Part shown: piece by piece, positions 1 through 64,000 of the stretch
Position numbering within the stretch: position 1 is the stretch's first letter
Layout: the number at the start of each line of letters is the position of its first letter
Assembly (NCBI GenBank): GCA_022447225.1
Contig: JAKVAZ010000013.1
Location: 124,001 to 188,000, forward strand
Length of the DNA stretch: 64,000 nucleotides
From: Fuerstiella sp.
Lineage (GTDB): Bacteria; Planctomycetota; Planctomycetia; Planctomycetales; Planctomycetaceae
Reading direction: 5' to 3'
The notes under the pieces: generated by a model
The model's database searches: none
What the model was told of the DNA's origin: nothing
What the model saw: the letters and a program-made list of their open reading frames with translations, nothing else
Made by a program: the position numbers and the translations under genes

Positions 1-277
1 TCCTGACCACAACAGCCACGACGGCCACTGACATCAGCCTGACCATGGTATGAACAAGAACCACTGACAGGTCACTCCACAAGACTGTGAGGCCTGACAC
101 AAACACAACAAACCAGCCGGGACCAAGGCAGGCCCCTGCCGCAATCGACATCCACCAAACCCCGGATTCACCTCCGAGCATCCTTGCCGGCCAGAAACAC
201 ACAAGCCAACCTGCAGCGATGACCGCAGTAAGATACAAGGACTGCCGAAGAACACTGACGTTTTGCTGGGAGGTCAC
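1..277 (-). CDS. ATP synthase subunit I-like membrane protein (partial, cut by window edge)
   Basis: This reading frame begins with a GTG whose last two bases overlap the TGA of the upstream atpZ-like gene, so the two genes overlap by four bases and are probably translationally coupled. About 92 residues are visible. They contain two strongly hydrophobic stretches, one around residues 15-30 ending in a WP pair and one around residues 45-65, as expected for the small membrane protein (AtpI/subunit I type) that precedes the a subunit in many F-type ATPase operons. Such proteins help assemble the c-ring or take up magnesium. The identity rests mainly on position behind an atpZ-like gene and on hydrophobicity. 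The C-terminus lies outside the window. Confidence 0.6.
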   Translation of the reverse strand, partial: MTSQQNVSVLRQSLYLTAVIAAGWLVCFWPARMLGGESGVWWMSIAAGACLGPGWFVVFVSGLTVLWSDLSVVLVHTMVRLMSVAVVAVVVR

Positions 278-552
278 TCGTCCCGAGCTTTCATGCCGGT
301 TGAATCTCGACGCGACTCACGATCGAGCCGAGCCAGTAATCTGCGCAAAGAAAACACGCCTGATATAGTTCCGAGGATCGCTCCACAGACCGTTAGCAAA
401 GGTTTCCAGCCCAGTTTCAAATCCAACCAGTACCCCACTCCCGCAAAGACAGCGATCCCAATGGCCGCCGACATGACTTCATGAGAGTCGCGATAGGCCT
501 GAGCAATTCCGGCAATTCGCCTGCGTCGACGAGTCGTCGAATTGTCATCCAT
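274..552 (-). CDS. atpZ: AtpZ/AtpI family protein (ATPase gene 1 type)
   Basis: This 92-residue protein has an arginine-rich N-terminus followed by two hydrophobic segments with the pattern GVGYWLD ... G ... LGTISGVFSLRRLL, typical of the ATPase_gene1 family that opens many F-type ATP synthase operons. Family members are accessory membrane proteins, not catalytic subunits. I chose the ATG at 552 because an AGGA Shine-Dalgarno sequence lies 7 bases upstream; a GTG at 576 in the same frame is possible but lacks one. Transcription runs leftward into the atpI-like gene, so the remaining atp genes are expected just beyond base 1. Confidence 0.8.
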   Translation of the reverse strand: MDDNSTTRRRRRIAGIAQAYRDSHEVMSAAIGIAVFAGVGYWLDLKLGWKPLLTVCGAILGTISGVFSLRRLLARLDRESRRDSTGMKARDE

Positions 553-576
553 GGTAGTCCTTTGGGAAACAACCAC

Positions 577-1543
577 ATCAGATCAGTGCAGGCCATGCCG
601 GAAACGTCACTCCTGTCGCAAGGTGCCGAAAGTCTAGCTGCGTCCCTTTCCCAGTCAAAGAACAGTGAGATTGCGTCATTTCATTCCCACAGTTGGGGCG
701 CGTCAGTCCCAGCGTCGCAACCATACGGGGAGGGAGTATCAGTCACCTGCGAACCAGCTTCGTCTGGCCAACAGATAGGGTGTATGCCTGGCTGAAGAAT
801 CGGTACTACCGCCACGAACGCCAAATACGGTCCTTGATCATCGGGTGATGGTGAGGACCTGACCACTTTAGGACGAAATCAAAGTTGAGTTTTCCGAAGA
901 ACAACATCTAGCGGTGTGTTTCTACAGCTGAACGGGTGCCTGTGTATTTTGCGCCCGTGGCAGATCCGGCATGTTCGCTACCATTCAATTATTCATTATT
1001 CATTTGGCTTGCGCAGGAAGGGTCTGTCTGCAGTGATGGAGACTCCGCCCCGGACAGCGTGAACCCTGCCGGAGTATTCCAGTGGAAGGCAACCGATGAA
1101 TGGTTTGCTTTCGGTTTTGCCACGTGATGGGATCAGAAAGCAGGCTACTGTCGATGTTCGATCCTGACTGGATTTTTATTGGTTTATCGCACCAGGTCCT
1201 GTTCGGGTGACCGAATCGAAACGTTCATTCCTATAGCTTCAGTCATTATTCCGGAAAAAACCCCTGGATTTCTTATTGGCCCCGACCTGTCTTTCTGGAC
1301 GTGAATCGTCCAACATGTCATTGTTTATGCTCTGTCTTGTTCCTTTTCGTACGTTTTGCCCCCTGTCCGGAAGTCACGGTTTACTTGGTGGTAACCACCG
1401 GAGTAACGCAACTGGTCAGATTCAGGTCTGACCGCGAACCATGTATCAACGGCCCGGGAGTCTGGGCAGTTATGTCCGGATGCCCAAATGACAATCGAGA
1501 GACAGTCGAGCGACAGTGACGTCTCACTGCTTTGGTGGAACCT
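577..1543. other. Long intergenic region without a recognisable gene
   Basis: This stretch separates the leftward atp operon from a rightward hypothetical gene, so it should hold divergent promoters. Short open frames occur on both strands (for example 936-1127 plus and 681-866 minus), but they have no family resemblance, no clear Shine-Dalgarno sequence and a composition typical of random translation. I found no tRNA-like fold or strong hairpin. Confidence 0.6.
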
Positions 1544-2863
1544 ATGATTCGGAACGCCGGGACCCACGACGAGAGTTTGCGATGGTACAGGGCAGTTTTT
1601 GTTGTGACCGCATTAGCAATCACTCAAACAACGCTGCCAGTGATTGCTCAGGAAGCTTCGTCGAGGTCACAATTTCAGGATCCTGAGCGCGAAGAGTATG
1701 CCGGGCGGCAGCGCCATGCAGTGCAGACAGTTCGAGACATCAATCTCAACCTGCTTGAAGCAGTCCCCGAACTGACACTCACGGAAGAGGATCAGTTTCG
1801 CAGGATCCTGCGAGACGGAACTCAGCGAGGAACACCTGGATTTCGCATCCTGCAGGATGGACTGAGATGGGAGATCTATCGAGCGTCAGACCCGGTGTAT
1901 AAATCGAGTCCAGCCAGGTTTCAGGGGCTGAAAACGAGACTTCAGAACAATATTCTGGACAACGCAGGCCGAAGTATTGGCGGTCGCCGTCAGAAGCTGG
2001 CGTTCCGCGAACTGGTCTGCAGCGAGGCGCTCAGCCTTTTGAAGGACCTGCTCAACAACAATTTGCAGGCGCGTTCTTTAGCCATCGAACTGCTGCCCTC
2101 ACTGGAAACGATTACAGACACCGGACAACGTCGGATCCTTGATGAGGCTGCGGATGTGCTGATCGATGTTCTCAATGACGTTCAGCAGCCGGACGCGGTT
2201 AAACTGCGGGCTGCCGAGAGTATCACGCTCTATCTGCAAAATGTTGAACCGGGGGCGCAGATTGAGATTAAATTTGCAATGGCGATCGGGAGTGAACTGG
2301 AATCCTGGCTGCCCGCGACCGGGTATCAGGTTCATCTGATTGATGCAATCTCCCGTGTCCGTACCGCCAGAGAGGTCATTGGTGCCACACGTCGACCGGT
2401 CGTGATTGAAACACTGGTTGATGTCATACAGGACAAACGAAGAGAACCTCTCGTTCGTTGCGGCGCTGCCGGTGCCCTGGGGCTCGTCGGGGTTGATCAG
2501 AGAATCAATGGCGATCCTCTAGCGTGGAAGGTGACGCAGCTTTCAGCGGAAATGGCTGCGGCCTACAACCAAAACTCCGGTTATCAATACTGGAGTACAT
2601 GCAGCCTGGAACTTTTCTTTGCGTTTAAGCACCGGGACATCGAGTCGCAAAGTACACAGCTTCCAAACGGCATGTTGAACAAATGGGACCAGTCAACTTT
2701 GGTTCGGAGTGCGTACGCTCAGGTACTTCCGATTGTTGCTGCTGTTCTCGACCGCCAGGATCAGGTTGATGCAGCTACGATCGAGAATGTCAACCAGTGG
2801 GTTGCTGACAACCAGCCTAACAATATGCGTTTTGACCCGGATTCACTGCCCGTGAATCCGTGA
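1544..2863 (+). CDS. Secreted hypothetical protein, probably helical-repeat
   Basis: About 439 residues. A basic N-terminus and a hydrophobic segment around residues 18-35 ending near VIAQEA form a plausible signal peptide, so the mature protein should be periplasmic or paryphoplasmic. The rest is alpha-helical in character, rich in Leu, Ala and Arg, with repeated blocks such as EALSLLKDLL, ARSLAIELL and LVRCGAAGALGLVG that look like HEAT or armadillo-type repeats. No catalytic motif is visible. The ATG at 1544 is preceded by a GGTGGA element and is preferred to an in-frame TTG at 1532. It resembles uncharacterised planctomycete proteins; I assign no function. Confidence 0.7.
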   Translation: MIRNAGTHDESLRWYRAVFVVTALAITQTTLPVIAQEASSRSQFQDPEREEYAGRQRHAVQTVRDINLNLLEAVPELTLTEEDQFRRILRDGTQRGTPGFRILQDGLRWEIYRASDPVYKSSPARFQGLKTRLQNNILDNAGRSIGGRRQKLAFRELVCSEALSLLKDLLNNNLQARSLAIELLPSLETITDTGQRRILDEAADVLIDVLNDVQQPDAVKLRAAESITLYLQNVEPGAQIEIKFAMAIGSELESWLPATGYQVHLIDAISRVRTAREVIGATRRPVVIETLVDVIQDKRREPLVRCGAAGALGLVGVDQRINGDPLAWKVTQLSAEMAAAYNQNSGYQYWSTCSLELFFAFKHRDIESQSTQLPNGMLNKWDQSTLVRSAYAQVLPIVAAVLDRQDQVDAATIENVNQWVADNQPNNMRFDPDSLPVNP

Positions 2864-2938
2864 GGCGTTTTGTTGGAGGTAAAAAAGGCCTCCCGGTCCG
2901 CCAGCGGTCTGAAAACGTTGCTCTGACGGGATCGGCAG

Positions 2939-3169
2939 TCAAATCACGCCGCCGTGTACCCGATAAGGTGTAGCCAGATCCGGAAGTTCCAGACCCCAGA
3001 CACGTTCCCAGACCTCTGGTATGTGCCGCAGTCCTTCCGATGAGTAAATCAGCTGGCGAGCGCGAATGTCAGGTGACGGATTCCAAATTGGCATGGCACA
3101 GCCGAAGTTGACTGCCGTAAAGGCCATTAACAGCAATGTCAAAAGATGTTTTCGCATTCGCAGATTCAT
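2939..3169 (-). CDS. Small exported protein or lipoprotein, planctomycete type
   Basis: A 76-residue protein with a positively charged start (residues 1-8), a hydrophobic segment (about 9-22) and a cysteine at about residue 24 in the context NFGCAM. This suggests an exported protein or an atypical lipoprotein; the lipobox is not canonical because Asn precedes Phe-Gly-Cys. The mature part contains SSEGLRHIPEVWERVW and ends TPYRVHGGVI. I recall this SEGLR...W...TPYR.HGG pattern from small uncharacterised proteins of planctomycetes. It converges with the hypothetical gene ending at 2863. Function is unknown. Confidence 0.65.
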   Translation of the reverse strand: MNLRMRKHLLTLLLMAFTAVNFGCAMPIWNPSPDIRARQLIYSSEGLRHIPEVWERVWGLELPDLATPYRVHGGVI

Positions 3170-3324
3170 CGTGGCGTCCTTCCCTGGACTTCAACTGCTT
3201 TGGGCAGTCGATGACGAGAGATCCAATTTCAGACCATACGGCACGTTCAGAAAACGTACCGCTGATCCCAATCGGAAAGCATGATCTGCTGCGAACCCTG
3301 CCGCCGAACATCGGAGAAAACATT

Positions 3325-3774
3325 TCAGGAGTTGAACCCGGTCTGCCTGAACGTGGAACTGTTTCCATATCCAGGTGGCTGGGAACTCTCCGCTCCGGGT
3401 GGGTAAGTCCTTTCCTGAGCTTCTTCAGGAAATTGACTGTCACCCGCTGAATTCTCTGCCGTTTTGATGGCCTGCAAACGAGCGTTTTCTGCTATCTCCA
3501 ATTCCCGCACACGTTCTTCCATTTCCTTGCCGGGCTTGAACGTCACCACAAACTTTGCCGGAACCTCTACTGCTCCGCCAGTTCGAGGATTGCGTGCCTT
3601 TCGAGCTGCTCGTTTTTTCACTTCAAACACACCAAAATTTCGCAATTCAATTCGGTGGTCCGTAACTAGTGTTTCAACTATTGCATCAAACGTCTTCTGT
3701 ACGATTTGCTTCGTTTTAAGCTGGGTAAGACCCAGCTCCTCGGAGATCGCCTTCACAATCTCTTTCTTGGTCAC
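3325..3774 (-). CDS. HU/IHF-family DNA-binding protein with C-terminal extension
   Basis: Residues 1-92 are a complete HU-type fold. It starts [15 protein letters not shown], has the [14 protein letters not shown] core, and carries the DNA-binding arm with [14 protein letters not shown] followed by [11 protein letters not shown]. Such proteins bend and compact DNA as dimers. Residues about 93-149 form an extra tail, first helical and charged, then rich in Pro, Gly, Ser and Gln, which standard HU (about 90 residues) lacks. The start is GTG at 3774, supported by a GGGAG Shine-Dalgarno sequence about 9 bases upstream. The gene stands alone, with a long spacer to the upstream LptF/G gene. Confidence 0.9.
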
Positions 3775-4171
3775 GAAAATCGTCTCCCGAGAAAGGTTCT
3801 CTGAGTCGCCGTCAACTATCGCTGATCTGACTCAACTGTATGATTGCGAACGACTTACTGTCAAGACAGTTCAACGGGCTTCACGCTGCTGAACCACCAA
3901 ATACGGTTCGCATCGGATCATGATTTCTGATTGGGATGTCAAAGAACAGGTTTCAGTACGGAACTCCGCACCTACGGACCTGTTATCGACTCCATTTGTT
4001 TGTCAACTTAGAAAAATTCAGCATAACCCGCATAAATGGCCTAAACAGCCCGACATCATGAGCTTCGGAACACACCATTCCGGAGTCACTGGCCTGGGTT
4101 TAGGGCGGCCACAGGTTATTTCCGGTACACGCAGTCTGTTTCACTGGTGGGCCATGGTCCGTTCAAGTGTG
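3775..4171. other. Intergenic region upstream of the HU-type gene
   Basis: This stretch lies between the stop of the LptF/G gene and the start of the HU-type gene, both leftward. It must carry the promoter of the HU-type gene and probably the terminator of the permease gene. The open frame 3920-4192 on the plus strand has no family resemblance and no ribosome binding site. I see no convincing hairpin or RNA gene. Confidence 0.5.
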
Positions 4172-5323
4172 CTAGGTCTGCACGTAACCTGAAGTCCAGA
4201 CACTGGTTGTGCCGGCGAATACAACCGGTAACCAAGCCGCCAGTTCCGGACGGATAAGTCCGGCGTTTCCCAGCAGCAGGCTTCCTTCGGTGATACCGAA
4301 GATGGCTGCTAAAACGCAGCTGCAGATTGCCAGATTGATGACCAGTCCTGTTGATTCCTTCCGCAGGATCAATGGCAGTGCAATAGCAGCCCCCATCATC
4401 GACAGCAATGGTTTGGTTACCCTGGAATGTAGTGCCAGACTCTGCTGACGCACTGTCACGCTTCCGGTGGCGGGGTGACGAATCCGCTTCACTAACTGCA
4501 TTGAAGACAAGAGTTTCGGGTTGCGACCCTGATAATACAGTTCGTCGAAATTAACCTCTGATGCAACGAAGACGTCCTTGCCATTCGATTTTGGAATGAT
4601 TCGCTTTCTGCCTTCGTCAGTCAGGAGTTTTGGGTCAAATACGCCGGTTTGGTTGGTCAAAATCCATCCGGACGGATGCCTGTCATTCGCAGGCAGGTAG
4701 ATTGCTGATTCTGCCCGCAGCGCACATCCACCCTGTGCCAACTCAGGTGGAAGATAAAACGTCGCTGTATCCAGCCGTGACTCGGCGACAGACACGGATT
4801 CTCCATCGATCGACATCATATGATTTGAATAGTCATATACCGGGATCACCTCTTGTTTTATGGTCTGATCTCTCCCCCTTGGTGTCTGAAGTTCTACGGC
4901 AATTGACGGAATGATGAGCTCCTGATTACAAATGATCAGGAAATTTAGGGCTGCAGTACCCATCAGGAAGGGTTTGAGTAACCGAAATGCAGGAATGCCG
5001 GCTGCCAGCACAGGGTGGGATTCCGAGTTCTTCTCCATTAGGCCCAGGACCGCCATCGTAGAAATTGAGACAAGTATCAGTCCGGCCAGTCCCAGATAAT
5101 CGCTTGATCTGTATAAATAATAGAGTGCGATCTTTCGGACCATGGTTGCCAGCGCACTCTGTGCGGAGCTGACGGTCGGGGAGGCCTTTTCAGTTTCCAT
5201 TTGAAAGGCATCGATGTTCGTGAACAGATCGATCACGATATACAGACCGTATGTTGCCACAAAGAACACGACAAACGTGTGCAGCATCCGTCCCCAAAGG
5301 TATCGGTCAAATGTTGTGAACAT
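4172..5323 (-). CDS. LptF/LptG family permease (YjgP/YjgQ type)
   Basis: About 383 residues. The N-terminus (FDRYLWGRMLHTFVVFFVATYGLYIVID) matches the start of LptF/LptG proteins, which form the membrane part of the ABC machine that moves lipopolysaccharide to the outer membrane. Three hydrophobic segments lie in the first 150 residues and three near the C-terminus, flanking a soluble beta-rich periplasmic region, the standard LptF/G plan. The frame can be extended to 5452, but the ATG at 5323 begins exactly at the family's N-terminus. No partner permease or LptB is adjacent. Planctomycetes usually carry such genes as scattered copies, so I cannot tell LptF from LptG. Confidence 0.8.
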   Translation of the reverse strand: MFTTFDRYLWGRMLHTFVVFFVATYGLYIVIDLFTNIDAFQMETEKASPTVSSAQSALATMVRKIALYYLYRSSDYLGLAGLILVSISTMAVLGLMEKNSESHPVLAAGIPAFRLLKPFLMGTAALNFLIICNQELIIPSIAVELQTPRGRDQTIKQEVIPVYDYSNHMMSIDGESVSVAESRLDTATFYLPPELAQGGCALRAESAIYLPANDRHPSGWILTNQTGVFDPKLLTDEGRKRIIPKSNGKDVFVASEVNFDELYYQGRNPKLLSSMQLVKRIRHPATGSVTVRQQSLALHSRVTKPLLSMMGAAIALPLILRKESTGLVINLAICSCVLAAIFGITEGSLLLGNAGLIRPELAAWLPVVFAGTTSVWTSGYVQT

Positions 5324-5590
5324 GGCGTTTGGATTACACGTCAGAGGCAGTCTTTGCGTCAATAGGGATCCAGAACACCGAGCGCAGGTCGGATCAACGG
5401 GGCTGACGGCACCCCCGTGGGGCCTCACGGTGAAAACGGTTGCTGTTTTCAAATCAATGGCTTTCCGGGATTTAGCTCTTTGATCAGGATTCCGGTTGAA
5501 CCCAAAAGCTCTGGCAACTCACTTCCGGCAGGCTGTCACTCTTTGTGAATCCGGGCTCACCGGGATCTTGAGCCCTTTAGGAGATCTATC

Positions 5591-6292
5591 ATGATCCGTG
5601 CCGTGGTATTTGATGCGGTGTGGACGGTCATCTATCCCTCACCAGGAATTACGGAGGTCTATCAGCAGGCTTTCGCTCGACACTGCAATCTGCGGTTGTC
5701 GGCGGTTCACATTCGAAATACGCTCAATTCGGCCCTTAGCCGGCGCAGCAGAGACAGTGACCTTCGAACAGACGAATTGAGCGAACACAATTTTTGGTAT
5801 GAACTCATTAGTCGTTTGTGTGGGGATCATCCGGGCCGGCAGGCGTGTTTCGACGATTTGTATGAAGGTTTTCAGCGCCCCGACCGATGGCGTTGTTTTG
5901 AGGATGCCGCAGAGTTGATTGACCGTTTAAATGAAACCGGAATCACCACGGCCATCGCCTCAAATTTTGATCAGCGACTCCACATGGTCCTTGACGGCCT
6001 TAGCCCGCTTTCATCAATCACTCACCGATTTGTATCGTCTGAAATTGGCTGGAGGAAACCGGCACTTCCGTTCTTCCGGCATGTCTGCAGTGAGCTCAAT
6101 GAACAGCCGGAATTCGTGTTGTTCGTGGGCGACGACCTGCAAAACGACGTGCTGGGTGCTCAACGAGCAGGTTGTCGGTCTGCGTGGATCAGAAGAAAAC
6201 CAGAGGGATTCGAACCCGTTCCTGCCGGAACGATTCCGCTTAATGAATTAACGGAGCTGTCTGTACTTGTTACGGGAACGTCGCAACTTTGA
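5591..6292 (+). CDS. HAD-superfamily hydrolase with dehalogenase-type motif I
   Basis: 233 residues, HAD subfamily I. Motif I is FDAVWTV (residues 7-13): the nucleophile Asp8 is present, but the second Asp normally found two residues later in phosphatases is Val10. Motif II is IASNF, motif III is the Lys in GWRKP, and motif IV is VGDDLQNDV. L-2-haloacid dehalogenases and some HDHD3-like proteins share the DAxGT form of motif I, so a simple phosphatase role is uncertain. A perfect AGGAG sits 7 bases before the ATG at 5591. The stop overlaps the TTG start of the following lipid-kinase-like gene, which implies an operon. Confidence 0.8.
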   Translation: MIRAVVFDAVWTVIYPSPGITEVYQQAFARHCNLRLSAVHIRNTLNSALSRRSRDSDLRTDELSEHNFWYELISRLCGDHPGRQACFDDLYEGFQRPDRWRCFEDAAELIDRLNETGITTAIASNFDQRLHMVLDGLSPLSSITHRFVSSEIGWRKPALPFFRHVCSELNEQPEFVLFVGDDLQNDVLGAQRAGCRSAWIRRKPEGFEPVPAGTIPLNELTELSVLVTGTSQL

Positions 6293-7227
6293 ATTTGCAA
6301 ACCCAGTCATCATCTGCGGCTGTCACGGGAGATCTGGTGGTCATTCAGCGGAACTCCATATCGGGTTCCGGCAGACGCAATCGGGCACTGCTGGATCTGA
6401 TTCGTGAACTCAGACAGCGTCAGTTCGAAGTTCGTATGTTTTCCGATCGCAATCAGCTGGACGTCTTCACTGCTCGCGAATCTGTCACACATCGAATTCG
6501 CTGTATGGTTGCTGCAGGCGGAGACGGAACTGTGACAAGTTTGGTCAACCGGCACCCGGAGCGTGTGATTGCCGTCCTGCCGATGGGCACTGAAAACCTG
6601 GTTGCCCGCCATCTTGATATGCCCTGCAACGGAGCTGTTGTGGCAGACGTGATCAAAGACGGATATACCCGTGTCTTTGATACAGCAAAGATTGGCAGTC
6701 GTTGTTTTCTGCTGATGGTCAGTGCGGGGATCGATGCCCAGGTTGTTCACCGGCTGAATGCGCAACGGTCCGGAAATATTCGGCACTGGACGTATCTGCG
6801 CCCGGTTCTACAGACGTTTCTGAGCTATGGTTTTCCAAAGATTGATGTAACGGATGTGAGGACCGGAAAGACGGTCACCGGGACACACGTCATTGTAAGC
6901 AATTTCCGGGAATATGGCTTCAATTTGAAATTAAATCCTGATGCTGACCCGGCGGACGGCCAGCTGGACGTTTGTGTGTTTCAGAAATCTTCTCGGGTGC
7001 GACTGGCCATTCACGCGATCCTCAGCATTTTTCGGACACAAAAAGGGTCTCATCTTGTAAGATTCCGGTCACCGCACGTTTCACTTTCTGCTTCGGTTGA
7101 GTCCGGTATCGTTTGCCCGGGCCGTTCCGTCATTCCGCTGCAGGTTGATGGAGACACGGGAGGTCAGCTGCCGGTCGATATCCAAATCAAAAAATCTTCA
7201 ATGCAACTGATTGTTCATCGCCAATAA
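6289..7227 (+). CDS. Diacylglycerol kinase catalytic-domain protein (YegS/DgkB-like)
   Basis: 312 residues. The nucleotide-binding signature AAGGDGTV appears near residue 79, followed by VLPMGTENLVARHLDMP, the P.GT.N.(L/F)A element of the DAGK catalytic family; the C-terminal half is the usual beta-sandwich region. Members phosphorylate diacylglycerol, sphingoid bases or related lipids at the membrane. The start appears to be TTG at 6289, overlapping the HAD stop (TTGA); a second TTG two codons later cannot be excluded. It sits in a tight rightward cluster with the HAD hydrolase and a YdcF-like protein, which suggests membrane-lipid or cell-envelope metabolism. The substrate cannot be told from sequence. 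Confidence 0.85.
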   Translation: MNLQTQSSSAAVTGDLVVIQRNSISGSGRRNRALLDLIRELRQRQFEVRMFSDRNQLDVFTARESVTHRIRCMVAAGGDGTVTSLVNRHPERVIAVLPMGTENLVARHLDMPCNGAVVADVIKDGYTRVFDTAKIGSRCFLLMVSAGIDAQVVHRLNAQRSGNIRHWTYLRPVLQTFLSYGFPKIDVTDVRTGKTVTGTHVIVSNFREYGFNLKLNPDADPADGQLDVCVFQKSSRVRLAIHAILSIFRTQKGSHLVRFRSPHVSLSASVESGIVCPGRSVIPLQVDGDTGGQLPVDIQIKKSSMQLIVHRQ

Positions 7228-7244
7228 TCGACGCATTTCTGCCT

Positions 7245-8132
7245 GTGTCACGAACTTCACCTTCTCCTGGTGCCGTCGCACCACAACATAACATCCGGTT
7301 ACTCGACCTTATGCTTCGGGTGGCTGTCGCTACCGTCATGCTGGTTGCCGGAACCTGGGGAGCACTCGGTCGCATCGTTGCCGAAAAGCTTGCAACAAAG
7401 CTGATCATGCCGACAGGGCTGGTCTGGCTGATGTTGCTGGTTTCTCTGCTCGCAGCCCGTCGAGCCGGACGTGGTGATCTGATTCTGGCAGCCGGCATGC
7501 CGTGGATCGCCCTGACGTTACTGGGAAACGGCATCGTTGCGGAGACTTTGGTACGTACTCTGGAAGATCCCTATCGCCATATTCAGCCACTGAAGTCTGA
7601 GGCTTTTGATGTGATTGTGGTGCTGGGAGGCGGGACCAATATGGGTGCCAACCGACGTTTTCAGGGAAATTCCGCTGGTGATCGAGTCCTGCTGACGGCT
7701 CAAATGTTCCACGCCGGACTCACCAGACGCGTTATCTGCAGCGGTCGGCGAATCGATGAACTGAATCCAGATGATACGAATCCGGCCCGACAGTCAATGG
7801 CGATTCTTAAGTCGTTATCCGTCCCGGAATCGGTGATTGGACTGGTGGAAGGTCGGACAACGTCCGAGGAAATGCACCTGCTGGGCCGGTCATTCGGAGG
7901 CAGCAACAGACGAATTGGACTGATTACATCGGCCTGGCATCTTCAGAGAGCGCTTAAGCTGGCGAAACACAACAATCTGGAAGCCGAGCCGTTGCCGGCC
8001 GATTTCCTGACGGAGCCGGTATCGAGACCTACGACCGGCGCGATAATCCTAAGCTGTGTCCCCCAGAGTGATGCTGTCTGGAGGACAGGAAAGGTGCTTA
8101 AGGAATATCTGGGAATGTTTGTGGGACGCTGA
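7245..8132 (+). CDS. YdcF/DUF218 family membrane protein
   Basis: 295 residues. Two hydrophobic segments occupy about residues 24-45 and 60-100. A DUF218 domain follows with VIVVLGGG near residue 125, SAGDRVLLTAQMF, SGRR, the acidic SEEMHLLG and ITSAWHLQRAL. Relatives such as ElyC/SanA/YdcF act at the cytoplasmic membrane in envelope polysaccharide metabolism or bind SAM, but the reaction is unsettled. Start is GTG at 7245, 17 bases after the lipid-kinase-like gene, so the two are probably cotranscribed. No good Shine-Dalgarno is visible, which leaves the exact start uncertain. Confidence 0.8.
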   Translation: MSRTSPSPGAVAPQHNIRLLDLMLRVAVATVMLVAGTWGALGRIVAEKLATKLIMPTGLVWLMLLVSLLAARRAGRGDLILAAGMPWIALTLLGNGIVAETLVRTLEDPYRHIQPLKSEAFDVIVVLGGGTNMGANRRFQGNSAGDRVLLTAQMFHAGLTRRVICSGRRIDELNPDDTNPARQSMAILKSLSVPESVIGLVEGRTTSEEMHLLGRSFGGSNRRIGLITSAWHLQRALKLAKHNNLEAEPLPADFLTEPVSRPTTGAIILSCVPQSDAVWRTGKVLKEYLGMFVGR

Positions 8133-8215
8133 GCCCCGGTTGTATGGTGTGATGTGACACCTAAAAGTTCTGCTTAATTTTCTGTTGTTCTGCAGAGTTC
8201 CGCTCAGGATTTACT

Positions 8216-8686
8216 ATGTCTTCCCGCATCTGTCTGATTCTGGCCGCGGTATTTGGATTTCTTGCTGTTCTTTGCGGAGCTTTTGGGGCCCATTTTCTGT
8301 CGGATACCGGCTACCTTGAACACAAATATGCCGATATGGATCCCAGGCAGGTTTCCGGAACGCAGTTGACCGCTGCTTACAAGTATTATCAGGACTTTCA
8401 GACTGGGGTGCGCTATCACATGTGGCACGCTCTGGCTCTGATGGCCGTTGGTGTTTGGAAACATCAACGGGAATCCCGTGCGCTCAGTATCGCGGCCTGG
8501 TCTTTTTCGGTCGGAATCACATTGTTCTCCGGGGCACTTTATCTGCTGGTCATCGGGGGTCCTCGTTTCGGAGGAATTCCGTGGGGTGCTGTAGCACCGC
8601 TGGGAGGAACAGCTTTGATGGCCGGCTGGACGGCAGTTCTGTTCGCAGCCGTCCGGCAACCGCGGAACACGCGGACGCGCGAGTAA
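8216..8686 (+). CDS. DUF423 family small membrane protein (YgdD-like)
   Basis: 156 residues with four hydrophobic segments. The N-terminus LILAAVFGFLAVLCGAFGAHFL is the hallmark of DUF423, a family of small inner-membrane proteins of unknown function. Additional family features are YHMWHALALMAVG in the middle and GALYLLVIGGPRFGGIPWGAVAPLGGTALMAGW near the end. An insertion of roughly 25 residues between the first two membrane segments makes it a little longer than the usual 120-130. An AGGA lies about 7 bases upstream of the ATG. It converges with the xerD-type gene only 12 bases downstream. Confidence 0.85.
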   Translation: MSSRICLILAAVFGFLAVLCGAFGAHFLSDTGYLEHKYADMDPRQVSGTQLTAAYKYYQDFQTGVRYHMWHALALMAVGVWKHQRESRALSIAAWSFSVGITLFSGALYLLVIGGPRFGGIPWGAVAPLGGTALMAGWTAVLFAAVRQPRNTRTRE

Positions 8687-8698
8687 CTCCGGCTTATT

Positions 8699-9655
8699 TC
8701 AACCGCGCGGATGGCACTGGCTGTGCACTGTTTTCAGTCTTGAGTGATCGACCTGAGTGTAAATCTGAGTTGTACGAATACTGGCATGCCCCAGCATTTC
8801 CTGCAATGCCCGGATGTCGGCTCCACGTGCCAGCAGGTGCGTTGCAAAACTGTGACGCAGAGTGTGTGGGCTAACATCGGTTCCGCAACCGGCGCGCGCT
8901 GCATACCGACGAATTAACTCCCACACCGCTTCGCGCCGGAGTCGTCTGCCGCTTCGGGAAACGAACAGATATTCTCTGTCATCAGAGGCGTTTCCCACCA
9001 TCAGTGGCCGCTCCAGATTCAGATACCGATTGATCGCATTCACTGCGACCGGATTCATCGACACCATCCGCTGTTTGTTGCCTTTACCTGTACAACGTGC
9101 GTAGCGTTCTGTCAGGTTCACGTCTGACAGTCTGAGATCAACGACTTCCGATACTCGACATCCGGTTGCATACATTACAGCGAGAACTGCCCGATCACGG
9201 CGGGCGTATCGATCGATTGAGCCCTGCGGAGCCGCCAGCAGGTCTTCGACCATTTCAGGACTCAAAACTTTGGGAAGACGCTGCCAAAGTTTGGGTGACG
9301 AAACCAGGTCGACCACGCTTTCAGCGACGACATTTTCCAGCATCAGGTAACGAAAGAACATTCTGACCGCGACCAGGTTCCGACCAATACTGGTTGCTGC
9401 CAGGCCCTGTTGCGTCAGATGATCAAGAAAGGCGGTCATGGTGGGAATGTCGACTTCGTGAACCGATTTGCGCTGATTCTGCTCATTCCAGTTCAGAAAC
9501 TTTGTGAGATCACGTCGGTAGGCCAGCACCGTGTTAGGTGACATCCCGCATTCCGATTCCAGATACGCAATGAATCCCGATTCCCAAGCAGAGGGATTCT
9601 GAAGGCTCATCCGGGAAAACCGAATCTGTCCGGGTGGTTTTTTTCTGCGGGGCAT
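8699..9655 (-). CDS. xerD: Tyrosine recombinase XerD/XerC
   Basis: 318 residues, the normal Xer length plus a short basic N-terminal extension. Residues about 22-110 are the SAM-like core-binding domain and 130-310 the catalytic domain. All active-site residues are visible: Arg167 in TGCRVSE, Lys191 in GKGNKQR, His264 and Arg267 in HTLRHSF, His290 in LGHASI and nucleophile Tyr299 in TQIYT. Xer enzymes resolve chromosome dimers at dif. The HTLRHSFATHLLARGADIR block and the ending are Xer-like and not phage-integrase-like, and no mobile-element genes are nearby. XerD versus XerC cannot be settled from this window alone. Confidence 0.9.
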   Translation of the reverse strand: MPRRKKPPGQIRFSRMSLQNPSAWESGFIAYLESECGMSPNTVLAYRRDLTKFLNWNEQNQRKSVHEVDIPTMTAFLDHLTQQGLAATSIGRNLVAVRMFFRYLMLENVVAESVVDLVSSPKLWQRLPKVLSPEMVEDLLAAPQGSIDRYARRDRAVLAVMYATGCRVSEVVDLRLSDVNLTERYARCTGKGNKQRMVSMNPVAVNAINRYLNLERPLMVGNASDDREYLFVSRSGRRLRREAVWELIRRYAARAGCGTDVSPHTLRHSFATHLLARGADIRALQEMLGHASIRTTQIYTQVDHSRLKTVHSQCHPRG

Positions 9656-9717
9656 GGTCGTGTGCGGCAGGTCTGACAGCTGTGACTGAACGAAGTGGTT
9701 TGCTGCGCAATAAGAAT

Positions 9718-9755
9718 CGCCGTCACCGTTCAGAGGGGGTTGAACGATGACGGCG
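9718..9755. repeat. Strong 15-bp hairpin
   Basis: CGCCGTCACCGTTCA at 9718-9732 pairs with TGAACGATGACGGCG at 9741-9755 with one mismatch and an 8-base loop. It lies directly beyond the T-tailed hairpin at 9758-9779 in the direction of leftward transcription, so it probably acts as a back-up terminator or RNA end-stabiliser for the DUF455 gene. Confidence 0.6.
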
Positions 9756-9757
9756 AA

Positions 9758-9779
9758 TAAAAACCGTTTATGAAACGGT
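9758..9779 (-). terminator. Rho-independent terminator after the DUF455 gene
   Basis: On the minus strand ACCGTTT, loop CAT, AAACGGT is followed immediately by TTTTATT. This is a perfect 7-bp stem with a U-rich tail, about 250 bases downstream of the DUF455 stop codon. Confidence 0.6.
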
Positions 9780-10028
9780 ATTCGGACTGAGGTTTTGGCG
9801 AGTTGCTGTCTCGCTACGTCATTATCGTCGGAGTCAGTCGGTGATACCGCGGATTTCCAGAGGAGTACCGGTTGTTCCGGTTAGAGTGAGCAAATCGACA
9901 GTGTTTCACGGACAGCGGTGCTGTGCATTGACCTGAAAGATTTTTCACTGAACACGACTTAGGATCATGTTGATACCGAAATCAGGACGGCGCGACGAGT
10001 GAAACCCTTTCTGGACAGTTAATTCGTA

Positions 10029-10829
10029 TCAATCGCTGCTTTCTGCTTCTTCCCATTCTCGTAATCGACTGATGAATTCTTCTGTCATTCCGGCTGCACG
10101 ACGGGGCTCTTCCAGAAACAGTTTGCCGCGTGCTTTTGACGGGCGCAGGGGCCATGTGAGGTTCTGTTCCCAGACCGTAAAGTCATCCATTCCTGGTGGT
10201 TTGAGTCTTCGCAGCCATTTCAGTCCAAATTCCACATGACGGATTTCGTCGCGGTGAATGGAACGCATAATTCCGGCGCTGCGGCGATCACCGGCATCCA
10301 GAAAGTACTCTTCGAATTCGGCCGTGTGATCCAGGTTGCCACCCTCAAATACCAGTGGGAGACCGCAGACGTATTCCAGCACACTTGCATATCCGACTGC
10401 TCTGGTCCAGATGTAGCCGTTCACCGGCAGTTCACCGAACCGGATACCCAGTTCTGCTGCACGTTGCACGTGTAGTCGGGTATGCCGTTGTTCATCCAGC
10501 ATGATTTCACCCACACCCCGGCGAAATCCAACCGGGGCCTGAGGGAAAGCCAGAATCACCATTGCCATGACTTCCAAAGCCTGCAGTTCGTGGTTCGCCA
10601 TGATGTGATGTGCAATCGCGCGCTTGCGGGGATCTTTCAGAGCAGCAGCCTTTGGCATTTTTGGCGCTGTTCTTTGTGCGGCAAACTGCAGTTGCTCCGG
10701 ACGGGCAGGACGAATCACTCGTTCTGCTTCATGTTCTAATCCGTCAGAAAACGTCTCACCCGGAACGGCCAGTTTCCTGTCGAGCTGTTCGGATGACAGG
10801 ACACATCTTGCAAAGTCACTGAGCTCCAC
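10029..10829 (-). CDS. DUF455 family ferritin-like protein
   Basis: 266 residues. The protein carries the helical diiron-like pattern of the DUF455 family: HHIMANHELQALEVMA (first Glu), DEQRHTRLHVQRAAELG (ExxH) and IHRDEIRHVEFGLKWL (second ExxH), spaced as in ferritin-like four-helix bundles. Family members are predicted metal-dependent oxidases or hydroxylases of unknown substrate. It is cytoplasmic, with no signal peptide. It lies 54 bases downstream of the degenerate ABC exporter gene on the same strand, so cotranscription is possible. The C-terminal third (SKARGKLFLEEPRRAAG) is typical of the family. Confidence 0.8.
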   Translation of the reverse strand: MELSDFARCVLSSEQLDRKLAVPGETFSDGLEHEAERVIRPARPEQLQFAAQRTAPKMPKAAALKDPRKRAIAHHIMANHELQALEVMAMVILAFPQAPVGFRRGVGEIMLDEQRHTRLHVQRAAELGIRFGELPVNGYIWTRAVGYASVLEYVCGLPLVFEGGNLDHTAEFEEYFLDAGDRRSAGIMRSIHRDEIRHVEFGLKWLRRLKPPGMDDFTVWEQNLTWPLRPSKARGKLFLEEPRRAAGMTEEFISRLREWEEAESSD

Positions 10830-10883
10830 GGGCCGGTCTTTCCTGGTGAAACAAAATGCGTCCCGGAAAACATCAGGAAGAAC

Positions 10884-12734
10884 TTATTCGCCGGATCGGA
10901 ATACATTAAAACGAATGTATTCCCAGTGACGGTACAATTCAGAGCTGATTACCAGTTCATCGTGAGGGCCGTCCGCAACCACTCGACCATCATTCAGCAG
11001 GACCACCCGGTCACATTTTTTGACGGTGGACAGCCGAAAGGGCAGAAAGACGACTGTTCGATCCTGACAGATTCGATCAAAAGTATCATCGAGAAGTGCC
11101 TTGGTTTCGCTGTCCAGCGAAACATGAGGTTCTTCGATAAACAGCAATGCGGGTTTGCGAACGATGGCACGTGCGATGGCCAGACGAAACGCCTGTCCGG
11201 CATCGAGCGGGACACCGTAATCACCGACCTGAGTTTCGTAGCCCTTCGGCAGCTGTCGTGTGAATTTTTCCGCGTGAGCAATTTTTCCGGCTTCCATCGC
11301 CTGTTGCCTCGAAATGTCAGCCTGTCCGCATGTGATATTTTCCAGCACGGTGGCGTTGAACAGATTGTTCATCCCCGAGACGATCATCGACTCGGCTCGC
11401 AGCGATTCCAGCGTCGCCTGTCGGATGTTTCTGCCGTCAAGAAGTACCTGTCCGCTTTGTGGATCGTTCAATCGGGGAACCAGACTCACGAGCGCACTGG
11501 TTTCTTCATAGCACAGGGAAATCAAAGCCACTCGCTGGCCGACATCGATTTTTAGGTCCAGTTGATTCAGCAGGTTCGGGTGGTCGGGTGTGTCAACGCA
11601 GATTTGATCGAACTGCAGGTTGCGCGACAGAGGCTCCTGGAACCGTGCGCGTACGACCTGACTCACGTCCGGTACAGACCGAATGTATTCATTGATTTCT
11701 TCGGCGGCGACACTGCCTCGGAGCTCGTAGTCCTGAGAAAGCTGCAATGCACGCAGTGTTTGATAAAGCAGCACCAGGCTGATTCCAATGATCGTAATGC
11801 CTGACAGGCCGATCTGATCGTCTGTCAGCAGATGTCGTAACAGAATCCAGCTAGGAGCGCCGGCGGCGAAAATCAGAATGGCTCGATTTACCCAGACACC
11901 CCGACGCAGTTCACGACTCACCTGTCCACGGTGTCGATCGAAGGCATTCAGGTTCTCTTCAAATTGCTCATGTTCAAAAGACTCCATGCCATAGCCCGCA
12001 ACGATTCGTGATTTTTCCAGACCGTTAGCCAGGCGATTCAGACTGCGGTCCACCTGTTCGCTCAGCAGGTCGGAAGTGTTCGACAGACGTTTTTCCTCCA
12101 TCATCATCAGAAACCAGCCTGCGACGACCGGAATCATACATTCCATGCCTGCATAAAAGTGCACAAGACAACAGGTCACAGGTAAAGCAACCAGATCAGC
12201 CATGCCTCCGATTGTCAGTCGAGTCCACTGATGGACTGAGGTCTGAACCTGATCGGCTGACTCCCGGAACAAACGTCGACTCGTATCGATACGTTCTCCG
12301 TGAAGGTCTCCTGCATTCAGTCGCAGAGACTGCCGATGCAGATGTTGCCGCAATCTGCGAACGCGTACAGACGCATATGCGGACGACTGACCCGAGACCG
12401 CTGCCTGCAGCAGCCACCGAAGTCCTACGAATATCAGTCCGGCAACCGTAAGAACGGGCAGGGGCGAACGATTCTCACGCAGCAGGGGAATCTGATCGAC
12501 AAGTTGCCGTAATATCCGCTCTGGAAATGTGTCGTCCTGCAGTACTGATTGCAGAGCCATTTCACCCTGGCCGGCAATTCGTACCTGAATCAGTCCGGTA
12601 ATCGCCCCAGCGCAAAGAATGAAACCCACCAGACAAACTGACGCCGCAACGGCGCAGACTGTTGCTCCGAGCAGGGCCGGACGGAACAACTGCCGAGTCG
12701 ATACGATCCGACTGAACAGATTTGCTTCAGACAC
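10884..12734 (-). CDS. ABC exporter-like protein with degenerate nucleotide-binding domain
   Basis: 616 residues with the layout of a half-size ABC exporter: membrane domain about 15-335 with hydrophobic segments near 22-50, 93-112, 176-210 and 283-330, then an ABC domain about 376-610. The domain aligns along its full length, yet every ATP motif is altered. The P-loop position reads SLCYEETSA (406-414) with no GxxGxGKS lysine; the Q-loop Gln is missing (IVSGMNNLF); the signature is LDAGQ (510-514); Walker B is LLFIEE (530-535); the switch His is Phe566 in PFRLST. The frame is intact with normal codon use, so it is a maintained pseudo-ATPase, not a pseudogene. It may pair with an active half-transporter elsewhere. 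Confidence 0.85.
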   Translation of the reverse strand: MSEANLFSRIVSTRQLFRPALLGATVCAVAASVCLVGFILCAGAITGLIQVRIAGQGEMALQSVLQDDTFPERILRQLVDQIPLLRENRSPLPVLTVAGLIFVGLRWLLQAAVSGQSSAYASVRVRRLRQHLHRQSLRLNAGDLHGERIDTSRRLFRESADQVQTSVHQWTRLTIGGMADLVALPVTCCLVHFYAGMECMIPVVAGWFLMMMEEKRLSNTSDLLSEQVDRSLNRLANGLEKSRIVAGYGMESFEHEQFEENLNAFDRHRGQVSRELRRGVWVNRAILIFAAGAPSWILLRHLLTDDQIGLSGITIIGISLVLLYQTLRALQLSQDYELRGSVAAEEINEYIRSVPDVSQVVRARFQEPLSRNLQFDQICVDTPDHPNLLNQLDLKIDVGQRVALISLCYEETSALVSLVPRLNDPQSGQVLLDGRNIRQATLESLRAESMIVSGMNNLFNATVLENITCGQADISRQQAMEAGKIAHAEKFTRQLPKGYETQVGDYGVPLDAGQAFRLAIARAIVRKPALLFIEEPHVSLDSETKALLDDTFDRICQDRTVVFLPFRLSTVKKCDRVVLLNDGRVVADGPHDELVISSELYRHWEYIRFNVFRSGE

Positions 12735-13007
12735 GGAACACGCCTTTTTTGCAGACAGGAATCCGGAAACGGCCCTACTACAACAACCTACCCGTGCATT
12801 GGTACCGGAACAACGGTAGTGGCGGCAAGCCTGCTGAATTCTGCCCGTCCGGCAAACATCCGGGAAATTACGCTGACCTAAGTGCTAATATACTAACAGT
12901 AAACGCGACATCCGGTGAGGCGAACCTGAAGATCGTATAGAAAGGGAGGAATCCGTTGTTAAGTGATTCCACTGCAACCGCTCTTGGACCGGGTAGTGAT
13001 CTGAAGT

Positions 13008-13985
13008 CTATGCCAGGTCTCTGTCTTCGAACAAAATGAACGCAAACAGAATTGTTGCGGTTGCGTAGGCAATACAGTAAAGCAGGGCGGTGCCAGGATA
13101 GGCAGGCAGCACCTGTGTTTCTGTCGCAATTGCTGCTGACACATTGAATGCATCCAGAGAGGGCACAGCGGTTGCGATCAAACGAGCGACGAATGTCACT
13201 GCTTCGTTTTGAATGACACGCTCACTTTGAGAGACCATCATGGGAGTCAGATTGCCGATGACGAAGATGGCGAAACAGACAACCAGGTTGACGACCATTG
13301 GCAGTCGGGTGGCAACCGCCACGCTGACGGCGCCCAGAACGGCGATCTCGAAGAACACCAGAACCACTCCGGGAATCACCTGGTTCACCACCGCCATTCG
13401 TTCCGGATGAGGCATGGGCAGGTTGAGCCCCAGGACCATCGTATTTTCAAACAATGGTGAAACAGTCTCTGACATTTCACGCTGATCGTGTCCGACTTTG
13501 TAGAAGATCAGAACCCCAAAGATGATGGCGAGCGGAACCAGCAGCCACAATGTCCCCTGTAGAATTCCAATGTACTTGCCCAGAATGAACTGTCGCCGGT
13601 TGATGGGCTTCGACAGCAGAGTCATGGCCGTTTTGCCTTCGATTTCATTCGTAATCGATGTGCCCGCCGTCCAGACAGCCAGCAGAACGCCGGCAATCAG
13701 CAGGGTCGCCAGACCACACTCCTTCAGCATCTTCACATCAGCTTCGAGTGTGAAGAACGGGATAAACGTGTTCACCAGCAGGACAAATCCTGAAATCACC
13801 AGCAGCAGGAAAAACAGCGGTTGGCGCACTGCCTCTTTGGTTGTGGCACGGGCAATAATGCCGGCCCGGGTCCAGTAGCCAAACCCAATCAGGGCGAACA
13901 GAAACCCGAGGGCCACCAGCCATGCGGGGCCCCAGTTCACGTCAGTGACAGCAGTTGACTGAGCCAGGACCGGAAATGCATTCAT
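13008..13985 (-). CDS. ABC-2 type permease (NosY/GldF-like)
   Basis: 325 residues, almost entirely membrane-embedded: hydrophobic segments near 22-42, 58-78, 90-110, 145-170, 215-240, 245-262 and 297-318. The motif TNEIEGKTAMTLLSKPINRRQFILGKYIG matches the cytoplasmic loop of ABC-2 permeases of the NosY/GldF type, which move proteins, lipids or polysaccharides with a separate ATPase. No intact ATP-binding gene is adjacent; the nearest ABC protein (10884-12734) lacks ATP motifs and has its own membrane domain. It could be a solitary permease whose ATPase is encoded elsewhere. Start ATG at 13985 lacks an obvious Shine-Dalgarno. Confidence 0.8.
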   Translation of the reverse strand: MNAFPVLAQSTAVTDVNWGPAWLVALGFLFALIGFGYWTRAGIIARATTKEAVRQPLFFLLLVISGFVLLVNTFIPFFTLEADVKMLKECGLATLLIAGVLLAVWTAGTSITNEIEGKTAMTLLSKPINRRQFILGKYIGILQGTLWLLVPLAIIFGVLIFYKVGHDQREMSETVSPLFENTMVLGLNLPMPHPERMAVVNQVIPGVVLVFFEIAVLGAVSVAVATRLPMVVNLVVCFAIFVIGNLTPMMVSQSERVIQNEAVTFVARLIATAVPSLDAFNVSAAIATETQVLPAYPGTALLYCIAYATATILFAFILFEDRDLA

Positions 13986-14306
13986 TGGAAATTCAGCGAT
14001 GCGGGATCATGATGGTATTGGACGCTCCCGCGCAGAGTGAAGTCAGCAACCAGGCCGGAACTGCGGGGTAATATGTTTACGACGCGACGAGCACCTGCGT
14101 TGGAGCGAATTTTCGGGACTCGGGATCAAAGATAAATGTGTCGTAACACCTTTAAAAAAAACATGTTAGGTCATGCCTCCGGTTAGGATGCCAGGTCGAT
14201 TTCAGCTGATAATGCGGTCTGGGCGACGTTGGTTGGATCGGACGACGAGACATGACAGAATGGTGTTTCATACCCAGGAAGACTTTAGCGGACGTAATTA
14301 GAATTC
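13986..14306. other. Divergent promoter region
   Basis: This stretch separates the leftward ABC-2 permease from the rightward helicase gene and should contain both promoters. A small GTGT-CGTA-ACAC palindrome near 14131-14142 is followed by an A-rich run at 14149-14161, which on the minus strand could also work as a weak terminator or promoter element. Nothing else is recognisable. Confidence 0.4.
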
Positions 14307-16403
14307 ATGTCGCAGCCGGACCCGGAAGTTCCCGAATTACTGCGACACCTGAATTTACAGCAGTATAAAGCTGTGGTTCACGGTGAATCTCCATTGCTGA
14401 TCATCGCCGGTGCCGGCACCGGTAAAACCACAACCCTGGCTCATCGAGTCGCCTGGCAGATCATGTCGGGTGTTGATCCGGCCCGGATTCTGCTACTGAC
14501 GTTTACCCGTCGAGCCGCCACGGAAATGCTTCGCAGAGTCGAAAGTATTCTGCTGATGCTGAATGCTGAGGCCGGGACAAATCCAAACATCACCAAACGC
14601 AGGTATGTTCGTCAGATTCAGGGTGGAACGTTTCATGCGGTTGCCACTCAACTGCTGCGGCGATTTGGTCACCTGATTGGCCTGCATCCGGATTTTACTA
14701 TCCTTGATCGCAGTGATTCCGAAGATCTGATGAATCTGGCCAGATCGGAAGTGAAGCTGCCGGGAAGCGGCAGCAGGTTCCCGTTGAAGGGCACCTGCCT
14801 TGACATCTACAGCCGCTGCGTGAATACGCAGCAAACCCTGGATGTGATTCTCCGGAAACACTTTCCCTGGTGTTGCGAACACGAAGAGCTTTTGGGGCGA
14901 TTGTTTACGTTGTTTGCTGAACGCAAGGAACAGCAGCGTGTCCTGGATTTTGACGATCTGCTGCTGTTCTGGAACGCGCTGGCCGCATCGACCGGTGGCA
15001 GCGAGATACTCAGCAGTAAGTTCGATCGCATCCTTGTGGACGAATATCAGGACACCAATGTGCTGCAGGCCGGCATCCTGAAACAAATGTCACCAAACGG
15101 ACACGGAGTGACGGCTGTTGGTGACGATGCACAGTCGATTTACTCCTTTCGGGCGGCAACCGTCCGCAACATTCTGGATTTCCCGGATGATTTTCCTGAG
15201 ACCTCTGTGATGCCCCTCGAACAGAATTATCGCAGCACACAACGAATTCTGGACTGCACCAATCTTGTGATCGCTGAGGCCGGCGAGCGGCATCACAAGG
15301 AGCTTTGGTCAGATCGTGGTGATGGAGCTGTCCCTGTACTGGCGACATGTGCTGACGAAGACGCTCAGAGTGAATTTTTGATTGATCGGATTCTCGAACA
15401 AAGAGAACAGGGAACAGCGCTCAGGAGCCAGGCGGTCCTGTTTCGGGCGTCTCATCACAGTATGTCACTCGAAGCTGAACTAAGCCGGCGGAATATTCCA
15501 TTCAAAAAACATGGCGGGCTGCGATTTCTTGAAACCGCGCATGTCAAAGATGTCATGTCGTTCCTTCGACTGGCAGAGAATCCATTCGACGCAATCGCCG
15601 GGTTTCGAATTCTGGTTCTGCTGCCGGGCATCGGACAGGTCAAAGCGGGCACTCTTGTTAATCTGTTGAGAGAAACCGGAGGTCGGTTTGATGCCTGGCT
15701 GGACTGGAAACCACCGTCGGCACTGAAAAACGACTGGCGGACATTCGTTGAATTGCTGCTGAGCATTGCCGAACGTTCTGACTCGTCTGACGTCGGTCCG
15801 GCAACTGATCTCCATCAGATTCGGTCCTTCTACAGTCCGCTGGTGACAGCCCGCTACGACAACGCGAAGGCTCGGATCAATGACATCAGACAATTGGAAG
15901 TCATCGCAGCCCGATATAAAACTCGCAGGGAGTTTCTGTCAGAAATGACGCTGGATCCTCCGGCGTCCACACAGGAACCTGCTGCAGATTCGTGGCAGGA
16001 TGAGGACTATTTGATATTGAGCACCATCCATTCAGCAAAAGGGCTCGAATGGGATTCGGTGTATGTGATTCATGCGGCAGACGGCAACATTCCTTCGGAT
16101 ATGGCAACCGATTCACCGGAAGAAATCGAAGAAGAGCGACGTTTGTTCTATGTGGCAATGACGCGAGCAAAAAATAATCTGACCGTCTGCCGTCCCGAAC
16201 GTTATTATTTCCATCATCGGCGTCGCAGCGATCTGGGTTCCCTGTCCCGAATCACTCGGTTCCTTCCGGCCAGAATTCAGGAGGCGTTCCAACTGATATC
16301 GTTTGGTGTACTGTCTGAAACAGACTTGGAAAATCCCGACAGACTGATCTCCGCAGACACTTCTGAGATTCGTCGGAATATCTCAAAACTGTGGTCAACG
16401 TAG
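14307..16403 (+). CDS. UvrD/PcrA/Rep-family superfamily 1 DNA helicase
   Basis: 698 residues with all SF1A helicase motifs in order: Q-motif LNLQQYKAV (16-24), Walker A GAGTGKT (35-41), Ia TFTRRAATEM, II LVDEYQDTN, III VGDDAQSIYSFRAA, IV LEQNYRST, V LSTIHSAKGLEWDSVYVI and VI EERRLFYVAMTRAK. Such enzymes unwind DNA 3' to 5' in repair and replication restart. The length and motif spacing fit PcrA/Rep more than RecB or AddA, and no exonuclease domain follows. The C-terminal tail is short and lacks the PcrA Tudor-like segment, so I leave the symbol blank. It converges with ftsY, 7 bases away. Confidence 0.92.
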   Translation: MSQPDPEVPELLRHLNLQQYKAVVHGESPLLIIAGAGTGKTTTLAHRVAWQIMSGVDPARILLLTFTRRAATEMLRRVESILLMLNAEAGTNPNITKRRYVRQIQGGTFHAVATQLLRRFGHLIGLHPDFTILDRSDSEDLMNLARSEVKLPGSGSRFPLKGTCLDIYSRCVNTQQTLDVILRKHFPWCCEHEELLGRLFTLFAERKEQQRVLDFDDLLLFWNALAASTGGSEILSSKFDRILVDEYQDTNVLQAGILKQMSPNGHGVTAVGDDAQSIYSFRAATVRNILDFPDDFPETSVMPLEQNYRSTQRILDCTNLVIAEAGERHHKELWSDRGDGAVPVLATCADEDAQSEFLIDRILEQREQGTALRSQAVLFRASHHSMSLEAELSRRNIPFKKHGGLRFLETAHVKDVMSFLRLAENPFDAIAGFRILVLLPGIGQVKAGTLVNLLRETGGRFDAWLDWKPPSALKNDWRTFVELLLSIAERSDSSDVGPATDLHQIRSFYSPLVTARYDNAKARINDIRQLEVIAARYKTRREFLSEMTLDPPASTQEPAADSWQDEDYLILSTIHSAKGLEWDSVYVIHAADGNIPSDMATDSPEEIEEERRLFYVAMTRAKNNLTVCRPERYYFHHRRRSDLGSLSRITRFLPARIQEAFQLISFGVLSETDLENPDRLISADTSEIRRNISKLWST

Positions 16404-16410
16404 TTCCGTA

Positions 16411-17352
16411 TTATGCGGCGAACAGAGCTTCCACGAATCCGTCGGGGTCGAAGAGTTCCAGGTCATCAATCTGTTCGCCAACGCCAATGTACTTGACCGG
16501 AATGCCCATGTCCTGACGAATGGCGACAGTAACCCCGCCGCGGGCTGTTCCGTCCAGTTTGGCCAGAACAAGTCCGGTACATTCCACTGCTTCTGAAAAA
16601 CTTCGAGCCTGACTGAGTCCGTTTTGTCCGGTGGTTGCGTCCAGTACCAGGAGACTCTCATGGGGAGCGTCCGGGATGACCTTCTGGATGACTCGACGGA
16701 TCTTGTGGAGTTCGTCCATCAGATTCTTCTGAGTCTGCAGGCGACCGGCCGTATCCACGATGAGGTAGTCCGCCTGGGTTTCGACGGCCTTTGTGGCTCC
16801 TTCCCAGGCGACAGCCGCCGGATCGGCCCCGCGTTCTTTGCGGACGATCTCGCATCCCAGCCTTTCGCTCCACATGGCCAGCTGTTCCACAGCAGCTGCC
16901 CGAAAGGTATCCCCCGCCGCCAGCACGACCCGGTGTCCCTGTTTTTGCAGCAGGTTCGAGATTTTGGCGATTGATGTTGTCTTGCCGGCGCCATTCACAC
17001 CCGCCACCAGAATGACTGTCGGACCCGACTCTGCCTGTGTGAGTGGCGAAAGCGGATTGTCCAGATCCCATTTGACGGTGCTGTCTCCCTTAAGCAGATC
17101 GACGAGTTCTCCGCGAACCGTGGCCCACACAGCGTCGACATCCACCGTTCGGCCGCCATGATCTTCACGCAGCCGAGACACAATTCTGTCGGTCGCCCGA
17201 ACGCCCATATCGGTTCGAATCAGTCGTGCTTCAAAGTCCTGAAGCAGTTGATCGTCCAGAATGTCGCCGGCACGAAACAGATCGCGTACGTCGGTCCGCA
17301 GAATATCTTTGGTTTTTTTTAATCCGGTCCTGAGTCGGTCAAACAGTCCCAT
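16411..17352 (-). CDS. ftsY: Signal recognition particle receptor FtsY
   Basis: 313 residues; a short-form FtsY consisting of the N domain (about 1-90) and the GTPase G domain, without the long acidic A domain. G-motifs are clear: G1 GVNGAGKTT (118-126), the insertion-box DTFRAAAVEQL, G3 DTAGR, G4 AKLDG followed by TARGG, and the closing GVGEQIDDLELFD. FtsY receives ribosome-SRP complexes at the membrane and hands nascent membrane proteins to SecYEG. The last residue block FVEALF is typical. A run of T within the gene near 17320 is coding. Transcribed leftward, convergent with the helicase gene. Confidence 0.96.
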   Translation of the reverse strand: MGLFDRLRTGLKKTKDILRTDVRDLFRAGDILDDQLLQDFEARLIRTDMGVRATDRIVSRLREDHGGRTVDVDAVWATVRGELVDLLKGDSTVKWDLDNPLSPLTQAESGPTVILVAGVNGAGKTTSIAKISNLLQKQGHRVVLAAGDTFRAAAVEQLAMWSERLGCEIVRKERGADPAAVAWEGATKAVETQADYLIVDTAGRLQTQKNLMDELHKIRRVIQKVIPDAPHESLLVLDATTGQNGLSQARSFSEAVECTGLVLAKLDGTARGGVTVAIRQDMGIPVKYIGVGEQIDDLELFDPDGFVEALFAA

Positions 17353-17723
17353 CGTTCTCTCTCTTTTTCCGCATCCTGATGCTGACGGTTCAGCACTCGA
17401 GTTCGCTTATACCTCGATTCCGGTTTTCCAACAATCCGCAGGACCGGCAGAACACCGTCATCTTTCTCACGGTCCTGCCTGTCAGTGCTGAAATCGCTCC
17501 AACGTGGATAGAACAGGCCACCTTCAGTCCTCTGATGACCGTCTGGTCACTGCCGACTTAAATACGGGGATGGTGACCGAGTCGGCGGTGGTCTTCTGAT
17601 TCTGCAGTTCCCTGTACAGATCGATTCGATTGTGTGCTGAAGGATTGATACGATTTGTGACTTGAAATGAGTTTCCGGGATTCCGTTGAGTTTTTCTGGT
17701 GTGACACCGTTCGGATCGTGATC
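17353..17723. other. Divergent intergenic region between ftsY and rhodanese genes
   Basis: The region should hold the ftsY promoter and that of the rhodanese gene. I see no open frame with family resemblance, no tRNA-like fold and no strong hairpin. An in-frame ATG at 17667 would lengthen the rhodanese by 19 residues that do not look like part of the domain. Confidence 0.4.
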
Positions 17724-18053
17724 ATGTCATCGATTGAAATTGACTGCCAAAGCGTCAAAGCCAGACTCGATTCGTCCGACAGTTTCCTGCTGCTGGACTG
17801 TCGTGAACAAAGTGAGTGGGACCATGTTCATATTCAGGGGGCCATTTTGCTCCCCATGAGCGAAATACAGGACCGGGTTGATGAGCTGGAACACCACCGT
17901 AACTGTGATGTGGTTGTACATTGTCATCATGGTGGTCGAAGTCTGCAGGTGGCTCGGTGGCTGCTTCGACAGGGATTCAGCAGTGTGTTCAATATGACCG
18001 GCGGAATCGACGTCTGGGCTCAGGAAATTGATAACAGTCTGCCTCGTTATTGA
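17724..18053 (+). CDS. Single-domain rhodanese (sulfurtransferase)
   Basis: 109 residues forming one complete rhodanese domain: LLDCREQSEWDHVHIQGA near the start, LPMSEI, the active-site loop VVHCHHGGRS with the catalytic Cys, and the closing NMTGGIDVWA. Such cytoplasmic proteins carry persulfide sulfur for thiosulfate or thiol metabolism; the loop size suits a sulfur substrate, not phosphate. I prefer ATG 17724 because the domain begins right after it; neither candidate start has a clear Shine-Dalgarno. The gene is alone in its spacer. Confidence 0.85.
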   Translation: MSSIEIDCQSVKARLDSSDSFLLLDCREQSEWDHVHIQGAILLPMSEIQDRVDELEHHRNCDVVVHCHHGGRSLQVARWLLRQGFSSVFNMTGGIDVWAQEIDNSLPRY

Positions 18054-18535
18054 ATGAGCAGCATGCCTGTCGGCTGCAGGTGCCTGTACCTCGTTTCCCC
18101 CGCAGACCACTGGACTTTTTTCTGATGCCGTTATCTGTGAATGTGCTTCATGGACAGTGCCAGGGGCCCAGGTGTTCCATCAGGCCGCAATGGCTGTCAG
18201 TCTGCAGCGATGATAACGCCGAATCAAAAAAACAGACAAAAGGTCATGCCGGACCGCGTTACAACAGACTCGAAAAGTAAATACAGGAACGGAACAGAAC
18301 TCATGCAAATGTTAAGGAAAGTCGGAATTTCGTCGCTGGCCCCGGTGTGACATGACACGGAACCGTATTGCCGGTGACATTGTTCCGAACTGGTGAGACG
18401 TGGTAAGTGGCAGCTGTCGTTCGCAGTGGCACGGGGATAGCTGATTCAGATCATAACCGACGTGTTCACGGCTGTTCAGCGACTGTATTTGGTGTGAATG
18501 TTCTGATGCTGCCGCGAGCTGGTTTTTACAGCGAA
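18054..18535. other. Intergenic region between convergent rhodanese and DUF1501 genes
   Basis: Both neighbours end here, so only terminators are expected. The plus-strand frame 18050-18280 and the minus-strand frame 18312-18539 show no family resemblance. A short U-rich stretch on the plus strand (near 18115-18122) follows the rhodanese gene but without a stable stem. Confidence 0.4.
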
Positions 18536-19954
18536 TCACACGGCAGCGATCTGCTCGTAGGCCTGCCCCTCGTTTTCATCAATGCGTTCGGGACGACCTT
18601 TGTGCAGATAGATCAGTTCCCGATGGTCGATACCCATCAAATGCAGAATCGTTGCATGCAGGTCGTGGACGTGCAGCCGATCTTCGACGGCATGCAGTCC
18701 GACATCGTCGGTCGTACCGTAGGCGTAACCGGACCGGACTCCTCCGCCCGACATCCACATGGTGAATCCGGTTGCATTGTGATCACGACCATCCCCCTTC
18801 TCACTCATCGGAGTCCGCCCAAACTCGCCACCCCAGAATACCAGTGTTTCATCCAGCAGCCCGCGCTGCTTCAGATCCGTCAGCAGGCCTGCCACCGGCA
18901 GATCCATCTGCCCGCACATCTTTGAATGGTTCTGTTCGATTTTGGTATGAGCGTCCCATTTATTGCCCGCACCGTGATAGCACTGGACGAATCGAACTCC
19001 GCGTTCAACCAGCCGTCGAGCCAGCAGGCAGTTGCGACCACAGGCCGCTGTGGTTTCGCGGTCCAGACCATAAAGTTGTCGAGTGGCGGCCGTTTCCTGT
19101 GACAGATCAACAGCTTCGGGAGCATGCGACTGCATCTGATAGGCGAGTTCATAGCTTCGAATGCGGGCTTCCAGATCGCTGTTGTCCGGACGGGATCTGG
19201 CATGCCTGCGGTTGAGCCGGCGAAGGAAATCGAGTTTCACACGCTGTTGTGAATCACTGATATGATCGGGCGACACCAGGTTGGCAAAAGGCGGGCCTTC
19301 CACCTGCAATGCTGTTCCCTGGTAGACCGCCGGCATGAATCCTCCACTCCAGTTGCGCGGCCCGTTGGTGATGGTGGCGGGTGTGTCCTGCATGACCACA
19401 AAGGCGGGCAGGTTTTCGTTGGTGCTGCCCAGCCCGTATGTCACCCAGCTGCCCAGCGACGGGCGTCCGGCAAACTGGCTGCCGGTATTCATCTGACACA
19501 CACCGCCCGAATGATTGATTCCGTTTGTCCAGCAGGAACGAATGACGGCCAGATCATCCGCATGGTTTGCCGTATGGGGCAGCCAGTCGGAGACCCACAG
19601 ACCACTTTCCCCGTGTTGTTTCCACGAACGCTGAGACGGCAACACCGGAGAATCGAATTCTCCCATGGGCGTAATAACTCGTTCAAAGCTGTCGGGAATT
19701 CGCTGTCCGGCCAGTCGCTGCAGCGCCGGTTTGGGATCAAATGTGTCTATGTGGCTGGGACCACCTTCCATGAACAAAAAGATCACACTTTTTGCCTGTG
19801 CCGCACGGGGCGCCAGTTTTGCCGTCAGGGGAGACGGCATCGATGCTGCCGTCGTATCACTGTTTATAAGACCGGCCAGCGCGAGCGCGCCAAATCCGTT
19901 CCCGCTGTTGAGCAGCATGTCACGCCGGAGAAGTCTGTCGGATTCAATCGACAT
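18536..19954 (-). CDS. DUF1501 family protein (copy 1)
   Basis: 472 residues. The N-terminus has a twin-arginine-like start (LLRRDMLLNSGNGFGALALAGL), so export by Tat is likely. The body shows the DUF1501 pattern: FLFMEGGPSHIDTFDPKP, VVMQDTPATITNGP, LARRLVERGVRFVQC, FWGGEFGRTP, GFTMWMSGGGVRSG and HDLHATILHLMGIDH. The fold belongs to the alkaline-phosphatase/sulfatase superfamily, but the metal-binding set is not the classical one and the activity is unknown. The start overlaps the stop of the upstream cytochrome-domain gene by 11 bases, the usual planctomycete pairing; the two products probably work together outside the cytoplasmic membrane. Confidence 0.9.
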   Translation of the reverse strand: MSIESDRLLRRDMLLNSGNGFGALALAGLINSDTTAASMPSPLTAKLAPRAAQAKSVIFLFMEGGPSHIDTFDPKPALQRLAGQRIPDSFERVITPMGEFDSPVLPSQRSWKQHGESGLWVSDWLPHTANHADDLAVIRSCWTNGINHSGGVCQMNTGSQFAGRPSLGSWVTYGLGSTNENLPAFVVMQDTPATITNGPRNWSGGFMPAVYQGTALQVEGPPFANLVSPDHISDSQQRVKLDFLRRLNRRHARSRPDNSDLEARIRSYELAYQMQSHAPEAVDLSQETAATRQLYGLDRETTAACGRNCLLARRLVERGVRFVQCYHGAGNKWDAHTKIEQNHSKMCGQMDLPVAGLLTDLKQRGLLDETLVFWGGEFGRTPMSEKGDGRDHNATGFTMWMSGGGVRSGYAYGTTDDVGLHAVEDRLHVHDLHATILHLMGIDHRELIYLHKGRPERIDENEGQAYEQIAAV

Positions 19955-22355
19955 AAATCAGTTCGCTGGAATTAAACAGTGTATGCAGGAACGCCACCTG
20001 AGGTTCAGCTGCCGGCGTCTCCGGATTGTTGGATCCATACGCTTTCATAAAACGTCGTGCCGACGTGATTTCGACATCCTCCGGATTACGAAAGTACAGC
20101 CGGCGATATGCCTTTTGTATAAATTGGGAGTCAGACACAGCATTCAGGGTTTCAGCCATCGCAGTGGCCCGATCGTGCACCCAGGGACTGTTCATCAGCA
20201 GAAGTGCCTGAGGCGGCGTGGTTGTTCGGTGCCGCTGACCGATACTGCGAATTCGATCAGGAAAATCAAACGTGGCCAGGAGCGGGTCGTGTTTGTTTCT
20301 CATCACGGGGCGGTAGACGGCTCGCCTGACTGTTTCCAGTTCGCCGCTGGCATAAAGGATCGTATCCACAATTTCTTCGCTCGACAGTCGCCGACAATCC
20401 ATTCGCCACAGCAGTCTGTTGTCAGGATCGAGTGTTGCCCGCCGGTCACCCGGTGTCCATTGAGACGTCTGACGCCAGGTGGATGATGTCAGAATACGAT
20501 GGTGCAGTTTTCTGAGACTCCAGCCATCTTCTACAAATCGGCTGGCCAGCCAGTCCAGGAGCTGCGGATGAGAAGGGAGGGTCCCGAGATGTCCAAAATC
20601 ACTGCTGGTGTTCACCAGGCCGTGACCAAAGTGTTGTTGCCAGATTCGGTTTACGATCACTCGTGCGGTCAGTGGATTGGCTGGATCCGTAATCCATCCT
20701 GCCAGAGTCGATCGACGGCCGGTTGACTGCAGGCCTGTGGGAACAGCATTGATTTCTGCCGGGCCGTCGTTGAATACAGATAGAAATCCGGGCGCAATCG
20801 GTGTTTGATTCGGATCGTCCGGGATATAGGTTGGCGGAGCAACCGATCCAACATCACTGACCACGAAACTGAGCGTTGGCAGCGCGGTCGGTTTTATGGA
20901 ATCGAACTTTGACAGCTGTTGGCGCAATTTCCGGCGTTTTGCTTCGGTGGCTTTGTCCAGCTGTTCGGCCAGCTTGCCGGGATGCAGCTTCATCTGACGC
21001 AGCGCCAACGAGGCAATCTGGTGTTCATAGGGAGACCGATAGGCCGGGCGGCTAAGCATCATTGCTTTGAGCCGTGGTACGAATTTGTCAAAAGGTTCCC
21101 CTGTGGCGTTCTGCAGGAGAACAGGTGTTTCGATGTTATGGATCTGCCGTCTGACAGTGTCGGTTGCTTCCAGCCATTTGCTTTGTTGATCGTGAAACTG
21201 AGTTCGGTCTGCAATATTTGCTACCGGCATGACTTCTGTGGGCTGAATGGCCTCAAAGAATGCCCGTATGCGGAAGTAATCCTGCTGAGTGATCGGATCA
21301 AATTTGTGATCATGACACCTGGCGCATTTGATTCCCTGCGCCAGAAACACATCCGCTGTGGTTTCGGTGATATCGTCCAGAATTTCGCGCCACTGGCGTT
21401 CGACGTCCGGCTGGTTTTGTTCATAAATCCCGTGACGCAGAAACATGGTGGCGATGATGGCATCCCGATTACCCGGATCCGTTTCGTCACCGGCCAGCTG
21501 TTCGACTACGAACCGGTCATAGGGCTTATCGGCGTTAAAAGAACGAATGACGTAGTCGCGGTAGAGTTTTGCGAATGGTCGTGGACCGTCGGATCGGTAA
21601 CCGTCGGAATCAGCGTATCGCACGAGGTCAAGCCAGAAACGTGCCTGGTTTTCCCCGTAGGTCGGACTGTCCAGCAGCTGGTTGACCAGCATTTCGTAAT
21701 CATCATCGCCGTCGACATAACGCACTGCTGACTGATCCGGTGGAAGACCGGTAACAGCAAAGTGAACACGACGGGCCAGTACGGACGGTGCGGCCTCGTT
21801 TGATGGTTCAACATCGTTCGCGCTCATTCGGTCAAAAATAAACTGATCAACCTCGTTGCGGCACCATCCGTTATCGACCACGTCGGGTACCGGCGGATCC
21901 TCAATCGGCTGATAACACCACCAGTTGCGGTCAGCGGCTGTCGACTTGCTGACGGGCTGAAGTTTCATGCCGTTCGGCCATTGCGCGCCGGCATCGATCC
22001 ATGTTCTGATACCTCGCACCAGTCGTTCTTCCAGAGGTCCGTCCGGAGGCATTTCCAGTGATTCGTATCTCAATGCCTGAAGCAACAAACTTTGTTCCGG
22101 CTGACCCGGAATGACGGCCGGTCCGGAATCGCCACCGGTCAGTATCGATTCCGCTGAATCCAGTTGCAGGCCGTTTTCGTGTCTGGTTGGACCATGGCAT
22201 TTGATGCAGTACTTCACCAGGACGGGGCGAACATGTGTTTCAAACAAATCCCGATCCGCCGGCAGGATGTCTTCCGCGCAGACCATCATCACATTTGATG
22301 CAAGCAGGAGTAACGCTGCAACGCTGATGCCTGGACGGCACATCAAAGCGTTCAC
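19944..22355 (-). CDS. PSCyt1/DUF1549/DUF1553 cytochrome c-domain protein (copy 1)
   Basis: 803 residues. A signal peptide (about 1-27) is followed by a planctomycete-type cytochrome domain with heme motif CIKCH near residue 50 and the distal EMPPDGPL. DUF1549 follows, with a second CxxCH (CARCHDHKFDP, near 345), and DUF1553 occupies the C-terminal half (TARVIVNRIWQQHFGHGLV, SSDFGHLGTLPSHPQLLDWLA, TTTPPQALLLMNSPWV). These secreted proteins are strikingly expanded in Planctomycetes; their substrate is unknown, though links with polysaccharide breakdown are often proposed. It overlaps the DUF1501 gene by 11 bases and is a distant paralogue of the gene at 24073-26469. Confidence 0.92.
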   Translation of the reverse strand: MNALMCRPGISVAALLLLASNVMMVCAEDILPADRDLFETHVRPVLVKYCIKCHGPTRHENGLQLDSAESILTGGDSGPAVIPGQPEQSLLLQALRYESLEMPPDGPLEERLVRGIRTWIDAGAQWPNGMKLQPVSKSTAADRNWWCYQPIEDPPVPDVVDNGWCRNEVDQFIFDRMSANDVEPSNEAAPSVLARRVHFAVTGLPPDQSAVRYVDGDDDYEMLVNQLLDSPTYGENQARFWLDLVRYADSDGYRSDGPRPFAKLYRDYVIRSFNADKPYDRFVVEQLAGDETDPGNRDAIIATMFLRHGIYEQNQPDVERQWREILDDITETTADVFLAQGIKCARCHDHKFDPITQQDYFRIRAFFEAIQPTEVMPVANIADRTQFHDQQSKWLEATDTVRRQIHNIETPVLLQNATGEPFDKFVPRLKAMMLSRPAYRSPYEHQIASLALRQMKLHPGKLAEQLDKATEAKRRKLRQQLSKFDSIKPTALPTLSFVVSDVGSVAPPTYIPDDPNQTPIAPGFLSVFNDGPAEINAVPTGLQSTGRRSTLAGWITDPANPLTARVIVNRIWQQHFGHGLVNTSSDFGHLGTLPSHPQLLDWLASRFVEDGWSLRKLHHRILTSSTWRQTSQWTPGDRRATLDPDNRLLWRMDCRRLSSEEIVDTILYASGELETVRRAVYRPVMRNKHDPLLATFDFPDRIRSIGQRHRTTTPPQALLLMNSPWVHDRATAMAETLNAVSDSQFIQKAYRRLYFRNPEDVEITSARRFMKAYGSNNPETPAAEPQVAFLHTLFNSSELIYVD

Positions 22356-22699
22356 GGGATTCTCCGGAGGAATAAATCAGTTCGGATCGCCATGTGACTG
22401 CCTGGATCAGACCTTTGTTCATTTGATCCGAACCGCACAGTATTATTACAGCGTTGGCATCAGGAATATTCGAGTAAGAATGGCACACAGAAGCCTCGCT
22501 TTTTCAAACAACCGGACTTTTCTGCCGATGTTGCAGCGTTTGTGGAATTGTGCCTGTGACTGCAGTCGGTCCCGCATGTCGACAGGCTGTATTCCGGAAA
22601 ACCGGCAGTCACTGTGTCAATGAATGGTGCTGCTGTTTGACGTTAATTCTGCGTCTGGGAGCCAGACGCTTTTGCTTTTGTCAAACCCAAACGTTCGGG
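22356..22699. other. Spacer between the two cytochrome/DUF1501 pairs
   Basis: Flanked by leftward genes on both sides. It must hold a terminator for the second DUF1501 gene and/or a promoter for the first pair. A sequence rich in Shine-Dalgarno bases (GGAGAATCC on the minus strand) lies just before the start at 22355. Short frames on both strands have no family resemblance. Confidence 0.4.
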
Positions 22700-24070
22700 T
22701 CAGGCAATGATATCTTTTACGACATGCCCGTGAATATCTGTGAGACGGAAATCACGGCCGGAGTATCGGTAGGTCAGTCGTTCATGGTCCAGCCCCAGCA
22801 GGTACAGAATCGTTGCATGCAGGTCGTGGACGGTGACGATGTTTTTCACGGCCTTGAAGCCGAAGTCATCCGTTGCACCGTAGGTCATCCCGCCGCGTAT
22901 TCCACCTCCGGCCATCCACATTGAAAAACCGTAATGGTTGTGATCGCGGCCGTTTCCGTTTTCCGAAACTGGTGTCCTGCCAAACTCACCACCCCACACG
23001 ATGAGTGTCTCATCGAGCAAACCTCGTTGTTTCAGATCTTTCAGTAATGCCGCGATCGGCTGATCAACTTCCCGGGTGGCTTCACGAATCTTGCGGTTGA
23101 TGTCACTATGATGATCCCACTGGTTGATTTCGAGCTGCACGTAGCGAACCCCACGTTCGACCAGCCTTCGGGCCAGCAGACAGCCGTCCCCAAACCATCC
23201 GTCACCATACGACTGGCGCAGCGACTCTGTCTCGCGGCTTAAATCACAGGCTTCACCGGCGGTGAACTGCATTCGGAACCCTGTTTCCATGGATCGGATT
23301 CGGGCGTCAAGCACGCCGTCGCCGGCGCGACGTTCCCGATGTCTGAGGTTAAACTGCTGCAGAAACTCAAACTGGCGAAGCTGATCTGCCGGAGTCAGCT
23401 GTGAGTTTCGCAGGTGCGCGATCATTTGTTCAGGAGTCTCCTTTGAGACATCGATTGGTGTTGCCTGGTGCTCGCCGGGCAGATAACCGTGGCGAACGTA
23501 CCGTGACGGGGTCGCGGCTTTTCTCAACGACACAAAGGCAGGCAGATTCCGGTTTTCTGTTCCCAGACCGTGTGACATCCAGGCGCCGAGTGTCGGATGA
23601 ATCTGATCGATTCGGCCGGAGAACATCCAGTTGCCCGCGGGAGCATGATTTGGATTGCCACCCACCATCGACCGAATCACACAGATATCATCGATGCATG
23701 CTCCAATATTCGGGAACAGGTCGCTGACTTCCAGACCGGACTGTCCGTAACGCCGAAAATCAAACGGTGAAGGCATGAGTCCCCGAGTCACCCGCTCGGT
23801 TCGCAGCTTGACCCTTTCCGGTCGCTGACCGGCATACTTCGTAATCAGCGGTTTGGGATCCAGTAAATCGATGTGTGACGGGCCACCTCTCATGAACAGA
23901 AAAATGACATGTTTGGCGCGCGGCACAAAGTGTTGTTTTGGCGGAATGCTTCCGGATGTTCGGTTTTCGGACAACAAATCGGCCAGAGCCACACCGCCGA
24001 TTCCGGCACCAAGTGAACGTAGCGCTTCTCGCCGTGTACCACATGTCGGAGTATCAGAAAAAAGTGCCAT
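22700..24070 (-). CDS. DUF1501 family protein (copy 2)
   Basis: 456 residues, the same family as the gene at 18536-19954: RREALRSLGAGIGGVALADLL (Tat-like N-terminus), FLFMRGGPSHIDLLDPKP, CVIRSMVGGNPNHAPA, LARRLVERGVRYVQLE, VWGGEFGRTP, GFSMWMAGGGIRGG and HDLHATILYLLGLDHERLTYRYSGRDFRLTD. The last block is also the part recognisable in the fragment at 50331-50546. It starts 2 bases after the stop of its cytochrome-domain partner. Sequence divergence from copy 1 is large, so the two pairs are old duplicates or independent acquisitions, not a recent tandem duplication. Confidence 0.9.
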   Translation of the reverse strand: MALFSDTPTCGTRREALRSLGAGIGGVALADLLSENRTSGSIPPKQHFVPRAKHVIFLFMRGGPSHIDLLDPKPLITKYAGQRPERVKLRTERVTRGLMPSPFDFRRYGQSGLEVSDLFPNIGACIDDICVIRSMVGGNPNHAPAGNWMFSGRIDQIHPTLGAWMSHGLGTENRNLPAFVSLRKAATPSRYVRHGYLPGEHQATPIDVSKETPEQMIAHLRNSQLTPADQLRQFEFLQQFNLRHRERRAGDGVLDARIRSMETGFRMQFTAGEACDLSRETESLRQSYGDGWFGDGCLLARRLVERGVRYVQLEINQWDHHSDINRKIREATREVDQPIAALLKDLKQRGLLDETLIVWGGEFGRTPVSENGNGRDHNHYGFSMWMAGGGIRGGMTYGATDDFGFKAVKNIVTVHDLHATILYLLGLDHERLTYRYSGRDFRLTDIHGHVVKDIIA

Positions 24071-24072
24071 TG

Positions 24073-26469
24073 CTAATCCACGAAAAGAAATTCATTACTG
24101 GCCAGTAGAGAATGGGCGAGCAGGTGGAGTCCGGTTTGACGTGAGGAGGCGGAAGTCAAAAGTTTTTCGGCGTTTTTCAGTTCATCACCATCCGGACGGC
24201 GCAGCAGGATTGTCTGGAACAATCGCTGTACGGAGGATGATCTGAACTTGCCATCCTTTTCAGACATCAGGGCTGAGTGCTGAAGCAGAAACGGGCTGTT
24301 GAGAAAATAAAGCTGCTGGAGTGGTGTGGTGGTCAGTACACGCCGATCGGCATGTCGTTTTCCGTCCGGGAAATCGAATAATTGTAGTACGGAAGAGTTT
24401 GTTTGGCGGCTTACTTTGCCGTAGATCGTACGTCGACGGTTTTCGTATTCGTCAAGATTTTCTGATTTGCCGAACATAGTGGTATCAAGGCGACCACAGA
24501 CCGCAAGTACGGCGTCCCGCCAAATCTCAGGTTCCAGCCGCAATCGGTTCATTTTCCACAGCAGCCGATTTGACGGGTCGGCAGTGTGCCCTTTTGTTTC
24601 ATCGTAACCCTGTGAGGCCTGGCGATAAGTTGCCGAAAGCATGATCTCGCGGTGCAGCCATTTTAATGACCAGTTGTGAGCCACAAAACGCCGGGCCAGG
24701 TCGTCCAGCAGCCGGGGATGCGAAGGGCGATCACCCTGCGCTCCAAAGTTACTGGGCGTGCGGACCAAAGGCTGGCCACAGTGCCATCCCCAGACCCGAT
24801 TGACGATCACACGCGCGGCTAATGCCTGCGCGTCTGTGAACATAGCGTCCGCCAGTTCCAGACGTCCGCTGCCGATGTGGAACGGCCTGGGAGGGCCGTT
24901 GGAAAGCACTTCGATGAATCGCCGCCGAACAACCTTTCCGTGATTGTTTGGATTTCCTCGAATGAAAATCGGCAGATCACGTGGCTCGCCTGCACGATAC
25001 TCCATCACTGTCCAGTCGGGATCCCGGCCATCGACCCATACGCCTGCATCGCGCACGGCATTGGCAATCGGCCCCGTGAAAAGCTCCCGCTGCTTCAGTG
25101 TCTCCAGAGTTTCCTGATGTCTGCGGATGAGCATTTCATAGATCTTGCCAGGACGCTGCTCGATTTTAGCAGCCGTCTGCATTTGTTCAGCGTAGTTGAC
25201 ACGCTGTTCATAGTCGACGATCGCTTGCCGCGTCTGGGTCAGTGCAGTTGCCTCGGCGTGACTGGTTTCGACAAGCGGCCATTCGACAAGCTGTGTGCTC
25301 GCCATCACTCCGGCCAATGCATAATAATCTTCCATACGAATCGGATCGAACTTGTGATCGTGACAGCGGGCGCAGGCCACGGTGAGTCCCAGGAGGCCAC
25401 GGGTGACCGTGTCCAGCCGTTCGTCCCATTCGTCAGCAGCGATGATGGAGATGACCGGTGCCGATAATCTTGGTTCCTTGTGATAGACCGGAGAAACACC
25501 CAGGAAACCGGTTGCGGCGATCTGCTCCGGACCGAGTTCACTCATCAAATCTGCGGCGAGTTGCCGCCGCACAAATTCGTCATAGCCCGTGTCATCATTC
25601 AGCGACCGGATCACCCAGTCACGATAGGGCCAGGGGTACAGTGGTGGTCTACAGGTGTCTTCGCTGGTGGGATTGTCCTCGGCATATCTTGCAATATCGA
25701 GCCAGTGTCGGCTCCAGCGTTCCCCGTAGTGAGGGGAAGCCAGCAAACGATCGAGGAGTTGTTCGAATGCGTCTTTGCTTTTGTCCGATACAAATCGAGC
25801 GATCTGTTCTAACGTGGGAGGCAGACCGGTCAGGTCGAAGCTGACGCGTCGAATATACGTCCGTCGATCTGTCGCTGGAGCCGGGTGAAATCCGTGATCT
25901 TCCAGCTTTCGAAGTACAAATTGATCGAGTGGTCGCTTTGGCCAGTCCCGCATGTCCACGTTGGGAAGCTTCTGAAACTTCAGAGGCTGAAATGACCAAA
26001 ATGTGCGTCCATGTTCGATCGATACAGATTTTTTGGGTTGTGGCGCATTGGATGAATCGTCATCCGGAAGCGGTGCCCCCATCGCGATCCATTTGCGAAG
26101 ATCTTTGATTTGCCTCTCCGGCAGTTTTCCGGAGGGAGGCATGTCGCTGATTTCACCGGAATAAGAAACCGCGTCAACAAGCAGGCTCTGTTCGGGGCGG
26201 CCCGGATTAATAACGGGCCCTGAATCGCCACCGGATCGCATCGCACCTGCTGTGTCGAGTCGAAGTCCGGCCTGAATGTTTTTTGCATCGGCAGAGTGGC
26301 ATTCGTAACAATGCTTCACCAGTACCGGACGAATACGCCGTTCGTAAAAGTCGAGCCCTGCCTCTTCCTCAGTACCGGATTCAGCCTGACTCAATCCAAA
26401 CAGGCAGAGTAGTGGCAACGTGACCCACCAGTGCAGCCTCAGCAGGGGTGTCAGCCATTCAAATCTCAT
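24073..26469 (-). CDS. PSCyt1/DUF1549/DUF1553 cytochrome c-domain protein (copy 2)
   Basis: 798 residues. Hydrophobic signal segment about 10-28, then the planctomycete cytochrome domain with CYECH near residue 56 and SDMPPSGKLP; DUF1549 with CARCHDHKFDP near 365; DUF1553 with AARVIVNRVWGWHCGQPLV, SNFGAQGDRPSHPRLLDDLA and TTTPLQQLYFLNSPFLL. Both hemes would be covalently bound after export. I chose ATG 26469 over the TTG at 26484. It lies 83 bases downstream of the Gfo/Idh gene and directly ahead of its DUF1501 partner, so it probably belongs to one leftward transcription unit starting near 29092. Confidence 0.92.
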   Translation of the reverse strand: MRFEWLTPLLRLHWWVTLPLLCLFGLSQAESGTEEEAGLDFYERRIRPVLVKHCYECHSADAKNIQAGLRLDTAGAMRSGGDSGPVINPGRPEQSLLVDAVSYSGEISDMPPSGKLPERQIKDLRKWIAMGAPLPDDDSSNAPQPKKSVSIEHGRTFWSFQPLKFQKLPNVDMRDWPKRPLDQFVLRKLEDHGFHPAPATDRRTYIRRVSFDLTGLPPTLEQIARFVSDKSKDAFEQLLDRLLASPHYGERWSRHWLDIARYAEDNPTSEDTCRPPLYPWPYRDWVIRSLNDDTGYDEFVRRQLAADLMSELGPEQIAATGFLGVSPVYHKEPRLSAPVISIIAADEWDERLDTVTRGLLGLTVACARCHDHKFDPIRMEDYYALAGVMASTQLVEWPLVETSHAEATALTQTRQAIVDYEQRVNYAEQMQTAAKIEQRPGKIYEMLIRRHQETLETLKQRELFTGPIANAVRDAGVWVDGRDPDWTVMEYRAGEPRDLPIFIRGNPNNHGKVVRRRFIEVLSNGPPRPFHIGSGRLELADAMFTDAQALAARVIVNRVWGWHCGQPLVRTPSNFGAQGDRPSHPRLLDDLARRFVAHNWSLKWLHREIMLSATYRQASQGYDETKGHTADPSNRLLWKMNRLRLEPEIWRDAVLAVCGRLDTTMFGKSENLDEYENRRRTIYGKVSRQTNSSVLQLFDFPDGKRHADRRVLTTTPLQQLYFLNSPFLLQHSALMSEKDGKFRSSSVQRLFQTILLRRPDGDELKNAEKLLTSASSRQTGLHLLAHSLLASNEFLFVD

Positions 26470-26552
26470 CGCTTGCGTTACCAAACTGGTGTATGCCTGT
26501 CCCTACCTCATAGCGTTTGTTACGGACGAACGCAACGAAGAACCAATTGATC

Positions 26553-27956
26553 TCAGGTTGGCAGTTCGAATCCTGTTCTGCGAGGGCGGTTGAGAAGCTG
26601 GTTGGCCTGGGCATCATCGGGAAAAACTTCGTTGCTGGGATCCCAGCGCAGCGATCGTCCCAATTCGCGGACGATATTAGCCAGATGGCAAACCGTTGCA
26701 GCCCCATGGCCGACCTCGATCGGCGCATTCGGCGTTTTGCGGCTGCGGATACAGTCCAGCCAGTTTTCGATATGGGGCCTTGCCACGAAACCGGCACCCT
26801 TCCATCTGGCCTGCTCCTGTGGATCCGGAGCAGGAATCAGATCGGCAGGTTCCGCGCGATAGTCGTTTCTTTTGATTAACAGTTTGCCGCGGTCACCGTA
26901 AAACACGGCATCTTCGGCATCGGGGTGAAATCGCAGTTCGACACCGTTGGCATACTGCATTGTAACCGGGCAAAACCGCATTTCGTCGGCATTGCGATTT
27001 TTTAAAGTGCCGAAAGGCAGCGTCACTTTCTTCCATCGATCAGCCAGCGAAGCACTGAGCAACTGCTTTTGCGGATGGATTTCCACCGGTCCGCCGTTGT
27101 CGATCCCCAGTGCGTAATGGACCATGTCAAGGCGATGGGCTCCCCAGTTCGTCATTCCGTGTCCTGAGTAGTCTCGCCAGAAGTCCCAGCCTCGCCAAAG
27201 CAGATTTCCGACTTTAAACTCGTCCTTGACCCACAGCCTGCGATGATGCGTTCGTACTGGTGTTGGCCCCAGGAAAAGATTCCAGTCCAGGTGGTTCGGA
27301 ACCGGCTGGTCGTCCAGGTTGTCGTAGGGAATCGGTCCGGGAAAATTTGGCACATCGATCCGCGATAATGTTCCAAGACCACCATCGCGAACAAATTCAC
27401 ATGCGAAACGATTCACCTGCATCGTACGTTGCTGGCTGCCGACCTGAACGATGCGTTTATATCGCTTTGCTGCGTTGACCATCGCGCGGCCTTCGGCAAT
27501 GGTGAGGGCCAGTGGCTTTTCCACGTACACATCCAGCAACGCCTGAAAGGCCAGCAGCGCTGCCTGTGCATGATGATGATCCGGCGTAGCGATGATGACT
27601 GCATCGAGCTTCTCCCGATCGATCATCTGTCGATAGTCCTGATAGGACGTGCAGTGTCGTGCTTCAGATTCACGAAACTGCGCCAGCGGTTTGAGGAATT
27701 TTCCCGCTGGGTGGAGGGTCTGGTCGATTCGTGACGATGAACAGTCACACAACGATACGACCCGGCCGGCCGGCGGCATGTTGGCAATCAGATATTTGCC
27801 GCGGGCGCCGGTGCCGATCACTCCAATGTGAATGCGGTCATTGGCTCCAACCCGTCCCCGGCCACCCAGTACATGCGCCGGAACAAACAGCGGCAATGCA
27901 GGCGTCACGCTCTTGCGGAGCATCTCGCGACGCGTTGATTGTTGATTTGTCTTCAT
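26553..27956 (-). CDS. Gfo/Idh/MocA family oxidoreductase, Tat-exported
   Basis: 467 residues. The N-terminus STRREMLRKSVTPALPLF is a twin-arginine signal, so the enzyme is probably exported with its cofactor. The Rossmann fold begins IHIGVIGTGARGKYL (GxGxxG), and the family motif EKPLA lies in DVYVEKPLALTIAEG, with DAVIIATPDHHHAQAAL before it. Members oxidise or isomerise sugars and inositols with NAD(P). The C-terminal domain contains the NWGAHRLDMVHYALG block seen in many planctomycete homologues. Start at 27956 is chosen because the Tat motif follows. The isomerase gene ends 50 bases upstream on the same strand. Confidence 0.9.
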   Translation of the reverse strand: MKTNQQSTRREMLRKSVTPALPLFVPAHVLGGRGRVGANDRIHIGVIGTGARGKYLIANMPPAGRVVSLCDCSSSRIDQTLHPAGKFLKPLAQFRESEARHCTSYQDYRQMIDREKLDAVIIATPDHHHAQAALLAFQALLDVYVEKPLALTIAEGRAMVNAAKRYKRIVQVGSQQRTMQVNRFACEFVRDGGLGTLSRIDVPNFPGPIPYDNLDDQPVPNHLDWNLFLGPTPVRTHHRRLWVKDEFKVGNLLWRGWDFWRDYSGHGMTNWGAHRLDMVHYALGIDNGGPVEIHPQKQLLSASLADRWKKVTLPFGTLKNRNADEMRFCPVTMQYANGVELRFHPDAEDAVFYGDRGKLLIKRNDYRAEPADLIPAPDPQEQARWKGAGFVARPHIENWLDCIRSRKTPNAPIEVGHGAATVCHLANIVRELGRSLRWDPSNEVFPDDAQANQLLNRPRRTGFELPT

Positions 27957-28006
27957 AACGGGTTTTTGATCGACGGAGTTGATCTTACAGCCGGTCATTC
28001 ACAGTG

Positions 28007-29092
28007 TTAAAGACCTAGATGATCTCTGGCCCAGGTCAGACTTGCTCTGACGTTGGTATGTTCCCGTTCGACCTGTTTCTCCGGTGACAGAGATGTGACG
28101 TACGGCAGTTCCTCTGCTGCGGATTCGTGTACCGTGCGCAGAGTGCGGGCCAGATCCCGCCCCGGGACATCTGGAAATGTGGCCCAGTACTTTTGTGTCA
28201 GTACAGGAACCTTGATTGGATCACGAGTGATCAGTTCCAGGCTGAAGTGAATGTTGGGTTTAGCGTGACGCAGGATTTTCACCATGCTTTCGAGATCAAG
28301 AAATCCCTGACCAAGTGGAATATCGCCCAGCCAGAATCCGTCGCTGGTTATTTGAACTGCCTGATCTTTGAGATGGACGGAATGTGCCCACGGGGCGAGG
28401 GCTCTGACCGTTTCGATTGGAGATTCCAAAAGAGCGAAGCTGTTGCCGGTATCGACGCAGGCTCCCACGAATTCACTGTCGATGTGTCGGAACAGAGCCA
28501 CCCGTTCATCGTTGCGATGATCTTTGTGGTTTTCCACAGCCAGCGGTAAACGATGTTTTTCTGCGATTGGAGCCGCCAGTTCCAGTGAACGTCTGCCACG
28601 GGCTTCGAACTCTCGAAACGTATTCAGGGAATCGAAGTATTCATACCGACGTCCGGAAATGATCACGGTGCGGACCGCCTTTGCTCCAGCCGCAACCGCC
28701 TGCTTCATTTCCGCGTCAAACCGCTGGATGTCCTGATTGTTACGGGGAGGATTGATGATTGCTTCAATGTACATACCCGATGTTTCAGCAATTTTGCGAA
28801 GATGCTTCGCTTCCTGTGTTTTGTCCGCTCCGAGCTCGATCTGCATTCCTCCGGCTCCGAGTTCGCGACAGTAGGCCAGAAAATTCAGCGGCTCATAGAG
28901 ATCAAACGATGGTTGGCTCTGCTGCACAAAGTCTCGTCGCAGTCGACAACAGTTTCTGACGAGCCCAAGGCTCGTTCTGCCGGAGTTTTCATCCGCTGCG
29001 TCTGCCCGGTTCGGCCTCATTACAGTGGCCGCTGCTGATCCGGCCAGTGCGCCCAGGGCCTGTCGACGATTGAATGTGACTCGTTTTGGCAT
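28007..29092 (-). CDS. Sugar phosphate isomerase/epimerase-like TIM-barrel protein, Tat-exported
   Basis: 361 residues. A Tat signal (FNRRQALGALAGSAAATVM) occupies the first 30 residues. The barrel shows the xylose-isomerase-like/AP-endonuclease-2 pattern with candidate metal ligands in GGMQIELGAD, LPLAVENHKDHRNDE, VGACVDTGNSF, HSVHLKDQAV and HFSLELITRDP, so a divalent-metal sugar epimerase or isomerase activity is likely. It heads the leftward cluster with the Gfo/Idh enzyme, a pairing repeatedly found in planctomycete sugar loci. The C-terminal 50 residues, ending TSLSPEKQVEREHTNVRASL, are helical and outside the barrel. Confidence 0.85.
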   Translation of the reverse strand: MPKRVTFNRRQALGALAGSAAATVMRPNRADAADENSGRTSLGLVRNCCRLRRDFVQQSQPSFDLYEPLNFLAYCRELGAGGMQIELGADKTQEAKHLRKIAETSGMYIEAIINPPRNNQDIQRFDAEMKQAVAAGAKAVRTVIISGRRYEYFDSLNTFREFEARGRRSLELAAPIAEKHRLPLAVENHKDHRNDERVALFRHIDSEFVGACVDTGNSFALLESPIETVRALAPWAHSVHLKDQAVQITSDGFWLGDIPLGQGFLDLESMVKILRHAKPNIHFSLELITRDPIKVPVLTQKYWATFPDVPGRDLARTLRTVHESAAEELPYVTSLSPEKQVEREHTNVRASLTWARDHLGL

Positions 29093-29737
29093 GTGTTCTC
29101 TCCAGACAGTGACGGGACGCCTGTTACTGCAGCACGTTTGATCTGACTATTGGTGATGTCAGGCAAACAATGAGCTGCTTACCGATATGAACCCGATACT
29201 GACATCATAAATGACCGGCCGGAATTCTCAGACAAAAGCTTTGCCTTTTCAGGAAAAGTCGGCCATCTCAGCCCCTGGATATCACTGTGGTTTGAAATCG
29301 ATGTTTGAATCTGATGCCGGTGATCTGTTACGGCGTCAGTTGCGTATTACCGGTCGGGCATGTTCGTCCGGTACGACGGCAGAATCAAGACGGATACCGT
29401 GGTGAGCACGGAGAACATATGAAAGGTCAGTTCCAGTGACCGCAACACGATACACGGCGTTACCTTAGATTTTCCTGGCCGGTTGATATCGGCAGCACTT
29501 ACTGACTCCTGCAATGCAGCCTGCTCAGTTCTGTAATCGACCACAGGCATATCAGTTTCATTCCGGATAATATGTCTGAGACAGTTGCAGGTGAAAATTG
29601 ATCGGGCGACGTAAGCGGTCCCGCTGTTTCTGGGTCAACTTTCAGGCCGGGAGCTGATATATCCGGATGGTTATTATGTTCTTTCATCTGTGTCGTTCGT
29701 CTTAACACTTCGTTCGCCGGTTGCATAAGGTGATCTG
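29093..29737. other. Divergent region between isomerase and exonuclease genes
   Basis: This spacer separates the leftward sugar cluster from a rightward exonuclease gene and should carry both promoters. It also holds two overlapping minus-strand frames (about 29499-29686 and 29347-29550, the latter listed separately) that together look like one small protein interrupted by a frameshift. No tRNA or strong hairpin seen. Confidence 0.4.
29347..29550 (-). CDS. Possible small membrane protein, perhaps the 3' half of a frameshifted gene
   Basis: 67 residues beginning MPVVDYRTEQAALQESVSAA, then a hydrophobic helix about residues 44-60 (FSVLTTVSVLIL), ending MPDR. An overlapping upstream frame starting near 29686 (MKEHNNHPDISAPGL...) runs into the same DNA one frame away and stops at 29499; joining the two at about 29560 would give one protein of roughly 110 residues with a single membrane helix. 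I do not recognise a family, no Shine-Dalgarno precedes 29550, and both frames may be chance. Sits upstream of, and opposite to, the exonuclease gene. Confidence 0.3.
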   Translation of the reverse strand: MPVVDYRTEQAALQESVSAADINRPGKSKVTPCIVLRSLELTFHMFSVLTTVSVLILPSYRTNMPDR

Positions 29738-30472
29738 ATGACCCGCAGGTATGTGGCTTTTGACATAGAGACTGCAAAGGAGGTTCCCGGCGATGATTTC
29801 AACTGGAAATCTCATCGTCCGCTGGGAATTTCCTGCATCGCTTCGCAGTCAACAGAGGATCCTGAACCTCGTGTGTGGATGACTCACAGCAGTAATAATC
29901 AACCTGCGCCTCAAATGTCCCGCGAAGACGTCACTGCGTTCGTTCAGTATCTGCTGGAAGTCTCACGTCAGGGATTAACGCCACTTTCCTGGAACGGCCT
30001 TTCATTCGATCTGGATGTTCTGGCCGAAGAGTCGGGACTTGTGGGGAGTTGCAGGGAACTTGCGACTGCTCATGTTGACATGATGTTCCACGTGGTCTGT
30101 GAGAAAGGCTTTCCGGTTTCGCTGGGGAATGCGGCGTCCGGACTCGGACTACCAGGCAAGCTGGCCGGAGTGGAAGGAATGGATGCACCGTCGCTGTGGG
30201 CTGAGGGCAGGTTCGAAACAGTTACGGAGTATGTGGCGCAGGACGTTCGCACGACGCTGGCTGTCGCACTCAAGTCGGAACAACGGAAATCGTTTGCCTG
30301 GAAAACCCGTAAGGGATCGGTGAGCTCCATGCCGCTGAGTCGCGGCTGGCTGTCGGTTGAGGAGGCTCTGAGACTGCCGTTGCCCGACACATCGTGGATG
30401 TCAGCCCCGATTTCACGGTGTGACTTTACAGCGTGGTTGTCAGGCGATGCTCTGCGCCACCAGGACCTTTGA
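29738..30472 (+). CDS. Predicted 3'-5' exonuclease (RNase H-like, DEDD type)
   Basis: 244 residues. The exonuclease I motif is VAFDIET (Asp9, Glu11), motif II is LSWNGLSFDLDVL, and motif III appears as TEYVAQDVRTTLAVA with the third Asp, matching the predicted PolB-like or RNase D-like exonuclease group. The enzyme would trim DNA or RNA 3' ends using two metal ions. A C-terminal 60-residue extension (GSVSSMPLSRGWLSVEEALRLPLPDTSWM) is not part of the core and resembles what other planctomycete homologues carry. ATG 29738 is the first Met and abuts the motif. No obvious operon partner. Confidence 0.8.
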   Translation: MTRRYVAFDIETAKEVPGDDFNWKSHRPLGISCIASQSTEDPEPRVWMTHSSNNQPAPQMSREDVTAFVQYLLEVSRQGLTPLSWNGLSFDLDVLAEESGLVGSCRELATAHVDMMFHVVCEKGFPVSLGNAASGLGLPGKLAGVEGMDAPSLWAEGRFETVTEYVAQDVRTTLAVALKSEQRKSFAWKTRKGSVSSMPLSRGWLSVEEALRLPLPDTSWMSAPISRCDFTAWLSGDALRHQDL

Positions 30473-30702
30473 CAGGATCGCTGTCGAAATTCCGGAGCCA
30501 GGCTGTGTTCGATGGTTGTTGTGATTACTCCAGGGCCGGGTTCATACTCAATCTGTTTATCTGTGAATCTGCGGCCCGCATCATTTTCATGCTGTCGCCT
30601 GTATGATCTCTCACATGTCTGCAGTGAACCGGAGCAGCTGATACACTGCAGCTTGCAGATCCTGATGATGGTCTGTGTCACTTAGTTTTGGAAAGTCTGA
30701 CG

Positions 30703-31599
30703 ATGACCTGGGAATTCGAACTGCTTCAGCCCCCTTACGGCGATGTGAGTGAGGGACCTGTTTGGGACGGCACCTCGCTGCTGTACACTCAGATTCAGGC
30801 GTGTCGGATCATGCGCTACGATCCGCACAAAAAAAAACTGACGATCCATCGAGACAACACCAACTACGCCAACGGATTGGTGATGGATGCTGAAAAGCGG
30901 ATTCTTGCGTGTGAAGGTGGCGCACGCAGGGTCGTTCGTTACGAACACAATGGAGCTGTTACTGTCCTCGTTGACTCTTTTGAAGGAGTCCCGCTGAATC
31001 TTCCCAACGACCTGGTGATCGACCCGCACGGGCGAGTCTGGTTTACGGATCCGTTTTATGAAGGTTCCGGAGGGCCGTTCAGCTACGATCGCAGCAACAG
31101 GAAATTGGATCATGATTCCGTCTATCGTCTGACGCCGAAAGACGATAGTCGCTGGACCGTCGATCGAATGACGTTTGACACCACACGTCCCAACGGGCTG
31201 CTGTTTTCGCTGGACAGCAGGACACTGTACGTTGCGCAAAGTGGGCGGCGTTCGGATGAAAAACGTGAATTGCGGGCGTATCCGGTCGAAGACGACGGCA
31301 GTCTGGGTTCATTTTCGGTACTGCACGATTTTGGTGAACACAGGGGTGTGGACGGAATGTGCCTGGACACCAGTGGCAACATCATCGCCACTGCGGGATT
31401 TGAACTGGGCGGTCCCGGCCCGTCGATTTATGTGTTTTCACCGACTGGCGAGGTTCTCCAACGACACGATGTTCCTGCGAAACGACCTACAAACTGTGCG
31501 TTTGGAGATCAAGATCTTACGGTACTGTATGTGACATCAACAGAAGGCCATCTGTTTCGCACTCAGACAGACCTTCAGGGGCTGACTCTGTTGGGCTGA
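30703..31599 (+). CDS. SMP-30/gluconolactonase/LRE family protein
   Basis: 298 residues, a six-bladed propeller lactonase. The metal-binding residues expected for the family are visible: Glu in GDVSEGPVWDG, Asn and Asp in NDLVIDPHGRVWFTDP, Asn in TRPNGLLFSLDSRTLYVAQS and Asp in HRGVDGMCLDTSGNI. Members hydrolyse sugar lactones such as gluconolactone. No signal peptide is seen, so it is probably cytoplasmic. A TTG 15 bases upstream is in frame, but the ATG at 30703 begins next to the fold. It would act downstream of sugar dehydrogenases such as the neighbouring PVC dehydrogenase gene, though that link is inferred. Confidence 0.87.
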   Translation: MTWEFELLQPPYGDVSEGPVWDGTSLLYTQIQACRIMRYDPHKKKLTIHRDNTNYANGLVMDAEKRILACEGGARRVVRYEHNGAVTVLVDSFEGVPLNLPNDLVIDPHGRVWFTDPFYEGSGGPFSYDRSNRKLDHDSVYRLTPKDDSRWTVDRMTFDTTRPNGLLFSLDSRTLYVAQSGRRSDEKRELRAYPVEDDGSLGSFSVLHDFGEHRGVDGMCLDTSGNIIATAGFELGGPGPSIYVFSPTGEVLQRHDVPAKRPTNCAFGDQDLTVLYVTSTEGHLFRTQTDLQGLTLLG

Positions 31600-31700
31600 G
31601 CGAAATCGATTTGACATTGGAGGTCTATGTGCTTCCTGTTTCAACGTCACAGCATGTAAGACTTAAGCAATGTCTCACGAACAGATGATTGTTTCCGGCG

Positions 31701-34205
31701 ATGTTCTATCTCATTCCATCTCAAACACGGCCTCCACGAATCCTTCTAACCTCGATACTGTTGCTGGGTGTCCTGTCGTCAATAATCTGTGAAAACAGTT
31801 TGGCCGGGCAGGCAACGCAACCAGATTCGATTCAGACACCCCCGGGATTTCGTGTCGAGTTGCTGCATTCTGCGACGGAGGAGCAGGGGTCCTGGATCAG
31901 CATGACACTGGACGATCAAGGACGTTTCATTGTTGGCATTGATGAACAGGGAATCGCTCGTATTGCGGTCGATGGACCACGTGACTTGTCGTTCGAAATG
32001 ATCAACGATTCGTTGAAGCATTGCCGTGGTGTGTTGTGGGCATACAACAGCCTGTATGTTGCAGCCACAAACAGCAGTGGGTTCTACCGTTTACAGGACA
32101 CCAACGGTGATGACCGGTTTGACGACGTCCGATTGTTATGCCAGATGGACTACCGCAGTCGTTACGGCCACGGTACGAATCAAGTCGTGTTGGGACCAGA
32201 TGGCATGCTCTATATCGCCAACGGAAACGATGTCTCGTTTCCCAGGCAGGTTACAGGCGACTCGGCTTATCGTGACCCGCAAAACGATTGGTTGTTGCCC
32301 AACCCCTACGACTTGGGGGAGGACAATCGTGTCGGGCATATCTTACGTACAGACGCCGACGGACGTCACTGGGAAGTCATCGCAGGAGGATTGCGGAATC
32401 AATTTGACATGGCGTTTAACGACGATGGAGAACTGTTTACCTGTGATGCCGATATGGAATGGGATGTAGGCCTGCCGTGGTACCGGCCAACACGCTTGAA
32501 CCATATCGTATCAGCAGGTGAATACGGATGGCGCTGGAGAACGGGTAAATGGTCTAACTACTTCGCGGACAGTTTGCCGACAACTCTGGACACAGGCCTC
32601 GGCTCACCCACGGGAATGATTTTTGCCGCGGCTGGTCGCTTTCCGGCTAAATATCAATCGGCGCTGTTAATGGCAGACTGGCAAAACGGGCGTCTCTTAG
32701 CCGCTTATCTGACACCTCGTGGTTCCAGCTATGTGGCTCAATATGAAGTCTTTATGGAAGGAGCGCCGCTCAACGTTTGTGACATGGTTTTTGGCAATGA
32801 TGGGGCCCTGTACTTCATTACCGGAGGTCGCGGATCTCAGTCGGGTTTGTATCGCGTTTCGTACACAGGGCAGGACCTGGAACCAGAACTAACGGCAGGC
32901 ACAGGCTCCCCGGATGACCCACAGAGTACATACGCACGCCGGTTGCGCCACCAGTTGGAACGTTTTCACACAACGATCGATCCGAACGCAGTTGATTTCA
33001 TCTGGCCGCATTTAAATAGTGAAGATCGCTGGATTCGTTTCGCTGCTCGAGTCGCTTTGGAACGCCAGGAAGTGGTCTGGTGGAAAGACAAAGCCTTACA
33101 GGAAACAGATGTCACAACTAAACTGCATGCCCTGCTGGCACTGGTCCGATCGCTGACAGAGAACCCCAAAGTGGCCATCCTTGAGGCTATGAATAGTGTG
33201 GCACTGGGGGAGCTCGAAACGGAATCGTTGCTGGTTGCCCTGCGATTGTACGCACTCACGTTCGTGCGACATGGCTCTCCTGACAAAATCACTCAGGACA
33301 CACTTGCAGCGAACATGATCATTCTGTTTCCCCACGAGGACGTACGAATCAATCAGGAACTGGGAGAGCTGCTCGTCTATCTGCAGACGCCGAATATCAT
33401 TCCGACGCTGCTTAACAGGATGGAAACCGCACCCACTCAGCAGGAGCAGGTCCACCATGCGATGGCGTTACGACACGTTCAGCAACCCTGGACGCCAAAC
33501 CAACAACAGCGGATGACTGACTGGATTCAACGTGCCATGAGCTTCAACGGAGGGAAAATGGTAAATGTGGTCATCGATGAGATTCGCGACGACTTTCTGG
33601 ACACTCTTGACAGGGATCAGCGCAAACATCGACAGAAAAAATTAGTGCGTCAACCAACCCGGGAAGATCCGAATCTGTTCAGTCTGAAAATTCATCCACA
33701 TGTCCAGGACTGGAAATGGAATGATTTGCTGCCTGCACTGGACCAATGGGATTTAAGTAAACGATCATTATCTCGAGGTCGTTTGGCAGTAACAAAGACG
33801 CACTGTTTTCGTTGCCATCGAATTGGTCACGAGGGCGCTCAGGTTGGTCCTGATTTAACCGGTTTGGGAAACAGGTATACTCCGCGGAAAATTTGGGAGT
33901 CGATCGTTGATCCTTCCCGGTCAATTGATCCCAAATATCGTCAGACAACCTACTTTCTTGAGTCGGGAAAAGTTGTTACGGGTCGAACGGTGAGTGTTTC
34001 CGGAAACGAGTTGATCATCGAAACCAGTCCGCTCACAGCTGCAATGTCGAAAATCACACGAAAGAAAATCGAATCTTCCCGTCCGTCCGCGATTTCCGTC
34101 ATGCCGGGCGGTCTGATAAACGTGCTGGAAAAGGAAGAGATTCTTGATCTGATCGCCTATCTGGTATCTTCGTCGAGCAGTAGAGGCGACAACGAGACAA
34201 AGTAA
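31701..34205 (+). CDS. PVC-type membrane-bound dehydrogenase/cytochrome c protein
   Basis: 834 residues. A signal peptide or anchor (about 10-35) is followed by a beta-propeller dehydrogenase-like region (FRVELLHSATEEQGSWISMTLDDQGR onward, with GGLRNQFDMAFNDDGELFTCDADMEWD), a helical HEAT-like middle (about 400-640) and a C-terminal heme domain with CFRCH near residue 700 and VGPDLTGLGNRYTPRKIWESIVDPSRSIDPKY. This domain order is that of the planctomycete/verrucomicrobial TIGR02604-TIGR02603 proteins. They are secreted and presumed to oxidise a sugar, passing electrons to the heme. Codon use leans more to A/T-ending codons than the neighbours, which may hint at a different history. Confidence 0.9.
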   Translation: MFYLIPSQTRPPRILLTSILLLGVLSSIICENSLAGQATQPDSIQTPPGFRVELLHSATEEQGSWISMTLDDQGRFIVGIDEQGIARIAVDGPRDLSFEMINDSLKHCRGVLWAYNSLYVAATNSSGFYRLQDTNGDDRFDDVRLLCQMDYRSRYGHGTNQVVLGPDGMLYIANGNDVSFPRQVTGDSAYRDPQNDWLLPNPYDLGEDNRVGHILRTDADGRHWEVIAGGLRNQFDMAFNDDGELFTCDADMEWDVGLPWYRPTRLNHIVSAGEYGWRWRTGKWSNYFADSLPTTLDTGLGSPTGMIFAAAGRFPAKYQSALLMADWQNGRLLAAYLTPRGSSYVAQYEVFMEGAPLNVCDMVFGNDGALYFITGGRGSQSGLYRVSYTGQDLEPELTAGTGSPDDPQSTYARRLRHQLERFHTTIDPNAVDFIWPHLNSEDRWIRFAARVALERQEVVWWKDKALQETDVTTKLHALLALVRSLTENPKVAILEAMNSVALGELETESLLVALRLYALTFVRHGSPDKITQDTLAANMIILFPHEDVRINQELGELLVYLQTPNIIPTLLNRMETAPTQQEQVHHAMALRHVQQPWTPNQQQRMTDWIQRAMSFNGGKMVNVVIDEIRDDFLDTLDRDQRKHRQKKLVRQPTREDPNLFSLKIHPHVQDWKWNDLLPALDQWDLSKRSLSRGRLAVTKTHCFRCHRIGHEGAQVGPDLTGLGNRYTPRKIWESIVDPSRSIDPKYRQTTYFLESGKVVTGRTVSVSGNELIIETSPLTAAMSKITRKKIESSRPSAISVMPGGLINVLEKEEILDLIAYLVSSSSSRGDNETK

Positions 34206-34384
34206 TGGGCGTCGAGATCGTCACTTCCGCGGTCTGCTGACACCGAAGTCCAAACACAGGCTGGCTTCGAGTGAGGAGGTGGATGTGTCGAAAGGGGTGT
34301 GAGCATGAGCTGCCTGTGACCAGTCAACCCGGACAGACAGTCTCTGTTCCGGATACCTCAAGGCGGTTTCCCATGATTCGCAGC

Positions 34385-34696
34385 TCAGGTTTCAGATTCG
34401 GTGATTGGTGCCAGCCAGCGATCAAACACAAACGGTCCGAACGGAAGCACAGCTGCGATGATTCCTGTGATTGCGAGTCCCTTTGCCAGAGGCACTTTCT
34501 TCACAGCAAGGACAAACATTACCATGAGACATACAAACAGAAATCCATGGACCGAACCGGCAATCCGTACGGCCATCGGTATTCCGGCGAAATACTTCAG
34601 AGGCATCGCGATACCAAAAAGAATCAGTGTCGAGATTCCCTCGACCGCACCAAGCAGCCGCAGGCGTTTCAGAAACGTCAGATCGCGAGTCTTCAT
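34385..34696 (-). CDS. DUF3817 family small membrane protein
   Basis: 103 residues with three hydrophobic segments (about 15-35, 44-65 and 72-95). The opening LRLLGAVEGISTLILFGIAMPLKYF and the central VRIAGSVHGFLFVCLMVMF with the conserved Glu and His match DUF3817, a widespread small membrane family without assigned function. Start ATG at 34696. It converges with the long dehydrogenase gene and is followed on the same strand by nothing recognisable; its own promoter must lie in 34697-34900. Confidence 0.85.
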   Translation of the reverse strand: MKTRDLTFLKRLRLLGAVEGISTLILFGIAMPLKYFAGIPMAVRIAGSVHGFLFVCLMVMFVLAVKKVPLAKGLAITGIIAAVLPFGPFVFDRWLAPITESET

Positions 34697-35152
34697 CGTT
34701 GCTGTGTCATTTGTCGTCTGCCTTTAGGTAGACGACTCGTAAGTGAAGGAAGGGGTGTCGATCGAACGGATCGAGGCAGCGTCGTTCGGATTTGGGACTG
34801 TCGATCAGTCTACATCCCCTGCATGTCACAGCGAAACATTGCCGACGGAGTTCGTAACGGCTGTGACGTTTTTCTGGGCGTTGCGGGGGCACTGATGCGG
34901 CCTGCCGACACAGTTCCGGCTGATACCGAAATTTAAGCGAGGGGTGGCCGCGAGCATCCATCGTTTGGGAGGCTTGAGACGGGCTGCAGGTATTGATGCG
35001 ATCAACAGTTGAAAGTGGGACGCCAGACTGAAATGACAGGCTTTAGTGGCGGACTCTTACCATTACGCATGCCTGTCCATAGCACCCGTCATAGTCCCGG
35101 AACACCGGTCGGGGCAACTTGAATTTGGCTACCGTCATGCCATACCAAAGCT

Positions 35153-35274
35153 GGATCGAAGAGAGAAAGGCGGCTTCCCTGCCAAACAGCCATCCATGGT
35201 AGCTTCTTAGAGCAACCGTGCCGCCGGGCGGGTACGTGTTGAGCGAACAAGCGTGCCTTTCTCTCTTTCGATCC
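35153..35274. repeat. 19/20-bp inverted repeat with 83-bp interior
   Basis: GGATCGAAGAGAGAAAGGC at 35153-35171 is complementary to GCCTTTCTCTCTTTCGATCC at 35255-35274 apart from one extra T. The interior contains a CCGCC/GGCGG mini-hairpin near 35221-35231. Such an element could be the stem of a small structured RNA, the remains of a miniature transposable element, or a protein-binding site. No target-site duplication is evident at the flanks. Confidence 0.6.
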
Positions 35275-35308
35275 GTTCTGCATCCGTCACGTCTGAGATC
35301 TCTTGGAA

Positions 35309-35333
35309 ACAGCCGCTGTAAAACTGCGGCTGT
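35309..35333 (-). terminator. Hairpin terminator after mraZ
   Basis: On the minus strand ACAGCCGC and GCGGCTGT form a perfect 8-bp stem with a 9-base loop, followed by TTTCC. It begins 9 bases beyond the mraZ stop codon. The T-run is short, so it may be an imperfect or bidirectional terminator. It implies that mraZ is transcribed alone. Confidence 0.5.
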
Positions 35334-35341
35334 GCCGATCA

Positions 35342-35812
35342 TCATTCGGTAAGGTTCTTAAAAAGGTTCCCGAATTCAGGCATTTCATCACGCAAAACAT
35401 CCATCCATATAACCGGGTTCCAGATCTCCACACAGATCACCGCTCCCACGACGACCACGTCTTCTCCTGCGTTGACTCCCAGGAACTGTCGGAATCCCTC
35501 CGGGATCAGAAGTCGGGAACGTCGCGCCAAACTGACTTCCTGATGACGTGTTGACAGCAATCGGCCCAGACGCTGGACATCTCCCCAACGTTGTTCCATT
35601 CGACCGGCATCAATCTTTTGCCTGAGCAGACTGACACCGCTTTCAAGTCGCTTTTGCCATTCTTTGACGGGCCACAAACTCAAACAGCCCGCCTGTTCCT
35701 TTGCCACCACCAGTGTCCCGGTTTCGGTTGAGACGGCCTCGGCAAAGTCTTGGGGCAACGTTAGACGAAACCGCTCGTCAATCGTGCGTTTGATTTCACC
35801 CGTCAGAAACAT
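35342..35812 (-). CDS. mraZ: MraZ transcriptional regulator (orphan)
   Basis: 156 residues with two SpoVT/AbrB-like MraZ domains: FLTGEIKRTIDERFRLTLPQDF (residues 2-23) and the second copy EVSLARRSRLLIPEGFRQFLGV (about 100-121), each with the D..(R)..(L/I)P signature; EWQKRLE follows the first. In most bacteria mraZ opens the division and cell-wall cluster and represses it. Here mraW, ftsL or pbp genes do not follow; a terminator-like hairpin does. Start ATG 35812 is at the family's N-terminus; the frame runs open to 35917 but that part covers the putative operator. Planctomycetes lack ftsZ, so the target genes are uncertain. Confidence 0.92.
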   Translation of the reverse strand: MFLTGEIKRTIDERFRLTLPQDFAEAVSTETGTLVVAKEQAGCLSLWPVKEWQKRLESGVSLLRQKIDAGRMEQRWGDVQRLGRLLSTRHQEVSLARRSRLLIPEGFRQFLGVNAGEDVVVVGAVICVEIWNPVIWMDVLRDEMPEFGNLFKNLTE

Positions 35813-35896
35813 AGAGCTGCCGATAAATCGGAATGTTCTCGATAACGATTCCGTTCTAATGGGCGTTGTTTCCACTTTCAACCGGATTTCAAAGAA

Positions 35897-35945
35897 CTTG
35901 TGGGGCATAAAACCCACAAGTGGAAAATATGAGGGTTTTGTGGAC
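35897..35945. promoter_or_regulatory. Palindrome and phased GTGG boxes upstream of mraZ (putative operator)
   Basis: CTTGTGGG (35897-35904) and CCCACAAG (35913-35920) form a perfect 8-bp inverted repeat with an 8-base spacer. On the plus strand GTGGGG (35900), GTGGAA (35920), GAGGGT (35931) and GTGGAC (35940) lie about 20, 11 and 9 bases apart, close to multiples of one helical turn. MraZ of other bacteria binds repeated TGGG-type boxes with roughly 10-bp periodicity upstream of its own gene, so autoregulation is an attractive inference. The boxes end about 85 bases before the mraZ ATG, and their orientation is opposite to transcription except for the second arm of the palindrome. Confidence 0.45.
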
Positions 35946-36285
35946 CAGACAACCGTTTACGATCCGAATTCCTGGATTTGGACGGAAATGATGATCGGAT
36001 CAGAAGGAACCCGACAGCGATCGCACCGGTTCCGGAGGCGAATCGCGGTGACCGCATCGTCAGCAGTCTGTGAGATTCTGTCCGCAAGAGCGAAGCGGCA
36101 AGGTAAGGTCTGCGGGCATTCCTGAATGTTGCATCTGGGTAAGATCCAACGTTCGAGGTTCGAAAAACAAACAATCTTCGGCCATATCTTGGGCTAGTTC
36201 ACAAGTTCTTCTCACACCGCGTGATAGGTTTGAGATGTCAAAATGAGTTGTCGTTCCGTACGGCTGGTCATGTGCCGAGGCCATC

Positions 36286-37329
36286 ATGAAGAACTTAAAA
36301 CCATTTATTCTGGGGTCCATTGCCGGTTGCGGGATGATGTTTGTGGCACTGCAATATCACCTTGTACGTTCGCAGGAGGGATTCCAGTTGATTCCCCGGG
36401 CTCCTCAGGCGGCCCTGGGTTTGGCATGGGCGGATGTTCGGGAATGGGACATACAAAAATGGTCGGATCGTCCGGAGCTCGCACGTGCGGCGGTGTCTCA
36501 CGGTTCTTCCGGCCTGATTTCAGAATCCGTTGCCGGTGAAATCAAGAATTCTCTGGAGACTGATTCCGGCACAGTCGGTCATTTGCGGTCACTGCTGAAT
36601 GGTTCATTGTCTGTTGATTTCGATGCTCCGGTGTTCGGCCCCGAGGATCCTCCGGAATTTGGCAACATTCAGGAAGACCGTCTGGCCATTCCGTTTCCGG
36701 ATGAGGCAGCCAGCCCGCGGTGGGAGGAGTCACTGACTGATCAGGCAGACTATGAGGATTCCTGGTCAGACGTTGGCGATCATACCTGGAGTCGCTCAGA
36801 TGAGTCCGGTCCCGAGTTCAATTCGGGCTTCAGCCAATCGGATGAATACGAATCATCAGACAGCAGACGTCCATGGCCCCGCGACGGGTATGTGGATGAC
36901 GAGCAATCGTATGAATCCGGTGAATGGTCGGAAAGCAATCCGTTTTCCGTTCCGGACCCGTCATGGGACTCCGCGTCTCTTAGTCATAAGAGGCCACGGT
37001 CAACTGACACCCAGGAAGCACGCTTGCGGCAAACGACGACGCTTGAAGATCTGTTGTTTGAGGAGCGGGAAGAGACTGTGTCTGTCCAGTCTGTGGAGGA
37101 TTCCGAATTCAATTCTGTGACGCGTGCACTTGATTCGCGTGCTGCCCGCTCTTTGAATCGAGTTGACAACAGATTTCCTGATCATGCTGACAGTCACAGC
37201 AGGAGCGGTGAGATACGGCAGAGAAAGAGATCCGAATCCTCGTATCCACGAGCCGGTGACGCCCGCGAACGACGTGCACCAAATGCGATTCGTGCCTTAC
37301 GAGAAGGCTATGATCCGTTTCGGAACTGA
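36286..37329 (+). CDS. Acidic membrane-anchored hypothetical protein
   Basis: 347 residues. One N-terminal hydrophobic helix (about 6-24) anchors or exports the protein. Residues 30-80 hold a conserved-looking block (GFQLIPRAPQAALGLAWADVREWD, then VSHGSSGLISESVAGEI) that I associate with other planctomycete hypotheticals. From about 110 on, the chain is highly acidic and Ser/Glu/Asp/Trp-rich with many SDE clusters and no predicted fold, ending in a basic Arg-rich tail (about 295-345). This charge pattern suggests a disordered linker exposed on the far side of the membrane. No catalytic motif. It converges with the amidohydrolase gene. Confidence 0.65.
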   Translation: MKNLKPFILGSIAGCGMMFVALQYHLVRSQEGFQLIPRAPQAALGLAWADVREWDIQKWSDRPELARAAVSHGSSGLISESVAGEIKNSLETDSGTVGHLRSLLNGSLSVDFDAPVFGPEDPPEFGNIQEDRLAIPFPDEAASPRWEESLTDQADYEDSWSDVGDHTWSRSDESGPEFNSGFSQSDEYESSDSRRPWPRDGYVDDEQSYESGEWSESNPFSVPDPSWDSASLSHKRPRSTDTQEARLRQTTTLEDLLFEEREETVSVQSVEDSEFNSVTRALDSRAARSLNRVDNRFPDHADSHSRSGEIRQRKRSESSYPRAGDARERRAPNAIRALREGYDPFRN

Positions 37330-37373
37330 TCCGCGGAAGAAACGGCGTTGTTTGGACTTGCCTGCAACGGCAC

Positions 37374-37401
37374 CGGCCTCGGTCACGAGTGACAGAGGCC
37401 G
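37374..37401. terminator. Strong hairpin between convergent genes
   Basis: CGGCCTCGGTCA (37374-37385) pairs with TGACAGAGGCCG (37390-37401) with a single mismatch and a four-base CGAG loop. It lies 45 bases after the stop of the acidic hypothetical gene. No T-run follows, so it is terminator-like but not a classical intrinsic terminator. Confidence 0.45.
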
Positions 37402-37473
37402 AGGAATCGAAGTTCTTGACAACATTCACAACGGGGTTGCCGACTGACGGGCCCTGACCGGCGGGTGATGCCC

Positions 37474-37521
37474 CGTACTGGATCAGCCGGCGCGGGGACC
37501 TGCTTCTTCACGTCCAGTACG
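37474..37521. repeat. 9-bp inverted repeat between convergent genes
   Basis: CGTACTGGA (37474-37482) and TCCAGTACG (37513-37521) are perfect complements separated by 30 bases, just beyond the stop codon (37542) of the leftward amidohydrolase gene. It may be part of that gene's transcript end. Confidence 0.4.
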
Positions 37522-37541
37522 CCGACCGACAGCTGGTTTCG

Positions 37542-38585
37542 TCATTCCGGTCTTTCGAAGCCCCACAGAGCGGCTGCATTCAGACCGAGAATCTTTTCGC
37601 CGTCTTCACTGCTGAAGAACGGAATTTCGTGCCGAATCAGATCAATCTCTTTGTCCAGTGTCGGTCTGCTGTAATCGGCGCGGGCGGCACCTGGATATCC
37701 GGTTCCAAACAGAAGTCGATCCGGGCCGAATGTTTCGTAAAGACGTTTGATAACCGGCCATGCGTCCGAAAATGGATATTTCCCGGACTTTGACACCGAT
37801 GCCAACTCCGAAACCTTGACCCGCACACTCGGATATTGCGCCATGGCAAGCAGACGTTTTATATTCGGTTCAGGATCTTCAGCACCCAGATCCAGTTGAC
37901 TGAAATGGTCAATAATCACCGGCACATCCGGATAGGCTTTAACCATGACTGCTAGTTTCCGCAATTGTGTCGGTGCGATGAAATAATTGAAGACCGCTCC
38001 AAGATCGGCGGCTGTCCTCCACAAACGATGTGTGTCAGCAGAGTTGATCCAGCCATCTCCGCCGTGATTCCCGTTTTGGTAGTAAATCGCGCTAAACCGC
38101 ATTCCGTGCAGTCCATGCTCCTTCATCCAGAACCGAAGTTTGTCTGCGACGTTTGGGTCTGTCGGGTCGATGAGTCCGTGAGCTTTCAGTCGATCGGGAT
38201 GCTGTTTGACACAGTCAGCGATGTAGGTGTTGTCCCAGCCGTGATAGATGACCTGAACGAGGACAGCGTGGGTACACCCGTGACGATCCATATCTTCGAT
38301 TAACATTTCGACCGTGGCTTCGTGGGGAGGCCCATCGAACGTGTTTCCGTATGGATAAGGAAAAGGGTAAAGGGGTGAATCTTTCCTGGCCCAGACATGC
38401 ATGTGGGTGTCGATGACAGGTTGCGCGGGGGTGTTGTTCTGACCGTTTTGCCTGCCACGGGTCGTTGAGGTCGAATAGAGACCAGCTGCCGCTGTTACCT
38501 GTGCGGCCGAACGCAAAAAACTGCGTCGATCTGCAATTCGCTGCATCATTGATGTTCCATATGTGGATTGCGGATTGGTATTCAT
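37542..38585 (-). CDS. Amidohydrolase 2 family protein (lactonase-like), Tat-exported
   Basis: 347 residues. A twin-arginine signal (ADRRSFLRSAAQVTAAAGL) is followed by the metal-binding DTHMHVW of the amidohydrolase-2 family, GLHGMRFSAIYYQNG, VIIDHFSQLD and GPDRLLFGTGYPG near the C-terminus. The family includes 2-pyrone-4,6-dicarboxylate lactonases and decarboxylases. The usual GSDxP or GTDxP motif, whose Asp is catalytic, is GTGYP here, so either the activity is altered or another acid serves. A later ATG at 38549 next to the Tat motif is an alternative start. It is transcribed leftward, alone. Confidence 0.8.
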   Translation of the reverse strand: MNTNPQSTYGTSMMQRIADRRSFLRSAAQVTAAAGLYSTSTTRGRQNGQNNTPAQPVIDTHMHVWARKDSPLYPFPYPYGNTFDGPPHEATVEMLIEDMDRHGCTHAVLVQVIYHGWDNTYIADCVKQHPDRLKAHGLIDPTDPNVADKLRFWMKEHGLHGMRFSAIYYQNGNHGGDGWINSADTHRLWRTAADLGAVFNYFIAPTQLRKLAVMVKAYPDVPVIIDHFSQLDLGAEDPEPNIKRLLAMAQYPSVRVKVSELASVSKSGKYPFSDAWPVIKRLYETFGPDRLLFGTGYPGAARADYSRPTLDKEIDLIRHEIPFFSSEDGEKILGLNAAALWGFERPE

Positions 38586-39659
38586 TCCAGGGATTCCAAA
38601 GGTGGCTTGGTTACACGGACTTCCATCCTAACAGGAACCGGAACACCAGGTCACACGAGATACCTGATGCCAGCGTGCCGGCGCAGATCACCACCGACCG
38701 ACCAGATCATTGCCAGGGTTAAACAGCATCAAGATGTTGCAGGTTTATCAGGAGTTCTTTGATTTCCTGTTCGCAGCGTGTCCCCTCTGGGATCCGGTCA
38801 TTCCAGCAAGGCCGTGACTCCCGGAGCCGTCGTGGAGAATCGAAAATTTACGGCTGTGTCGCCGAATATTATGCACCGAGGGTTGTCTTTTTCGAGTTCG
38901 CCGGTCAGCACCAGAAAGAGAAACGAGTCTCAAAGTCCATAAGCAGGACTACCGGAATGAGAGAACCTGGAGCCGAAATTGTCGACTAAGAACAGGACAG
39001 AAGTGTGAAATCCGGCCGGCAGAAAACCAGATCCATGTGACCGGGTGTATGAGATTCAGCAGCCGCCGCTTGTTCCGGCTGCCGTCTCGGTGACCGGCTA
39101 TTCACGGGTTCAAAGACCATTGATTGTGCTGCCGGGACACTTGTTGATTAACCGTGCGATTTAGGCAGCGCAGCCCCTTCCTTTTGTTTTCGTTACAGAC
39201 TCGATGTTAAGTAAGGTTAACACCCTGCTTAACATTGTTGTCAAGAACATGATCATTCCTCAAGCCATCTTCTTGCACCTGAGGACGGTGCGGTCCGCCA
39301 TAAATGTCTGAGAAATAATATGTTATGTTGAATTTCCGTATGTGCTGGTTGTAGGGGCCGCATGGCTGGTACGGATAATGCCTTTGTTTTGGGTTGTTGT
39401 GGCAGAAGCGATTTTGTGGTTTCCATCAGTTGCAATGTCTGCCGCTGGTGACTGAGATCATCGGCAAGGACATTCGGATCTGTTTGCTAAAGCTGAGTCG
39501 CTGTCTGCCTCTGATGCTCCGACCGGGCATGGGGCATTTCACATCAGAAGTCTCCCGTGTGCGACCGGAGGCGTGGTTTATTGAGGTTGAGATCGGCCAG
39601 GTTCGGGAATTTGTGATTCACCGTGCTTCATGATCTCATCATTTGAATGAAAAGGGGCC
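38586..39659. other. Long intergenic region upstream of the HD-GYP gene
   Basis: Over one kilobase between divergent genes. Plus-strand frames 38759-38989 and 39394-39633 are the longest. The second ends 24 bases before the HD-GYP start and could be a small upstream gene, but it needs a TTG start and has no family resemblance. A cluster of GTTAA elements at 39205-39234 (listed separately) and A/T-rich promoter-like sequence around 39310-39345 suggest regulatory DNA for the HD-GYP gene. No RNA gene recognised. Confidence 0.4.
39205..39234. promoter_or_regulatory. GTTAA-type inverted repeat cluster
   Basis: TGTTAAG (39205-39211) and CTTAACA (39228-39234) are perfect inverted complements, and a GTTAAC palindrome (39216-39221) sits between them. 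Three related half-sites in 30 bases suggest a binding site for a dimeric regulator. It lies about 425 bases upstream of the HD-GYP gene and about 620 bases upstream of the amidohydrolase gene; the regulated gene is unknown. Confidence 0.3.
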
Positions 39660-40493
39660 ATGATCCTGTTCGCCAGCCAGCAACAGCCAGCCTTTCAGAC
39701 TGTGTCATCTCTCGGAGAACGTGGTTGCAGGACATCCGTCCTGAAGCCTGATGGTCACTTCATGGAGTTCCATCACAATGGTCAGCTGATCAGGGTGTTT
39801 GCTGGGCCTTCCGGTGGAACCGTTTCAGCGAATTTGACCTGTGACGATGGTTCTGCGCTGTCGAATACAATCGCTGCAGAGCTTGTCAGAGCCATCGGAG
39901 TCAAGGACTCCTACACATGTGCACACAGTGACCGTGTTGCTCAGTTTGCGTACCTCACGGCGCAGACGCTGCATTTGGATGACATCGAATGCGAACGCAT
40001 TCACCTGGCGGGACTTCTGCACGATATAGGCAAGGTTGGTATCTCCGACGAGATTCTCAGGAAGACATCTGCCGTCACCGAGTCTGAGATGCAAAAAATC
40101 CGCCAGCATCCGGTGATTGGCTCTGAGATTCTGCTGCAGTTGCCTGGCTTCGAATGCATAGTGCCAGGAGTTCTGCATCATCATGAATCCTTTGACGGTA
40201 CCGGATATCCTGATGGACTCAGCGGTACTTCGATTCCACTGTCCTCCCGTATTCTTGCAGTGGCAGATTCATGGGACGCAATGACAAGTGACCGATCTTA
40301 TCGACGAGCGATGTCAGCTGATCGGGCAGCGTGTATTCTGCAGGAAGGTGCCGGACAGCAGTGGGATCCGCAGTGTGTAGACGCATTTTTGAAATGTGTG
40401 AATGCTGTCGACGTCCGGGACGGACACTGCCAATTCCAGGGCTTTGTTTCACGCACGGTGTGGAGTACCCCGGTGGGCTCTGTGTCTGCATAA
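39660..40493 (+). CDS. HD-GYP domain phosphodiesterase-like protein
   Basis: 277 residues. The N-terminal 80 residues are a short region with no recognised sensor domain. The HD-GYP domain spans about 82-260: HSDRVAQFA, the metal pair HLAGLLHDIGKVGI, IRQHPVIGSEIL, HHHESFDGTGYPDGLSG and ILAVADSWDAMTSDRSYR, with all usual metal ligands and the GYP signature intact. Such enzymes hydrolyse cyclic di-GMP or related dinucleotides and control motility and attachment. Without receiver or PAS domains, the trigger is unclear. A GGGG stretch lies 3 bases before the ATG at 39660. It is cytoplasmic and in a single-gene unit. Confidence 0.87.
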   Translation: MILFASQQQPAFQTVSSLGERGCRTSVLKPDGHFMEFHHNGQLIRVFAGPSGGTVSANLTCDDGSALSNTIAAELVRAIGVKDSYTCAHSDRVAQFAYLTAQTLHLDDIECERIHLAGLLHDIGKVGISDEILRKTSAVTESEMQKIRQHPVIGSEILLQLPGFECIVPGVLHHHESFDGTGYPDGLSGTSIPLSSRILAVADSWDAMTSDRSYRRAMSADRAACILQEGAGQQWDPQCVDAFLKCVNAVDVRDGHCQFQGFVSRTVWSTPVGSVSA

Positions 40494-40862
40494 TCACATC
40501 AGTGCAGATATAATGCAGCGATGCATGCCTGTTAAATGCCTCTGTCAGGCTGTCTGGGTTCTTGTGGTGCTGTTGGCGGTTGTTTCAGACCGGCATTATG
40601 TCTGGCAAAAGTGAGTGGTGAGAACCGACCATCGCCGTTGCTGATTTTATGGTTCTGACGACCACACCACTGGTGTTGGCAGGAGAGAATCTGGGACCGT
40701 CGTCAGTTGCTGCCGGTTTTTAAGTGATCAGTCCGGACAGCCACAATGGAAGTCAACCACGCTGCTGCGGTACCACGAATACCTGGTTTGACGGGAATCA
40801 CGAGGAGAACCCCTCTGGGATCCGGAGACTGTACAGCGTGGTCAGATCCATCCTCTGTCTGT
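40494..40862. other. Intergenic region between convergent HD-GYP and PhyH genes
   Basis: Only a 33-codon frame at 40513-40614 (plus strand) with a hydrophobic middle stands out; it has no Shine-Dalgarno sequence and I do not call it a gene. No strong terminator hairpin was found for either neighbour. Confidence 0.35.
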
Positions 40863-41834
40863 TCAGGCACAGCGCGGGTCGCCGTGTTTCCAGCGATTGA
40901 ATGCAACGTCTTCCGAACGAGCCAGTTCATGTCGCGTCTGTCGCCAGGATTCGGCCCACGCTTCGGAGCTGACCTGTTCCGAAGCCGGATTGGACTGGCT
41001 GCGGGCAACGAAGCCGGGAAACCAGCGTCGTCCGGTTGCCTGTCCGATCGGCTGGTAGCGCAGATCGAAACTCCAGCGGATTTCATTGCTGTGGTTGACC
41101 AGGCCACTGTGTTGTGTCTGACGGTGCATGAACAGGACGTCGCCGGGATCCATTGGCAACGGCACATTCTTTTCTGACAATCGGTTTTCCGGGATACACA
41201 CCTGGTTGAACGTCAGCGGATTGGGACTGCGGCAGTGCAGGGCCAGACCATCGTGATGGCTGCCCGGTACGACCGCCATACAACCGTTTTCCACGGTGGA
41301 TCTTGTGATCGGCAACCATACGGTCAGCATTTCGGTATTGTCAGCATCGTCGGTCACAACACCCAGATCCTGATGCCATGCAACCTGCGCTGTGAGTCCT
41401 GTGCGGGATGGTTCGGGCAGCAAATGTTCGGGGAGTTTGATACGTGTGTGCTGAACGGGGTTCGAATAGATCTCGGGGCCGACAAACTGCTCTACGGCAT
41501 CCAGGAGTCGGGGACTGCGCAGTAAATTAAACACTGCCGGACCGTTGTGGATTGGTGTTTCATCAGTGATGTCTGCCTGCGGCAGTGAGATATCAAAGTG
41601 CTGATCGTAGGCCGGCTCAGCTTCGATCACGATTTTCAGCAGCCGTTCGCAAAACGGCAGGTGATCGTACGTTGACCTCAGCCGTCCCTCGGCCAGCCAC
41701 TGGCCGGCCAGTCGATCCAGCACTGCAGAATATTCGCGGATCACGGGGGCGATATCGAGTTCAACATCCAGCAGTCCGCGAACTACGACATAGCCATCCG
41801 TGTCAAATTTTTTGAAGACAGACGACTCAATCAT
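40863..41834 (-). CDS. Phytanoyl-CoA dioxygenase (PhyH) family protein
   Basis: 323 residues. The iron-binding facial triad appears as AWHQDLG (His and Asp of HxD) and a distal His in QTQHSGLVNHSNEIRWSFDLRYQP, where the Arg pair binds 2-oxoglutarate. The N-terminus FDTDGYVVVRGLLD is the family opening. Members are Fe(II)/2-oxoglutarate-dependent hydroxylases of lipids or small molecules. I chose ATG 41834 because a GGAG Shine-Dalgarno lies about 9 bases upstream and the family sequence starts there; an open frame runs to 41894. It is probably the last gene of a leftward unit with the symporter, 151 bases upstream. Confidence 0.87.
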   Translation of the reverse strand: MIESSVFKKFDTDGYVVVRGLLDVELDIAPVIREYSAVLDRLAGQWLAEGRLRSTYDHLPFCERLLKIVIEAEPAYDQHFDISLPQADITDETPIHNGPAVFNLLRSPRLLDAVEQFVGPEIYSNPVQHTRIKLPEHLLPEPSRTGLTAQVAWHQDLGVVTDDADNTEMLTVWLPITRSTVENGCMAVVPGSHHDGLALHCRSPNPLTFNQVCIPENRLSEKNVPLPMDPGDVLFMHRQTQHSGLVNHSNEIRWSFDLRYQPIGQATGRRWFPGFVARSQSNPASEQVSSEAWAESWRQTRHELARSEDVAFNRWKHGDPRCA

Positions 41835-41985
41835 CCACAACAACTCCAGTTCGATTGACAGCGATTCGATGGGCCCGTCGCACGGGATTGGCACGAGCGC
41901 GCGCCTTTGCCGGTTGACTCAACGTTGACTTCAACAGGAATCCCGACGTTGTGTTGCTTTGTATTGAACGCTGCACACCGCGACC

Positions 41986-43698
41986 TTACCAGAATATCAC
42001 AAGATTCAACAACAGTACCACACAAATCACCAGCGTAGTCCACACGCTGGTACGTTGAAACCATTTCAGCCCCTCCGACGGCACCTCGAACGGGAACTCC
42101 GGTGCTTCCGATATCTGTATCCGTGACGAATCCAGCCAACCTCCTGCAGATTCCATTTCCCTGTCATCATGATGTTTCGAATGAGCACGGAACATCATTG
42201 CACCAACATCCTCAGGAGATGCCCAGCCATGCCACATGCTGGTGATGATCATTGCCGTGAACGTTATTCCACAGCTCCACAGATAACCCTGGAACGTGCC
42301 TGTCCACCACACCGGCAGTGGACTGTCGAACAGTGTGACCGTGAGGGGGTCCGCGAAACGCGTGAGGCCGATCACGATGCCAACGCAAAGTCCCACTGCA
42401 CCGGAAGAACGGGACACGCGTGTCAATACGCCCATCAGGTACACGGTGAGCAGCGGCATGACGGCGACACCCACCAAACGGAGATAGAATGCCACCATCC
42501 CGCCTTGCAGGAACGGGATATACACGAATGACAGCCCGATCACAGCAAACGTGACACATCGCGAGATCTGGACATAGTGTCGGTCGCTGGCCTGCCGCAC
42601 CATGAATCGCGCATAGACGTCACGGGTAAAGACCGAAGCGAGTGCTGAGCCGATGGAATCGTAGGTTGAAATTCCGCCGGCCAGCAGCCCGGCGACTACG
42701 ATCGCAGTCAGTAGATCACCCATCGGAAACAGATACTGCTGGACAAGCAATGGAAAGATGCTGTCGCCGGTTTCAAGATCCGGGACCAGGGCCCGGCCCA
42801 TGACGCCCAGAGTGATGTTGAACCAAAGTACAAATGCAGTCACTGCTGCAGCCGCTGCGGCCGCCATTCGCATGTCCCACTTCGACCGTGACGCAAGCAT
42901 CCGCATCGCCTGTGACTGGTTAATTACGCAGTAGGATGTCATCACCAGAACAAACCCGACCACCACCATCCATGCCGGCGTATTTGGTTCTGTCACACCG
43001 CCCACGTGTGTCATGGCGTGTGCCTGTTCAGCAGTGATTCGTCCTGACTCAGTGTGTTCCGTCAGTTTCGCTTCGATCCCCGACCATCCGCCCACATGGC
43101 TCCATACGGTCCACCACAGAATGATTGCGGCCACCAGCATCACAACGGACTGCAGTGAATCGGTAACCGCGACAGACTTCAGTCCACCCATCGCAGTGTA
43201 AGCTGCGGCTGCTATCGCGATTCCGGTCACCAGCCACCACGTATCCTGTTCCCAGCCGGTCAGCATGTCAAAAGTCAGATACAACGAGAAAGCAACATTC
43301 CCCAGAACGTTGGTTCGAGTCTGCAGCTGAATGAAGACCGCGATCACTCGTGCTGTTGGTCCGAATCGGTATTCAAGATATTCGCAGTTGGTGAACATTC
43401 CGCTGCGGTACATCGGTACCAGCACCACCCATGTCATGACCATCCAGCCGACGGTCATTCCAATCCACCATGCTGAGATGTACGGCATGCCCTGCTGATA
43501 GGCGGCACCAGCCACAGCCACGTAATCGCCGCTGTCCACGGCTGTTGCAAACATCGACAACCCGACCATCCACCACGGCAGTCCGCGTGCGGCCAGAAAC
43601 CAGTCGACAGACTCATGGGTTTCGCGGGCTTTCCACAGGCCGAACAGAATGATGGCGGCATTGATGCCGATTACGAGCATCCATCCAAAGGCGGTCAA
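41986..43698 (-). CDS. Sodium:solute symporter family protein (longer copy)
   Basis: 570 residues with about 13 membrane helices. The family pattern is clear in WFLAARGLPWWMVGLSMFATAVDSGDYVAVAGAAY (helix 1-2 with the sodium-binding break) and in the later LLAGGISTYDSIGSALASVFTRDVY. SSS transporters import sugars, amino acids, nucleosides or organic acids with sodium. The C-terminal part has a cytoplasmic stretch of about 60 residues before a last helix (WTTLVICVVLLLNLVIFW). Its substrate is not evident; neighbouring sugar-dehydrogenase and PhyH genes on the same strand hint at import of an oxidisable carbon source. Confidence 0.9.
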   Translation of the reverse strand: MTAFGWMLVIGINAAIILFGLWKARETHESVDWFLAARGLPWWMVGLSMFATAVDSGDYVAVAGAAYQQGMPYISAWWIGMTVGWMVMTWVVLVPMYRSGMFTNCEYLEYRFGPTARVIAVFIQLQTRTNVLGNVAFSLYLTFDMLTGWEQDTWWLVTGIAIAAAAYTAMGGLKSVAVTDSLQSVVMLVAAIILWWTVWSHVGGWSGIEAKLTEHTESGRITAEQAHAMTHVGGVTEPNTPAWMVVVGFVLVMTSYCVINQSQAMRMLASRSKWDMRMAAAAAAAVTAFVLWFNITLGVMGRALVPDLETGDSIFPLLVQQYLFPMGDLLTAIVVAGLLAGGISTYDSIGSALASVFTRDVYARFMVRQASDRHYVQISRCVTFAVIGLSFVYIPFLQGGMVAFYLRLVGVAVMPLLTVYLMGVLTRVSRSSGAVGLCVGIVIGLTRFADPLTVTLFDSPLPVWWTGTFQGYLWSCGITFTAMIITSMWHGWASPEDVGAMMFRAHSKHHDDREMESAGGWLDSSRIQISEAPEFPFEVPSEGLKWFQRTSVWTTLVICVVLLLNLVIFW

Positions 43699-44052
43699 TT
43701 TTGACTCCTGTCGTCTGTGCCAGTCATGTGTTCGTGCTCAAGTTCGTGGGAAGCAAACGTATTGCTGTCCTACGAATCCGGTACCAAACCAGTATGGCAG
43801 TATTCGTTCCCAAGTTGAATTCTGCAGATTCATTCTTCGCTGCAGTACCCGGACAAGGGCAGTGTCCCTGATCCATTTCCAGCGGTCGCATGGAAGCACG
43901 CGAGCTGCTTCCGCCGGTCGCTCTGCAGTATATGCGCACCATCACGCACATATGCGACTCTAAATGATCAAACGCGACATGCGGACAGAAGTCCGATTTT
44001 TCAGCCGATGCTGTCGTGTCTACGGATCAAAATTAGATATCCAGAACGAAAC
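43699..44052. other. Spacer between the heme dehydrogenase and symporter genes
   Basis: Both neighbours run leftward. It may hold the symporter promoter. The frame 43724-43951 on the minus strand shows no family resemblance. Nothing else is evident. Confidence 0.35.
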
Positions 44053-47046
44053 TCAGTCTGATGTTTCGGGTTGTTTCAGGCTCGACAGATATGCCAACAG
44101 GTCCGCGACCTGGTTCGATGTCATGTCACGCAGCAGCAGTTCCGGCATCATGGACTGCTGTTGTTGAACCAGCTCTTCGACGTTGTCGGCAACGATCGTC
44201 GTCAGCTTGCCTTTCGTATCTTTCAGGACAACTTCGCGATCATCTTTTTTTAGCAGAAGGCCGGTGGCCACCAGACCATCAACCGTCTGTACCAGATACA
44301 TACGGTACTTCGGATCGATTTCACGGGACGGATTAAGAATCGTGTCGAGTAGCCGGCTGCGTTCCTTATATTTTGAAGCAATTCCGCTTAGATCAGGCCC
44401 GACTTCGGTGCCATGGCCGTTGATCCTGTGACAGTTCCGACACTGCACACCGGCTGCTTTCAGATACAGCATTTCGCCACGGTCTTTGTCGCCGGTCAGG
44501 GACAGGATTTCGTCCGGTCGAATCACATTTCCAAGTCGTTTCGGCCGCAAATCCTCCGGTAAAAATCGCTCAAACAGATCACGGATATGAGAGGCTGAAC
44601 TGTCTGCCGCACGTTCGATGACTTCGATTCGAATGGCAGGATGAATTGAATCAGAATCCGTCACACGCATCAGGTCAATGGCACTGGTTGTTGTCGCCAG
44701 CAGCTCGTCAATGTGGGCGGTTCGTGCTTCGGCAGACGTGTGTTCGTTTAGTAATTCAGCCATACTTTCAGCTGAATTCCCTGCTTCCGACGGCTGGAGT
44801 CCCGAGATCCAGTCATGAATCAGGTTCAGTCCCTCCTGATCGACCACAGCGGATCCCAGTCTTGGCATGCGTCCCGGTCCCAGTTTTGCCATCCGATAGA
44901 ACAGCACGCTGCGGTTCGAATCGCCTGGTGCAAGCATGCGGGCATCAGGAATGTAGAATCCACCATGCCGCGGGCGTTCGTCGCTGATTCCCATTTCGCC
45001 GTGACTTAATGAGGCGAGTAAGCGGAATTCGCCGTTACCGCCGCCCCATTTGCGGTGACAGTGTGAACAGTTGGCGTGCAGATAAGAACGGGCGCGCAGC
45101 GCAACATCAGAGTCGGGATCCCGATAATTCTCCAGAGACGGCAGTTCGTCCGGCTGTTCGGGGAGATCGTCAGTGAACAGACCAAGTCCTGCAAAGACCT
45201 TCAGCTGGTTTTCCGCAGAGTCTCCGTATTTCATATCACGGTTTATCTGCAGCGTGTTAATGCCCAGGACGTATTTTGCCGCCATGTTATGGCATACCGT
45301 ACATTCTGCCCTGCCGGGAAAATGCCACGTCTGAATTCGTTGGGTTTTCGGTGCAGCCGGATCACCAATCAACAGTTCAACGTCTTTTCCGGAAGGATCT
45401 TCCAGCAGGACAGCGTCGGTCTGCTGATCATTCCATATATAGGTATAGCCTCGCCACAACTGATCGCCGACGGTTTCGCTTCCCACAAGTTTTTCGTAAT
45501 GCAGCAGGCGTGTTTCCAGTCGGCGCCGACTGTCCGGGTTCCCCGGCTGCATCTCCATGGTAATCGTCTCCATCGCGACCGTGCCGTCCGGAAATTTCCA
45601 GCCGTGTGGAGCGCCCGGTGCAGGTTGAGGGTAGGTAATCCCATCGAATTCAATTTTTGATTGACCGGGCAAGGCCAGATATCGCTGCTTTGTCGCGCCG
45701 TCTGCCCACTGAGGCGCATTGACGTCGTAAGGAATCACCCCTGGCGATACCCGGTGGTCGCGGACAGAATCGAAAAGTCCGGTTTCGCTGAGCCGACGTG
45801 GGAAATCCACCGTCTGAATGGCAGCGGGACTGGCCTCCAGCCGGTTAATCAGTCCGCTCATGTGGTCAACCAGGAACAGTTCACCCGAGTTATCTTCGCC
45901 AAACCCCACCAGACGTAGTGCTGAATCGACAAGCTCGCGATGTTCGGTCACTTTTTCATTGTCACGGTCATATCGAAACATCCAGATCTTGCCTGTGTCG
46001 TAATCACCATAGATGTAAGCGCCCGTGAGTTCGGGCAGCCTGGTTCCGTGGTAGACAAAACCTCCGGTGATGGATCGAAATTCGGTGTGATTGTGTTCGA
46101 CGATCGGCGAAATAAACGGCGTCGGACCACGTTTACGTTCAGGCCGAAACACGTGACCTCCTTCCATAACGCTCCAGCCGTAGTTACCTCCTCGCTCAAT
46201 GACAAAAACCTGCTCCCACAGGTCCTGCCCCACATTACCGGTCCACAGGTCCCCCGTATTTCGGTCGAACGTAAACTTCCAGGGTTGTCGGAGTCCATAC
46301 GCCCAGATTTCCGGTCGTGCGTTGTCCATGTCGACAAACGGATTATCAGGGGGAATCGAATACGGTTGCGCGGTACCTGGACGATCGACGTCGATCCTTA
46401 ACATCGCGCCGGAAACATTGGAAAGATCCTGGCCGGTCCGCAACTGGTCGGCGATACCACTTGAATCACCTGTTGCAAGATAGAGGTACCCGTCCGGACC
46501 AAACTTAATACAGCCGCCGTTGTGACCACCCGACCGCCACTCGAAAATGACTGTTTCAGAAGCAGGATCAATCGTTGGTGGATTACGTTTTGCCAGTTTA
46601 AAACGAGACACACGAGTTCCCCGGAGATCTTCGTCAGCAGGATCAGCTACCAGAATGGTGACGAACACATAACCGTTCGACCGGAACTGCGGATGAATTG
46701 CGAGTCCATATAGCGTTTTGCCTGTGAGATCGAGTGCCACATCCGCGGAATCTGCTGCGGGATCGTTTTCAAACGAAATGATGCGCCCTGCCTGTTCCGC
46801 AACGAAGAACCGGTTGGAACCCGGAGCGGATGTCATGGCCAGAGGTTCGGTCAGTTTGATGTTCGGAAATGCATTGACTGTGCGATACGGCGACGGAGGA
46901 TCCGGAGTGCCTGTTACTCGCGACGTCTTCCAGAGCACCCGTTTTTCGGTGCTGAATGACGAATGGTCCTGCGCAACCAGGGATCCACACACCAGGAGAG
47001 AGAAGAGGACGGCCCACAGACTGAGTTGATGTGTTTGACGACTCAT
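44053..47046 (-). CDS. Secreted triheme sugar dehydrogenase-cytochrome c fusion
   Basis: 997 residues after a signal peptide (about 1-25, ending SLVAQ). An N-terminal six-bladed glucose/sorbosone dehydrogenase domain (SGGHNGGCIKFGPDGYLYLATGDS, WAYGLRQPWKFTFD, GNVGQDLWEQVFVIERGGNYGW) spans about 45-400. A middle domain carries CTVCH near 584 and CSHCH near 660, resembling the diheme SO2930-type proteins, and a C-terminal PVC heme domain has CRNCH near 869 with GPDLSGIASKYKERSRLLDTILNPSREIDPKY. This is an electron chain in one polypeptide: sugar oxidation passed through three c-type hemes outside the membrane. An AGGAA lies 8 bases before ATG 47046. Leftward, between two symporter genes. Confidence 0.88.
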   Translation of the reverse strand: MSRQTHQLSLWAVLFSLLVCGSLVAQDHSSFSTEKRVLWKTSRVTGTPDPPSPYRTVNAFPNIKLTEPLAMTSAPGSNRFFVAEQAGRIISFENDPAADSADVALDLTGKTLYGLAIHPQFRSNGYVFVTILVADPADEDLRGTRVSRFKLAKRNPPTIDPASETVIFEWRSGGHNGGCIKFGPDGYLYLATGDSSGIADQLRTGQDLSNVSGAMLRIDVDRPGTAQPYSIPPDNPFVDMDNARPEIWAYGLRQPWKFTFDRNTGDLWTGNVGQDLWEQVFVIERGGNYGWSVMEGGHVFRPERKRGPTPFISPIVEHNHTEFRSITGGFVYHGTRLPELTGAYIYGDYDTGKIWMFRYDRDNEKVTEHRELVDSALRLVGFGEDNSGELFLVDHMSGLINRLEASPAAIQTVDFPRRLSETGLFDSVRDHRVSPGVIPYDVNAPQWADGATKQRYLALPGQSKIEFDGITYPQPAPGAPHGWKFPDGTVAMETITMEMQPGNPDSRRRLETRLLHYEKLVGSETVGDQLWRGYTYIWNDQQTDAVLLEDPSGKDVELLIGDPAAPKTQRIQTWHFPGRAECTVCHNMAAKYVLGINTLQINRDMKYGDSAENQLKVFAGLGLFTDDLPEQPDELPSLENYRDPDSDVALRARSYLHANCSHCHRKWGGGNGEFRLLASLSHGEMGISDERPRHGGFYIPDARMLAPGDSNRSVLFYRMAKLGPGRMPRLGSAVVDQEGLNLIHDWISGLQPSEAGNSAESMAELLNEHTSAEARTAHIDELLATTTSAIDLMRVTDSDSIHPAIRIEVIERAADSSASHIRDLFERFLPEDLRPKRLGNVIRPDEILSLTGDKDRGEMLYLKAAGVQCRNCHRINGHGTEVGPDLSGIASKYKERSRLLDTILNPSREIDPKYRMYLVQTVDGLVATGLLLKKDDREVVLKDTKGKLTTIVADNVEELVQQQQSMMPELLLRDMTSNQVADLLAYLSSLKQPETSD

Positions 47047-47302
47047 GTGATCTTTCCTGAAGACTTTTGTTCTATCAACAACTTTCAACACATGTCGCGA
47101 TCCGTACCTGTCGGCTGCGTGAGGCCGTTCTGCCTGTCACCAGCGGCGACCGCGTACGATCTGCTCAGTTGTGTATTAGACCGGTCAGCAAGAGACATCC
47201 GAATTGTCGACAAGCCTCGGTGCAAATTCAAACCGCGATCGCAGACTTTTTACGATCCCGCTGGTGACGCCGTGTTCGTGAGTAAATACAACGGTTCCGA
47301 AT

Positions 47303-48784
47303 TCAGCGGTCATTGGCGGATGTTTCAGTGCCGCGGTGAGGAACCCTGCCTGGAAACACCAGACTGCAGAGCCATCCCACGACGAGTGTCGGCACGCAGG
47401 TAAAAGCACCGTACCACCAGTGTGATACTTCGGTTTCGCTCCAGATGATCATTAATACAGAAGCTCCGGCGACGAACCCGGTCCATGCGCCGATGCTGTT
47501 TGCTTTTCTGCACCACATTGCCAGCAGAAATAATCCAAGCATCGGACCGAAGAGGGCACCACTGATTTTGATAACGATGTCGAATACGTTCCTGCCAAGG
47601 ACGGGCACGAGCAGTGATGCAACAATCGTAAGCAGCCCAAAGCCGGTACAGAGCCATCGGCTGAACCTCACGCCGGGATGCCGTCCCTGCATCCAGTCAA
47701 TGACGATGGTTAAGGTCAAACTGTTGATTCCGCTGTCAATACTGCTCATTGCTGCGGCAAACAGACCTGCCACAAGCAGCCCCGTCAAACCGAACCGGGA
47801 AATTTCTGTCACGACAAAAACCGGCAGAAGCTGATCTTCACTGTTAAGCGGTGGAAATCCTGACGCTCCAGGTTGATGGTAGAACACGAACAATACTGTT
47901 CCAACGATGAAAAACAGCAGGCAGATTGTGGCCGACATGACGGCATTGACGACTACACATCGTCGTGCGGCAGCAATAGTAGGGAGTGAGACGAACCGCT
48001 GGACCGTTCCCAGAGAGATCGCCTTGGCCGGCAGATAGACAAAGATTCCGAAGGCTGCGGCGGAAAAGAAATTGGCTCGATGGGTCAGATCGAATCGCAT
48101 ATCGAACATCCGGAACTTTTGTTCGGACGTTCCCACCTGCCAGACCGTGTCCCATCCTCCGTCGATCTTTGCGACTGCCATCAGCAGAACTACGGTCATC
48201 CCTCCGCCCAGCGTGATCGCCTGCAGCACGTCGGTCCAGATGACGGCTTTGACACCGCCTAGAGCCGTATACAAAGTCGCCAGCAACCCCACGCCAATCA
48301 ACGTCAATCGGAGTTGATCAGGTGACAAATCGAGTACCGCCTGCAGGATGACTCCCACCGCATACAACATGCTGCCCATCCAGCCAATGGTGTAAACAAT
48401 GGACAGGGCACTGCACAGGCGACGAACCGAACGATCGAATCGCAGTTCCATGTACTCGTAGGGGCTGGTGACCTGCAGACGGTGGTACAGCGGGACAAAC
48501 CAAATCCATACAATCGGTGATACGAACAGCGGGATATAGAGTATCGCCAGATAGAGATGGTAATCCTCAAACGCCGCTTCGCGCGGCAGTCCGACGAATG
48601 ACAGCGAACTGAAGGTGGTGGCGAACAGCGAAAGGCCGACCGGCAGCCAGTTCATGGCCCGGCCGCCAAGGAAATAATCTTCATTGGAACGCTGTTCGCC
48701 GGCAAATTTCAAACCCAGTGCAAGCACGACGACGAGGTACAGCACAAACAGGGTCCAGTCGAGCGTCGTCAGGGAAGCTGCCAT
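47303..48784 (-). CDS. Sodium:solute symporter family protein (shorter copy)
   Basis: 493 residues, about 13 hydrophobic helices. LGGRAMNWLPVGLSLFATTFSSLSFVGLPREA shows the sodium-site break of helix 1, VYTIGWMGSMLYAVGVILQA and ALGGVKAVIWTDVLQAITL the conserved central helices, and AAMSSIDSGINSLTLTIVIDW the later substrate region. Closest in feel to the SSS group for sugars, inositol, sialic acid or iodide. An ATG three codons upstream (48793) is also possible. It lies 256 bases upstream of the heme dehydrogenase gene and 79 bases downstream of the amidase gene, all leftward, suggesting joint uptake and oxidation of a compound. Confidence 0.9.
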   Translation of the reverse strand: MAASLTTLDWTLFVLYLVVVLALGLKFAGEQRSNEDYFLGGRAMNWLPVGLSLFATTFSSLSFVGLPREAAFEDYHLYLAILYIPLFVSPIVWIWFVPLYHRLQVTSPYEYMELRFDRSVRRLCSALSIVYTIGWMGSMLYAVGVILQAVLDLSPDQLRLTLIGVGLLATLYTALGGVKAVIWTDVLQAITLGGGMTVVLLMAVAKIDGGWDTVWQVGTSEQKFRMFDMRFDLTHRANFFSAAAFGIFVYLPAKAISLGTVQRFVSLPTIAAARRCVVVNAVMSATICLLFFIVGTVLFVFYHQPGASGFPPLNSEDQLLPVFVVTEISRFGLTGLLVAGLFAAAMSSIDSGINSLTLTIVIDWMQGRHPGVRFSRWLCTGFGLLTIVASLLVPVLGRNVFDIVIKISGALFGPMLGLFLLAMWCRKANSIGAWTGFVAGASVLMIIWSETEVSHWWYGAFTCVPTLVVGWLCSLVFPGRVPHRGTETSANDR

Positions 48785-48863
48785 GCTGACCATTCGTTCT
48801 TATCGGTGGACAGATCGAGTTCGGATTGAATCGGGAGAAGCGTCTGCTTCTGTCACCACTTTG

Positions 48864-50279
48864 TTAACTCACCAGGGCAGGTCTGGATTTCCAGAATCCG
48901 GTGGCCTGTTCAAACGCGTGCGCCAGTTGCAGCACACCAAATTCATCGTGATGTCGTCCGACAATTTGCACTCCGACCGGCAACCCGTCATCGGTAAATC
49001 CTGCCGGGACGGAGATGGCAGGCAGTCCGGTGACAGTGATGTAGTAACACGACTTCATCCAGTCGATGTAGGTTTCCATGTCGGTCCCTGCGATCTGAGT
49101 CGGATACTCGGTATCGATATCAAATGGCGGCACCTGACTGACGGGCATCACGAGGTATTCACAGTGTTCCATAAATTTTCGTACACGATGATAAAGTGCT
49201 GTATGTTTTCGTTCAGCCCGTCCGATTTGCGGCCCTGTTAATTCCTTCCCACGTTCTACATTCCAAATCACTGAGTCTTTGATTTGATCCCGCCGGGTTT
49301 CCAGTAATTCGTTGAGTTTGAGTTCCATGGCCCATGCTCGCCAGACTTTGAAGACTTCGTCGGCGTCGCTGAAATCGGGCTGATCATCTGTGAGGACACA
49401 GCCCAGATCTTCAAACACGTTTTTCCGGGCATCCAGTACGTGAGTGACTCGGGGATCGACAGGCAGACCGCCCAGATCTCTACTCCACGCCACGCGAATT
49501 CCGTCGAAATTTCTGTGGAGTGACCGACGAAAAATTTCACCTGGGTCAGTCAGGGAGATGGGGGCCCGAGGATCGGGACCGGCGATGGCGCTCAACATCA
49601 GGGCCGTGTCCTCCACTGTACGAGCCATCGGGCCCTGGACGGAGATGGGAAACCAGGCCACGTCGGTGGGCCAGAAAGGCACCCTGCCTGGAGCTGTCCG
49701 AAACCCCACCACATTACAGAAATTGGCCGGATTTCTCAGTGACCCTCCGGTGTCACTTCCATCAGCGATCGGCACCATACCGCAGGCCAGTGCCACCGCT
49801 GCACCACCGCTGCTGCCGCCGCATGTTTTGGATGTATCATACGGATTCAGTGTGGTTCCGAAAATTTTGTTGAACGTGTGAGACCCGGCTCCGAATTCCG
49901 GTACATTCGTTTTGCCCACCATGATTGCGCCCGCATCGCGCAACCGTTCAATAATCAGGCCATCTTCATCCGGAATGTGATCGGCATAGATCGGTGAACC
50001 CAGGGTTGTCCGAACGCCTTTAGTCGGAACAAGATCCTTGTGTGCGACAGGAAGGCCGTGCAGAGGACCGATCGGTTGCCCCTGCGTGAGGGCCACATCA
50101 GCTTTTTTCGCCTGTTCCAGGGCTTCGTCGGCGACGATGGTGACGATGGCATTCACTTTGGAATTGATGCGTTCGATCTGTGTGAGATGTGCCTGCATCA
50201 CTTCCAGACAGGACAGCTGCTTCGACCGAATCTTTTCAGCCAGATCCGTCGCCGTAAGAAAACATATCTCGGATGTCAA
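48864..50279 (-). CDS. Amidase signature family enzyme (AmiE/GatA-like)
   Basis: 471 residues, full amidase length. The Ser-cisSer-Lys triad is visible: Lys in GLPVAHKDLVPTKG (about residue 80), then CGGSSGGAAVALACGM (cis-Ser) and DTGGSLRNPANFCNVVGFR (nucleophile Ser). These enzymes hydrolyse amide bonds. Although GatA-like in the first half, it lacks gatC and gatB neighbours and carries an insertion near 270-300, so a catabolic amidase is more likely than tRNA amidotransferase. The start is TTG at 50279 with a GAGG-GCAGG purine stretch about 8 bases upstream; no ATG alternative lies in frame nearby. The DUF1501 fragment lies just upstream. Confidence 0.88.
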   Translation of the reverse strand: MTSEICFLTATDLAEKIRSKQLSCLEVMQAHLTQIERINSKVNAIVTIVADEALEQAKKADVALTQGQPIGPLHGLPVAHKDLVPTKGVRTTLGSPIYADHIPDEDGLIIERLRDAGAIMVGKTNVPEFGAGSHTFNKIFGTTLNPYDTSKTCGGSSGGAAVALACGMVPIADGSDTGGSLRNPANFCNVVGFRTAPGRVPFWPTDVAWFPISVQGPMARTVEDTALMLSAIAGPDPRAPISLTDPGEIFRRSLHRNFDGIRVAWSRDLGGLPVDPRVTHVLDARKNVFEDLGCVLTDDQPDFSDADEVFKVWRAWAMELKLNELLETRRDQIKDSVIWNVERGKELTGPQIGRAERKHTALYHRVRKFMEHCEYLVMPVSQVPPFDIDTEYPTQIAGTDMETYIDWMKSCYYITVTGLPAISVPAGFTDDGLPVGVQIVGRHHDEFGVLQLAHAFEQATGFWKSRPALVS

Positions 50280-50330
50280 CGTTACCTGCCCCTCTCAGCA
50301 TTTCAATTGTCGGACTCTGCACCCTGTTTA

Positions 50331-50546
50331 TCATCCCATCAGTTTTCCCACGACAGTGCCACCGACATGGGTCAGTCGAATGTCAAAACTGCCGAATCGT
50401 TTCGAGAGCTGAAGACGATTCAGGCCAAATAAATGCAGCAGTATTGCGTGGAAATTGTTGATGCGCTCAGGGTCCTCGACGGGTGCCCAGCGGATTGCAT
50501 CGGTGCGACCTGCAACCTGGCCACCTTTAATGCCACGACCAGCATT
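50331..50546 (-). pseudogene. C-terminal fragment of a DUF1501 gene, in frame after the psd stop
   Basis: 71 codons beginning right after the psd TAG and ending TGA at 50331-50333 spell a DUF1501 C-terminus: GRGIKGGQVAGRTDA, VEDPERINNFHAILLHLFGL, then FDIRLTHVGGTVV. This matches the final block of the intact DUF1501 genes at 18536 and 22700 (SGGGVRSG or AGGGIRGG, HDLHATILHLMG, LTD..G.VV), but it has no start codon and lacks the first 380-odd residues. It is a truncated remnant of a third DUF1501 gene. It shares the psd reading frame, so a deletion probably joined the two genes. Readthrough of the amber codon would make a fusion, which I consider unlikely to matter. Confidence 0.8.
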
Positions 50547-51530
50547 CTACTCGGTCCCGAAGTCGGCCAGGATGGATGTACCTGCTTTCACTCGGTCGCC
50601 GAGTTGAGTGTGGATCGTGAGACACGCTTCTTTTGGCAGGACCAGTTCGGTTCGCGACCCGAGTTTGATCATGCCGAATTGCTCACCCCGCTTCAGATCA
50701 TCACCAGGCTTGAGCCAGCAGACAATACGCCGGGCAATCGCACCGGTGATCTGACGAACTACGATTCCACGATGATGGCCGTCATCGGTTTCTATCATGA
50801 CTGCGAGCTGCTCATTCTCTCGCGCAGATTCGGGACGCAGTGCATTGAGGTATTTGCCTGATCGGTAAGCCAGTCCGATCACCCGTCCAGATACGGGGGC
50901 TCGATTAATATGAACGTTAAAGATGGACAGAAAAATTCCGATTTTCACCGCCGGTCCGCCCACGTGGTCGTCGTTGTCCAGTTCTTCGATGTCCACAATC
51001 TTTCCATCGGCGGGTGAAATCACCAGACCGGGTGCTGCAGGAGCCTCACGCGGTGGATCTCGAAAGAACCATGCAATCAGGCCGGCAATCACCAGAAGTA
51101 CGGCACTCGCAAACCAGGCAATGAGTTGAACAGTGCCTGTTGAGACTGATCCTGCCCATGCGAATACCAGACCAGCCACAGTGAAGCCGCCTCCAATAAC
51201 CAGCAGTTCAGCCAGTCCGACACGGGCGAATGGAATTCTGTCACGCCAGCGAAACGGGTCGTCGGCGGAATCCCAGTACCAGCCACCCTGATTTCGGTGA
51301 AATTTCAGGTCACGGGAATCCAGTACGTCGTGGGGACACGGATTAAAATCACCTTGGCGCAGTGACTCCATACGCTGCACCCATCCACGACGAAATAATT
51401 TTAACCACCAGCGCCGAACGTTTCCCCACTTCTGTTCCAGACGAATCACGACACCGCCCCCCGGCTGAATATCCCGAAGTCGGGGATCCATTGGCTGAAG
51501 CGGACGAGATGTGGATTTGGATTGTGACAT
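50547..51530 (-). CDS. psd: Phosphatidylserine decarboxylase, short (PSD-A-like) form with N-terminal extension
   Basis: 327 residues. Residues 1-90 are a basic, non-family extension. One or two hydrophobic segments follow (about 100-165), then the decarboxylase domain (AAPGLVISPADGKIVDIEELD, VKIGIFLSIFNVHINRAPVSG, FGMIKLGSRTELVLP). Cleavage at Gly-Ser (Ser292 in LGSRTE) should yield a beta chain and a 36-residue alpha chain bearing the pyruvoyl cofactor. The enzyme turns phosphatidylserine into phosphatidylethanolamine at the cytoplasmic membrane. The frame ends in TAG at 50547, and a DUF1501 fragment continues in the same frame. pssA is not adjacent, although the partner is often next to psd. 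Confidence 0.87.
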   Translation of the reverse strand: MSQSKSTSRPLQPMDPRLRDIQPGGGVVIRLEQKWGNVRRWWLKLFRRGWVQRMESLRQGDFNPCPHDVLDSRDLKFHRNQGGWYWDSADDPFRWRDRIPFARVGLAELLVIGGGFTVAGLVFAWAGSVSTGTVQLIAWFASAVLLVIAGLIAWFFRDPPREAPAAPGLVISPADGKIVDIEELDNDDHVGGPAVKIGIFLSIFNVHINRAPVSGRVIGLAYRSGKYLNALRPESARENEQLAVMIETDDGHHRGIVVRQITGAIARRIVCWLKPGDDLKRGEQFGMIKLGSRTELVLPKEACLTIHTQLGDRVKAGTSILADFGTE

Positions 51531-51756
51531 CCTGGCATTCCGTCGTAGGCAACTGTGTCGGGATTCGGCTGCTGAAGGTGGATTATGCCTGCGGCCGGCA
51601 GACGATTCAGTTACAGAAGACCCCGACGCGGCCTCCTGAGGCGAGAATCCTCGTTTGGAGATTCTAAGGAATCCAGTTAGTGAGGGGCACTCTTCCTAAA
51701 ATCAATCGGGATCGATAAATTCACCGGGCGGTCACTGGCAGGAAACACATATATCT

Positions 51757-52596
51757 TTGTCCGAGGCATCATTGGGTACTTCTTCCCGCAGCACTGAGTC
51801 ACGAAATTATGCAGCAGAGCTGGTCCTGACCGGTACGGGGACCAGTATCGGCGTGCCTGTTGTGGGTTGTGACTGTACCGTTTGTATTTCCGACATTGAC
51901 TCGAATCGTCGGATGCGGTCCGGAGTGCTGGTACGTGCTCCTGACGGGGAGTTTGTGATTGATACGAGCCCCGAATTACGGCTCCAGCTGATTCAAAACA
52001 AAGCTTCACTTATTCAGGCAGCTTTGTTTACTCACGCTCATGCCGACCACGTGATGGGTCTGGACGATCTGCGGATTTTCAGTCACCGAATGGATGCCGA
52101 CCTTCCGTTGTTCTGTGAAGATTCTGTGGAACGCTCGATTCGGCAGATGTTCGGCTATGCATTCGCCGACCGGGAAGAAATGGCTCACCGATTTGCTGCA
52201 CCCCGGTTTCAGTTTCAACGGATCGTACCGGGAGAACCCTTTGATCTGCTGGGGTTGCAGGTCATACCCATTCGGCTGAAGCACGGTCGACTGCCGATTC
52301 TTGGTTTTCGAATCGAAGATGTGGCTTTTTGTACCGATGTGTCTTCCGTCCCGTCCGAATCAAACGAGTATCTGCAGGACCTCGACACATTGATCCTGGG
52401 TGCTTTGCGCTACAAACCGCATCCAACACACCTGCACGTGGATGCTGCCGTGCAACTGGCGAAAAAATTCAACCCCCGTCGGACTTTTCTGACGCACATG
52501 GCCCACGACCTCGATTATCCCACGCTTCAAAATGAACTTCCGGACGGCGTCGAACCTGCGCATGACGGACTGGTAATTTCCATTCGTGGTGGCTGA
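51757..52596 (+). CDS. Metallo-beta-lactamase fold hydrolase, PhnP-like
   Basis: 279 residues. The metallo-beta-lactamase signature is THAHADHVMGLDDLR (HxHxDH), further metal ligands lie in FRIEDVAFCTDV and THMAHDLDY, and the N-terminal GVPVVGCDCTVC cysteine cluster is the extra zinc site typical of PhnP-type cyclic phosphodiesterases. PhnP hydrolyses cyclic ribose phosphates in phosphonate breakdown, but no phn genes are seen here, so the substrate is open. Start appears to be TTG at 51757, with no Shine-Dalgarno nearby; a later start within the Ser-rich first 20 residues is possible. It is divergent from psd and convergent with nhaA. Confidence 0.82.
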   Translation: MSEASLGTSSRSTESRNYAAELVLTGTGTSIGVPVVGCDCTVCISDIDSNRRMRSGVLVRAPDGEFVIDTSPELRLQLIQNKASLIQAALFTHAHADHVMGLDDLRIFSHRMDADLPLFCEDSVERSIRQMFGYAFADREEMAHRFAAPRFQFQRIVPGEPFDLLGLQVIPIRLKHGRLPILGFRIEDVAFCTDVSSVPSESNEYLQDLDTLILGALRYKPHPTHLHVDAAVQLAKKFNPRRTFLTHMAHDLDYPTLQNELPDGVEPAHDGLVISIRGG

Positions 52597-52678
52597 GTTC
52601 GATTTCGGACAGAACTCGATTGAGGATCGTGGGGCGAACGCCGTTTTGGCTGTGTGACCGCGTCTTCCGGACGCAATC

Positions 52679-52699
52679 GACTGGGTAAATCACCCGGTC
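52679..52699. terminator. Small hairpin between convergent genes
   Basis: GACTGGGT (52679-52686) pairs with ACCCGGTC (52692-52699), with one G-T wobble and a five-base loop, between the converging PhnP-like gene and nhaA. No clear T-run follows, so it is only a possible terminator. Confidence 0.35.
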
Positions 52700-52745
52700 A
52701 GTTTCATCCAGCCGATTCTTCGTCTGGACAGACCACACTGTCCGG

Positions 52746-54011
52746 CTAACTGACTGCCTGCTCACGCTCCTTGGAAACGGCAAGTGTGTCCACGAAGTCG
52801 CCGGCCACATTCTGCAGGCGGAAAGCGTTGCGAACCAGAACCGCGAGACCGGCGGCAGCTACCGAGAAAACGGCTCCCATGCGGGCTGCTCCCTGCAGTC
52901 CGGGATCGGAAAACGCCTGCCCGCTCACGAAGAGCGCGACCGTCAGGCCAAGTCCTGCAACGACACTTGTCACCACGACATGACCGGCGGTCATGCCAGA
53001 CGGAAGACGAAAGCCCATCCAGTGAGCCACCAGGGAAAACACAGTGATTCCGATCGTCTTGCCGGCAATCAGTGATGTCAGAATGATCCAGCTGAGACCA
53101 TTGACTTCGGAAAAAGCAACACCTGCATTGGCCAGAGCAAAGAAGAACAGACCGAAGTCGACCAGTCGTTTGAGGTCATGTTCGAAGGATTCCAGCGGTG
53201 AGTGGCAATGAACAGGTGTTTTGCCCTGGTAGAGTCCCGCGTCGTGACACGGTCCTGGCAGGAACGGGACAATAAACACCAGTGCCAGTGCCGGATGCAG
53301 GTGAGCACTGTGCAGCCCCCACCATGACAATCCGCCGCCGATCAGGACGTACGGGATCCAGTTCTGAACCTGTCGACGTCGCAGGCCCCAAGCCGTTGCT
53401 ATGGCGGGGATCAGCCAAATCAGCTGTCCCCACTGTGTTGGATGATGAGGGTCCGGATAGCCAATCGCGATGATCCCCAGTCCGATTGCGTCATCGGCCA
53501 CGGCCAGCAGCAGCAGAAAACTTACGGCCGGATGAGTTTTGCCGAACAGGCACCGAATCACCAGCCATGCCAGCGCGATATCTGTTGCCGTCGGAACCCC
53601 CCAGCCGTTCATCCATTCACTCCGACCAAGCAGGGCGTTGAGTCCCAAAAATACTGTAACCGGTCCGATGACCCCACCGGCCGTGGCAAACAACGGATTG
53701 ACCGCCTTGGAAACCGGGTTCAGGGCCCCGTTGGGCAGGCAGGACTCCGTGATCTCTTTGGCTGCGATTCCAAAGAAAACCACCATAAAAATGTCATTGG
53801 TCAGGAAATGAAGGGTAAAGAAATGTTCCCAGCCGTCATGAGGTATCGGCAATGCACTGCCGGCCTGCAGCCAGTCACCGATTTGGTGAATCGGTGCGTG
53901 GATGACAGCGTCATAGCTGTGCGGGCTCACATTGGCCCAGATCACCGCCACAATCACACCGGCAATCAGTGGAATCGAAAATTCCTGAAGGCGTTCTACT
54001 GTCTTCGCCAT
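52746..54011 (-). CDS. nhaA: Na+/H+ antiporter NhaA
   Basis: 421 residues with about 12 membrane helices and a polar tail. The paired aspartates of the ion site are in LLLLAVADDAIGLGIIAIGYPDP, and GVPTATDIALAWLV matches the PTATDIAFA helix; FFALANAGVAF and GKTIGITVFS also fit NhaA. It exchanges sodium for protons at the cytoplasmic membrane and supports pH and salt tolerance, as expected for a marine or brackish organism. ATG 54011 has a GAGG Shine-Dalgarno 9 bases upstream; the ATG at 54026 would add five residues. Directly downstream lies the spacer with decayed iron-transporter genes on the opposite strand. Confidence 0.93.
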   Translation of the reverse strand: MAKTVERLQEFSIPLIAGVIVAVIWANVSPHSYDAVIHAPIHQIGDWLQAGSALPIPHDGWEHFFTLHFLTNDIFMVVFFGIAAKEITESCLPNGALNPVSKAVNPLFATAGGVIGPVTVFLGLNALLGRSEWMNGWGVPTATDIALAWLVIRCLFGKTHPAVSFLLLLAVADDAIGLGIIAIGYPDPHHPTQWGQLIWLIPAIATAWGLRRRQVQNWIPYVLIGGGLSWWGLHSAHLHPALALVFIVPFLPGPCHDAGLYQGKTPVHCHSPLESFEHDLKRLVDFGLFFFALANAGVAFSEVNGLSWIILTSLIAGKTIGITVFSLVAHWMGFRLPSGMTAGHVVVTSVVAGLGLTVALFVSGQAFSDPGLQGAARMGAVFSVAAAGLAVLVRNAFRLQNVAGDFVDTLAVSKEREQAVS

Positions 54012-54407
54012 CGACACCGTCCTCATTTTTCCAATCTGTCAGCGCGTTCGATAAAACCGGCACAAGCAGGTTTTAAGACTGCTTCGGCTGATTTTTCCGG
54101 ATCCGGTACGACAGGTTCCGTGTGGAATGTTGTTCTGTCATCGACTTACATGGCACGGTTTTGCGTCACACGTTCTGTGTTTTTGAGCAGACACGCATGA
54201 GTTTTTGTTCTGTACCATTTAAACCGTTTCTGCCGGCCGACCGCACCAGTGGCGCGAATACTAAGTCTGAGCTGGCTTTCAGCACCAGACCTTCTTTAGC
54301 TGGCGGAATTTTGGATGACGGATCCCGGGAATTAAATTTGTTCCCAGTCCGAATAGCGACTCGTTCCTCTTCGACTTTGATTTTTTGCGTGCTGGCTCGC
54401 GACGTGA

Positions 54408-54736
54408 TTCGGCGGTTTTCCGGTCGCCATGCTGCCCGTGAGACTCAGGAATCAGGCGACGATTGTGCTGCCCAACACGGTTGCCATGATTGCTAAGTGC
54501 CGCAATTCCGAAACCGCTCAACAGTTTATCGATTTTGTTCTGTCCGAAGAGACTGAGTTGCAGCTGGCTTCAGGGACAGGACGTCAGATTCCGCTTGATT
54601 CGGTCAGTGACTCACTACTTCCTGCAGAATGCAGCCGTTGAGAGAGTGGGCGGACGACGTCGTTCTTCTGACGACAGCGGCTCGGTTGTATTCTGTTGTA
54701 GGGGAATGGCTGAAGGCGGAGTCAACAGGTCAATGA
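54408..54736 (+). pseudogene. Decayed FbpA-like iron-binding protein gene (C-terminal part)
   Basis: Codons 54408-54638 read a periplasmic iron-binding protein C-terminus: FPVAMLPVRL, IVLPNTVAMIAKCRNSETAQ, FIDFVLSEETELQLASGTG and RQIPLDSV, then a stop. A frame shift at about 54630 restores the remaining family pattern (MQPLREWADDVVLLTTAARL and VVGEWLKAESTGQ, stop 54734-54736). The fragment has a TGA in frame just before it (54405-54407) and no start or N-terminal domain. A second frame upstream (STLIFCVLARDVIRR, near 54367-54416) may be an older piece of the same gene. It is a relic of an extracellular ferric-iron ABC transporter and non-functional. Confidence 0.72.
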
Positions 54737-54945
54737 CAATATGGTTGGTGTTGACATGGTCTGTTGTTTGAACAATCACTCTTGCCACCTTGGGCGTATG
54801 GCTGGTAACCGTGTTGTTGTCGCAGATTCAACAGGGCGTCTCAGCGTCACGTTGTGCGACCCGGCTGGTCATGGCAGTTGCTCAGGCGATTCCAGGAATC
54901 GCTGCACAGTCGAATCGACTGTGTTTGTTGCTGACCGGTTCATAG
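54733..54945 (+). pseudogene. Decayed FbpB-like iron ABC permease gene fragment
   Basis: An ATG at 54733 overlaps the old binding-protein stop (ATGA), as in intact fbpA-fbpB operons. The frame reads MTIWLVLTWSVV, an in-frame TGA (54769-54771), then ITLATLGVWLVTVLLS and RLVMAVAQAIPGIA, ending TAG at 54943-54945. The hydrophobic start and the RLVMAVAQAIPGI block resemble the cytoplasmic loop and PG-containing helix of FbpB-type permeases. Length is about one tenth of a permease, so internal deletion plus the stop codon mark it as dead. The identity is inferred from position and short similarity. Confidence 0.5.
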
Positions 54946-55482
54946 CGGGGCGATGTTCATGACCTGTGAATCACTGGTCAAATTACACCTGAGGTTCCAT
55001 CGACCATATAAGACACAGGAAATCGGCGTGATCAGACTGGCTGAGACGTTGAGTGATCCGCGTCGATTCCTTGCGTATGCCATGACGTTTGCAGTTCATG
55101 GAAGATATAAATGTTGTTCGGCAGCAGCGGCTGTGCTCCGTCACTGTCAGGAACCCGGGTCCGTTTTCGCAGGTGCTGTGTGGTTCCGACCCGGACGGAC
55201 GGATCCGTCACTCCGGCAAGCATGAAATCTGCACAGCTTCCTACGGATGGAGAGTGCTCAATAACCTTATTCCGGATGGCGCGGACAGCGAATGTTCGGC
55301 TCAAAATTGTGGTCGAAGGTGGTATCCGGGAGTTACCGGACCCCGCAGAACAGGGAGTTGGCACACAGGATTCCCATAGCCGTATTTTACAGTTTTTGGC
55401 AGAATACGGGCTGAAGTCCCGGCAATGGCTTCAGCAGCCTCAAAATTACGGCACGTTGATGAATCTGACCAGGGGACCATGG
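54946..55482. other. Spacer between decayed iron-transporter genes and the L,D-transpeptidase gene
   Basis: The frame of the L,D-transpeptidase is open through much of this DNA back to 55111, but its translation does not resemble that family and no Shine-Dalgarno precedes those starts. It may be further remnant of the lost operon or promoter DNA. No RNA gene recognised. Confidence 0.35.
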
Positions 55483-56664
55483 ATGAAGCCCTTTGCACAA
55501 AATCAGAATCAAATGTCCGCAAGATGGCTCATGTTTGTGACTGCCGTCGCGGTCGGATTTGGCGCATGGTTTTTCGATTTGGTTCCGCAACTGCGTCCTG
55601 TTCCCTCAGGACAGCTGTCAGTGCAGTCAGATGACGAAATTTCCTTACCTTCTCACTGGAAGGAGATAGATGACCGTACCGATGTCTCAGTGGAGTCCGG
55701 CAGTGACGAAGTTGATCCTCTGTTTGAAGCCATCGCTGATGATGTGGATTTTCAGGATCAGGCCCTGACGGAACTGTCGGAGCCGGACATTTCAGAAGAA
55801 CCGTCGTTCGGTTCTGATTCACAGTCTGAGTCGGTGAGCGTGGTTGACCCTGCAGTGCGGCAGGCGTCCTTTGATTCTGATCTGCGGTCTGAGGGGTTGG
55901 AACTCGGGGATTTACCTGATTCCGACGTTGTCCGGGCTGTCGAATCCGGCACAAAAGTTTCCGTTCTCTCTGCGGAAACAGCGGATGCACTGCGAAATGT
56001 TGATCTGCTGGTGGGACAGGAAAAGATTGTTGAAGCTCACAATGTTCTGTCCAGTCTGTACTGGAAACAACCGAAGATCCGATCTGTCCTGAAAGACCGA
56101 ATTGAGTTTACGGCGGCAGAGATTTTCTCAGAACCTCATCGACACTTTGGTGCTCCCTACCTGGTGGAACCTGGAGATACGCTGGAATCGATTGGCAGGA
56201 AGCACAATATCTCCTGGCAGTATCTGGGACAGCTGAATCGTATCGAACCGATGGAGCTGCAGGCCGGTCAGCAGCTGAAGGTCATGCGTGGTCCGTTTTC
56301 GGCCGTGGTCGATTTAAGTCGCTTTGAACTAACAGTCCATGCGCATGGTTACTTTGTTCAACGTTACGATGTTGGCACTGGAGAAGGTGACAACACTCCG
56401 CTTGGAAAATTCACTGTCCAGGAAAAGGTCGAGAACCCGGCCTGGTACAATCCTGATGGCGGACAGATTGACAGTGACGACCCACAGAACCCGTTAGGTG
56501 AATACTGGATCGGGCTGGGGGACCACATAGGAATTCACGGGACGATCGATCCTCAATCAATCGGCTCAGCACGATCACGTGGCTGTATTCACATGCGCGA
56601 CAATGACATTGCCGAAGTTTTCTCGCTCCTGGGGCAGGGGGCCAGTGTTCGCATTCGGCCGTAG
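55483..56664 (+). CDS. Membrane-anchored L,D-transpeptidase with LysM domain
   Basis: 393 residues. One N-terminal membrane helix (about 14-35) is followed by a long acidic Ser/Glu/Asp-rich linker (about 45-180), a LysM domain (PYLVEPGDTLESIGRKHNISW, near 225) and a YkuD domain with IHGTIDPQ and the catalytic Cys in SRGCIHM near residue 370. L,D-transpeptidases make 3-3 cross-links or attach proteins to peptidoglycan, so the enzyme supports a peptidoglycan wall in this planctomycete. The ATG at 55483 has an AGGGGA 6-7 bases upstream; the longer frame from 55111 adds unrelated sequence. Not part of an evident operon. Confidence 0.88.
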   Translation: MKPFAQNQNQMSARWLMFVTAVAVGFGAWFFDLVPQLRPVPSGQLSVQSDDEISLPSHWKEIDDRTDVSVESGSDEVDPLFEAIADDVDFQDQALTELSEPDISEEPSFGSDSQSESVSVVDPAVRQASFDSDLRSEGLELGDLPDSDVVRAVESGTKVSVLSAETADALRNVDLLVGQEKIVEAHNVLSSLYWKQPKIRSVLKDRIEFTAAEIFSEPHRHFGAPYLVEPGDTLESIGRKHNISWQYLGQLNRIEPMELQAGQQLKVMRGPFSAVVDLSRFELTVHAHGYFVQRYDVGTGEGDNTPLGKFTVQEKVENPAWYNPDGGQIDSDDPQNPLGEYWIGLGDHIGIHGTIDPQSIGSARSRGCIHMRDNDIAEVFSLLGQGASVRIRP

Positions 56665-56706
56665 TTTCAGAATTCCAGGAACGTTCGGTTCGAGAATTTC
56701 ATTCAG

Positions 56707-57882
56707 TTACGCGTTCGGCAACCCGGTCCGGGTGATGCGGCCCTGGATCAGGACGTCTTCATCGATCTGCAGTACGCTCAGTTTTTCCAGATCTGACGTG
56801 GTGGGAATTGATGGGCGGCCGATGCCTCCGATCGGAGACAGTGCTTTCGTTCCCCCAACCAGTTTGGGGGCGATAAACGCATGGACTTCATCGATCAGCT
56901 GAGCCTCAAAAAAATGGCCCGTTACGCCTGCACCGGCCTCAATCAGGACGTGGGTCATGTTACGCCGCCCCAGTTCGTGCATGAGAGAAACAACGCACAG
57001 GTGTCCCTGTTCTGTTTTCGGCAACAGCAAAACCTCTGCACCAAGATGCCGGATTCGCCGGGCGATGTCTGCCGGCTGGTTGTCGGCCAGGCAGACAATC
57101 AGCGGTGCGACTGACTGTGTTTGGATGAGTCGCAGCTTTTCATGGATGCTGCTGCCGGTACTGTCCAGCACGATTCGGGTAGCTGTTCGCGGTCCGGGTG
57201 GTCGTGCTGTCAATCGGGGATCATCGCAGCGAACTGTGCCCGCTCCGGTAATGACAGCATCCATGATACCACGCAGTTTGTGTACCTGCTCGCGTGATTT
57301 CCGGCATGTGATCCACCGGGAGTGCCCCGTGGATGCGGCAATACGTCCGTCAAGGGTCATGGCCCATTTGGCATGGATCCAGGGGCGACTGTTCCGCTGC
57401 AGCATGGCAAAGGGGGCGATCAGCTGCCTGGCTTCAGCGTGACACAACCCGGTCCGCACGGAAATACCGGCATCCTTCAGACGGGTGATTCCGCGTCCCG
57501 ATGCATGCGGTGCGGGATCTTCACAGCCAACCACCACTTCTGCGAATTCCGCAGCAATCACGGCATCGACACACGGTGGTGTCTTACCGTGGTGGCTGCA
57601 GGGTTCCAGGGTTACGAACATACGTGCGTCCCGGGTTGTCCGGGCACTCTGAATCGCCATCACTTCTGCATGTTGGGATCCAAATCCTGCGTGCCAGCCT
57701 TCGGCAATCATTCGCCTGTGCTGATCGACAATCACGGCTCCGACGGCAGGATTGGGTTCTGTGTGCCCCAGCCCCTGTAACGCGATTGACAGAGCACGGC
57801 GCATGATTGACTCATCGTCCGGAAACAGATGATCTTCCGGCAGGTCCGCCGGCGTTGTGCTTAATCCTGTCCCGGCAGCCAC
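56707..57882 (-). CDS. ribD: Bifunctional riboflavin biosynthesis protein RibD
   Basis: 391 residues. Deaminase domain: GLGHTEPNPAVGAVIV, zinc ligands HAEV (near 74) and PCSHHGKTPPC; reductase domain from about 165 (RPWIHAKWAMTLDGRIA, SREQVHKLRGIMDAVITGAGTVRCDDP). RibD performs the second and third steps of the GTP branch of riboflavin synthesis, in the cytoplasm. A GTG at 57882 is the longest start and overlaps the upstream SEC-C/TPR gene by 22 bases; an internal ATG at 57804 would begin at MRRALSIAL, typical for the family. ribE, ribB or ribH are not adjacent. Confidence 0.92.
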   Translation of the reverse strand: MAAGTGLSTTPADLPEDHLFPDDESIMRRALSIALQGLGHTEPNPAVGAVIVDQHRRMIAEGWHAGFGSQHAEVMAIQSARTTRDARMFVTLEPCSHHGKTPPCVDAVIAAEFAEVVVGCEDPAPHASGRGITRLKDAGISVRTGLCHAEARQLIAPFAMLQRNSRPWIHAKWAMTLDGRIAASTGHSRWITCRKSREQVHKLRGIMDAVITGAGTVRCDDPRLTARPPGPRTATRIVLDSTGSSIHEKLRLIQTQSVAPLIVCLADNQPADIARRIRHLGAEVLLLPKTEQGHLCVVSLMHELGRRNMTHVLIEAGAGVTGHFFEAQLIDEVHAFIAPKLVGGTKALSPIGGIGRPSIPTTSDLEKLSVLQIDEDVLIQGRITRTGLPNA

Positions 57883-59945
57883 AGTTTACCTGACGATTGT
57901 GGTTGAGTTTCATGACCGGTAGTCACAATGACGGGAGTTTCAATTTCGGCCAGAAACTGCTCACAGCCCGTACGTGTCAGTTCCTGACGAACGGCTTCCG
58001 CCACTTCAGGGATCTTCTGGAAATACTGATCCCGCATCGAATGTAGCAGTGGCGAGATCCCGGGGTCCTCCGGATCATCCAGGCGAAAGCTCAGTTCCTT
58101 CAGGTCCAGTTCCAGTCGTGACTTGAAATGATCCGGGTCATCCATCGTGGCCTTTCTGGCAGCATCAAAGCATTTTGCCATATCGTCGACTCGGTTTTGG
58201 AATCGGGCGACCAGCGCCCGCATCATGTGGGCCCTCAGCGGTGAGTATTGTTCCAAGGCTTCGGGACGCCGGAACAACTCATCAGTTACCTGCTCGAGCA
58301 GTTCGACGTCACGAATCAGTTCAATTCGGTTGGCAAGCTGTACCAGCTGAACATTCGTCAGATCAGGCAGAGACAGCTGCCAGTAGTGCAGCAGTGGAAT
58401 GCCTTCGATGGTCTGGTCCTCGTCGATTAATCGGGAAGCCGGCGCCGGAATGTGCAGCTGTTCGCGGAGATCACTCATCCGAATCTCATGATTCTGTCGC
58501 TGAGTGAGTGCGTGCAGAACAACAACAGACGCAGCTGCGGCGACTTTCAGTTCCGGGTCGTCCGCTGCCTGCTGCGGCGATCGGTCATTTAGCTGTGACT
58601 GAGGTCGCTGTAACCAGGATTCGATGGAGCTGGTAATACGACCGTCCACAGCCGACCGAATGTTCCTGGCCGGAACCGTCGGATCGAAATGCACATTCCA
58701 GTCGAAATCGCTACAGCAGGACGGAACCCATGATTCGATTACCGGCTCCGTCAGCTGATCGTCCTCTTTGAGGCTGTTTTCCGCGGCTTCACGTACTACA
58801 TCCCAGGCTGCCTGGTGGGTTGCTTCCGGCCCGCTGACGCTGACCATATGCCTGTCGGATTCGTTTTCCAGATTGGCCGTTACCACAACGACACCCAGCT
58901 GTTCCCGTCCGCCGTCGTCTGCAGGAGGAACATCCGCCAGAATGCGAAAATGATGATCGGAATGTTCTGTACTGTGCAGTTCCGACCCCGGAGTTTCAAA
59001 ATGAAACTGACGGTGCTCCTGCAGTCGGGAACTCAACTCGCGAGGCCGTCGAATTTGCTGTGAATTTTGGATCGTACAGATCCGATCGTCGGAAATTTCC
59101 AGATCGAGCAACACCGCGAGGGCTTCGGCTTCAACGCAGGTGTCGAAATCCTGCAGCAGTGTTGCCGCTCTGTGCAGTGCCCCCGCTGCCTGTGCCATTC
59201 GGTTATCCCACAGATGAAACAGTCCCAGGTTGTACCAGAGTGTTCCGTTCTCCGGCTCTGCATCAGTAAGACGTGAGTAGAGGATGGCGGCAGGTTCCCA
59301 GCACCCCAGGTTACTCAGACGGATTGCTTTCTGTTCTGTTTCCCGCTGGTCTTCACCGACATCCGCGACAAACAGTTCCAGGCTTCCCAGCAGCGGAAAA
59401 TGGTGCGGGATTCCTTTTGTCCAGCTGCTCAGCAGGAACAACAGCGACGATCGCAGTTTCGCAGGTGCAAAATGAATGGCCCGACGAAGATGAGCATAAG
59501 CAGATGCGGGGTTGCCATTGCGGAAGACTTCGTTGGAAACCGACGCCAGCAGCATGGCGATTCCCTCATAATGCACCGGCTGAGCCAGCTGGATGGCCCG
59601 ATGCATCAGTCGCCGCGCACCATCGAAACCTTCCGTCTGCATCGTGAGGTCAGCCAGAAGAATAACAACCCGGATTTCGTCCCGGTTGCGTCGCAGGAAC
59701 TCGATACACAGTTCACGAGCCTCTTGGTATTCGCCCCGTTCCTGTACCAGGCCAGCCAGTTCAATGACCAGCACGTCCTTGTCAGGGTGAGATTTGTACA
59801 GCGCGCGCAGATGCTGTTCAGCCACGTCGGGCTGGTTGTCGCGCAGCTGCTCAATGCGTTGCATGTCTGTAAGAATATCCTGGCAGCAGAATTTAAGTTT
59901 TCTGCCGCTTCCGCAAATGCAGGCGGAATAGGGATCGTTCGCCAT
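57861..59945 (-). CDS. SEC-C metal-binding and TPR repeat protein
   Basis: 694 residues. The first 20 residues are a SEC-C zinc motif (CICGSGRKLKFCC). Long helical TPR-like repeats follow (about 30-285), for example ARELCIEFLRR, ARRLMHRAIQLAQP and ASAYAHLRRAIHFAP. The C-terminal 400 residues are charged and without a recognised fold. SEC-C motifs in SecA bind SecB or ribosomes, so this could be an adaptor in protein handling, but no partner is shown. It reads leftward and its 3' end overlaps ribD by 22 bases, implying joint transcription. No signal peptide. Confidence 0.72.
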   Translation of the reverse strand: MANDPYSACICGSGRKLKFCCQDILTDMQRIEQLRDNQPDVAEQHLRALYKSHPDKDVLVIELAGLVQERGEYQEARELCIEFLRRNRDEIRVVILLADLTMQTEGFDGARRLMHRAIQLAQPVHYEGIAMLLASVSNEVFRNGNPASAYAHLRRAIHFAPAKLRSSLLFLLSSWTKGIPHHFPLLGSLELFVADVGEDQRETEQKAIRLSNLGCWEPAAILYSRLTDAEPENGTLWYNLGLFHLWDNRMAQAAGALHRAATLLQDFDTCVEAEALAVLLDLEISDDRICTIQNSQQIRRPRELSSRLQEHRQFHFETPGSELHSTEHSDHHFRILADVPPADDGGREQLGVVVVTANLENESDRHMVSVSGPEATHQAAWDVVREAAENSLKEDDQLTEPVIESWVPSCCSDFDWNVHFDPTVPARNIRSAVDGRITSSIESWLQRPQSQLNDRSPQQAADDPELKVAAAASVVVLHALTQRQNHEIRMSDLREQLHIPAPASRLIDEDQTIEGIPLLHYWQLSLPDLTNVQLVQLANRIELIRDVELLEQVTDELFRRPEALEQYSPLRAHMMRALVARFQNRVDDMAKCFDAARKATMDDPDHFKSRLELDLKELSFRLDDPEDPGISPLLHSMRDQYFQKIPEVAEAVRQELTRTGCEQFLAEIETPVIVTTGHETQPQSSGKLWLPGQD

Positions 59946-60267
59946 GTTGTGGCTCCTGAGGCGTTCAATGGAATTCTATTAGTGGCTCAATATGTGATAT
60001 GGCCGGCGGACAGGATTCCGACGTCGGCGAAATATTGTTATGGAAGCAGACTTAATGTTGTGACGGTCGTGTTCCAATTAAAACACTGCACCCCGTATGA
60101 TGACAGGATCACTTCAGATTTTCACGGCAGTGCCTCCTGTCTGATCCTCGGAGCCAACAGACACCAGGGACTGGGGCCGCGAAATGTCGGATCCTGATGG
60201 ACCCTGACGGACCGCTGCGGGTAACTCAGGGACAGCAAAAGACACGGGTCGGGCAGTCGCAAAAATC
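59946..60267. other. Spacer between DgkA-type and SEC-C/TPR genes
   Basis: Both genes run leftward. It probably holds the promoter of the SEC-C/TPR gene. Minus-strand frames 60114-60335 and others show no family resemblance. No tRNA or strong hairpin was recognised. Confidence 0.35.
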
Positions 60268-60636
60268 TCAGAGGTATTCGCAAATTCGCGGCAGAAACAC
60301 CAGCAGGCCCACTGCTGCAGCCGTGATTGCTGCAAGTAACACAGCTCCGGCGGCCAGATCTTTGGCCTGTCCCGCTAACGAATTTCGGGTGGGACAGGTG
60401 AGATCCACGACTCGTTCCAGAGCCGTATTCAGAGCTTCCGCTGTCCAGACAAGGCCGATTGAGAGAACGATCAGGCACCATTCAACGGAGGAAAGTGAAA
60501 TTGTCGCAGCAGCTGCTGTGACAATGACTGTGCACCCCAGATGGACTTTTGCGTGAGTTTCAGTGCGGACCAGTTCAGTGATCCCGCGGACAGCGTTGCG
60601 AAATGATCCGGCTCTTTCCCGCAGGAATGCACTCAT
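60268..60636 (-). CDS. DgkA-family membrane kinase (diacylglycerol/undecaprenol kinase type)
   Basis: 122 residues with three membrane helices (about 34-52, 54-76 and 96-114). The family core is visible: ITELVRTETHAKVHLG with the conserved Glu, the active-site loop TAEALNTALERVVDL with two Glu and Asn, and KDLAAGAVLLAAITA. Gram-negative members phosphorylate diacylglycerol, Gram-positive ones undecaprenol. The latter would recycle lipid carrier for peptidoglycan. ATG 60636 has GAGGA 8-9 bases upstream; the much longer frame to 61428 overlaps aroC on the other strand and is spurious. It is divergent from aroC. Confidence 0.87.
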   Translation of the reverse strand: MSAFLRERAGSFRNAVRGITELVRTETHAKVHLGCTVIVTAAAATISLSSVEWCLIVLSIGLVWTAEALNTALERVVDLTCPTRNSLAGQAKDLAAGAVLLAAITAAAVGLLVFLPRICEYL

Positions 60637-60930
60637 TTTCAGATTCCTCAGACAGCAACAGGAGCTGTGAGACCGTCCGATGTCCGTCGCCATTGATGAC
60701 CGAGCATGAACAGCTCCGAAACGGCACATGACATGAACACAACGACAAAGTTTGTCGCTTCGTTTAACGAATGTCGATGCATTCCGGCAGGGAATTTTTT
60801 CCGGTGTGTTCGGGGATTTTACATCCACCGACCCTGGGAAAAGCAGTGTGAGATGATCCAGGCACTCGCGAGTCGTCTGTTCGGCCGATAAGATTGGGAG
60901 AGAAACTCGTTCCAAATGGGCGCGCGATGT

Positions 60931-62043
60931 ATGCCTGGCAATTCGTTCGGACAATTCCTTCGTATCACAACTGCAGGTGAAAGCCACGGACCAGGTAACG
61001 TGGTAATTGTGGACGGAGTGCCACCCGGCCTGGCGCTGAGTGAAACAGACCTCATTCCGGATCTCAATCGTCGTCGTCCAGGCCAGAGTCATCTGGTGAC
61101 ACAACGGAAAGAATCGGATGAACCTGAGATTCTTTCCGGAGTATTTAACGGTGAAACAACCGGGACCAGTATTGCTGTTTTGATTCGGAATAAGGATCAG
61201 CGCAGCCGCGATTATACGGAGATTAAAGATAAGTATCGTCCGGGGCATGCAGATTACACGTTTGATGCCCGCTATGGAGTCCGTGATTATCGGGGCGGTG
61301 GTCGCAGCAGTGCTCGCGAAACAACCGCCCGGGTGGCGGCAGGTGCGATTGCAAAAAAACTGATCGCTCAGGCCTTTGGGGGCACCGTAGTTGGCTATGT
61401 GAGACAGGTCGGCGATGTCATAGCGCACATTGACGCACCCGAGGCTGTGACAGCCGAACAGGTTGAAACATTGCCCGACGGTTCACCGAATCTGGTGCGC
61501 TGTCCGGATCCGGAAGCTGCGGCCCGAATGGTGTCGTTGATCCAGGACGTTCGTCGGGATGTGGATTCGGTTGGGGGGGTTTCCGAAATCGTGGCGACCG
61601 GAATTCCGGCGGGGCTTGGTGATCCGGTATTCGACAAACTCAAAGCAGATCTTGGGAAAGCACTGTTCAGTCTGCCGGCTGTGCTGGGAGTGGAGTACGG
61701 AATCGGATTTGGATGTGCGGTTCTTCGCGGCAGTCAGAACAATGATATTTTTGTCGCCGAAGACGATCGTCCCATTGCCACTCAAACCAATCGACACGGC
61801 GGAATGCTGGGCGGGATCAGTTCGGGACAGCCGATTGTGCTGCGTGCCGCCATTAAACCTACCAGTAGTCTGGCCCGGCAGCAGCCCACGGTCACTCGTG
61901 ACGGCCAGCCAACGACCATTGCCACGAAAGGACGCCACGATCCGTGCCTGTTGCCAAGGTTTGTGCCTATGGGAGAAGCCATGGTGGCTCTTGTACTGGC
62001 AGATCACTGGCTGCGATGGAAAGCTGTGACGCCTTCTTCGTAG
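60931..62043 (+). CDS. aroC: Chorismate synthase
   Basis: 370 residues, the full family length. Diagnostic motifs: NSFGQFLRITTAGESHGPGNVVIVDGVPPG at the start, RRRPGQSHLVTQRKESDEPEILSGVFNGETTGTSIAVLI, GGGRSSARETTARVAAGAIAKK and the C-terminal GRHDPCLLPRFVPMGEAMVALVL. It converts EPSP to chorismate using reduced FMN, the last common step to aromatic amino acids and folate. ATG 60931 is preferred because the family begins with M-x-GN(T/S)FG; ATG 60916 adds five residues. holA follows 90 bases downstream on the same strand. Confidence 0.96.
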   Translation: MPGNSFGQFLRITTAGESHGPGNVVIVDGVPPGLALSETDLIPDLNRRRPGQSHLVTQRKESDEPEILSGVFNGETTGTSIAVLIRNKDQRSRDYTEIKDKYRPGHADYTFDARYGVRDYRGGGRSSARETTARVAAGAIAKKLIAQAFGGTVVGYVRQVGDVIAHIDAPEAVTAEQVETLPDGSPNLVRCPDPEAAARMVSLIQDVRRDVDSVGGVSEIVATGIPAGLGDPVFDKLKADLGKALFSLPAVLGVEYGIGFGCAVLRGSQNNDIFVAEDDRPIATQTNRHGGMLGGISSGQPIVLRAAIKPTSSLARQQPTVTRDGQPTTIATKGRHDPCLLPRFVPMGEAMVALVLADHWLRWKAVTPSS

Positions 62044-62133
62044 AATGGGACAGCGCGTTGTTCGATCTTGCCCGATTTCAACGTCGGCATTCCGGTTTTC
62101 GGTTTCTGCCGACAAAGTCCATCGTTTCAATTG

Positions 62134-63147
62134 ATGCACGCCACAGAATTTCTTGCCAGTGAATCCGGAGCGCCTGTGGTGCCGGTGATGGTTCTTTTTG
62201 GATCGGAACGTTCACTAAAGATCGATGTGCTGCACCGGGTTCCAGGTTGTCAGGCATCCGGTGATGACGATTCCGATCTCTCGTTCTCGCGGGTTACCGG
62301 GGATGAAGCTCAACTGACTGACGTGACCGATGAACTGCTGACCGTTTCGATGTTCGGAGATCGTCGCGTGGTGATGGTGGAAGACGCTGACGGATTCGTC
62401 AAAGACAATCGTGGGGGGCTGGAGAAGTATGTTGCATCGCCGGCCAGGTCATCGCTGTTGATTCTTGACGTCAAATCGTGGCCCAAAAACACACGACTGG
62501 CAAAATCCCTCAGTAAGTCAGGACTGGCAGTCGAATGCAATCCTCTGCATGGACTGGCTCTTGTTCGTTGGCTGCAGCACACAGCAAATGATCAATTCGC
62601 CAAAACACTTGATCGTGATACCGCAGCTCTCATGGTGGCTCTGGCGGGCGATCGTCCGGGTGTACTGCAGCAGGAAATCGCCAAGCTGGCTTCGCTGGCC
62701 GGAGATGCCGACCGGATTTCGTCCGAGGACGTTCGGCAGGCCGTGGGAGACTGGCGAACTCAAACCACGTGGGTCATGCTGGACGCGGTCCGTGACGGAA
62801 ATGTGGCGGAGGCCATTCAAAATCTGGACAGCCTGGTCAGTGCCGGGGAACCGGTTCAGAAGATTATGGGTGGCGTCACGTTTGTGTTTCGCAAGTTTGC
62901 GGAAGCGACCGAACGGGCCCGCCAAACCCGTGATGTTCGCGGAGCACTGACGGCGGCAGGCGTGTTTCCTTCCGCTGTCGGACCCGCAGAAGCGTATCTT
63001 CGTCGTATTGGTTTTCATCAGGCCAGTCGTATCCTGCAGCTGTTGAGCGATACCGACGCAAACCTTAAAGGCGGCAGTCGGATCGATCTGCATCGACAAC
63101 TCGAAGAACTGCTCGTCCGGCTGAGCGGTACCCCACAGACGAATTAA
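62134..63147 (+). CDS. holA: DNA polymerase III subunit delta
   Basis: 337 residues. The N-terminal PVVPVMVLFGSERSLK is the family's opening P-loop-like element (delta does not bind ATP, so it lacks a true Walker A). Later blocks fit HolA: LLILDVKSWPKNTRLAKSL, FAKTLDRDTAALMVALAGDRPGVLQQEIAKLASLAG, VRQAVGDWRTQTTWVMLDAV and VSAGEPVQKIMGGVTFVFRKFAEAT. Delta opens the sliding clamp in the clamp loader. The ATG at 62134 matches the family start; a TTG at 62068 would add 22 residues. Probably cotranscribed with aroC and followed by comB. Confidence 0.9.
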   Translation: MHATEFLASESGAPVVPVMVLFGSERSLKIDVLHRVPGCQASGDDDSDLSFSRVTGDEAQLTDVTDELLTVSMFGDRRVVMVEDADGFVKDNRGGLEKYVASPARSSLLILDVKSWPKNTRLAKSLSKSGLAVECNPLHGLALVRWLQHTANDQFAKTLDRDTAALMVALAGDRPGVLQQEIAKLASLAGDADRISSEDVRQAVGDWRTQTTWVMLDAVRDGNVAEAIQNLDSLVSAGEPVQKIMGGVTFVFRKFAEATERARQTRDVRGALTAAGVFPSAVGPAEAYLRRIGFHQASRILQLLSDTDANLKGGSRIDLHRQLEELLVRLSGTPQTN

Positions 63148-63186
63148 CCAGATCCGCGATTGATCTTATCCAGTCAGGCAGATTTC

Positions 63187-63954
63187 GTGCCCCGAAAAAT
63201 TGATATCTGTTTATTGCCGGACCACTGTCCGGCTGCCCGGTTGCAGGGTGGAATCGCTGTGATGGTGGATGTGCTGCGTGCATCAACAACCATCCTGACG
63301 GCGCTCTATCACGGTGCACGCGGGGTCATTCCCTGTTTGTCGGTCGCCGATGCCCGGACTCTTCAGGTGTCGGATCCGACACGACTGCTTGGTGGCGAAC
63401 GTGGTGGTGTGAAGATTGATGATTTTGATTTAAGCAATTCGCCCGCAGAATACGATCGTGTTACGGTTCAGGACCGTACAATTGTGTTCACCACGACGAA
63501 CGGAACGCGGGCATTGCTGAGTTGCGCCGCTGCGGAACAGGTTGTGATTGGAGCGTTTGTAAATGTGGAGCGGCTGGCAACTTACCTCGCCGACCGGCCT
63601 GAGCCGTTGTCGATTGTTTGTGCCGGGACCGACGGCGAAGTTACCGGGGAAGACGTGCTGTTTGCCGGCTGTCTGATTGATCGGGTCCTGGCATTCAGCC
63701 AGGATCATTCCGGAATCGAGCTGACAGATACCTCTGAAATGGCGTATGCCTGGTGGAAAACCGAATCCATGACACGTCCGCTGACAGAGCGGCTCAGGTC
63801 CACGCGCGGCGGCAGAAACCTGGTCAAGCTCTCATTCGAAAGTGACGTCGACATCGCTGCCGATCGGAATCGCTATCCGATACTGGCCGGATTCGACCCG
63901 CAGAGCCGACTGATCGTGCCTGTGGAGTCCGCTGAAATCTCGAACCATATCTGA
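63187..63954 (+). CDS. ComB, 2-phosphosulfolactate phosphatase family
   Basis: About 255 residues. The ComB pattern is clear: VMVDVLRASTTILTALYHGARGVIP, LGGERGGVKIDDFDLSNSPAEY, TIVFTTTNGTRALL, CAGTDGEVTGEDVLFAGCLIDRV and a final NLVKLSFESDVDIAADRN. In methanogens the enzyme removes phosphate from 2-phosphosulfolactate for coenzyme M synthesis; bacterial homologues are found in groups without coenzyme M, so the substrate here is likely another 2-phospho-acid or sulfolactate. Start is GTG 63187, with AGGCAG 7 bases upstream; TTG 63160 is the alternative. Only 40 bases follow holA. The stop is 46 bases before the window edge. Confidence 0.88.
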   Translation: MPRKIDICLLPDHCPAARLQGGIAVMVDVLRASTTILTALYHGARGVIPCLSVADARTLQVSDPTRLLGGERGGVKIDDFDLSNSPAEYDRVTVQDRTIVFTTTNGTRALLSCAAAEQVVIGAFVNVERLATYLADRPEPLSIVCAGTDGEVTGEDVLFAGCLIDRVLAFSQDHSGIELTDTSEMAYAWWKTESMTRPLTERLRSTRGGRNLVKLSFESDVDIAADRNRYPILAGFDPQSRLIVPVESAEISNHI

Positions 63955-64000
63955 CGGCCATCCGTTATCTGATGCAGGGCAGCGTGTATCTGATCTATGG

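Follow-up and report, generated by a model that had tools for sequence, protein, structure and literature searches.

We have analyzed a degenerate ABC half-exporter gene of Fuerstiella sp. together with its orthologues in the Planctomycetia. The gene lies in a stretch of 64,000 nucleotides (the window) and encodes a protein, here called the pseudo-exporter, in which an exporter architecture is combined with the absence of the ATP-site motifs. The absence is common to the class, where selection maintains the gene, and an ABC-2 permease gene is found directly upstream in most loci. Since the ATP parts have been lost class-wide in a gene that is nevertheless held by selection beside a second transporter gene, the pseudo-exporter is probably ATP-independent. 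Our preferred model, which we put forward tentatively and at somewhat less than even odds, is that of a nucleotide-independent protein that supports the upstream permease in a structural or regulatory capacity.

Architecture and ATP-site motifs of the pseudo-exporter

The features discussed here are collected in Table 1. The pseudo-exporter reading frame is open from a GTG start at 12734 to a stop at 10884-10886, on the minus strand. The transmembrane domain (TMD) spans approximately residues 1-350 and the pseudo nucleotide-binding domain (pseudo-NBD) approximately residues 370-600. In Pfam the protein matches ABC_tran (PF00005) above that model's own cut-off. Among the NCBIfam models it matches MsbA-type ones best, with scores that reach a quarter to a third of the cut-offs: TIGR02203, the MsbA lipid A exporter equivalog, scores 203 bits against a curated cut-off of 602, which leaves the protein outside the equivalog, and TIGR02204 scores 217 against 780. 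By phmmer against the PDB, the NBD aligns with ABCB-type exporters and the P-loop column is ungapped. The AlphaFold2 model (45 orthologues) has a mean pLDDT of 89.7 and a pTM of 0.80, and its best full-length Foldseek matches are MsbA, ABCB10, ABCB8, TM287/288 and TmrAB (E ~1e-32 to MsbA; TM-score 0.75/0.82 with 9fur). Judged by this predicted fold, in which a TMD of six long helices precedes an NBD of ABC fold, the protein is a complete type IV (MsbA-like) ABC half-exporter. The description of an open, full-length half-ABC exporter in the first-pass annotation, which had proposed a structural comparison with active exporters, is borne out by the ORF, the full-length structural alignment and the ABC_tran match.

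Table 1. Coordinates of the pseudo-exporter, its motifs, its neighbours and the intact paralogue
Feature	Position	Strand	Remarks
Degenerate half-ABC exporter	10884..12734	minus	616 aa; AF2, Pfam, phmmer
C-terminal motif, family-specific, residues 601-612 YRHWEYIRFNVF	10899..10934	minus	H603, Y606 at 98%
Ex-H-loop, residue 566 = Phe	11037..11039	minus	alignment column
Walker B region, residues 530-536 LLFIEEP	11127..11147	minus	Asp534 -> Glu; catalytic Glu535 retained
Ex-signature, residues 510-514 LDAGQ	11193..11207	minus	LSGGQ in 0/97 orthologues
Ex-Q-loop, residues 448-455 ESMIVSGM	11370..11393	minus	Gln454 -> Gly
Ex-P-loop, residues 406-414 SLCYEETSA	11493..11519	minus	family consensus SLDPLEARA; Walker A absent in 97/97 orthologues
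TMD-NBD linker, family-specific, residues 355-373	11616..11672	minus	consensus PxVGQAVGAKFLQPLSKxL
ABC-2 (NosY-like) permease, 325 aa	13008..13985	minus	directly upstream, co-oriented, 273-bp gap here; PF12679
DUF455 (PF04305) ferritin-like gene	10029..10829	minus	54 bp downstream of pseudo-exporter
Intact MsbA-like paralogue	G000:C1:268657-270768 (L003), own genome		near-universal across class

The alignment columns, ungapped at the P-loop, confirm the residues that had been named for the P-loop, the Q-loop, the signature, the end of Walker B and position 566. The broader claim that every ATP-contact motif is altered holds for the P-loop, Q-loop, signature, Walker B Asp and H-loop; Glu535, the D-loop Asp and the X-loop are retained. 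At the aromatic A-loop columns, 380/382, the protein has Val and Thr. A functional ABC ATPase is expected to combine Walker A, LSGGQ, the Walker B Asp and Glu, the Q-loop Gln and the H-loop His, and on its sequence the Fuerstiella protein would not be classed as one.

Motif loss among the orthologues

Motif residues were counted in 97 distinct orthologues (96 for some columns) and in 32 intact paralogues. Neither the full Walker A (GxxGxGK[S/T]) nor LSGGQ occurs in any of the 97 orthologues, whereas all 32 paralogues have every motif; a loss shared in this way is far above chance. The Walker B Asp (column 534) is likewise found in 0/96, while the catalytic Glu535 is invariant (96/96). Also largely preserved are the D-loop Asp (82/96), the X-loop Thr (94/97) and the X-loop Gly (90/97); together with the Glu, their retention suggests that selection preserves NBD-NBD and NBD-TMD contacts. 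Whether orthologues carry the same substitutions had been raised as a check on the initial reading, and all 97 share the motif loss; no orthologue with an intact P-loop was found. As these substitutions recur in dozens of genomes that were sequenced independently, we reject a recent loss or a sequencing error.

Other positions differ between family groups (f1 is the family of the window; f2, f3, f4 and so on denote other groups). Lys412 is retained in 17 of 97 orthologues, exclusively in f2, f3 and f8, and in none of the 64 from f1. Gln454 follows a similar pattern (f1 0/64, f2 8/8, f3 7/13, f8 3/3), as does His566 (f1 1/64, f2 8/8), and all sampled members of f2 and f8 retain both. In f2, f3 and f8, Gly406, Lys412, Gln454 and His566 are often kept, but both inner glycines and the Ser/Thr are missing. 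The loss of ATP motifs was thus staged, with some families keeping Lys412, Gln454 and His566 and f1 not, and these groups represent natural intermediates in which to ask at what stage, and for what reason, nucleotide binding could be dispensed with. Divergent members of f2, f3, f4, f5, f6, f8, f97, f100 and f101 are still degenerate.

The P-loop position of f1 is now occupied by a new conserved acidic/hydrophobic stretch, S-L-D-P-L-E, which is neutral to acidic where the intact paralogues are basic. Two motifs, VGQAVGAKFLQPLSK in the linker and YRHWEYxRFNEF at the C terminus, characterise the family and show no such conservation in the intact paralogues. Linker residues Q359, F365 and P368 are present in 86-90% of orthologues and rare among the intact paralogues; H603 and Y606 are invariant in f1. 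A non-standard mode of nucleotide binding, for example by a sensor, could draw on the invariant Glu535 and the X-loop, or on Lys412 in f2/f3, but we regard it as very unlikely, given that f1 has lost the Gly-rich loop and Lys412 and that almost every f1 pseudo-P-loop is neutral to acidic.

Distribution, phylogeny and selection

A profile search (E 1e-110 or better) found the gene in 190 of 298 Planctomycetia genomes, normally as a single copy; copy numbers and absences depend on draft genomes and on the thresholds. A search of 99 relatives gave orthologues in nearly all genomes of the same family; orthologue identity is 85% in one genome of the same genus, 62% in another and mostly 30-50% family-wide. 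In the phylum sample, proteins of the same family score ~740-880 bits and matches from outside the class start at 383 bits, a sharp gap; no intact orthologue was found in this sample, and those matches below the gap that were read belong to intact exporters and fall outside the clade. Beyond the phylum, distribution was probed by a species-wide scan of a genome collection, which reaches close relatives only, and by a plasmid search. Family members in the scan are exclusively planctomycete, the closest relative falling in Fuerstiella (Planctomycetia, Planctomycetales), and no plasmid copies were found at E 1e-60.

In trees built without the motif columns, all degenerate proteins group in a single clade, with an SH-aLRT of 100 in a tree of 70 rows and support of 100/100 in a tree of 46 rows. 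Inner branches of this clade track the family groups, and a single origin followed by vertical inheritance is therefore the simplest reading. Neither tree resolves the nearest intact relative or a sister relation to the intact paralogue of the class.

Between the window species and its 85%-identical relative, dN/dS is 0.17-0.20, and other close pairs give 0.03-0.09. Calculated by domain for the first pair, it is 0.10-0.11 for the NBD and 0.21-0.25 for the TMD. The pseudo-exporter is thus under purifying selection, and the dead domain is the more constrained of the two. A decaying pseudogene or a sequencing error would fit the motif loss taken by itself, but the open frames, the purifying selection, the substitutions common to many genomes and the confident fold leave these explanations with a negligible probability, and we reject the pseudogene. 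The first-pass annotation had proposed a maintained, selected and non-hydrolytic protein and had named intact orthologues, a dN/dS near 1 and a sequencing error as observations that would speak against it. None of these was found, and the shared substitutions, the dN/dS values and the tighter constraint on the NBD argue in favour of its proposal.

Selection on the two domains also bears on an ATP-independent transporter, flippase or scramblase that would work as a homodimer on ion or substrate gradients. The TMD is retained complete, and MsbA and LmrA are reported to couple transport to ion gradients as well as to ATP (PMC4979069, PMC6155054). A pure transporter would have no use for an NBD, yet the NBD is the more tightly held domain (0.10 vs 0.21), and there are no family-specific charged residues in the TMD, L262 alone having passed the cut-off. 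We consider this explanation unlikely.

The intact paralogue and degenerate-site exporters

Of 99 relatives, 98 have an intact MsbA-like paralogue of ~700 aa, normally single-copy, and nearly all carriers of the pseudo-exporter are among them. Each copy checked (13/13) has all canonical motifs; the paralogue thus looks self-sufficient, and its persistence in genomes without the degenerate gene indicates that it does not depend on the pseudo-exporter. A search for a companion half-transporter, suggested earlier, accordingly gave a divided answer: an intact paralogue exists elsewhere in the genome, but none adjoins the pseudo-exporter, whose neighbours are the ABC-2 permease and unrelated genes. 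No intact half-exporter was co-encoded beside the pseudo-exporter in the loci read.

The pseudo-exporter could be the structural half of a heterodimer, with this paralogue as its likeliest mate, ATP being bound by the intact half and the dead half shaping the substrate path. The near-universal paralogue, the exporter fold and the retained X-loop and coupling positions are consistent with such an arrangement. However, the signature has been lost in addition to Walker A, so that a canonical composite site would not be expected with any partner, which weakens the case for a heterodimer of catalytic use; heterodimerisation may occur, yet it would restore no ordinary ATP site. As the paralogue is also fully canonical, exists without the degenerate gene and is never adjacent to it in the loci read, the heterodimer is in our judgement improbable.

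The known systems most similar to the pseudo-exporter fall into three groups. MsbA and the type IV (ABCB-type) half-exporters (TIGR02203, TIGR02204) have the same full-length fold and domain order and are its best family and structural matches, but the pseudo-exporter lies far under their cut-offs, lacks Walker A, the Q-loop, the signature, the Walker B Asp and the H-loop, and has linker and C-terminal motifs of its own. TM287/288, TAP, TmrAB and BmrCD (PMC7756269) likewise have degenerate ATP motifs under selection in an otherwise complete exporter. In these heterodimers one composite site is canonical, whereas in the pseudo-exporter a single polypeptide has lost the signature side as well as the Walker/H side, with no gene for an intact half next to it. 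In NBD1 of yeast Pdr5 the Walker A Lys is Cys, the Walker B Glu is Asn and the His is Tyr, and the signature of the other NBD is LNVEQ (PMC7756269). Nearly all motifs of one site are thus changed, as in the pseudo-exporter, but Pdr5 is a single chain with a second, canonical site and an inverse domain order, while the pseudo-exporter keeps the catalytic Glu and has lost the signature in the same NBD. The degenerate-site exporters and Pdr5 are the closest precedents, and each of them retains one working site.

Literature searches gave no match for planctomycete ABC transporters with a degenerate Walker A and none combining pseudo-ATPase, ABC transporter and Walker A; the main text of an essentiality paper on Planctopirus limnophila has no mention of ABC transporters or permeases. 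To our knowledge, degenerate ABC sites are always paired with a working site. A single-chain half-exporter that lacks both sides of the ATP site throughout a class raises the question of whether the ABC exporter architecture can work nucleotide-free.

The upstream permease and the proposed role

The permease has a predicted NosY-like fold (matches to 7qba and 7znq). It is directly upstream of the pseudo-exporter and co-oriented with it in 56 of 62 orthologous loci (f1, f2, f3, f4), or 56 of 61 assessable loci, as one of the remaining six stops at a contig edge; coordinates give the same order in members of f5, f6, f97, f100 and f101. Genomes without this adjacency usually have the permease at another site, and the two genes are unlinked in G031, G025, G034 and its relatives, G095, G351 and G361. 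The permease was not found in the draft genome G021. G044 (99% complete), the sole same-family genome shown without the pseudo-exporter, also lacks the permease at the thresholds used, a natural double loss in a group whose relatives have both.

Sampled genomes of f5, f7 and f9 have the permease without the pseudo-exporter, and more distant permease homologues occur in other classes of Planctomycetota; the permease is older than the pseudo-exporter and independent of it. No ATPase gene with a recognisable Walker A and signature lies beside the permease in the loci scanned, including those of other classes. The permease shares the NosY-type fold and the PF12679 domain with the NosDFY system, but in the loci read it has no adjacent NosF-like ATPase gene, and its companion is an ATP-dead exporter.

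According to the model that we prefer, the protein belongs to an ancient family of pseudo-exporters, in which a duplicate of an MsbA-type half-exporter would have lost nucleotide binding before the radiation of the Planctomycetia and would then have been retained as a folded, dimerisation-type membrane protein. The pseudo-exporter would neither bind nor hydrolyse ATP and would serve as a structural or regulatory subunit beside the permease encoded upstream. Its pseudo-NBDs could dimerise without nucleotide or offer a docking platform, and its TMDs could provide the permease with a gate or with a chamber that faces the lipid, presumably for a lipid-type substrate; the permease's own ATPase would be supplied from elsewhere in the genome. 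The frequent adjacency, the double absence in G044 and the conserved linker and C-terminal motifs count in favour of this model, together with the motif loss, the single clade, the usual single copy, the constraint on the NBD and the predicted folds of both proteins. The permeases without a pseudo-exporter, the minority of genomes with unlinked genes and the lack of an ATPase gene beside the permease count against it, and adjacency can reflect co-regulation only. A stronger version, in which an orphan ABC-2 permease has the ATP-dead exporter as its obligate accessory, in a class-wide and vertically inherited complex with the pseudo-NBDs as its nucleotide-free platform, is more doubtful. If true, it would unite two distinct types of ABC transporter in one assembly, powered either by an ATPase encoded elsewhere or without any ATP. 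The linked permease is in any case a concrete candidate partner, and the envelope biology of these bacteria is itself poorly understood.

Other genes near the permease and the pseudo-exporter

The DUF455 gene had been suggested as a functional partner of the pseudo-exporter. It is co-oriented, as described, and here probably belongs to the same transcript, but it adjoins the pseudo-exporter only in the three Fuerstiella genomes and turned up at none of the other orthologous loci read. We therefore reject it as a conserved partner outside the genus; the conserved neighbour is the ABC-2 permease.

Orphan NosY-like permeases occur widely in the Planctomycetota. In classes other than the Planctomycetia (L122, L123, L126, L128, L130, L131, L135, L137) the permease is often followed by an ORF of ~241 aa, which was considered as an NBD and rejected, as it is a YfcE-like metallophosphoesterase.

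A cytidylyltransferase gene (PF02348, KdsB-like) is found within several kb of the permease/pseudo-exporter pair in several loci (L057, L082, L084, L087, L088, L089, L092, L094); its recurrence, mostly in f2, may point towards envelope or LPS biology. Elsewhere in the window, from ~18536-24070 and onward on the minus strand, two tandem pairs of similar ORFs (~460-470 aa and 803 aa, each present twice) suggest a duplicated gene pair.
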